This document shows, piece after piece, positions 1 to 38,508 of a DNA stretch of 38,508 nt. The notes below the pieces were generated by a model. That model ran no database searches and had not been told where the DNA came from. It saw only the letters and a program-made list of their open reading frames with translations. This DNA is from Caldilineaceae bacterium (GTDB lineage Bacteria > Chloroflexota > Anaerolineae > Caldilineales > Caldilineaceae), in the NCBI GenBank assembly GCA_023384455.1, contig JAHDWH010000031.1, positions 1 through 38,508 of the forward strand, in the 5' to 3' direction. Each line of letters starts with the position of its first letter. The first letter of the stretch is position 1. The position numbers and the translations under genes were made by a program.

Positions 1-85
1 CGTGAAGACGTGAAACGTGAAGACGTGAAACGTGAAGACGTGAAACGTGAGATCACGTGACGGCACCTCACGTTTCACGTTTCAG
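1..85. repeat. Tandem 15-bp repeat (CGTGAAGACGTGAAA x3) followed by inverted CACGTTTCACGTTTCA
   Basis: Three perfect 15-bp units at 1-45, then cgtgagatcacgtga and an inverse-orientation cctcacgtttcacgtttcag at 65-85; probably continues beyond the window start. Confidence 0.85.
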
Positions 86-176
86 TTGGTTGGCCGACCG
101 ACTAACGCTTGTGCGTCAGTTCCTGGCTGGTACGGAGTATTCCGTCTGACTGTCATCCCTTCCTCCCTTCCTCCCG

Positions 177-1370
177 TCACCCCATCAAACTCTCCACATT
201 CTCCCGTATTTTCAGAATCGCATTCGCCACGTCGTCCATCTCTTCCGGATCGGCCAGGAGCAGGTTCTGGCCGAGGGCGACGGTCTGCTGGCAGAGCAAT
301 TCCGCATTGGGGCTGGGCGTCACCCGGCTGTGGGGTTCTACCAGGGGCGGCTGCTGGTAGAGCGGGTAGGGATAGACGGCGGAGGCGGGGATGCCCTCGG
401 CGCGCAGGGCGGCGATCACTTTTTCTCTGGGCAGCCCGGCGAAGAGGTCGGCGTCGTAGCGCATCAGAAAAATGTGATGGGCGTGGGCGTCGGCCCGCTC
501 GTCCCAGCGCTGGGGGGTCAGCCCGTCGATCTCTTCCAGAAAGCTGTGCAGACGGCGGGCATTGGACATGCGCCGCTGCAACTGTTCGTCCAGCCGGGCC
601 AGCCCCGCGGAAAGGATGGCCGCCTGCCAGCCGCTCAGCCGCAGATTCGTGCCCAGATTCGGATGCTCGTACCACATCCCATTGCTGCTGCGCCCACAGT
701 TGGCAATGCTCCACATCTTTTCGGCCAAAACCGGGTCGTTTGTCAGCAGCGCGCCCCCTTCCCCCGCGGTCAGGTTTTTGCTGGCCTGGAAGCTGAAAGA
801 GCCGACAGTGCCCTGGGCCCCGATTGGCTTCCCCCTCCAACTGCTGCCGTGGGCGTGGGCTGCATCTTCGATGACCGCCAGTCCGTGGCGGGCAGCCAGG
901 GGTAGCAGCGCATCCAAATCAACGGGCAGGCCGCCGAAGTGGACGGGAATGACGGCTTTGGTGCGCTCAGTGATGGCCGCTTCTACCGCGGGGATGGAGA
1001 GATTCCAGGTATCCAACTCCACATCGGCAAAGACGGGGGTAGCGCCGACGATGCGCACGGCAGAAGCGGTGGCGACAAATGTGTAGGGCGGGACGATCAC
1101 TTCGTCGCCGGGGCCGACGCCCCGGGCGCGCAGGGCCGTTTCCAGGGTCGTTGTGCCGTTGACGGTTGTGACGCAGTGGGCCGCGGCGTGGCGGGCGGCG
1201 AAAGCAGCCTCGAACTCCCGCACGGCGCTGTCGTAGCCGCCCCACTCGCCCCGCTCCAGGACAGCGAGCAGGCCCGTGCGTTCGTTTTCGTCCCACTGGG
1301 GCCAGCGGGGCCAGGCTGCTGTGCGGACAGGTGTGCCGCCGTGGAGGGCAAGAGATTCTGTCATTGTCAA
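177..1370 (-). CDS. DegT/DnrJ/EryC1/StrS-family PLP-dependent aminotransferase
   Basis: 397 aa; LHGGTPVR N-terminus, TVNGTTTLETALRARGVGPGDEVIVPPYTFVATASAV, VIEDAAHAHGS, SFSFQASKNLTAGEGGALLTND (PLP-lysine region). Confidence 0.93.
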   Translation of the reverse strand: MTMTESLALHGGTPVRTAAWPRWPQWDENERTGLLAVLERGEWGGYDSAVREFEAAFAARHAAAHCVTTVNGTTTLETALRARGVGPGDEVIVPPYTFVATASAVRIVGATPVFADVELDTWNLSIPAVEAAITERTKAVIPVHFGGLPVDLDALLPLAARHGLAVIEDAAHAHGSSWRGKPIGAQGTVGSFSFQASKNLTAGEGGALLTNDPVLAEKMWSIANCGRSSNGMWYEHPNLGTNLRLSGWQAAILSAGLARLDEQLQRRMSNARRLHSFLEEIDGLTPQRWDERADAHAHHIFLMRYDADLFAGLPREKVIAALRAEGIPASAVYPYPLYQQPPLVEPHSRVTPSPNAELLCQQTVALGQNLLLADPEEMDDVANAILKIRENVESLMG

Positions 1371-1391
1371 TCTGCTCCTGTAGGCTGAGAG

Positions 1392-1751
1392 TTAAATGAT
1401 TTCCAGAAAATGCAGGAGGGCGTAAAGGATCACGCCCCCTATCACAATCTGCCAGGCGTTGCCAATCAACCAAGCCAGAGGGCCGATCCGATAGCCCAGA
1501 CTTTCCAGTTTGCTTTTGAGCTGGCCTACAGTCGGTTCGGTCAGACTGCTGCCGTCGGGAAAGACGAGAGTGGGCACGCTTTCGTTGCCGCCGTTGAGGG
1601 CGCGCACCTTCGCCGCGGCCCCGGAGTCACGGCTGATGTCGATATAGTCGTAGGGAATTTTCGCCTGGGCCAGCAGCCCGCGCACGGGCGGGAGTCCTGG
1701 GCAGATGGGCGTTCCGTAGAGCGTAATGGGAGCAGGCGCGGTGGTGTTCAC
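1392..1751 (-). CDS. Glutaredoxin-like protein with C-terminal hydrophobic helix
   Basis: 119 aa; LYGTPICPGLPPVRGLLAQAKIPYDYIDISRD...VPTLVFPDGSSLTEPT glutaredoxin-like fold, then a hydrophobic tail. Confidence 0.75.
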   Translation of the reverse strand: MNTTAPAPITLYGTPICPGLPPVRGLLAQAKIPYDYIDISRDSGAAAKVRALNGGNESVPTLVFPDGSSLTEPTVGQLKSKLESLGYRIGPLAWLIGNAWQIVIGGVILYALLHFLEII

Positions 1752-2827
1752 CGGGATTCGCCTTCTTTGCCATTGGGCATACCGACGGTTGGCGCGGAGA
1801 GGGTCAAATCGGTCACAGACTGTGCGGTCAACGCCTGCTCGACAATTGAATCCAGCAAAGTGTGATCTGTGATCAGCCCGATGCGTTCCACAATTGCCTG
1901 GGGCAGTGTGCCAAAGCGGTGGGACAGCAGGCGGAGGAGAAGATCGCGCTTACCCAAAAGTTCTCCTTCCTGTCGCCCTTCTTGTCGCCCTTCTTGTCGC
2001 CCTTCTTGTCGCCCTTCTTGTCGCCCTTCTTGTCGTCCTTCCTGTAATCCTTCGGTGCGGCCTATGCCAAGTCCTTTATCCACCCCCCGTTGCATCGCTT
2101 CCAACTCCAGTCGTTCCCATTTTGTTAATTCAACATCTTGCAGCTCTTCCATCACATTCCCGCCGGCGTCGACCATCACTGCTGTAGGCAAGTAGTAATC
2201 AATCAACTTCAGAAGAAAGAGCTTGTCGCCTTCTGTCAATTCACTTGCCATAACATCGTTCAGAGCGGAAAGCTTAAGAATTGGGCGACGCTCGTCCTGG
2301 ACGTCCATCAGAGCGGCCAATGCGTTCGCGACAGGTTCTTTGTAGGTCATATACTCTTCTCCTTCCAAATCGCGGATTCCTACTTGTCCATATCGAAATG
2401 TCAGTAGTTTCCGCCCAAGCAACATTTCTGTATACTTTACCCATTGCAGCCCGCCGACTCCCGGGCGTAGAACCAGCGCAATGGGAAAAACTGGCTGTTG
2501 GCGCAGCACTCGCAACAACGCATAATACTCGAACATCCGACGGGGAAAATTCTGCTGTGGGTTGGCCTCAATCTCAATGTGGATCAGAATTGTTTCCCGC
2601 TCGCCTTTCCGCGTCTCAACCTCTGCCACAATATCGGTGATACGCAGGATTTGCTCCGGCAGGTTGATGATCAATTCTTTATCCAGAAAGCGCACTTCGT
2701 CGAGTTTCAGACGGCGCGCCTCGCGGGGAAAGAATAGACGCATAAACTGGGGCAAGAACCGATGAAAAAATTCCTTGAAGATGCGGTCATGACCGCTAAT
2801 CGAAGTACTGCCTGTTTGTTCCAACAT
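1748..2827 (-). CDS. Rpn/PD-(D/E)XK nuclease-transposase family-like protein with (GRQE)n repeat and DUF4351-like C-terminus
   Basis: ORF 1748..2884; start chosen at MLEQTGSTSISGHDRIFKEFFHRFLPQFM (2827). DIVAEVETRKGERETILIHIEIEA nuclease-like core; EGRQEGRQ repeats; LLRLLSHRFGTLPQAIVERI tail. Confidence 0.75.
   Translation of the reverse strand: MLEQTGSTSISGHDRIFKEFFHRFLPQFMRLFFPREARRLKLDEVRFLDKELIINLPEQILRITDIVAEVETRKGERETILIHIEIEANPQQNFPRRMFEYYALLRVLRQQPVFPIALVLRPGVGGLQWVKYTEMLLGRKLLTFRYGQVGIRDLEGEEYMTYKEPVANALAALMDVQDERRPILKLSALNDVMASELTEGDKLFLLKLIDYYLPTAVMVDAGGNVMEELQDVELTKWERLELEAMQRGVDKGLGIGRTEGLQEGRQEGRQEGRQEGRQEGRQEGRQEGELLGKRDLLLRLLSHRFGTLPQAIVERIGLITDHTLLDSIVEQALTAQSVTDLTLSAPTVGMPNGKEGESR
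1967..2052. repeat. 12-bp in-frame coding tandem repeat (ttcttgtcgccc)n
   Basis: About seven near-identical 12-bp units encoding GRQE on the minus strand. Confidence 0.9.
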
Positions 2828-2850
2828 TTCCGTCTTGCCCCAGTTGTAGC

Positions 2851-4179
2851 CTATGCGTAGACCCGTTCCTGCTCCATCACCCACGGGCTGGTCATCTCGC
2901 CGTCCTCAAAGCTCAGGGGAAGTTCCGCCACAATCGACAGCCGGGGATGGGCCTCCACAATCGCCCGCATACTGGGGCTGACGTAGAAGTCTTCCAGGCT
3001 GAGGGTGTCGCGGATGAAGACAAAGCGGGCCTCGGCGGGCGGCTCGGCACAGATGCGCACGGATGTGTAGAGCGCGGTCTGGTCGCTGGGCATGACCAGG
3101 GGGATGTGGGAACGCTGGGCGCTGAAGATGCCGCTGGTGATGGCATTGGTGTAGGTCGCCACCCAGTCGATCTTTTCGTAGACCCGGGCTGTAGTCACAT
3201 TGGCCAGCCCCAGGCCGCTGATATTGCCGTGGGTCTCTTCGGTCAGGTCGAGGACGGTGATAATCGCCACATCCACATTGCCAAAGCCTTCGGGCTGGCG
3301 GGGAATCCACAGACGGCTGATCACATTTGTGTCCATCCCCGTACCGGAGATATTCTTGCCCAGTTCGCGCACAACCAGAATATCCACTTCGTCAAAGGGG
3401 ATGCGGGCCAGATAGGCTTTGGCCGTTTCCAGATAGTCGGCTTCCTTTTGCGTGCCCACTTCGGACGCATTCAGGCCCACAATCAGGCCTGTGTCTTCGT
3501 AGGCGTTTTCAATCGGACAGATGGCCCCGCGGAAGTTGGTGTTGGTTTCGTAGACCCGGGCTGCCGGTTGCAGATAGCGCTGGAAGTTGCGTCCGCCCCC
3601 CGCGTGCATCATCGCCGCGCCGGCCTGCTTGCCCAGACCGATCACACACATCTTCGACGGGCCGCTCTCCAGATGGCTGCGGAAATCCGTGTGGGGTTTG
3701 ATACGGCTGACCAGAATCGAGTGGTCCGCGTCCACCGAATCTTTGCCCTGGCAGAGGGCGGGGCCATCGGGGATACGCCCGATCTCCACCACTTCCATTG
3801 TGGCCCGCACCTCCACGCCCATTGATGCGGTGGTGATGCCGTAGCCAGCCAGAATCTCCAATTGGCCTTCCACCGTCGCACCGCCGTGGCTGCCCATCGC
3901 CGGCATAATGTGGGGCACCATCCCGGCTGCCTTCAGGTGATCTACCGTCGCCCGCACGATTTTGGCGAGGTTGGCAATACCCCGGCTGCCCGCGCCTACG
4001 GCCACAGTGTCGCCGGGTTTCATCTTTGCCATAATGCCGCTCTCGCGCAACTGCTTGCCCACTTCGGCGTGGATGTCGTGGACCCGGGGGGTGTCGAAGG
4101 TCTGATGCACGGCCAGCACTGTTTCCGGCAGGGGCGCGGGGAAGTCGAGTTTCTTGATTTCGTTGAGAATGTGTTGCAT
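2851..4179 (-). CDS. LarA-like (DUF2088, lactate racemase N-domain) protein
   Basis: 442 aa; GDTVAVGAGSRGIANLAKIVRATVDHLKAAGMVPHIMPAMGSHGGATVEGQ and NISGTGMDTNVISR typical of DUF2088/Lar_N relatives. Confidence 0.75.
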   Translation of the reverse strand: MQHILNEIKKLDFPAPLPETVLAVHQTFDTPRVHDIHAEVGKQLRESGIMAKMKPGDTVAVGAGSRGIANLAKIVRATVDHLKAAGMVPHIMPAMGSHGGATVEGQLEILAGYGITTASMGVEVRATMEVVEIGRIPDGPALCQGKDSVDADHSILVSRIKPHTDFRSHLESGPSKMCVIGLGKQAGAAMMHAGGGRNFQRYLQPAARVYETNTNFRGAICPIENAYEDTGLIVGLNASEVGTQKEADYLETAKAYLARIPFDEVDILVVRELGKNISGTGMDTNVISRLWIPRQPEGFGNVDVAIITVLDLTEETHGNISGLGLANVTTARVYEKIDWVATYTNAITSGIFSAQRSHIPLVMPSDQTALYTSVRICAEPPAEARFVFIRDTLSLEDFYVSPSMRAIVEAHPRLSIVAELPLSFEDGEMTSPWVMEQERVYA

Positions 4180-4247
4180 AAATTGTCTTTGCCTTTCGTC
4201 TATGTGAGCATAATAACTGCAAAATTGACGCGCAAGCAGCCAGACAA

Positions 4248-4631
4248 TCAGACTGCTGCTTTTGCGGTTGGTGAGAAACGGAGAGCAATGGCATTGGCGC
4301 GCTCTTGAAGACTGGCAATCTGATTGGCCGACAATGGAATTACATCACGGGTCTGCGCATCGACATCGACAGTGCCTACGGTAGCAACCCGCCCCAACCC
4401 ACGAAGCGACAGGTGCATCTGCATTCGCCATACCAATCGTTTTCCCCAGACCAAAACCGGATCATCTGCCTGAATCGACATTGCTACATAACGGCCCAGA
4501 TAGCCGTTTGCCCGGCGTCTGGCCGAATCTGGGGAAACGGAAAGCGTGGCCTCTAAATCGACCGTTGCCTTCAACGTTCGTGGGCCGTCATCAATCCACT
4601 CCATCGGATGTTCATAGAGAATCTGAAGCAT
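4248..4631 (-). CDS. Hypothetical protein
   Basis: 127 aa ORF between flanking minus-strand genes; no domain recognised; ends in GTVDVDAQTRDVIPLSANQIASLQERANAIA. Confidence 0.5.
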   Translation of the reverse strand: MLQILYEHPMEWIDDGPRTLKATVDLEATLSVSPDSARRRANGYLGRYVAMSIQADDPVLVWGKRLVWRMQMHLSLRGLGRVATVGTVDVDAQTRDVIPLSANQIASLQERANAIALRFSPTAKAAV

Positions 4632-4656
4632 ACATCACTTGCCTATTCCTATTGCC

Positions 4657-5667
4657 CTACGGCTCCAACACCACCTTCACCAGATCACTCTCGCCCTTCG
4701 CCAGTTGACGGAAAATCTCCGATCCCTCGTCCAGGCTGGCGACCCGCTCGATCAGCGGTTCCACATTGAGCCGCCCACCCGCCATTGCTGCGATAGCCGC
4801 GGCAAAGTCCTTCTCATCGAAGCCATAGGTGCCGCGCACGGTCAATTCCCGTGTCACAATCGCCTGCATATCAATCGTAATCGTCTTGGCGCTGTTGCCA
4901 ATCCACGTAATCTGGCCGCCGTTGCGGGTGGCGTCCACGGCCTGCTGTGCGGTGGGGGTGATGCCCACGGCCTCGAAAGCCACATCCACGCCGCCGCCGG
5001 TCATCTCCCGGATCACCTGCACCGCGTCCTGTTCGCCCACATTAATCACCACATCCGCGCCCAATTCCTCGGCCAATTCCAGCCGATGGGCTGAACGGTC
5101 AGTGACAAAAATTTTGCCCGCGCCCTTCACCCGCGCCCAAAGCATCGCCATCAGCCCGATAGGACCCGCGCCGATAATTGCCACTGTCTGCATAGGGTCG
5201 ATGGGGGTGATAGCCGCCGCGTGCAGCGTCACGGCCACGGGTTCGCAGAGCGCGGCCCGCTGCCAACTGAGCTCTTTCGGCTTGCGGAAAAGCTGGGAGG
5301 TACGCACTACAACCTGTTGGGCATAGGCACCGTGCTCGTCCATCCCGGTCATGCGCCGGTGGGGGGAGCGGTTGATGGGGTAGGGGTCCGGGCCGGTCGC
5401 CACGGAGTAGAAGGGGATGACCACCACCTCGTCGCCCACACCCCACTCGCGCACCCCTTCGCCCAGGCCAGAGATGACCCCGGCAAACTCGTGGCCCATC
5501 ACAACACCCGGCGTGCGCCTGCCTGTGCTGCCCGTATAGCCGTGAACGTCCGAGCCGCAGATGCCGACGGCTTTCACGTCAATCAATACTTTGCCCGGCC
5601 CCGGCATCGGGTCCGCCACATCTTCCACGGGCATTTCCCACGGGCCACGATACATTAATGCTTTCAT
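4657..5667 (-). CDS. Zinc-dependent medium-chain alcohol dehydrogenase (MDR family)
   Basis: MKALMYRGPWEMPVEDV start at 5667; GICGSDVHGYTG, GHEFAGVISGLGEGV, VAIIGAGPIGLMAMLWARVKGAGKIFVTDRS nucleotide-binding motif. Confidence 0.92.
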   Translation of the reverse strand: MKALMYRGPWEMPVEDVADPMPGPGKVLIDVKAVGICGSDVHGYTGSTGRRTPGVVMGHEFAGVISGLGEGVREWGVGDEVVVIPFYSVATGPDPYPINRSPHRRMTGMDEHGAYAQQVVVRTSQLFRKPKELSWQRAALCEPVAVTLHAAAITPIDPMQTVAIIGAGPIGLMAMLWARVKGAGKIFVTDRSAHRLELAEELGADVVINVGEQDAVQVIREMTGGGVDVAFEAVGITPTAQQAVDATRNGGQITWIGNSAKTITIDMQAIVTRELTVRGTYGFDEKDFAAAIAAMAGGRLNVEPLIERVASLDEGSEIFRQLAKGESDLVKVVLEP

Positions 5668-5798
5668 CAGATTTCGATTCCTTGTTTGGGGGAAACAGCA
5701 CTCGAGATGTTGAGGGATTGGGGAATTCCGCGCGACGGCCCAATCACTTCCTACCCCAAATGGTGTCATTTTCCGGGCGATTTGTCAATACACGAATT

Positions 5799-7331
5799 CT
5801 ACTCCCCACGCAAGAGCCAATCGTCGCCAGTGGGTGGAGTGAAAAGTGTACCTGCGCCCGCCTCGCTCCACAGGCCCGTGCGTGGATTGTACCAACGGGC
5901 ACGCTTGAGCGTGCGGGTCAAATGCAACGGAGTACCGTCAGGTGTGTAGACGACCACTACACCAGCTTCGCTCTGGGCCGCGGCGATGAAGCGGTTGGGC
6001 TGTGCATCGCCGGGCTGCTCCGCCAACAGGTGCTGGGCCGGGCGCAGGGCAGGCCAATCTATTTCAGCAAAGAAAGAGGCCAAATGGACAACGCCCGTTG
6101 CACCTTCGCTCTGTAAAGCCTCTTGCCAGGTGGGGGCAACCCCGCTGTTGGGGTGATCTGCGGGTACGCCCGCTTCCTCCATCCAGGGCCAGATGCCGTG
6201 ATGACCGTAGGTGACGCCTGCGGTGGGCGAGAGCAGCAGACTCCAGTAGAGTGCCCGCCGCACTTGCTGGGCGCTGAAGGGCTGGCGGGAGTGGTAGGCC
6301 AGATGGTCCTCGTAGTTGGGTTCCTGATTGATCACAGGTTTGACCGGGCTGATGTTCCAGTTGGCCGCGGGCGGGCCGGACTGAAGCCAGCGCAGGTGCT
6401 CGTCCCCGTCGCCGTGGCCGCTCTGGTAGCTGTGGAAGGTCAGCCACTTTTCGTTGCGCAGATCCTCGCCCGGCCAATTGATGCCCCGGGGGTGCATCGT
6501 CACCGGCTGCTCGCCGCTCTCGCCAAAGACGGCCCGCCCGGTCTCAATCCACTTCTGCGCCTGTTCGCCCCGATATTCCCCATCGCCGCCCAGAATCCAG
6601 ATGGGGCGATAGGCCGCGTAACGGGCCACTTCGTATTGGGCCAGGTGTGCGCAATCGGCTGCGGAGAGATAGTGGCCGGGGTCGTGGGGTGTGCAGGCCC
6701 AGACCAGCACCGGCGAGGGCAGCAGCCCGTGGCGCGCGATGGCGGCCAGTTTGTCGTCGATGCGCTGGTAAAAGGCTGGGTTGATGCGAATGTTTTCTGT
6801 GCCGGTAAAAGCCAGTTCCCCGGCTGCGTCCTGGGGGAAGGCGCGCCATTGGGTAATGACTGTCTGGATGGCGGTAAAGCCCTGGCGTCTGCGCTCGGCC
6901 AGGTAGACCTCCCAATCGGCAGCTTTGGCTCTGAGCACCCCATTCCAGGCGGTGTCGGCCAGCCAGAAGAAGGGCGTGCCGTCGGTGTGGACCAGATGCG
7001 TGCCGCTTTGCCCTGCCCGAATGCTGCCGTGACACAGAAGAGGGAGATCGCCGGTGTAGGGCGGCGCGTCAAAGCTACCGACCTGCCCGTGCAGCCCGTC
7101 GTTCGACCCGTCCGTGGAATGGGTGACGAAATGCCACGCCCCTGGGGTTTGGGGCGAAAAACGCACCCGCCAGCTCCGCCCGCCATCCCAAAAGGCAGGA
7201 ACAACGGTTTTCTCATTCTCTGGCCCGGCGAATGTGACGGTGAGGGTCACATCCCGGATGGAATCGGTGTAGGCTGCGGTGCTGGTAAACTCGGCTTCAA
7301 AGACGTACAGGATGGGGTCAAAGGTTTGCAT
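5799..7331 (-). CDS. DUF5060/DUF4038-containing glycoside hydrolase-like protein
   Basis: 510 aa; N-terminal FAGPENEKTVVPAFWDGGRSWRVRFSPQTPGAWHF and TDGTPFFWLADTAWNG (DUF4038), C-terminal collagen-binding-like domain ending WYNPRTGLWSEAGAG. Confidence 0.85.
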   Translation of the reverse strand: MQTFDPILYVFEAEFTSTAAYTDSIRDVTLTVTFAGPENEKTVVPAFWDGGRSWRVRFSPQTPGAWHFVTHSTDGSNDGLHGQVGSFDAPPYTGDLPLLCHGSIRAGQSGTHLVHTDGTPFFWLADTAWNGVLRAKAADWEVYLAERRRQGFTAIQTVITQWRAFPQDAAGELAFTGTENIRINPAFYQRIDDKLAAIARHGLLPSPVLVWACTPHDPGHYLSAADCAHLAQYEVARYAAYRPIWILGGDGEYRGEQAQKWIETGRAVFGESGEQPVTMHPRGINWPGEDLRNEKWLTFHSYQSGHGDGDEHLRWLQSGPPAANWNISPVKPVINQEPNYEDHLAYHSRQPFSAQQVRRALYWSLLLSPTAGVTYGHHGIWPWMEEAGVPADHPNSGVAPTWQEALQSEGATGVVHLASFFAEIDWPALRPAQHLLAEQPGDAQPNRFIAAAQSEAGVVVVYTPDGTPLHLTRTLKRARWYNPRTGLWSEAGAGTLFTPPTGDDWLLRGE

Positions 7332-7373
7332 AGGGGTTCGTCCTGTTGAAAGGAATCGGTTGTACGAGTTGGA

Positions 7374-8090
7374 TCACTTCCAGTCTCGTTTCATCAGCCG
7401 CATTTTTGTCTGCCAGGCCACCCGCACAAAATTGACGATGTGATGGATGGGCCGGATGTGGCTGGCCTCCCCTGCATAGATCGTGCGAATGGGCGTCCAG
7501 GCCAGATTGTAACCGGCTTCGACGCAACTTACAATCTCCTCCATCTCAAATTCATAGCCGCTCTCCTTCCCCGCCAACAGCCGCTCCATCAGCCGCCGAC
7601 TGGTCAGCCGATAGCCCGATTGGTTGTCCAGAATCCGCGTGTCCATTGCCCAGGAGAAGATGCGAAAGCCTAAATTGTTGCCCAACCAGCGCCAGAAGGG
7701 CATTTTGTCGAAGGAGCGGTGGCCGATAATCAGGTCAGGCTGCGTCCTTTCAAAAAGCGCGGCAAAGGCGGGAATCTCCGCCGGGTCGTGCTGACCATCC
7801 CCGTCCAGAGCAATCACCCCGTCGTATCCATTCTCCAATGCCCAGACAAAGCCCCGGCGCAGAGCCGCGCCTTTGCCCTGATTGGGGTTCTGCACCAGCA
7901 CAACCGCGCCCGCCGCCTCGGCCAGGGACGCAGTTTCGTCCTGCGAACCGTCGTCTACCACCAGCACAGGCAGATGGGACAGACTTTCCGTCACCACCCG
8001 CTGGATGGCGGCGGCTTCGTTATAGGCAGGAATCAGAACGAGCAGATGCAATTTCAATAGGGTCTCCACAAAAAGTATACGAATTTGCAC
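7374..8090 (-). CDS. Glycosyltransferase family 2 (DPM1/polyprenyl-phosphate type)
   Basis: LHLLVLIPAYNEAAAIQRVV, VLVVDDGSQDET, GKGAALRRGFVWALENGYDGVIALDGDGQHDP. Exact start uncertain. Confidence 0.9.
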   Translation of the reverse strand: MQIRILFVETLLKLHLLVLIPAYNEAAAIQRVVTESLSHLPVLVVDDGSQDETASLAEAAGAVVLVQNPNQGKGAALRRGFVWALENGYDGVIALDGDGQHDPAEIPAFAALFERTQPDLIIGHRSFDKMPFWRWLGNNLGFRIFSWAMDTRILDNQSGYRLTSRRLMERLLAGKESGYEFEMEEIVSCVEAGYNLAWTPIRTIYAGEASHIRPIHHIVNFVRVAWQTKMRLMKRDWK

Positions 8091-8266
8091 GGATACGAAG
8101 GATCGACATAGATTTCTTACACTATAGCGGGTCAGGCAGAACGACGCAAAGAGCGGCTCGTTGTGTGCTGATACCTGTCTGATGGTACACTATTCTTGCT
8201 CTCTGATCCGTGGGAATCTGTTCCATCCGTGCAAATCCGTGTCCTTCAATTTTGGGAAAAAAGTAT
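8070..8266. repeat. Inverted-repeat segment upstream of guaA, bracketed by 9-bp direct repeat AAAAAGTAT
   Basis: aaaaagtat at 8070-8078 and 8258-8266; internal arms cgaatttgcacggat (8080-8094) and atccgtgcaaatccg (8225-8239) complementary at 14/15. Confidence 0.5.
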
Positions 8267-9830
8267 GCAACACCAGACAATCGCCGTGCTCGACTACGGC
8301 AGCCAATACAGCCAACTGATCTGCCGCCGGGTGCGGGAGGCAAATGTCTACGCCGAACTCATCTCCTGGGAGCAGGCTGCCGAGCGTCTGCCCCGGATGA
8401 ATCTGGCGGGGATTATCCTCTCCGGCGGGCCAAACAGCGTCTACGACCCCGACGCGCCCACCCTGCCGGAGATTGTCTGGGAGAGTGGCGTGCCTGTGCT
8501 GGGCGTCTGCTATGGGTTGCAACTGCTGGCCCACTACGGCGGCGGTCACGTGACCCCCAGTCAGGCGCGGGAATACGGCGCGGCCCAGATCGAAGTCACT
8601 GCGCCCAGCCCCCTATTTGCCAACCTGCCCAGCCGCCAGCAGGTCTGGATGAGCCACGGCGACCGGGTGGACCGGCTGCCCACGGGCTTCCAACCCATCG
8701 CCCACAGCGACAACTCGCCCCTGGCCGCCTTTGCCGATGAGAAACGGCGCATCTACGCCATTCAGTTCCACCCGGAGGTGGTACATACGCCCCTGGGGTC
8801 TCAGATAATTTCCAATTTCGTGAAGGGCATCTGCGGCTGCGCTGCCGATTGGACCGCGGGCAATTTTATTCTGGAAACGGTGGACCGCATCCGGGCCCAG
8901 GTGGGGCCGGACGGTCACGTCGTCTGCGGGCTGAGCGGCGGGGTGGACAGCGCGGTGGCCGCGGCCCTCGTCCACCGGGCCATCGGCGACCGGCTGACCT
9001 GCATTTTCGTGGATCACGGCCTGCTGCGGGCCGGGGAGCCGGAGCAGGTGGTGGATACCTTCGAGAAGCATCAGGGGATGCGGCTGATTGCCGTGGACGC
9101 CAAAGAGGAGTTCCTGAGCGATCTGGCCGGGGTGGCTGACCCGGAGCAGAAGCGCAAGCTGATCGGGGCGCGCTTCGTGCGCACTTTCGAGGCGGAGGCA
9201 GCCCGACTGGCCGTGGAATGGGGTATCGACAGCCCGGCCTTCCTGGCCCAGGGCACCCTCTACCCGGATGTGATCGAGTCGGCCAGCAACGACGACACGA
9301 AAAACGCCCGCACGATCAAAACCCATCACAACGTGGGTGGCCTGCCTGCGGATATGACCTTTCAACTCATCGAACCCCTGCGGTTGCTTTTTAAGGACGA
9401 AGTGCGCAATGTGGGCGAGGAACTGGGGCTGCCGGAGGAGATCGTCTGGCGGCATCCCTTCCCCGGCCCCGGCCTTGCCATCCGTCTGCTGGGCGAGGTG
9501 AGTTGGGAGAAGCTGGAGATTCTGCGCAAGGCCGACCGCATCTTTCTGGACGAGCTGCGGGCCGCGGGTTTCTACCGGGAGACCAGCCAGGTTTTCTGCG
9601 TGCTGCTGCCGGTGAAGAGTGTGGGGGTGATGGGCGACGGGCGCACCTACGCCAATACCATCGCCCTGCGCGCCGTCACCACCGACGATTTTATGACCGC
9701 AGATTGGGCGCGGCTGCCCTATGACCTGCTGGCCCGGATCAGCAACCGCATTGTGAATGAGGTAGACGGGGTGAACCGGGTGGTATATGATATTTCCAGC
9801 AAGCCACCGGCGACGATTGAGTGGGAGTAG
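8265..9830 (+). CDS. guaA: GMP synthase (glutamine-hydrolyzing)
   Basis: [78 protein letters not shown]-terminus. Confidence 0.98.
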
Positions 9831-9851
9831 GAGAGATGAGGGGGTGATGGG

Positions 9852-10385
9852 ATGATGACAGACCGCATACTTAACGGCTCCGACCTGTTGCGCGTGCTGC
9901 TGGACGAAGACCGGCTGCGGGTGCTGGGGCTGCTCAGCTTGGCCCCGCGCAGTGTGACCGAAGTGGCCGAGGCTACGGGGATGCGCACGGGGGATGCCCG
10001 CCATCACCTGCGCGCATTGCGCCGGGCCGGGCTGGTGGTCAATGAATCGACCAATCAGAATTCGCTCTACGCTTTTGATGTGGCGGGCATTCAGGCATTG
10101 AAGCGGGAGTTTTTCGCCGGGCCGACAGAGGATTTGAGCGACGACGAGAAGACGCTGTACGCCTTTGTGCGGGAGGGCAAAATCCAGTCCATCCCCGTCA
10201 AAGCTGCCAAATTGCAGGTCGTGCTGAATTGGCTGGTGGAACTGTTTGAGACCGAGCGCCGCTACCCGGAGGCCGAAGTCAATGCAGTGATCAATCAGGT
10301 CCACGAGGATCACGCCACCCTGCGCCGCCTGCTGGTGGATTACCGGTTGATGGAGCGGGCGGGCGGGGTTTATTGGCGCGTGTAG
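9852..10385 (+). CDS. ArsR-type HTH regulator with DUF2087 C-terminal domain
   Basis: LLRVLLDEDRLRVLGLLSLAPRSVTEVAEATGMRTGDARHHLRALRRAGLV winged helix; C-terminal RYPEAEVNAVINQVHEDHATLRRLLVDYRLMER typical of DUF2087. Confidence 0.85.
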   Translation: MMTDRILNGSDLLRVLLDEDRLRVLGLLSLAPRSVTEVAEATGMRTGDARHHLRALRRAGLVVNESTNQNSLYAFDVAGIQALKREFFAGPTEDLSDDEKTLYAFVREGKIQSIPVKAAKLQVVLNWLVELFETERRYPEAEVNAVINQVHEDHATLRRLLVDYRLMERAGGVYWRV

Positions 10386-10409
10386 GTTTCTATGTGAAGG
10401 AGGCTTGAA

Positions 10410-10748
10410 ATGGGTGTAGTTGCATTGGAGGCTGTGGTTGAAAAGGGTGCTATCCGCTTGGATTCCTTCTGGGATTTGCCAGAACGGACAAAAGTGTTCG
10501 TTCTGATTCCCGATGTCGAAGCTTCCGCGCCACAAGCATCCTCTACTGTAGATGTAAATATGCCAGCAGAACAGGAAAGCGCTCTTGAATTGGGCAAACG
10601 TTTACAGGAAATAGCCCGCACACTCGGACCAAACAAAGTGAAAATCACCGACTTTGCCGGTCTGGGTGCGGATATGTGGTCCAGTATTGACGTAGACGCA
10701 TATATCGAGGAAGAGAGAAACTCATGGGAACCCTCCTGGACAGAATAG
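10410..10748 (+). CDS. Putative antitoxin of PIN-type toxin-antitoxin pair
   Basis: 112 aa with AbrB/DUF104-like N-terminus (LEAVVEKGAIRLDSFWDLPERTKVFVLIPD); overlaps downstream PIN ORF by 25 nt. Confidence 0.7.
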   Translation: MGVVALEAVVEKGAIRLDSFWDLPERTKVFVLIPDVEASAPQASSTVDVNMPAEQESALELGKRLQEIARTLGPNKVKITDFAGLGADMWSSIDVDAYIEEERNSWEPSWTE

Positions 10749-11197
10749 CTGGTCGTTCGCGTATCGGACTGGATTCTTCGCCTTTCATCTATTATTTCGA
10801 GCGAAGTCCAGATTGGTATTCAATCGTCTCCGATCTATTCGTTCAGTCAGTCACTGCTCCCGATAGTATACGGCTCTATACATCGGGTATTACCCTGGCC
10901 GAAGTCTTGGTAATGCCGATTCGTACCCAGCAACAAGCGCTTTACAATCACTACATTGCGTTCTTCCTGAATTCGACATCGGTTGAGGTAATTGATGTGT
11001 CGAATTCGGTCTTGCTATTAGCTGCTGCCTTACGCGCCCGCCACAGCTTGCGAACGGCTGATGTAATACAGATCAGCAGTTGTTTGGAGGCGGGCTGCGA
11101 AGTATTCATAACCAATGACAAGCGGCTACAAAAGGTGACAGAAATCGACGTCATTGTCCTGGCGGATTGCGATCCTTCCCCCCAACCGAATGAATAG
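10724..11197 (+). CDS. PIN-domain (VapC-like) toxin
   Basis: IGLDSSPFIYYFE, SGITLAEVLVMP, LRTADVIQISSCLEAGCEVFITNDKRL: conserved acidic PIN motifs. Confidence 0.88.
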   Translation: MGTLLDRIAGRSRIGLDSSPFIYYFERSPDWYSIVSDLFVQSVTAPDSIRLYTSGITLAEVLVMPIRTQQQALYNHYIAFFLNSTSVEVIDVSNSVLLLAAALRARHSLRTADVIQISSCLEAGCEVFITNDKRLQKVTEIDVIVLADCDPSPQPNE

Positions 11198-12788
11198 CTT
11201 CACAAAATTCGTCCTCACCCTCATACTCCTTCTCTCCGTCTTCCCCCTCTACACCCGCTACAAAGCGTCTGCTGCGCCGATTCCGCCGGGTGTACATTTG
11301 GGCGGGGTGGAGATGGGCCGGGTCAAAGATATGGCCGAGGCTGCCAGCCTGCTGGACAGCCGCAATACCGAGCCGGTGGCCGTCTATTTCGGCGACCAGC
11401 GCTTTATCCTGCGCCCCCAGGATGTGGACTATCGGGTGGATGTGGAGCGGATGATCGCCGAGGCCACCCGCTATCTGGACGGGCCGGATTTTATGGACAT
11501 CGCCATCCGCAATCTCCTCGGTCTGCCACAGAAGCGCCGGGATGTGCCCGTCTATGCCACGGTCAACGTCGGGAAGCTGACCGTCTGGCTGCAAGCGGTG
11601 GCGGATGAGAACAACCACTCGCCCCAACCGGCACGAGCCATCCCGCCCCGCTGGGACTGGGCGCAGGAGAGTAACGCGCCGGACGCCTCCACCGGTTTCG
11701 TCGGAGCCGTACGAGACGAATGGCAGTGGAGCGTTGGCGCACCAGGCCAGGAACTGTTGGTGGAAGATAGTGTGCAGCCCGTTCTGGATGCCCTGGGCAG
11801 CGGTGAAAGGAGAGAAGCGCACCTGATTCTGGACGAGACACCGGCCGGCCCGCCCACGTTGGACGATCTGGCAGCGGTGCTCAACACCTTCACCTCCGAC
11901 TTTCCTGGCTTTGCGGCGATTTATGTGCAGGATTTGGCGACCGGCGAGGAAGGCACGGTGGATGTGGACGTGGCCTTTTCCGGGATGTCCACAATGAAAG
12001 TGGCGATTGTCACGACCCTTTTCAGCCGCATGGAGGGGGTGGAAGATGTGGAGATCGGCCAACTCATCGACTACGCGCTGGGCGAGAGCAACAATGTGGC
12101 GGCCAACGGCGTACTGCGCCGGGTGGGGGGCGGCGACATCTTCACCGGCGGGCGGCGGGTGACGGAGTTTATGCGGGGGCTGGGCTATGTCAACAGCTTT
12201 ATCCAGACCGGCTACGACGACAAAAGCGCCATCGCCCAGATTCCCACCCCGGCCAACCAGCGCACGGACTGGAACACAGAGCCGGACACCCACCTCCAAT
12301 CCACCCCCGCGGATATGGGCCGGCTGTTAGGGGAAATTTATCGCTGCACCCAGGGCGAAGGAAAGTTGCTGACTGTCTATGCCGGGGATCTGACGCCGGA
12401 GGAGTGCAGGACAATCCTCTTCTATCTCAGCCACGACGAGTTTACCGAACTCCTCTGGGCGGGCCTGCCCCGGCCCGACGACGCCTGGATTGTCCACAAA
12501 CACGGCTTTGTCAACGACGCCCACAGCGATCTGGCGCTGATTTGGGGGCCGACCGGGCCGTATGTATTGAGCGTCTATCTCTACCGCCGGGGCTGGATGG
12601 ATTGGGAGACGAGCAACGCGGCGATGAAGGAGATCAGCCGTATCGTCTGGTCCTATTTTGCCTTTCAGCAAGAGTTACAAAAGGTCACACCGCCAGAGCC
12701 GCTGGTACTGGAAGCGCCGGCCAATTATCTGCCAGTGCTGAACAACTATTCCAGCCGGGCCGCCACCGGCGCACCCACCGCCCCATAA
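11190..12788 (+). CDS. Serine hydrolase (class A beta-lactamase-like) with N-terminal signal/peptidoglycan-binding-like region
   Basis: MNSFTKFVLTLILLLSVFPLY signal; GVHLGGVEMGRVKDMAEAASLL; FSGMSTMKVAIVTTLF (SxxK) and a beta-lactamase-like C-terminal half. Confidence 0.8.
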   Translation: MNSFTKFVLTLILLLSVFPLYTRYKASAAPIPPGVHLGGVEMGRVKDMAEAASLLDSRNTEPVAVYFGDQRFILRPQDVDYRVDVERMIAEATRYLDGPDFMDIAIRNLLGLPQKRRDVPVYATVNVGKLTVWLQAVADENNHSPQPARAIPPRWDWAQESNAPDASTGFVGAVRDEWQWSVGAPGQELLVEDSVQPVLDALGSGERREAHLILDETPAGPPTLDDLAAVLNTFTSDFPGFAAIYVQDLATGEEGTVDVDVAFSGMSTMKVAIVTTLFSRMEGVEDVEIGQLIDYALGESNNVAANGVLRRVGGGDIFTGGRRVTEFMRGLGYVNSFIQTGYDDKSAIAQIPTPANQRTDWNTEPDTHLQSTPADMGRLLGEIYRCTQGEGKLLTVYAGDLTPEECRTILFYLSHDEFTELLWAGLPRPDDAWIVHKHGFVNDAHSDLALIWGPTGPYVLSVYLYRRGWMDWETSNAAMKEISRIVWSYFAFQQELQKVTPPEPLVLEAPANYLPVLNNYSSRAATGAPTAP

Positions 12789-12805
12789 ATCTGTGGACGA
12801 GCTCC

Positions 12806-12879
12806 CAACCTCCCCCGGCTTGGGGAAGAAGTCGCTCCGGTTCCCTCCCTAGAATGAGGAGGGGTAGGGCGGGGTGGCT
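12806..12879. repeat. G/C-rich dispersed IR element, copy B
   Basis: ctcccaacctcccccggcttggggaagaagtcgctccggttccctccctagaatgaggaggggtagggcggggtgg aligns with the reverse complement of 32280-32363. Confidence 0.75.
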
Positions 12880-12990
12880 GATGAAGTCTTCCTGGCCCTG
12901 CCCTATCTGGTCACAATCCTGGCCCTGGCGTTGGCAGGCCGGGGCGTGGCCTATCCAGGGGGCTATTTGAAGGTGTATCGACGGGAGTAG
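12872..12990 (+). pseudogene. Orphan 3' fragment of ABC-type sugar/nucleoside transporter permease
   Basis: Frame beginning at 12880 reads DEVFLALPYLVTILALALAGRGVAYPGGYLKVYRRE-stop (stop 12988-12990); resembles C-termini of BmpC/YufQ-type permeases. No upstream gene body is present. Confidence 0.65.
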
Positions 12991-13000
12991 TTCTCAAAAT

Positions 13001-13161
13001 CCACCACTGAGGCACTGAGAGCACTGAGGTTCACTGAAAAGAGACAAGAATCTCCTCCTTCTCAGTACCCTCAGTGGGTCAGGCGAAGATATTTTGAGAC
13101 TCTTTCTTCTGCCCTTTCTTCTCCTCTGTGAAACTCAGTGTCCTCAGTGGCTCAGTGGTAA
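13001..13161. repeat. Long imperfect inverted repeat (34-bp arms)
   Basis: Left arm 13001-13034 ccaccactgaggcactgagagcactgaggttcac; right arm 13128-13161 gtgaaactcagtgtcctcagtggctcagtggtaa; reverse complements match at most positions. Confidence 0.85.
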
Positions 13162-13194
13162 AATTTCTTCCAATCCTCAGAAAGCGAGCTTCCT

Positions 13195-14169
<975 letters not shown>

Positions 14170-14184
14170 CCGCTCGGCCAAAGG

Positions 14185-14620
14185 TCAGCGGGCCATCCCT
14201 TCAACTTCTCGAATCAAAAATGCGAGATTCGGTGCAGTAAAGGAAAGCCCCGGTGCAGGGATACGGTTGTGTTTGATGTCCGGTGGGACGTGTTTGTGAT
14301 GGGGGTGCGTGGAGGCTAATTCGGGGATATGCGGGTGGGGTTGGGGATCGTACCAATAGAGTTGGTTCTGGTCGTGCCAAACTTCGTAGCTATAGCGAAC
14401 GATTCGTAAGGAGCCATCTTCAAAAACGAGACGTTCGCGTATAGACAAGCGATACCCATTGCGAAATAGAAGCTTCCCACTCACACTTGCAATCGCGTGC
14501 AACCACAAGCGTTGAAGATACAATCGAAGCGAAGCGTTGCGTCAATGTGTAAACGAATTCTTCGTAGTTACGCAGGGACTGGAATGGATTCACGGTGGGC
14601 TGCTCTCCGAATGAGTTCAA
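14185..14620 (-). pseudogene. TumE-like (DUF6516) toxin, split across two frames
   Basis: Frame 1 (ORF 14420..14620): VNPFQSLRNYEEFVYTLTQRFASIVSSTLVVAR. Frame 2 (ORF 14185..14523): ASVSGKLLFRNGYRLSIRERLVFEDGSLRIVRYSYEVWHDQNQLYWYDPQPHPHIPELASTHPHHKHVPPDIKHNRIPAPGLSF. Together they read as one family member with a frame disruption near 14485-14500. Confidence 0.7.
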
Positions 14621-14861
14621 TCAATCCGCTTTGCTTTTGTAGCGTTTCAATCGCGGATTGATAGCGCAGACGACGATCAACCCAGATTTCATGGACAGCA
14701 GCCCAATCATTCCAATCGGCAACCCAAGCGGTTTCAGGCGGTTCTTGGCCCTCTGCATAGGCGGTATAAAACGTCTCGGATAAGACGCCGTATTTGCGTT
14801 CGTATGTGCCCATATCTTCTTCCAACGCGTGAATATCCTGTACAATCTCGTCGAGAGTCAT
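14568..14861 (-). CDS. Putative antitoxin / small partner protein of TumE-like module
   Basis: 97 aa, overlaps the toxin 5' end; MTLDEIVQDIHALEEDMGTYERKYGVLSETFYTAYAEGQEPPETAWVADWNDWAAVHEIW. Confidence 0.6.
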   Translation of the reverse strand: MTLDEIVQDIHALEEDMGTYERKYGVLSETFYTAYAEGQEPPETAWVADWNDWAAVHEIWVDRRLRYQSAIETLQKQSGLIELIRRAAHRESIPVPA

Positions 14862-15088
14862 TGTGTCTCCAATAGGAACAATCCGTCGCCATCGAACATT
14901 GGCTGGGTCAAGCCCAGCTCAATTTCAATTTCAGCCTCTTTATCAAACGCGTTGAACATCCCTGCGTTGCGAGCAAACATATCTTCCCAAAGAGCATCCT
15001 CGGCCAGCATTTCTTCCTCACTGTCGTTCAACCAATCGTCGTCATTCCCTGCCCATTCGATCTGTTCGTCTATCTTTTTTGCTGTCAT
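14858..15088 (-). CDS. Small acidic protein, first gene of the TumE-like operon
   Basis: 76 aa; ATGA 4-bp overlap with downstream ORF start; very acidic (EEEMLAEDALWEDMF). Confidence 0.5.
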   Translation of the reverse strand: MTAKKIDEQIEWAGNDDDWLNDSEEEMLAEDALWEDMFARNAGMFNAFDKEAEIEIELGLTQPMFDGDGLFLLETQ

Positions 15089-15186
15089 TTGGCTACCCTC
15101 AACGAAGTATCACCTTTCCTAAAGCACATTTTACCCCCGTAACAACGAAAGGTCAACCGTAGAAAACAGCATCCTCATCGGAACAG

Positions 15187-15939
15187 CTACAACCCCGTCG
15201 GCAGATCCACAAACTCGAACTCCAGCCCGAACTTCTCGGCCAGATGATGGCCCAGGGCCTGGACGCCGACGGTCTCCGTGCCGTAGTGGCCGCCGTAGAG
15301 CACATTCAGCCCCGCGTTGAGCGCCTCGTAGTATTGGGCGTGGCTCGTCTCCCCGGTAACGAAGGCGTCACAGCCCAGCTCTGCGGCCTGTTGGATGCTT
15401 GTCGCGCCAAAGCCGCTGAGAATCCCCACCCGGCGGATGGCCGTGGGGCCGTGGGCCAGGGCCAGTTTGACCGAACCGACCGCGCTTGCGTAGCGGGCCG
15501 TCAATTCGTCCATCGAAATCGGCTCTGGATATTCAGCCAGCGCGGCGATGGGCGTGCCTTTGGCGTTGCCCCACCAGTCAGTCACTGTCAACCCCAACAG
15601 CCGGGCCAGCTCCGCGTTGTTGCCCACCTCCGGGTGGGCGTCCAGGGCCAAGTGGGCGGCGTAGAGACTCAGATCGTTCTGGATAAACGTGCGCACCAGC
15701 TTGCCGAAACTGCCCGCGAGGCGCTTTTCGTCTCCCCAAAAGAGGCCGTGATGGACGAGCATCAGGTCCGCGCCCCGTGTCAGCGCCGCCTCCACACAGG
15801 GCTGGTGGCTATCCACCGTCGCCACAATTTTGCGTATCTCGGACCTTCCCTCCACCTGCAAGCCCTGGGGTCCGTAGTCGGCTATCGCCCCAATCCGCAG
15901 ATAGTTGTCCAGATAGGCTACCAATTCGTCACGTAGCAT
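15187..15939 (-). CDS. Nif3-like dinuclear metal center protein
   Basis: [94 protein letters not shown]. Confidence 0.95.
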
Positions 15940-15980
15940 CACTTCTTTTCCCCTCCGAATGATTTTCCGCCTGGGAAACG

Positions 15981-16030
15981 TGAAGCGTGAAACGTGAGAA
16001 GGTCCGAATACTCTCACGTTTCACGTTTCA
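15981..16030. repeat. Inverted repeat of the GTGAAACGTGAGA family
   Basis: tgaagcgtgaaacgtgaga (15981-15999) and tctcacgtttcacgtttca (16012-16030), 18/19 complementary; shares words with 1-85. Confidence 0.85.
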
Positions 16031-16065
16031 CACATCTTCCCGACAATTCGCCTTTGCGCTTTTGT

Positions 16066-17103
16066 CTACCCTGCGAGTGCGGCTATCATCTCCTCCGCAT
16101 AGCCAAAGAGCGCGGGCGCGCCGCCGGTGTGCAGGAAGATCACCGGCTCGTCCGGGCCGATTTTGCCGCTGCGGATGTGGTCGATCAGCCCGCTCATCGC
16201 CTTGCCCGTGTAAACCGGGTCCAGCAGAATGCCCTCGTTCTGGGCCACCGCCGCAACCGCGGCCAGCCCTTCCGCTGTGGGGACGCCGTAGCGCTCGCCC
16301 ACGTAGGAGTCGTCGTTGTCGAAGTCGGCAGCCGTGAAACTCACGTCCAAATCCAGCCGTTCCGCGGCCTGGTTCGCCATCACCGCCATCCGTTCTTCGT
16401 TGCCGTTGTTGAAGGAGGGGTTGATCCCCCGCACTTTCAGGCCACTACCAATCGCCTTCAGCCCCAGCACCAGCCCGGCCTGGGTGGTGTCCGCCGCGGC
16501 CACGTAGAGCCACTTGGGTTCGATGCCCTGGGCCCGGGCCTGCTGCACCACTTCCAGCGCGGAGACGGCATAGGCCAGGGCCTCCAAATCCACCGTATCC
16601 GGCTGGCGGGGGATGTAGACTTGCTTGCCCGCGGCCCGCAATTCCGCGGCTTTGGCCTGAATGGCGGCCTGTTGACTGGGCCGGTCGTTGTCGGGCAGGA
16701 CGGTGACGTGCGCGCCCAGCAGCCGTTGCACCAGCCCGTTGCCGGTGATCTGGGTCTTGTCCATCTCCCGCTCCGGGCGCATAAGCAGGTGACATTCGTA
16801 GCCCGCTTTGGCGCAGGCCCCGGCCAACTGCCTACAATAATTGCTCTGTACCGCCGCGCCGTAGACGATTGTATCTGCGCCTTTGGCCTGGGCGTCGGCA
16901 ATGCTGAATTCCAGCATCCGGGTTTTGTTCCCGCCAAAAGAGAGGCCGGTCAGGTCGTCCCGCTTGATGAAAATGGGCGGGCCGCCCAAGGCCGCGCTCA
17001 GCCGGGGTGCGGCTTCCAGGGGTGTTTGCAGCCAGCCGAGGGGGTAGCGAGGCAGGGCGGCGATGGCGGCGGAGAGTTGTTCTTCGCGTGGGTCATCATT
17101 CAT
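16066..17103 (-). CDS. D-cysteine desulfhydrase / ACC deaminase family PLP enzyme
   Basis: IFIKRDDLTGLSFGGNKTRMLEFSIADAQAKGADTIVYGAAVQSNYCRQLAGACAKAGYECHLLMRPE; LDPVYTGKAMSGLIDHIRSGKIGPDEPVIFLHTGGAPALFGY. Confidence 0.93.
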   Translation of the reverse strand: MNDDPREEQLSAAIAALPRYPLGWLQTPLEAAPRLSAALGGPPIFIKRDDLTGLSFGGNKTRMLEFSIADAQAKGADTIVYGAAVQSNYCRQLAGACAKAGYECHLLMRPEREMDKTQITGNGLVQRLLGAHVTVLPDNDRPSQQAAIQAKAAELRAAGKQVYIPRQPDTVDLEALAYAVSALEVVQQARAQGIEPKWLYVAAADTTQAGLVLGLKAIGSGLKVRGINPSFNNGNEERMAVMANQAAERLDLDVSFTAADFDNDDSYVGERYGVPTAEGLAAVAAVAQNEGILLDPVYTGKAMSGLIDHIRSGKIGPDEPVIFLHTGGAPALFGYAEEMIAALAG

Positions 17104-17234
17104 TGAGGTCTCCTGTGGTTGGGATAGAACAAAAGGGAATGGTAATAGTGGACAGGCTGGGATCAGACGCCATAGCCCGACAGCGAAATTCTCAGGCAGC
17201 GATGGGGACATAAATCTGTGGGGGAATAGAACAA

Positions 17235-18239
17235 TTAGATTTCATCTTCTCTTGTCCTTGCATAGACCGTTCTTTCCTCTCCAACTGTCACTTCAAATCT
17301 ATCTTCCGCCATATGAAAAGCGATATCAGGCAGTTCAATGGGCTGGGCGACCAGCATCTGGGCAATGGGCGCTCTGACATACTTCTCAATGAAGATTCCC
17401 ATCGCGTCTCCAGCCGCTTCTTCCAAATGCTCCCAGGCTGCCTCTCCAATGAATGTGTTGCCGTTGGCAGATTCGAAGGCTCCGGTGAGTTCAGCCAGCT
17501 TCGTATTCGGCGTAGGGTCAAAAACAACGAGCACGGGCGTAAAGCCGCTTGCCTTACAGTCCAGAGGAAAATCCAGTTCTTCACCCCAACGGCCTTGACC
17601 GGAAGCCGCAATTGTCACGCGCAGTTTTATCTCATATGCGACGTTCTCTCGAATACAATCGACCTGTCTGCCTTTGTCTGGATCGGAGCGACGCCGAATC
17701 GGGCTTTTCCCTGCGCTGAATGATACCCCGCCAATTGCACTGGCGACAATCGGCTCAAAAAGATAGCCAGTTTCCTGACCAGCCCGATTGTCAATGTCGA
17801 ACAGCCACTTCCGCCACAGGAGAAAGCCGGCCAAAGCCTCTGCGCTCATTTGTCCAAACTGCAACAAAGCGCGCGGCCCTACCTGATCCATTGTGGCCAA
17901 TGGCTGATATTCCAGGATGCGAGCGTATTTGAGTCTGGCCTTTAGCAGTGTCGCCAAAGAGACAAAATAGGTGTCGGCATCTGGTTCTACTACAAACAAA
18001 TGTTCAATCAGCGTTTGAAAGTCGATTCCCTGGAGGCGCAAATTCCGTGCATCCTTCTCTGCAAAGAATTCAGGGAATTCGGATGGAAGGTGTGGAAACT
18101 TAGCCATCAACCCCAAATCCCGCACGATCGCCGCGGCTAAATACGCACAGGCTTCGTTGTCAAGTCCTACACTCAACTTTCCCGCGCCGGATAGTCTCGC
18201 TTGCGCGATCAGACTTTTCTGAGATTGGGTCAGCGCCAT
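17235..18239 (-). CDS. Type II restriction endonuclease (possibly ApaLI-like family)
   Basis: 334 aa partnered with overlapping C5 MTase; KGRQVDCIRENVAYEIKLRVTIAASGQGRW PD-(D/E)XK-like core. Family guess is from memory. Confidence 0.75.
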   Translation of the reverse strand: MALTQSQKSLIAQARLSGAGKLSVGLDNEACAYLAAAIVRDLGLMAKFPHLPSEFPEFFAEKDARNLRLQGIDFQTLIEHLFVVEPDADTYFVSLATLLKARLKYARILEYQPLATMDQVGPRALLQFGQMSAEALAGFLLWRKWLFDIDNRAGQETGYLFEPIVASAIGGVSFSAGKSPIRRRSDPDKGRQVDCIRENVAYEIKLRVTIAASGQGRWGEELDFPLDCKASGFTPVLVVFDPTPNTKLAELTGAFESANGNTFIGEAAWEHLEEAAGDAMGIFIEKYVRAPIAQMLVAQPIELPDIAFHMAEDRFEVTVGEERTVYARTREDEI

Positions 18240-19465
18240 AGGAAGAGTTGCTCCATCGACAGGGCGTCTTTTGTTGCCGAGATGAAAGATACATCAATTC
18301 TTTCGCAAACTGCTTTCAGCGCGGGACTCATGCCCGAGCCTGTTGTGGGCAGGAACGAGAGTAAGCCCCCGTGTTGATCGACTGATCTGCCCATTGGATG
18401 ACACTGGAGATCAGCCAATAATGAACGGGCAAAAATTTCACCTAGACGCGGCGGTACTGCATTGCCTATCTGTGTGGCGATTTGTCCCCCTGAGCCATGA
18501 AATGTGAAATCATCGGGAAACGTTTGGATTCTGGCACATTCTCGCAGGGTAAGAAAGCGATCGTCCGCAGGGTGTACGAACTCAGTCATTGCCCCGCTTG
18601 TGATTGTCTTTGATGGCTGATCTCCTCTCAGGCGACGCAATCCAAAGGGTGCGCCTCCTCGTCGCTCTGTGGGCGTGCCATCACGCACCCGTCGATAGGC
18701 TCGTCGCCGGTAGCTTTCGTGCCAAAGGTGTTCTGGTAAGTCCTTCATACTTTGGCCTGGTCGTAGTTTCTGGATGCGCTGAAGATCGATTTCTGATAAC
18801 TGACGAGTCCAGTGACCGGACGGGTTGCCTGGGGGAATCGTACCCGGTTCGGGAAGTGAGTCCAGCGCAGAGGCAATCGGCGGGCAAAACGGGAGGTGAC
18901 GCACGGGCGTCATAGCACCGGGAGCGCCATAGGCTGTATGTGTCGCGTCCGGGAAAGTTGGCACCCAGCCCAGTCCACCCACCGCTATCACTCGTTTGCG
19001 ATGCTGAGGAATGCCGTAATTGGCAGCGTTGATTTTTCGCAGGTGAATTTGATAACCGGCTTCAATGAGAGGTTCCAACAAATCAAAAACCCGGTCACCA
19101 GCGCTGGCCGTTAGAAATCCCTCCACATTCTCAAATACGAAAGCACTGGGGCGCTGTTGCGCAACCTGTTCGGAGAAGACCCGCACAAGTGTGTTGCGCC
19201 GATCATTTTCGCGTCGCAAGCCTGCGGAGGAAAAGCCCTGACAGGGCGGACCGCCTAGGATTACGTCAGTGGAGACAAGCGTCGTCTTCTCTGTAATCTC
19301 TTCAACGCGCATTGGATGGCTGAAGTTAGCTCTATAGGTGGCCGCTGCCGCTTCGTCGTGGTCGATTGCCTGTACGCAAACAAATCCGGCAGATTGAAAG
19401 CCCAATGAGAGTCCTCCAACACCACAAAACAGATCACTAAATGTCGGTTGTATGGGCCCATCCAT
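18230..19465 (-). CDS. DNA (cytosine-5) methyltransferase, RM system 1
   Basis: FSDLFCGVGGLSLGFQSAGF (motif I), GGPPCQGFSSAG (IV), FVFENVEG (VI), NYGIPQHRKRVIAVG (VIII), QIGNAVPP (X). Start chosen at MDGPIQPTFSD. Confidence 0.96.
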   Translation of the reverse strand: MDGPIQPTFSDLFCGVGGLSLGFQSAGFVCVQAIDHDEAAAATYRANFSHPMRVEEITEKTTLVSTDVILGGPPCQGFSSAGLRRENDRRNTLVRVFSEQVAQQRPSAFVFENVEGFLTASAGDRVFDLLEPLIEAGYQIHLRKINAANYGIPQHRKRVIAVGGLGWVPTFPDATHTAYGAPGAMTPVRHLPFCPPIASALDSLPEPGTIPPGNPSGHWTRQLSEIDLQRIQKLRPGQSMKDLPEHLWHESYRRRAYRRVRDGTPTERRGGAPFGLRRLRGDQPSKTITSGAMTEFVHPADDRFLTLRECARIQTFPDDFTFHGSGGQIATQIGNAVPPRLGEIFARSLLADLQCHPMGRSVDQHGGLLSFLPTTGSGMSPALKAVCERIDVSFISATKDALSMEQLFLWR

Positions 19466-19571
19466 ACCGCTTATTGTCCTATCCAGAACGAATGCCTGCA
19501 ATGAGATTGTAGCACACCGCGAGCACAATCTTCCCGATGTTCCCATAGCCCCACATATACTCTGCGCAGTC

Positions 19572-20561
19572 CTATATTTGAACATCCCCGCGCTGGCTCA
19601 AATGGGCCTGACCGTCGGCGTGATAGCTGCTGCGCACCAGGGGGCCGCTCTCCACCCAGCGAAAACCCCGGTTGAGTCCCTCCTCCTTCAGCCGGTCGAA
19701 TTGCTCTGGTGTGTAGTAAGCCCGAATGGGCAGATGAAAACGACTGGGTTGCAGGTATTGACCGATGGTCAGGATATCCACCTGATGGCTGACCAGATCG
19801 TCCATCACCTGCAACAATTCGTCCCAACCCTCGCCCAGCCCCACCATCACACCGGATTTGGTCAGAGCCAGCGGGTCCATCTCTTTGGCCCGTTGCAGGA
19901 GTTCCAGAGAACGAGGATATTGAGCCTGGGGGCGAACTGTGCGGTAGAGTCGGGGAACCGTCTCGGTGTTGTGGTTAAGGATTTCCGGTTTGGCCTCCAT
20001 CACCACTTGCAGAGCCGCCCAGTCGCCTTTGAAATCGGGGATCAACACCTCAACTGTGCAGCCTGGTTGCAGACGGCGGATCCAATGGATGCTTTCGGCA
20101 AAGACCCACGCGCCCCCGTCGCCCTGTTCGTCCCGGTTCACGCTGGTGAGGACCGCGTGGTGCAGGTTCATCGCGTGTACGCTTTCGCCCACTTTGCGGG
20201 GTTCTTCCGGGTCCAACAGACCGGGGCGGCCTGTCTTGATTTTGCAGAAGCCGCAGCTACGGGTGCAGGTATCGCCCATCAGCAGAAAGGTGGCGGTTCC
20301 CCGTCCCCAACATTCGCCAATGTTGGGGCACATAGCCTCTTCGCAGACTGTGTGCAGGCTTTTGCCACGAAACAACCCTTTTAGCTCCCGGTATTTGGGG
20401 CTGTCGGCGGCCCGCACCCGCAGCCACTCCGGGCGACGGCCTGGAGTAAGCTGTCCAGGCGCAATGCCCTTTCCCGGTGCAGGGATGGGTTCCAGGCGAA
20501 TTGTGCCCGTTTCGTTGATCTCCACAATCGTTTGGTTAGCCCCGCCATTGTTTCTGTTCAT
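19572..20561 (-). CDS. lipA: Lipoyl synthase
   Basis: [39 protein letters not shown] radical SAM cluster; [41 protein letters not shown]. Confidence 0.98.
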
Positions 20562-20923
20562 TGGGATAGCCGTTTCTGGGCCGATTCCTGGGCCGCGTTT
20601 ACTGTGGGAAAGATGGAAAAATGGGAGCGTTCTTCGCTGAGCAGTCCGGCAACCTGCAAAAGATTTTTCAGAGGGGGCGACAACGCAGCCAGATAGAGGT
20701 CTCCCCGCTCCCAATTGCGAAAGAGAGCGGTGTAGCGGATGAGTATGCTCAACCCGGCGCTGCCAATGTATGTGACGCCAGAGAGGTCCAAAATGACCCG
20801 GTAGCGTCCTACCGCCAAAAAGCGCTGAAGCATTTGTTCGAGTGCGCCGGTGTCAGCGCTGGTAATATCTCCGGTCAGGCGTGCCAAATCCCAGCCAACT
20901 CCACCCTGAATGGTCTGCTCCAT
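20558..20923 (-). CDS. STAS-domain anti-sigma factor antagonist-like protein
   Basis: 121 aa; [54 protein letters not shown]. Confidence 0.88.
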
Positions 20924-20925
20924 AC

Positions 20926-22383
20926 CTATTCCTTCAACCCCAGACTGTTCTTCTGGATAAGTACAGTCGCGGCAGCCATGCCCAGATAGAGCCAGAAGAG
21001 AACGGACATATGGGGATAGGTCATATTAAACCAGTAGTGATCGGCAAAGCCGCTGACCAGTGCGCCCAGCACAGCCCCGCCAAATCCCAGCAGCAGAGCT
21101 TCCCGTTCGAGGGCAAAGCCATAGCGCCAGGTGCGCAGCACCATCACAAAAAAGCCGATCATCGCGGCCAGAAAGACGAGCAGACCGACAACGCCCATAT
21201 TCTCTGCAATGATCAGATAGAGCATACTCACGCCGAGATAGAGATCGATATCGGGCACGCCTGTAAAGCCGACACCGAAGATGGGGTAACGGCTGACGAG
21301 GATCAGCGCGTCCTGATATTCGCCGAAGCGCATCTGTGTGGCCTGATCCTGACCGGCCAATCCTTCCAGCAGCCGTGCCACATACTCCTGGGTATAGGGG
21401 AGCACAAAGAGCAGGAGCAGACCGGCTAGAGCCAGGGGAATCAGCCGCCTGTACTTAAGCAGGGCAGGCAGCGCGAGGGCAGCGGCCAGCCCAAAGAGCG
21501 CGGTACGGCTGTAGGTCCAATAGAGGGCAAGCACAGCCGTTGCCAACATTGCAAAGAGCAGCCAGCGGGGAAAAAGCGGATGGCGGGCGAAGAGTTGGGG
21601 CGCCATTGCCCCGGCAGCCAGAATCATCATTCCGCCCAGCACATTGGGGTCAACCGCTGTGCCGATGGCGCGCATAGTGCCGTTGGGGTCGTCTTCGATC
21701 CAGCGCAGTGCGCCAAAGCCGCCCGGATAGTCGAAGCGGGCCAGCCTGTCCAGCACCCAGACGGTTGCGTTCTCTGGCAGTAGATAGAAAGCAACCGCAA
21801 CCGCCGCGCAGAGCCAACTCCCCAGCAGCACCCAGCGGGCCACCCATTCCAGCTCGGCCTGGGTACGCACAGTATTGATCACCGCAAAATAGAGGCCAAT
21901 GCCCAGCAAAATCTCGGCGAAGCGGCGCACAGTGAAAAATGTGGGCGGGCTGTGGGTCAGGCCAAAGAGAAAACTGAAGAGGGCCAGCAACATAAACAGA
22001 CCGACAAGCAGACCGATGGACGAGCCGAGAAACTCCCGCTCCTGGGCTGTCACCAGCTTGAGCAGCCAGACGAAAAAGAGCGCGACCAGAGCTACATCCA
22101 GAAAAGTGGGTTTGAAGCCGATGCTAAAGGGCAGGCTGGCAAAAGGCAGAGCGAAGGCAACCCCTGTCAAGGCCACAAAGCCCCAATGGGTGTCCAGTAG
22201 AATGGCCGTACCCCCCACAATGGCAGCGGCCAGGGCCAGAGCCACCACCGGGCCAAAGATGCCGACGAGCAGGGCGATTGTCGCCGCACCGCCAGCCAAC
22301 AGCAGCCCAACCGCCGTCCGCCGCAGGGGACGGGAGGGGGAGAGAAGTAGATGTTCGATGGTTTGAAAGGAAGTCTGGAACAT
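20926..22383 (-). CDS. O-antigen ligase/polymerase (Wzy/RfaL-like) membrane protein
   Basis: 485 aa polytopic; [83 protein letters not shown]. Confidence 0.85.
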
Positions 22384-22406
22384 ACAGTTTGGGGTCAGAA
22401 AAACGA

Positions 22407-23120
22407 TTACTTCGTTCGTCGCAAATTCTCATCGTTCAGCGTAATTTGGCGAATTCTGGTTTGCGTCAACAGTGCGATTTCTGTGGCTGACGTGTTTGCT
22501 GCGTCAATCACGTCAGCTAAGAAACTTGAAAAGAACGAGCCGGGTATGTGGGGGTTGTTCAATGTAGAGCCACGTTGATTGAGGTAGAGCGCACGTAATT
22601 TGAGTATTTGCAGAAATTTTTCAGGTGTGTAAGCATTTGGAATGTCCATTTCGGCAAGATATTGATCTTTGGTCCACTGTCGTTTGTGCAGGGAAATAGC
22701 ATCGTCCAGATCGTACTGGGGCTTCTCACCACAAATGATGTGGAGGTCTTGCATATCCAGCCGATTAGCGGCTCGTTCTCCAATGGCAAAGTCCGGCGCA
22801 ATATAGCGTTCGATTTTTCTAATCCATGGCTCCATTTGGCTTGGACCCAAAGTCAGTATCCTTTGGAGGGTAATTCCAGTCGAATCGTAAAATCCAAATA
22901 CCCATATTCGCGATCTCCATTTTTCAATGTGTGACGGCCCTACATCCCGGGCCGTTGAAACGCTGTGTGTGGTTGTGGACTTAAGTTCCACGGGGGATGA
23001 ATAGGTCTCCCCGGATATCTCAAAGTCTAAGAACGCATCCACATTTGACCGACCTTCACCTCTTCGCAGACCGATGAGTCGACACATCTCGCGTTCTCGC
23101 AGATCGTCCTGAGCAGCCAT
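22407..23120 (-). CDS. Putative type II restriction endonuclease, RM system 2
   Basis: 237 aa directly downstream of C5 MTase; [29 protein letters not shown]-(D/E)XK-like signature. Confidence 0.7.
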
Positions 23121-24245
23121 TTATACTCCTAATGCCCTGGCAACGGACTTCGCAACCGAATATCCCATTGGTGGACAAACGGAATTTCCAATCTGCCCAA
23201 GAATTTGATAGGCTGCTCCCTCAAAAATCCAATCTTCCGGGAAACCTTGCAACACAGCGCAATCCTGTACGGAAAGCCGGAAGTGACCATTTTCCGGCGG
23301 AAACCGGAGAGCCCGTTCCCGGGAAGTTTGTACTCCGTTAGGCCATATTTTCAACTGTTCCCAAACAGCCTGGCTTGCCTTGCTATTGAGAATACTGGTT
23401 GACTTGCGAGGACCCGTAAAACCTGAACGCAGCGTAGGAGCAAAACAATCAAAACCCACATCATCCAATCCAAGAGCCTCGCGCGCACCCATTGTGGATT
23501 TTCCAGTTGAAAAGAGGGTATGGTCAGGTAGGTGGGTTGGCTCTGGGATTTTGTAATTGTTCGCAGCCGTGGACGACCGGAAACCGACAAAGAAGACTCG
23601 CTTTCGTATCTGTGGCACGCCATAATCGGACGCGACAGCCTTAAATTTGATGATATGATAGTAGGGCGCTAGTGGCGAGAGAATCACGTCATTTATATAT
23701 CGATGAAATTTTACATCGAGCAATCCCGGTACATTTTCAGCGACAAAGGCTTCAGGCTTCAGCGTGAGTATAGCATCTATAAATGCCGGCCACATATCCC
23801 TGTCGTCTTTGTGCCCTCTCTGTTTTCCCGCAATAGAAAAGGGCTGACAAGGGGGGCCTCCATGCAGAAGATCAACTTTTCCACGATATGCGTCCCAATC
23901 CACCAGAGTTACATCTCCACACTCACCAGATTGAACTTCCCACTCTGGCCGGTTGCGCCTCAATGTAGCTTGACATATGTCCAGAATGTCAAAGCTGGCA
24001 ACGTGCGTGTAACCGGCACGTTCGAAGCCCAAATCAAGCCCACCACCACCCGAGAAAAGCGAAAGCGCTCGTGCGCCATGCCCTTTTTGCTGTGGCATCA
24101 AGTCTGCTGGTCTCAGCGAAGGTACATTCAGCTTATTTGGGTTGTGTGCCAGATGGCCTTTGATGGCAGCGGTCTTTCGGCGTCTGGAACGTGCAGACAC
24201 TTGACGGTACCATTCACGCTTGTCTTCCGATATATCGTATGGCAT
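23121..24245 (-). CDS. DNA (cytosine-5) methyltransferase, RM system 2
   Basis: ALSLFSGGGGLDLGFERAGY, LLHGGPPCQPFSIAGKQRG, FVAENVPG, DYGVPQIRKRVFFVG, QIGNSVCPPMG. Start chosen at MPYDISEDK (24245) because the longer ORF start lies inside a repeat element. Confidence 0.95.
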   Translation of the reverse strand: MPYDISEDKREWYRQVSARSRRRKTAAIKGHLAHNPNKLNVPSLRPADLMPQQKGHGARALSLFSGGGGLDLGFERAGYTHVASFDILDICQATLRRNRPEWEVQSGECGDVTLVDWDAYRGKVDLLHGGPPCQPFSIAGKQRGHKDDRDMWPAFIDAILTLKPEAFVAENVPGLLDVKFHRYINDVILSPLAPYYHIIKFKAVASDYGVPQIRKRVFFVGFRSSTAANNYKIPEPTHLPDHTLFSTGKSTMGAREALGLDDVGFDCFAPTLRSGFTGPRKSTSILNSKASQAVWEQLKIWPNGVQTSRERALRFPPENGHFRLSVQDCAVLQGFPEDWIFEGAAYQILGQIGNSVCPPMGYSVAKSVARALGV

Positions 24246-24252
24246 CTTTTTC

Positions 24253-24400
24253 TCATAGTTTGACTCAACTGCAAAAAGCATTTTCAGCCACGGATGGACA
24301 CAGATTCACACGGATAAACACAGATGTCACTCCTGAATTTCTCGGTGTCTCTGCGTCTTGGCGGGAGAATCTGACCTTTTTGCAGTGGACTCATAGTTTG
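24253..24400. mobile_element. MITE-like non-autonomous element with TIRs and 10-bp target duplication
   Basis: Perfect TCATAGTTTG direct repeats at 24253-24262 and 24391-24400; TIR-like actcaactgcaaaaag (24263-24278) vs ctttttgcagtggact (24376-24391), 14/16; no coding capacity. Confidence 0.8.
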
Positions 24401-24691
24401 CTAACTACTATTGTCACACAGCTTGGATCTACAGAGGATGAATGTAACCCGCTGGGTCTGTTATGCCTACCCCGGTCATACCAACGATCTCCATCGTCAG
24501 CGCACACGCCGCTCCGGGCAGACTCGGAGCGTACAACGGGCCTATCAAACGATTCGCATACTTGGGCAAACTCTATGGAAACATTATACCATAGGTTGCC
24601 GGCTTGTTCGCCCACTCGTCTTCTGCCAGGCCAAGTGGTCATCGACCCGATCTTGGCATTGCGGAGATTCGGCATATTTGAGTCACTCCCC

Positions 24692-27163
24692 TCAATCCCC
24701 CTCAATCACAACCTCGGCCAGCAGGACGAAATCCCCCTCTGGGCCGGAGAGCCGGGGCAAGCCCTCCACATCCCCCCGGTAGAGGCCGCTGATCAGCCGG
24801 TAGCTGCCCGGCGGCAGGTCGGAGGGCAGGGCCAGGGCCAGATTGTCGGTGATAGGTTCGCCCGGCTGCAACGCCGCGGTCGGATAGAGACCGTCACCCG
24901 GCCAGCGATCCCGTTGGGCCACCACCTGGCCGTCAGGATTCAGCAATTGGGTGAAGACCGTATAGTTGCCCGCGGGCGTCTGTTGGGCTTGCCATTCCAG
25001 CCCGATTTGCAGGGTGTCGCCAGCTTTAGCGCGCACTGGCTCTGTGGCCGTGGGTTCTGAAGTCTGGCCAGCGATGAGTGGGGTTTGTTGCTCCACGCCC
25101 AGTACGACCCGGTTGAGACGCATATCCCCCAGAATGTGCGCTCTTTGCCCGTCTACTTGGGCTATGCCCGCCGCCGAAAAGCGCAGCAGCCTGGCCCAAT
25201 CTTCCACCCGTTCCTCATCCATTTTATAGGCCAATTCCGTCAGATATCGCTCAGTGCCCCGGCGATTTTCGCTGTCGTCGGTGGCTGCATTGCGATCCCG
25301 GATCAGCCAAATGCGGCTATAGCGACGGCTGAGTTGGTCGAGCAGTTCGCTTTCCAGCGGTTCGGGCTCCACTGCATACCAGACGAGCGGGGCGGTCATA
25401 TAATTGAGAAAGTAGTCGGTCAGCGTCGGGTCTGGCACAATAACCACTTCGTCGCAGCCCTGCCAGCCACAGGGAACGCTCTCCAATCGCTCAATCATCG
25501 GCTGCAAGAAGCGATCCACAGTGTAGGGATCAAAACGGCCATCGCCCTGGCGGTAGATGCCCAGGAGTGTCGAGCCGGTTATCACAAAGAGCAGGGATAG
25601 CCCAAGCCCCAGGCGAACGCTCTGCTGGGGGCGCTGCCAAAGCCAGAGCGACCCGCCCGCTGCGACCGCCAGGAAGATTAACGACAGCAGCAGCCCCTGA
25701 GGAACCAGCGCCGTGCCACCCATCTCCCGCAGCTGTACCCAGGCAAAATCCAGGGGCTGGCTTCCCGCAAGCAGCAATTTCCAATGGCCCAGGACCGGCG
25801 AATAGGCGGGGTGAAGATAGAGCGTGTCGATAGTTTCGCCGATGCCGCCATAGATTTGGGAACCGTCCAACAGGAATTGCACTTCGTAGGCCCGCAAGTC
25901 CAGGACAACACCCAGAAATTGGAGGAAGACGCTGAAGGCGATGAGCAACCAGACAAGAGTACGCAAAGCGTGAAAGGTAAGACGTGAGGTGTGGGAGGGC
26001 AAGCTCTCCAGCAGCCAGACAAAGACGGGTCCGGCCAGCAGGACCAGAAAGGGGATCACCGGAAGCATATAGCGGGAACCCCAGGCCACGCCGCCGGACC
26101 AGAAGTTGTAGCGGCTGTAGCCCAGAAAGTGGCCGCCAATGAGCAGAATGAACGCCACCCCTTCCCAGCGGTAGCGGCGCAAAAAGGGCAGCGCGCCCAC
26201 AATCCCCAACAGCAGGGCCGGGGCATACCAGAACAGTCCTTTGTAAGGGCTGATGGAGAGGCCGAGAAAGCCCCGCAGCATCCGGAAGGGTGTGGAGAGA
26301 GAGAGCTGGGGATTGGTGGTGTAGTCCACGATATTGCGGGAGAAAAGCTCCACGCCGCCCAGGGTGGCCTCGTGATAGACCCGTTCCAGAAGCAGAATCA
26401 GGGCCAGGGGCAGCAGGACGGCCAGGACAGCGATTAACCGTTGGCGGATCAGTCCAGAACCCGGGTCGGCTGGCCGTTTGTATTCATAGGCAAAGAGCAG
26501 TACCAGCAGCGAGGGAATCAGCGCCACACTGATCTGCTTTGTCACCAGGGCCAGCCCTAACATTGCCCCGGTCAGGGCCAGCCAGCCCCACCGGCGCGGC
26601 TCTGGCTGGCGGTAACGCAACAGCCCATAGACGGCCAAGAGATAGGCGAGCACCGTCAGGGGTTCCCGAAAGAAAGTGCGGCTGTAGGGCCAGGCCAGGC
26701 TGGCCAAGGCATAGACTGCGCTGCCCAGCAGCGCGACTTTTCTGCGGTAGCCAAACTCCACAAAGCAGAGATAGACCAGCGCCACTGACGCCGCAGTGAC
26801 GAGGAGATTGAAGAAGAAAGACCCCTGCACGGCCGCGCCCAAAGCCCGCCCCCACAGATAGAAGGGAATCGCCAGCACCATCTGCCCCGGCTCGTAGTTG
26901 GGCACCATCTCCCCCTGGCCGGTGATCATCGCCACATTTGTATAGTCCCAGAAAATCTGGTTAACAGTAAAGCTGCCCCGTTTGACAAAGCTGTCCATCC
27001 CGGCAAAGAGCGCCCGCTCGTCGTTACTCTTAAAGCCGCCCACGTACGTCAGGGTGTAGATGGCCAGGGCTAGGAAGAAGACAGCCACAGCCAGTCGTCG
27101 ATTCTGATGAAGTGAGTTGGGGGCCGGAGATATTTGTCGGGGGGGCGATGAAAGATGGGTCAT
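24692..27163 (-). CDS. Large membrane glycosyltransferase-like protein (GT39/PMT-like)
   Basis: 823 aa; multi-TM N-terminal domain (GGFKSNDERALFAGMDSFVKRGSFTVNQIFWDYTN) and soluble C-terminal domain. Confidence 0.75.
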   Translation of the reverse strand: MTHLSSPPRQISPAPNSLHQNRRLAVAVFFLALAIYTLTYVGGFKSNDERALFAGMDSFVKRGSFTVNQIFWDYTNVAMITGQGEMVPNYEPGQMVLAIPFYLWGRALGAAVQGSFFFNLLVTAASVALVYLCFVEFGYRRKVALLGSAVYALASLAWPYSRTFFREPLTVLAYLLAVYGLLRYRQPEPRRWGWLALTGAMLGLALVTKQISVALIPSLLVLLFAYEYKRPADPGSGLIRQRLIAVLAVLLPLALILLLERVYHEATLGGVELFSRNIVDYTTNPQLSLSTPFRMLRGFLGLSISPYKGLFWYAPALLLGIVGALPFLRRYRWEGVAFILLIGGHFLGYSRYNFWSGGVAWGSRYMLPVIPFLVLLAGPVFVWLLESLPSHTSRLTFHALRTLVWLLIAFSVFLQFLGVVLDLRAYEVQFLLDGSQIYGGIGETIDTLYLHPAYSPVLGHWKLLLAGSQPLDFAWVQLREMGGTALVPQGLLLSLIFLAVAAGGSLWLWQRPQQSVRLGLGLSLLFVITGSTLLGIYRQGDGRFDPYTVDRFLQPMIERLESVPCGWQGCDEVVIVPDPTLTDYFLNYMTAPLVWYAVEPEPLESELLDQLSRRYSRIWLIRDRNAATDDSENRRGTERYLTELAYKMDEERVEDWARLLRFSAAGIAQVDGQRAHILGDMRLNRVVLGVEQQTPLIAGQTSEPTATEPVRAKAGDTLQIGLEWQAQQTPAGNYTVFTQLLNPDGQVVAQRDRWPGDGLYPTAALQPGEPITDNLALALPSDLPPGSYRLISGLYRGDVEGLPRLSGPEGDFVLLAEVVIEGD

Positions 27164-27176
27164 AGGATTCCAGTCT

Positions 27177-29546
27177 CTATTTCACAGTAATTGAGGGCAA
27201 CAAGACAGAGTGCCACAGCTCGCGCATAGGCGGTGTGATGGATTCATCCAACGGGTCGAGTTGTTCACCGGTTACGGGATTGAACCAGCCGACTTCCAGA
27301 AAGTATTCTCCCGGCAGCATATCGGTGGGCAATGCCACGCGGAATTCGTCCTGATAGAGTCGCCCAGGCAAGAAATCGCGCAAAAACAGACCTCCGGGCG
27401 CAAAGTGATCCTCTTGCGCCCAGATGTCGCTGCCGGTGCGGGGATTGACCAGTTGGTCCGGGTTGCTGTTGCGGATATGGACAAAACTTTTGAGCATTGG
27501 GTCGCTGCCGGTCTGCCCTTTCCAAAAGAGATCTACGCGCACATGCGCGCCGGGCTGGACCTGGTAGCTGGGCACAGTGTAGCCAACCAGACTGGGGCCG
27601 CCAGCAAAAACTACGTCAACCGTCACATCTGCGCCGCAGACACGTTCCGCGATGGATTGGCAGCGAAAAATCGTAGTATACGGGTCGATCACCGCCGATT
27701 TGCTCCCCAAAAAGAGGGCCAGTCCCACCAGCAACCAGACCGGCGGCGCGGCTTCCCGCACCCCTTTGGCGGCAGATTCAACCGCGGCAACATTCTCGCC
27801 TGGCCCTTTCCCCCGGATCGCCAGAACGAGCAGGCTCAGAGCAATCAATAGACTGATCCCAGCGCCTATCCACTGCAATGTACTGCGTCTATAATGGAGG
27901 ATCAGATTGTGGCTGCCTGCGGGCAGGTCCAGTTGTACATATCCCGTCTCTGCCTCTGGACGAATTGCAACCGGCGCGCCGTCCAGAAGCGCCTGCCAGC
28001 GGGGATAGTAGAGCAGGTAGAGCGTGACGGTTGCAGGTTGCGCGCTCTCCAAATCCAGCGCCCAGGAACTGGATGTGACGTGGGCGTCCAGTACGCGTAC
28101 CCCTGCCGGGGGGTGAGCCAGGGGGCGCGCCTCCGGGTCGAAGTCCTGGCCCAGTTCTGCCAGGAACGCGTCGTCAAAGGTCTGTCTCCGCCAGAGGGGA
28201 AGAAATTCCCCGTAGGATGTCAAACCGGCACCCGATGTCTGCCATTCGATGGCCCGCACGTAATCAAACGTGATTACCCCGTCAAAACTGCCAATACGAT
28301 GTTGTAGATTCACGTAGAGCGCAGGGAGCGCAAGCAGCAGGAATAACAGAGTCAGAGCCAGACTAAGCGATTTCTGCCAGCGCGCTTCAACTAGAGCAAC
28401 CAATCCGCCGATCCCAATGGATACCACAAGGGCCTGTATCCCCATCAAGCGCATCCGATATTGTACTCTATGCAATAATGGATCAAACAGTTGCCAGATC
28501 GGATCAGAAGAAGCTGTGAGAAGCCACAGGAATACCAATCCAAACGCTGTCGCCAGTCCAAGCATCACACCTAAAGCCTGGCGACGTTGTCGGAAGGCCA
28601 CGAGAGTACCGGGCAGGCCGAGGAGCAGCAGAAGAGTGCGCAGAAGTCCGATACGGTCGCCCATACTGTTATTATCGCGCTGGATATCGTAGACCGTTGG
28701 TGGGGCCAACAGACGGTCCAGGGGAATCGGGTTATCCAAAGGAATCGCGGACGGGTCGTCAAAATCACGCTCGATCTGAACGTAATTCTGTTCCTCCAGG
28801 ATAGGCAGCCAGACGGGACTCATCAACAGGCCACCCACCAACAATACCAATAACGGCGCGGGTGTGCGCCAGCGCCAACCAGCGATGAACGCCGCCAACA
28901 ATGCTATCGGCGCCAGCATCAGGGGAGCCAGTACGTGCATTCCGATAGTGGCAGCCCAAATCAGCGTAGCGACCACAAAGCGCCTTCCACTCGGTGATTG
29001 GGCCAACCACAGCAGACCCCACAGCACCCAGGGGTAGAGAAACATGCCAAAGACTTCGTTGGATCCCCGCACCAGCGCATTGTGTAACATATAGGGAGCG
29101 TAAAGATAGGCGGCGGCGGCAGCCAGAGCAGGCCAGGATCGATCTGTTGCCAGGCGAACCAGGCAGAATGTACCCAGAAAAGCGGCCAGCAGACCGCCGC
29201 CGATCAGCGCCCGCCAACCCAACGGATGGGCCAGGCCCAGCCGAGCCAGAATGTCCATCCCGTAGTAGGGAAGCGGAGGCTGGAAAGTAAAGAGTGGACT
29301 GCCCAAGCCTACATGGAGAAATTGCACCCAGCGGGGTTGTAGGAATCCATCAGAGATGGCAGCGGAGAAGATAAAGCCACGGGGCACGTGTGCGGACGCA
29401 GCATCGTGGGCATACGCGCCCAGATTGATGGTGATCGCCGTGGCGACAGCCGCCGCCGACACCAAGACTAACAGCAGAAACCAACGGCCATTTGCTCCCG
29501 TCAGCCATCTGTACTTGGCCGCAGACAGCCGTAGTTGACCTGACAT
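27177..29546 (-). CDS. PTPS-related (PF10131-like) large membrane protein, paralog 1
   Basis: 789 aa; LGAYAHDAASAHVPRGFIFSAAISDGFLQPRWVQFLHVGLGSPLFTFQPPLPYYGMDILARLGL; ends MRELWHSVLLPSITVK. Confidence 0.8.
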   Translation of the reverse strand: MSGQLRLSAAKYRWLTGANGRWFLLLVLVSAAAVATAITINLGAYAHDAASAHVPRGFIFSAAISDGFLQPRWVQFLHVGLGSPLFTFQPPLPYYGMDILARLGLAHPLGWRALIGGGLLAAFLGTFCLVRLATDRSWPALAAAAAYLYAPYMLHNALVRGSNEVFGMFLYPWVLWGLLWLAQSPSGRRFVVATLIWAATIGMHVLAPLMLAPIALLAAFIAGWRWRTPAPLLVLLVGGLLMSPVWLPILEEQNYVQIERDFDDPSAIPLDNPIPLDRLLAPPTVYDIQRDNNSMGDRIGLLRTLLLLLGLPGTLVAFRQRRQALGVMLGLATAFGLVFLWLLTASSDPIWQLFDPLLHRVQYRMRLMGIQALVVSIGIGGLVALVEARWQKSLSLALTLLFLLLALPALYVNLQHRIGSFDGVITFDYVRAIEWQTSGAGLTSYGEFLPLWRRQTFDDAFLAELGQDFDPEARPLAHPPAGVRVLDAHVTSSSWALDLESAQPATVTLYLLYYPRWQALLDGAPVAIRPEAETGYVQLDLPAGSHNLILHYRRSTLQWIGAGISLLIALSLLVLAIRGKGPGENVAAVESAAKGVREAAPPVWLLVGLALFLGSKSAVIDPYTTIFRCQSIAERVCGADVTVDVVFAGGPSLVGYTVPSYQVQPGAHVRVDLFWKGQTGSDPMLKSFVHIRNSNPDQLVNPRTGSDIWAQEDHFAPGGLFLRDFLPGRLYQDEFRVALPTDMLPGEYFLEVGWFNPVTGEQLDPLDESITPPMRELWHSVLLPSITVK

Positions 29547-29624
29547 TTTAGTATCCTTGTCGACAATTGTATAAGTGGGTAGTTACCGGAAATGAAAGTT
29601 TTTCACTGACAGTGGATGAGGGTA

Positions 29625-31892
29625 TCAATCCGAAGAAGGGTCAAGAATCGGCGCGACTTCCAGTCTGGTCAGACCTACCGACAGCCAGCGGGTGTCGCTG
29701 TTACTTCCATCGGTGATATCCACCGGCCGTGCGGCATAAGCTGATCGGATCGTCAATTCGTTCCAGCCAATGGTGATTTGTTGCGCAGGCAGAACGATCT
29801 CCGCCAACCACGACTCACAGTCATCCCACATGTGAGTCGCCACCGCTGCCCCGTTGACCTCCACCTCTACTCGCTGGGGATGATTGGTATCGCAAACCGG
29901 GAAAGCTTCGATTTTGAGGCGATACGACACGCGTCGCGCCGCCATCCAGACACCACTGCCAGACGTTCCTTCTATCCAACGGCCCCATTCCTCCGCACCC
30001 GACCACCCATCCCTTGTCAGGACGTTGAAGCTGGGAGTTGGCCAGGGTGTCACCTCCAGGACGCAGATCGGATAGGGCCATGGGCTGCGTCCCGGCGGCG
30101 GATCGAAGCAGCCGCGATTCTGCAAATCGGGATTCTGTGCGGCCTCGCGCCACAGTACCTGTGCATAACCGCCCGAAACATGAAAAACAATATAGCGCAC
30201 ACCCATATAGCGCCACAACGGAGCGAATGATAAGTCGGTGAAAGGATGCGGATGTGTGGCTAACCATTGATCCAGAAATGCTACGTGCGCGGGCAGAATA
30301 CTGCCAGCCCCTGCCACAGTCGGCTGCTGATGGTACTCCGTCGCCAGCAGCGTCTGCCCGCGGTTAGGCAAGTAGAGCCGGTCTGGCTGCCACGCATCTA
30401 AATCCACGATGCCCTGCCCAGGAGTGCCGTGTTGATGCAACCAGGCAAAAGCGGGGTGTTCGGCAGGTGGAAACGGTACGCTATCCGAAGGCGGTGGAAG
30501 CAACTCGATGACCAACAGCACGGCCAACAGCCCCCGCGCCCAACCATAACGCACCCGCGCCAGACTCAATGCTGTCAGCATATACAGCCCAACGCTCGCC
30601 AGCAACGCATAGCGTGCAAAGACCCGCGCTCGCTCCCAGAACGGCACGAGGCTGCTGAGCAACAGCCCCGGCAATGGCACCGCCGTGTCGAATGGCGATG
30701 ATGGGTGCGGCGCAGCGAAAAAATCAGGTTTGAGCAGATACCCAAACCGCCAGAGAAATGTATCCAGGCCGCGTAACGCCTCCCACTGGATAACCTGGCC
30801 GTTCCATTTCAGGGTCAGCCCCAGGCTCAGAGCCAGTCCGATACCGGCGAGCATCAGGGCCGGCCACCAGCGTCGGTCACGCAACGCAGGCCGGACCGCC
30901 AGCGCCGCCATCAGGAAAGCCAAAAATCCAAAGTTGGCCTGGCCTGGCTCGTTCGTTGGCCCCCGGTAGAGGGTGCGGGCCAGACCGCCCAACCACGGAT
31001 GGGCAACGTTGGGTATCGGAAAACTATTCAGACTGGCATCCCACAATGCAACATGTGTAATGTCGTAGTAGGCTGCCTCCGCCGCGTTGCTCTCATGCAC
31101 GAAGAAGAGAAGAAACGGGATACAGAGCAGCAAGGCGACTACAGCCGGGATCAGCAGCCTGTGTATGGACACGGCGGAAAAGAATTTGCCTCTATCCGCT
31201 TTGAAAAGGGGTGCCTGTCGCGCCAGCCACCACCCGCCCAACAGCATGGCACCCATCCACAAAAAATACCAGGAACTGAGAATCATCAGCGCCCACAATA
31301 GGCCGGCCAGCGCCAACCAGGCCACGGGGTGTCGCGTCGGCGCGACCGACCGTTCCAGACTCCACAACAGCCACGCCAGCAGGCTGGTCGCAATCAGTAC
31401 ATTCATATGACCGGCGATGCGGAACCAGTGAAAGGCCCAAAAGGTATAGAGCAGCGCCGCAACGGTCGCCGGAAGCACGCCGACTTGACTGCGCACCACA
31501 GCTTGCATCCCGGCAAATGAGAGCGCCAGCGTAAACAGCGTCGCAACATTATAAGCAAACGCAGGGCCACCCAGCCAATTCAATGGCAGCAACACCAACA
31601 AGAGCGTTGGGCCGCCTGCATAAGTAGCAACGTGCCAGCCCGTCGGGTAGAAGATCAATGGATAGAAAGAAGCAGAATGTGCGCCACGCACCGCCCCGTC
31701 ATACCAGTCGGTGATCCAGAGAACTTCCAGGACATCATCGTAGGCAGGCAGATTGTGCGCCAGGTTGCCTACCCGCCAGCCCCATAGGAGCAACAGGGCG
31801 AAGGCAAGCCACGGCGTCGTCAGCCGAAAGCCGCGCCAACCTTCCATCCGACGCCACACGCGTTGTGTCTTGACAGCAATTTCCCGTATCAT
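29625..31892 (-). CDS. Large polytopic membrane protein, putative glycosyltransferase
   Basis: Start MIREIAVKTQRVWRR at 31892; PAYDDVLEVLWITDWYDGAVRGAHSASFYPLIFYPTGWHVATYAGGP; multi-TM plus C-terminal soluble domain. Confidence 0.7.
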   Translation of the reverse strand: MIREIAVKTQRVWRRMEGWRGFRLTTPWLAFALLLLWGWRVGNLAHNLPAYDDVLEVLWITDWYDGAVRGAHSASFYPLIFYPTGWHVATYAGGPTLLLVLLPLNWLGGPAFAYNVATLFTLALSFAGMQAVVRSQVGVLPATVAALLYTFWAFHWFRIAGHMNVLIATSLLAWLLWSLERSVAPTRHPVAWLALAGLLWALMILSSWYFLWMGAMLLGGWWLARQAPLFKADRGKFFSAVSIHRLLIPAVVALLLCIPFLLFFVHESNAAEAAYYDITHVALWDASLNSFPIPNVAHPWLGGLARTLYRGPTNEPGQANFGFLAFLMAALAVRPALRDRRWWPALMLAGIGLALSLGLTLKWNGQVIQWEALRGLDTFLWRFGYLLKPDFFAAPHPSSPFDTAVPLPGLLLSSLVPFWERARVFARYALLASVGLYMLTALSLARVRYGWARGLLAVLLVIELLPPPSDSVPFPPAEHPAFAWLHQHGTPGQGIVDLDAWQPDRLYLPNRGQTLLATEYHQQPTVAGAGSILPAHVAFLDQWLATHPHPFTDLSFAPLWRYMGVRYIVFHVSGGYAQVLWREAAQNPDLQNRGCFDPPPGRSPWPYPICVLEVTPWPTPSFNVLTRDGWSGAEEWGRWIEGTSGSGVWMAARRVSYRLKIEAFPVCDTNHPQRVEVEVNGAAVATHMWDDCESWLAEIVLPAQQITIGWNELTIRSAYAARPVDITDGSNSDTRWLSVGLTRLEVAPILDPSSD

Positions 31893-32530
31893 CGAATCGC
31901 GACCTCGGCCTGATAGGTGTGTGGTTGTGCGCCGTATCATCAGCGATGACCGGCACGAATTGGTGGTCGCTGCCATCATAGACGCCGATGCGAGGCGTCT
32001 GGATTGTCAGGGGCAGGGATGGGCGAGGCTGTTGGCCGCCAGGCCAGCCCAACACCAACCGGTCACCAGACGAACCAGACGGAATGTGTCCAGAAAGACC
32101 GTCAGCAATCCCCCGCCAATCGACATGCGCCAGCCCGATGGGTGGGCCAATCCCAGACGCGCCAGCAGGTCTATGCCGTAATAGGACAAGGGCGGCTGAA
32201 AGGTAAAAAGCGGGCTGCCCAGCCTTACGTACAGAAACTGCACCCAACGTGGATAGACCAAACCGTCGTACCTGTTCAGCCACCCCACCCTGCCCCACTC
32301 CATTCCAGGGAGGGAGGTGGAGCGATTCCTCCCCCACAGTGGGGGAGGTTGGGAGGGGGTGAGCAGTTACAAACTGTCAGAGACTGCGCCAGAGAAGACG
32401 CCGCCGCGACGGCACACATTCCCCGCGGCAGCGTGGGCATACGCGCCCAAATTGAAAGTCAGTGCAGTTGCTACGGCCACGATGACACGAGCGCCAATAG
32501 CAGAATCCAGCGGCTCTTGTTCAGGAGATC
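31889..32530 (-). pseudogene. Degraded composite remnant of a PTPS-related membrane protein gene
   Basis: Frames contain LNKSRWILLLALV, VATALTFNLGAYAHAAAGNV, VFSGAVSD, DGLVYPRWVQFLYVRLGSPLFTFQPPLSYYGIDLLARLGLAHPSGWRMSIGGGLLTVFLDTFRLVRLVT, then LTIQTPRIGVYDGSDHQFVPVIADDTAHNHT/YQAEVAIR-stop; frames change repeatedly and the middle ~600 aa are missing. Confidence 0.85.
32259..32378. mobile_element. MITE/REP-like element, copy A, inserted in the pseudogene
   Basis: TIRs gtacctgttca (32268-32278) and tgagcagttac (32360-32370), 9/11; direct repeats caaaccgtc (32259-32267) and caaactgtc (32370-32378); internal hairpin cctcccccacagtgggggagg. Confidence 0.8.
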
Positions 32531-32586
32531 AGAGGGCAAGGCATCTAATGTCGTTTTTTTTACCGTAGAGGGTAAGGCGAAAATCT

Positions 32587-34911
32587 CTACTCCACAGTAA
32601 TTGAAGGCAAAAGGACAGAACGCCACAACTCGCGCATAGGCGGTGTAATGGATTCGTCCAAGGGATCGAGCTGTTCGCCAGTTTCAGAATTGAACCAGCC
32701 GACTTCCAGAAAGTATTCTCCCGCCGGCATATCTGCGGGCAGCCTAACACGAAATTCGTCCCGATATAGCTTTCCAGGCAAGAATTCTCCAAAAGGCAGT
32801 CCGCCCGGTGTCACATGATCCTCCTGTGCCCAGATGTCGCTGCCGGTGCGGGGATTTACCGCCTGCTCCGGCTGATTGTTGCGAATGTGTACAAAACTCT
32901 TGAGCCTCTGAAGGCTATCGGCCTCCCCTCGCCAGAAGAGGGAGAGACGCAGACTCCCGCCGGGCTGGGCCTGATAGGTGGGCACACGATAACCGACCAG
33001 CGAAGGCCCCCCGGCGAAGGCTACGTCCACCGTCACATCCGCCCCGCAGACAACCTGCGCTGTGGACTGACAGCGGAAAAGCGTAGTGGACGGATCGAGT
33101 ACAACCCACTTCAGCCCCAGAAAGAGGGCCAGCCCAACCAACAGCCAGACCGACGGCAAGGCTTCCCCTTCGGCTTCTTTGGGTCGGGGGGAGGACGTTT
33201 TACCCCTGTCCCGGATTCCAATGACCGCCAGACTCAGGGCAATCACCCCGCTCAGCGCCAATCCCCACCACTGCCATCTATTGCGGCTGTAGCGCAGGTT
33301 CAGATTATGGCGACCCGCGCCAATATCCAACTGCGCGTAACCCGTCCCAGCCTGCGGACGGATCGTTACCGGCTGCCCGTCCAAAAAGGCTTTCCAGTGG
33401 GGATAGTAGAGCAGATAGAGGGTAATCGTCTCCGGCTGTGCGCTCTCCAGCGCCAGCGCCCAGCTACTGCTGCCGACCTGGGCAGAGAGAAGCTGCACCC
33501 CTGCCGGTGGGTGGGCCAGAGGGCGCTGTGCCGGATCAAAGTCCTGACCCAATTCGGCCATCACTGCTTCGTCAAAGGGATCGTCGCGCCAGCGGGGCAA
33601 AAATTCGCCGAAAGCTGTCAGGGCGCTGCCCGACGCCCGCCACTCGATGGCCCGTACATCTTCCCAAGTCAGGCTGTTTTCAAAGTCACCAAAGCGGTGT
33701 TGCAGATTTACATAGAGGGAGGGCAGGGCCGCAAGCAACAGCAGGCCGCTGATCAAAAGGCTGGCGCTTCTCTGCCAGCGGGCCGCAAGCAGAGCGACAA
33801 CCCCGCCCACGGCCATCGACGCGGCCAGGGCCTGCACCCCCATCAACCGGGTGCGGTATTGTACCCGATGCAAAATCGGATCGAACAGTTGCCAGATGAG
33901 GTTCGAGTATTCTGTAAAGAGCCAAAAGAGCATCAGCCCGACAGCGGTTGCCAGACCCAGAAGTACGGCCAGCCGCCAACGCCGTTGGCGCAATGCGTAG
34001 AGCGTAGCTGGCAACCCCAACCCCAGGAGTAGGGTGTGCAGCAGACCCACCCGATCCCCCAGATTGTTGTTGCCGGTTTGCGTGTCATAGACAGCCGGCA
34101 AGGCCAGCAGCCGCTCCACAGGAATCGGATTGTCCAGGGGTATGGCACTCGTATCGCTGAAATCCCGATCGATATGCACATAACTCTGTTCGCTGATCAG
34201 CGGCAGCCAGAGAAAGCTCATCAGCAGACCGCCCGCCAGCAGGGCCAACAGCGGTGCGGGTGTGCGCCAACGCCAACCCGCGACCAAAGCCACCAGCAAC
34301 GCTACGGGGGCCAGCATCAGCGGGGCCAGCACGTGCATTCCGATACTGGCCGCCCACAGCAGGCTGGCGACGACAAAGCGTTTGCCGGTCGGGGATTGGG
34401 CCAGCCGCAGCAGACCCCACAGCACCCACGGGTAGAGAAACATTCCAAAGGTTTCGTTGGATCCCCGTTCCAGCGCGTTGCGCAGCACATAGGGCGCGTA
34501 GAGATAGGCGGTGGCCCCGGCCAGGGCTGCCCAACGCCTCCCTGTGACCCAATGAAGCAGCGCGTACGCGCCCAGAAAAGCCGCCAATAGCCCGCCGCCA
34601 ATCAACACCCGCCAGCCCAGTGGATGGGCCAACCCCAACCGGGCGAGCAGGTCCATTGCGTAGTAGGGCAAAGGGGGTTGAAATGTAAAGAGAGGGCTGC
34701 CCAGCCCCAGGTGCAGGGATTGCACCCAGACAGGCAAAAGGTTGCCCTCGTCTATTGCGTTCGAAAAGAGCAATCCCCGGGGGATATGTTCGGCTGCGGC
34801 GTCGTGAGCAAACGCGCCCAGATTGATCAGGAAAGCCGTAGAGACAGCGGCTGCTGACACAAGCAGAAGCAGCAGAAGCCAGCGGCTCTTACTCAGCGGA
34901 AAGTGGGCCAT
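32587..34911 (-). CDS. PTPS-related (PF10131-like) large membrane protein, paralog 2
   Basis: 774 aa; closely similar to 27177-29546 along its full length (LGAFAHDAAAEHIPRGLLFSNAIDEGNLLPVWVQSLHLGLGSPLFTFQPPLPYYAMDLLARLGLAHPLGW ... MRELWRSVLLPSITVE). Confidence 0.82.
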   Translation of the reverse strand: MAHFPLSKSRWLLLLLLVSAAAVSTAFLINLGAFAHDAAAEHIPRGLLFSNAIDEGNLLPVWVQSLHLGLGSPLFTFQPPLPYYAMDLLARLGLAHPLGWRVLIGGGLLAAFLGAYALLHWVTGRRWAALAGATAYLYAPYVLRNALERGSNETFGMFLYPWVLWGLLRLAQSPTGKRFVVASLLWAASIGMHVLAPLMLAPVALLVALVAGWRWRTPAPLLALLAGGLLMSFLWLPLISEQSYVHIDRDFSDTSAIPLDNPIPVERLLALPAVYDTQTGNNNLGDRVGLLHTLLLGLGLPATLYALRQRRWRLAVLLGLATAVGLMLFWLFTEYSNLIWQLFDPILHRVQYRTRLMGVQALAASMAVGGVVALLAARWQRSASLLISGLLLLAALPSLYVNLQHRFGDFENSLTWEDVRAIEWRASGSALTAFGEFLPRWRDDPFDEAVMAELGQDFDPAQRPLAHPPAGVQLLSAQVGSSSWALALESAQPETITLYLLYYPHWKAFLDGQPVTIRPQAGTGYAQLDIGAGRHNLNLRYSRNRWQWWGLALSGVIALSLAVIGIRDRGKTSSPRPKEAEGEALPSVWLLVGLALFLGLKWVVLDPSTTLFRCQSTAQVVCGADVTVDVAFAGGPSLVGYRVPTYQAQPGGSLRLSLFWRGEADSLQRLKSFVHIRNNQPEQAVNPRTGSDIWAQEDHVTPGGLPFGEFLPGKLYRDEFRVRLPADMPAGEYFLEVGWFNSETGEQLDPLDESITPPMRELWRSVLLPSITVE

Positions 34912-34986
34912 TTTTCATCCCTTTTGCAGATCAGTTCCTCATGCGCGGTTGTGCGCTACGGACAATGAAAAGCGGACGCCGTCCTT

Positions 34987-35038
34987 TGTAACCCGCACTG
35001 TTCGTGCGGGCTGGCGCAAGCTGACAGCTTGCGTTACA
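34987..35038. repeat. Double-hairpin element with outer TGTAAC/GTTACA inverted ends
   Basis: CCCGCAC-tgttc-GTGCGGG (34992-35010), CGCAAGCTG-a-CAGCTTGCG (35015-35033), outer TGTAAC (34987) and GTTACA (35033-35038). Confidence 0.8.
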
Positions 35039-35140
35039 GGCTATTTGCAGGGCAGTTCCATTGCGTCCATCTCTTTCGTATATCATACAAAGCGCGCTTT
35101 GCGGAAATTGATGCGGGTCGGGGAAATGGCAAATTCCGCA

Positions 35141-37417
35141 CTACACATCCCGCCGCCGACGGTAGAGGAGCGTCAGAACAACCATTGCCAGGGATCCACC
35201 GCTGATGACCAGCCCCCAGGTCAGCGTCTCCGGCCAATAGACCAGATCAAAAGTCAGGTTTCCGGCAGGAATGGGCAAGGCAAGCAGCGTCAGATGGGCG
35301 CGCAGGACGGGAATTGGAGACTGGGGAGTTGGAAATGGGGAATCCACCCGCCAGCCGGGCATCCAGTTTTCCGCGATCAGCAGGAGGCCGCCCGGGTTGT
35401 CGACCACAGAAATGCGTTTGCGGTTGGGCGCAATCTGGGAAAAATAGATGGTGGGATGCGGAGATGGCGGGGTATCGGTCAGTGACGCCCATTGGCTGAA
35501 TTCGGGTGGGAGCAGGGCTGTCTGGGACAGATCGAAGTTGTGATCGGCCAGGAGGGCCAGGGCGGCTGTGTCATCGACAATCTGCGCCTCTTGCACCAGC
35601 CAAATCCGGGGATTCGTGTCGGTCAGCCGGTGTAGAAAGGTGGTGTCCGTGGCCTGGGGAAATTCGGCCAGCAGCTCGGATGGCACAAAAAGTCCGTGCC
35701 GCCAGGTGAGAACCGTCTGTACACCCAATAGCCGCCACATACGGTCCAGGGGGAAGTTGTCGAAAAGCGCGGCGAATCGGGCCAGGCGCAGGGGGCTGCT
35801 GCCCCAGACATCTTCCACCTCTACCGACATACCGTAATCCTCATAGACCCGATATTCGTTATAGACCCGCCCACTCTCCACGGCTGCCTGCACCGCGGTC
35901 ACCTCCGGGGCCAAAATCGTCTTGCGGGCCGGGCCAAAATCGCTCACATTTGTTCCCCCGTTGACCCAAAAGAGAACGCCTACCCCCAGCCCGATCAAAG
36001 CCCAGCCCTGGCGATCTTCCCACTCCTTTTGCCAAAGCAGCCAACCGCCGGCCAACGCCACCAGCCCAGCCAGCGCCAGGGCCGACCAGACCCCCTGCTC
36101 CGCCAGACTTCGACCAGTTGCTTGCCAGGAGATTCCAAAAATCAGCCCCCCAGCCCCCACGCCAGCGACCAGAAGTATACCCGCCACCCGCCGCGCCCGG
36201 GGGGAGAGCTGCGGCAGAGCGGCCATCCCATAGCCGGCCAGCCCACACAGGCCAAAAGCCACCAGATAGGCCGCCCGCTCCTGCCCCCGAAAGAGATTCC
36301 AGCCCGGTGCGTAGCGGTAGAACAGGGGGTAGAGAAAGCTGTGTTCGCCGTAGGAGAGGAGCAGGGCCAGGAGGGCGAGGAGGGGGGAAAACAGAAATAG
36401 TGAATGGTGAATAGCGAATTGTGAATTGTGAAGGGGGCGTAGGTGGGAGAGGCCGAGCAGGGCCAGGAAGAGGCCGGGGAGACCGATGAAAAGGGGAGAA
36501 AATTGGGTGAGCAGACCGGGGAAGAGCATCTGCCAGGTGTCGCGGATGGGGAAACCGCCGCTGACAAAGGCGTACTCCAAGCTGGCGCGTACGCTCAGTC
36601 GGGTGAACTCCAGGCTGGGGAGAAGTTGCGCGGCAGAGAAGGCCAGGGTAAGCAGCCCAACGCAAAGAAAGCGAAAAGCGAGGCGGAGGGACGAATGGGA
36701 TGGTGGAGGAGTATCCGAATCCTCCCCCCAATCTGCACCGCCTCGCCCCCTTGTAAAGTCTCGGAACAGCAGAAAGCCCATCCAACCGATAACCGCGTAA
36801 CTCAGGTGCAGAAATGTCTGGGGATGGCCGGCCAAAAAGGCCGTCGCCCAGGCCAGGGACGCCCCCACCCACCAGCGCCAGCGAGTCGGTCTATCCGTCC
36901 CCGCCAGGAGCAGCCAGAGGATAAGGGGCAGCCAGATGGCTGTGCGCAAAATCGCCAATTGCAGGGGCGGGTAACCGGTCAGATAGCCGGAAAGGGCAAA
37001 GAACGCGCCCGCGGCATAGGCGGCCTGCGAACTTCTGGTCAGACGCAGGAGCAACAGATGGATGAAGAAACCAGCCAGTGCGATGTGTAGCGCCGCCTCT
37101 ATCTGCAAAAAATAGAGCCGGGCTGCCGGGCTGGAGAAGGGCAGGGTCAGCAGCAGCAGCAGATCGCCCACGGGATAGAAGACGCCCGCCTGGATATCTG
37201 CCAGAAAGGGATGGCCGCCGTAGGTGTAGGGATTCCAGACCGGCAGCCAGCGCCCGGCCAGCCATTCGCTCTGCTGGAAAAGGCTGAAGGGCAGGAAGTG
37301 GTGGCTGAAATCCCCGTCCGGAAAGGTGCGCACCCCCAACAAAAAGGGTGCATAAAAGAGGGCTGCCAGCAGGCAGTAGAGGGCGAAGATGCGAACGGTC
37401 ACTCTGCCAGAGGTCAT
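35141..37417 (-). CDS. YfhO-like large membrane protein
   Basis: 758 aa; GVRTFPDGDFSHHFLPFSLFQQSEWLAGRWLPVWNPYTYGGHPFLADIQAGVFYP, typical of YfhO/bacterial membrane glycosylation-related proteins. Confidence 0.8.
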   Translation of the reverse strand: MTSGRVTVRIFALYCLLAALFYAPFLLGVRTFPDGDFSHHFLPFSLFQQSEWLAGRWLPVWNPYTYGGHPFLADIQAGVFYPVGDLLLLLTLPFSSPAARLYFLQIEAALHIALAGFFIHLLLLRLTRSSQAAYAAGAFFALSGYLTGYPPLQLAILRTAIWLPLILWLLLAGTDRPTRWRWWVGASLAWATAFLAGHPQTFLHLSYAVIGWMGFLLFRDFTRGRGGADWGEDSDTPPPSHSSLRLAFRFLCVGLLTLAFSAAQLLPSLEFTRLSVRASLEYAFVSGGFPIRDTWQMLFPGLLTQFSPLFIGLPGLFLALLGLSHLRPLHNSQFAIHHSLFLFSPLLALLALLLSYGEHSFLYPLFYRYAPGWNLFRGQERAAYLVAFGLCGLAGYGMAALPQLSPRARRVAGILLVAGVGAGGLIFGISWQATGRSLAEQGVWSALALAGLVALAGGWLLWQKEWEDRQGWALIGLGVGVLFWVNGGTNVSDFGPARKTILAPEVTAVQAAVESGRVYNEYRVYEDYGMSVEVEDVWGSSPLRLARFAALFDNFPLDRMWRLLGVQTVLTWRHGLFVPSELLAEFPQATDTTFLHRLTDTNPRIWLVQEAQIVDDTAALALLADHNFDLSQTALLPPEFSQWASLTDTPPSPHPTIYFSQIAPNRKRISVVDNPGGLLLIAENWMPGWRVDSPFPTPQSPIPVLRAHLTLLALPIPAGNLTFDLVYWPETLTWGLVISGGSLAMVVLTLLYRRRRDV

Positions 37418-37423
37418 CTGATC

Positions 37424-38158
37424 CTATTTCCGAAAGCCCAATCCCCGCTCTTTCAGGCTGACAAAGCGGCTGCGGGTGACAATCAGGTGGTCCAGCACGT
37501 CGATATTGAGCAGTTGGCCTGCTTCTACAATCTTCTCCGTCACCCGCACATCCTCCGGGCTGGGGGTGGGGTCGCCGCTGGGATGGTTATGCACGATAAT
37601 CATCGACGCACTGTTGGCCCGAATCGCTTCCCGAAAAATTTCGCCCACCCGTACTACCGCCGTATTCAGACTTCCCGAATAGACGGTAATGATACGTTGC
37701 ACCCGGTTCTTCGTGTCCAGAAGGACGGTGCGCAACTGCTCCCGCTCCAGCAGACCCATTTCCAGCATCAACAGATTCGCCACATCCGCGGGGCTGTGAA
37801 TCTGGGCCTGCTCCTCGGGCGCGGCCAGCAGCAGACGGCGGCCCAACTCCAGGGCCGCTTTGATTTGGGTCGTCTTGGCCATGCCCAGGCCGTGGGTCTG
37901 GCAAAGCTCCTCGTGGCTGGCCAGGGCCAGACCGGTGATGCCCCGGTATTGGATGAGCAGCCGCTCGGCCATACGGATCACATTTTCGCCTTTGCCCCCC
38001 GTGCGCAAAATAATCGCCAGCAGCTCCGCCGTACTCAGCGCATTGGCCCCGGCATAGGCCATCCGCTCCCGGGGGCGTAAATTCTCCGGCAGCTCTTTGA
38101 TGGTGGGGCTGTATTCAGTGACAGGGCGGCTGGCAGTGGAGTCATCGGTTGTTGGCAT
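37424..38158 (-). CDS. radC: RadC/JAB-domain DNA repair family protein
   Basis: [99 protein letters not shown] (HxHxxxDP-like JAB motif). Confidence 0.97.
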
Positions 38159-38285
38159 GACAGATTCCCTGGAAAATGGAGAGTGGAATGGGGAAGGACG
38201 TTTTGGAGTCGACGACGGGGCCAAAGCGAGTGTCACTACTCTTTCGTAACTGCTTAGGGCTTGTCAAAGAATAACTTCCCGTTTT

Positions 38286-38508
38286 GGTGCGTCGCACTGT
38301 CCAGATGAGGTTGCGGACTAGAGTCATTTCGTGGACAGTGCGACGCACCGGACGAGTCCCGTTTTGGTGCGTCGCACTGTCCAGATGAGGTTGCGGACTA
38401 GAGTCATTTCGTGGACAGTGCGACGCTCTCGCCACACAATTTTTGCGTAACTGTCCATCCGGTGCGTCGCACTGTCCAGATGAGGTTGCGGACTAGAGTC
38501 ATTTCGTG
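38286..38508. repeat. Array of three 64-bp hairpin repeats (third truncated by window end)
   Basis: GGTGCGTCGCACTGTCC - 30-nt loop AGATGAGGTTGCGGACTAGAGTCATTTCGT - GGACAGTGCGACGCACC at 38286-38349; copies at 38366-38426 and 38461-38508; loop is identical where visible. Confidence 0.95.

What the first reader, a model, noticed from the sequence alone, without database searches (positions are those of the whole stretch)
32259..32378. Insertion element with TIRs and 9-bp target duplication proven against paralogs
Relative to paralog 1 (ISDGFLQPRWVQF), the pseudogene has GACAGTTTG (SDSL) on one side and GACGGTTTG (DGL) on the other side of a ~102-bp insertion, i.e. a duplicated 9-bp target. Ends gtacctgttca / tgagcagttac are inverted (9/11). 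The core is the G/C-rich hairpin sequence also found at 12806-12879. Internal comparison gives unusually direct evidence of mobility for a hairpin repeat that would otherwise pass as intergenic structure.
Basis: seen in the sequence. Interest (0 to 1): 0.75.

Follow-up and report, generated by a model that had tools for sequence, protein, structure and literature searches.

The report
IS66-type MITE family, 8-bp target duplications
The 103-base insert is one of probably several hundred copies of a tiny, gene-less jumping element in a Litorilinea-like (Chloroflexota) genome, whose ends and 8-base target duplication match transposons of the IS66 family; it is a real mobile element, but of an ordinary, known kind.

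Summary
The insertion is real. Window 32268-32370 is a 103-bp element with terminal inverted repeats GTACCTGTTCA / GTAACTGCTCA, flanked by AAACCGTC / AAACTGTC. The target duplication is 8 bp, not 9; the ninth base is the element's own terminal base. In the same genome 45 distinct full-length copies were examined, averaging 4.4% from consensus. Of 44 with both flanks, 35 carry an 8-bp duplication with at least 7 matches (about 2% in shuffled pairings). A 0.42-Mb sample suggests several hundred copies. A sister species, syntenic here, has the empty site with one octamer. The second window copy (12802-12885, minus strand) is degraded. Two other palindromic families (93 bp; 123/132 bp) share the ends GTAACTRYTCA and the 8-bp duplication. 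Relatives carry single-ORF IS66-family transposons with similar ends and perfect 8-bp duplications, and ISDge4 (IS66, ISBst12 group; PMC12898284) has the identical 11-bp end GTAACTGCTCA. No intact IS66 transposase was found in this genome; one relic adjoins a MITE-type end. Best reading: MITEs once moved in trans by an IS66/ISBst12 transposase, now largely orphaned. New member of a known kind.

The parts
32268..32370 (+). MITE copy, 103 bp, no coding capacity
   Evidence: 100% self hit plus 40 further full-length or nearly full-length copies at 90-95% in own genome; nhmmer E 2.8e-31 to the family profile
32268..32278 (+). left terminal inverted repeat GTACCTGTTCA
32360..32370 (-). right terminal inverted repeat GTAACTGCTCA (read on minus strand), identical in 11/11 to one end of ISDge4 (IS66)
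32260..32267 (+). target-site duplication, copy 1, AAACCGTC
32371..32378 (+). target-site duplication, copy 2, AAACTGTC
32328..32348 (+). internal perfect palindromic hairpin CCTCCCCCAC-A-GTGGGGGAGG
   Evidence: sequence; fold of family consensus
32294..32314 (+). second internal hairpin arm of the family (imperfect in this copy)
   Evidence: fold of family consensus
32000..32523 (-). decayed N-terminal remnant of a large membrane-protein paralogue into which the element inserted; the remnant is shared with the sister species
12802..12885 (-). second, degraded copy of the same family (profile positions 5-88 of 103, end repeats lost)
   Evidence: nhmmer E 4.7e-19; alignment

Best explanation
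[quoted passage not shown] A transposase of the IS66 family, of the single-ORF ISBst12 type, recognised its GTAACTRYTCA-like ends, moved it in trans into a staggered 8-base target, and host repair duplicated those 8 bases. The family spread to probably several hundred copies. One copy landed in an already truncated gene remnant in this lineage after it split from its sister species. No intact transposase was found in this genome today, so the family is probably dormant here unless a copy is unassembled or re-acquired. Shown: copies, ends, duplications, empty site, IS66 elements with similar ends in relatives, lack of an intact IS66 in the draft genome. Inferred: that an IS66 enzyme moves it in trans, and that it arose by internal deletion or by capture of palindromes between IS66 ends.
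For: About 41 copies >=90% identical in own genome; 45 distinct copies, mean 4.4% from consensus, TSD >=7/8 in 35/44 versus 2.1% control; end pattern GTAACTGCTCA with <=1 mismatch 719 times versus 78 for the reversed control. Empty orthologous site in a sister MAG, L081:7223 onward, GCCGACGGTAATTTTTTCCCC, with one octamer and matching length. Two further core types (93 bp; 123/132 bp) with the same ends and 8-bp TSD. IS66 elements (PF03050, most with zf-IS66 and DUF6444) in relatives with related ends and perfect 8-bp TSDs, among them L139 and L136/L156 in the same genus. ISDge4 of Deinococcus geothermalis, ISBst12 group, observed to transpose: ends GTGACTACTCAGCA and GTAACTGCTCAGCA, 8-bp repeat (PMC12898284). 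Own-genome relic with an IS66 N-terminus (NSHNSGKPPISDGL...GGGQPGHKGTTL) next to the end GTAACTGCTTACCCC, which differs from the MITE end at one base of 15.
Against: PF03050 finds no intact IS66 transposase in the own genome. Apart from about 11 terminal bases the MITE shares no evident sequence with the IS66 elements seen, so no direct parent is identified. No element with the MITE ends and a complete transposase was found in the stretches of this genome examined. The second end of the IS66 relic was not found. Other IS families in this genome were not surveyed.
Confidence: 0.9

Rival explanations
1. A MITE moved by a different DDE transposase family (8-bp duplications are also made by several other families, such as IS256, ISL3, IS6 and IS1595, from general knowledge), the resemblance to IS66 ends being convergent.
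For: No intact IS66 in the own genome; other IS families in this genome were not surveyed.
Against: The end GTAACTGCTCA is identical in 11/11 to a transposing IS66 element and close to IS66 ends in the same genus and family; an own-genome IS66 relic adjoins such an end.
Confidence: 0.07
2. A REP/REPIN-type palindrome (IS200/IS605-like RAYT system) or another structural intergenic repeat, not a TIR/TSD transposon.
For: Strong hairpins, high copy number; GTAG-tagged REPs are known in Chloroflexi (PMC3733652).
Against: 8-bp target duplications in most copies and an empty site; IS200/IS605 enzymes are known to make none. The ends are GTAA/GTAC inverted repeats, not a GTAG-tagged foldback.
Confidence: 0.01
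3. The segment is ancestral coding sequence of the gene remnant, lost in the relatives.
For: None beyond its position inside a gene remnant.
Against: The paralogues and both related loci lack it at the same column, and the same sequence sits at dozens of unrelated places.
Confidence: 0.005

Closest known systems
ISDge4 and the ISBst12 group of the IS66 family
   Same: Terminal sequence GTAACTGCTCA (11/11) and 8-bp target duplication (PMC12898284)
   Different: Carries a transposase gene of about 450 aa; the present element is 103 bp without coding capacity and its interior is different
Bacterial MITEs such as MITEPsy1, MITECca01, MITEPye1, Nezha
   Same: About 70-300 bp, terminal inverted repeats, no coding capacity; target duplications and hairpin folding in several (PMC3189936, PMC9769881, PMC11578231, PMC3733652)
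   Different: The papers read attribute the first three to IS5 (tentatively), IS982 and IS1182 parents; none of the papers read describes an IS66-derived MITE or one in Chloroflexota
REP / REPIN / RAYT palindromes
   Same: Short, abundant hairpins
   Different: No target duplication and no paired terminal inverted repeats of this kind

Membership tests
MITE | Short (under about 500 bp), no transposase gene | tested here: met
   103 bp; copies of nearly fixed length
MITE | Terminal inverted repeats | tested here: met
   11-bp ends, 9/11 inverted in this copy and conserved in the family
MITE | Target-site duplication of fixed length | tested here: met
   8 bp in 35/44 copies versus 2.1% control; not 9
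MITE | Multiple dispersed copies and an empty site in a relative | tested here: met
MITE | Actual mobilisation in trans by a transposase | not testable with these tools
   needs a transposition assay
IS66-derived (ISBst12 group) MITE | Ends shared with an IS66 element | tested here: met
   11/11 with one ISDge4 end; related ends in IS66 of same genus and family
IS66-derived (ISBst12 group) MITE | 8-bp target duplication | tested here: met
IS66-derived (ISBst12 group) MITE | Parental IS66 element in the same genome | tested here: inconclusive
   No intact copy; one N-terminal relic beside a MITE-type end and one very weak C-terminal match; draft assembly
REP/RAYT palindrome | Insertion without target duplication, GTAG-tagged foldback | tested here: not met
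   8-bp TSD and GTAA/GTAC ends

The most novel reading that the evidence does not exclude
Several unrelated palindromic cores (GC-rich double hairpin, 18-bp perfect palindrome, ACACGGAAC-repeat palindrome) were independently captured between the same IS66-type ends, and tandem [element + 8 bp] arrays can move as one unit (outer duplication TTCGCCGG around a dimer with a different inner octamer, GTTTCATC), suggesting that an IS66-type enzyme favours hairpin cargo and end-to-end insertion.
Probability: 0.2. Interest if true: 0.5.

Novelty: new member of a known kind. Interest (0 to 1): 0.3.

Why it matters
It turns an intergenic hairpin of a little-studied phylum into an annotated mobile element with a probable enzyme family, an exact duplication length and an empty site. 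IS66-driven MITEs appear not to be described in the papers I could search. The ends and family profile should let others mask or annotate these repeats, which also seem to break assemblies of Litorilinea-like MAGs (several contigs start inside a copy).

Tried and rejected
Looking for the parent by TIR pairs with exact 8-bp duplications up to 6 kb in 0.42 Mb, and at unusual TIR variants, gave only MITEs and deletion forms down to 32 bp. PF03050 in the own genome: none. Rfam: no match in the window. An octamer TCTGAAAG repeated near the IS66 relic was judged coincidental because no inverted repeat abuts the second copy. The 9-bp duplication was rejected. Literature searches found no paper on Litorilinea repeats and no IS66-derived MITE in the papers opened, which is not proof of absence. 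Covariation of the hairpins was not analysed.

Full report
Observation. The sequence at 32250-32390 was read directly. The element is window 32268-32370, 103 bp, beginning GTACCTGTTCA and ending TGAGCAGTTAC (GTAACTGCTCA on the other strand). It is flanked by AAACCGTC (32260-32267) and AAACTGTC (32371-32378), which agree in 7 of 8 bases. Across 40 copies with a duplication of at least 7/8, the next base agrees in 11 of 40 on each side, which is chance, so the duplication is 8 bp.

Copies. A search of the window's own genome (6.77 Mb, 448 contigs) found 41 full-length or nearly full-length copies at 90-100% identity and a few at 85-86%. From the first 60 fetched loci, 45 distinct 103-bp copies give a consensus from which they differ by 4.4% on average (1 to 13 bases). 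Of 44 with both flanks, 23 have a perfect 8-bp duplication and 12 have 7/8; shuffling the pairing of flanks gives 2.1% at this level. The end GTAACTGCTCA with at most one mismatch occurs 719 times versus 78 for the reversed control pattern. A profile search of 0.42 Mb of this genome finds about 34 copies, including 32268-32370 (E 2.8e-31) and a degraded second window copy at 12802-12885 on the minus strand (E 4.7e-19, profile positions 5-88). Extrapolation gives several hundred copies; the sampled contigs were chosen for having hits, so this estimate leans high.

Empty site. There the gene remnant reads GCCGACGGTAATTTTTTCCCCGCCTGG, with one octamer where the window (minus strand) has GACAGTTT-[element]-GACGGTTT, and the remaining length matches. 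A second relative (L082) and the paralogues also lack the insert. The remnant itself is truncated in both species, so the element did not kill an intact gene; it landed in an existing pseudogene of a family of large membrane proteins, one neighbouring member of which weakly resembles a GT-C glycosyltransferase.

Relatives and sister families. Matches to the element occur in all six other sampled genomes of the genus, the better ones at 75-89%; more distant genera mainly match the core hairpin. In the own genome two other core types have the same ends and 8-bp duplications: 93 bp (GTAACTACTCAGGCTT..CACCCTGAGTAGTTAC) and 123/132 bp (GTAACTACTCAGGCAT..TTGGCTGAGTAGTTAC), plus 60- and 32-bp deletion-like forms. 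Their interiors are unrelated but fold back strongly. The consensus of the 103-bp family folds as a terminal stem with two main internal hairpins (DNA z-score -3.2).

The enzyme. Ends beginning GTAA with 8-bp duplications suggested IS66. PF03050 has no match in the own genome but is present in 22 of 61 sampled genomes. Several of these elements are complete, with perfect 8-bp duplications and a single long transposase frame of roughly 490-515 codons in 1.54-1.58 kb: ends GTAACCGTTCAG (L139, same genus), GTGACTATTCAGG (L136/L156, same genus), GTAACTACTAAGCC (L137, L138, L157). L141 (1.63 kb) has GTAACTGTTCAGGTACC and GTAACTGTTTAGGTACC with a perfect duplication. Pfam confirms DDE_Tnp_IS66 in the six frames tested, mostly with zf-IS66 and DUF6444. 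ISDge4 of Deinococcus geothermalis, placed in the ISBst12 group and observed to transpose, has ends GTGACTACTCAGCA and GTAACTGCTCAGCA and an 8-bp repeat (PMC12898284); its second end is identical in 11/11 to the MITE's right end. In the own genome an IS66 N-terminal relic on C231 (L217, about 2252-2509, minus strand) lies 16 bases from the outer end of GTAACTGCTTACCCC, which differs from the MITE end at one base of 15, as an internally deleted IS66 copy would look; its other end was not found.

Conclusion. The element is a MITE whose ends and duplication length place it with IS66/ISBst12 transposons. Trans-mobilisation by such an enzyme is inferred, not shown. The kind is well known; a high-copy IS66-type MITE set in Chloroflexota seems not to be described in the papers I could search, which makes this a new member of a known kind with modest interest.

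Noticed in passing
L024 (G000:C346) 1291-1603; L027 (G000:C252) 1384-1603; L009 (G000:C306) 1-126: Tandem head-to-tail arrays of the MITE separated by exactly 8 bp. In C346 the same octamer CAACCGGG lies at every junction although the third copy differs from its neighbours; in C252 the outer octamers (TTCGCCGG) match each other but the inner one (GTTTCATC) differs, as if a dimer had moved as a unit.
   Followed up: partly
L088:1501-1593, L090:1501-1632, L104:129-251: Two further palindromic MITE types (93 bp and 123/132 bp) in the same genome with the same GTAACTACTCA ends and 8-bp duplications but unrelated interiors.
   Followed up: partly
L127:3427-3458: A 32-bp element consisting of little more than the two inverted ends (GTAACTGCTCACTGGGGTAGCTGAACAGTTAC) flanked by GTTGAAAG / GTTGAAAA; possibly the smallest deletion form.
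   Followed up: no
L210 (G005:C12): In a genus relative one IS66 element (1539 bp, duplication CAGTCTTC) appears nested inside another copy whose outer ends span 3086 bp with duplication GCATCTTT.
   Followed up: no
window 32000-32523 and L081 about 7080-7500: The same truncated gene remnant is kept in two species of the genus, so the truncation predates their split while the MITE insertion does not.
   Followed up: yes
window 12985-13165: A different intergenic repeat-like stretch built from variants of 'cactgag' (ccactgaggcactgagagcactgagg ... ccctcagtgggt) just downstream of the degraded MITE copy.
   Followed up: no
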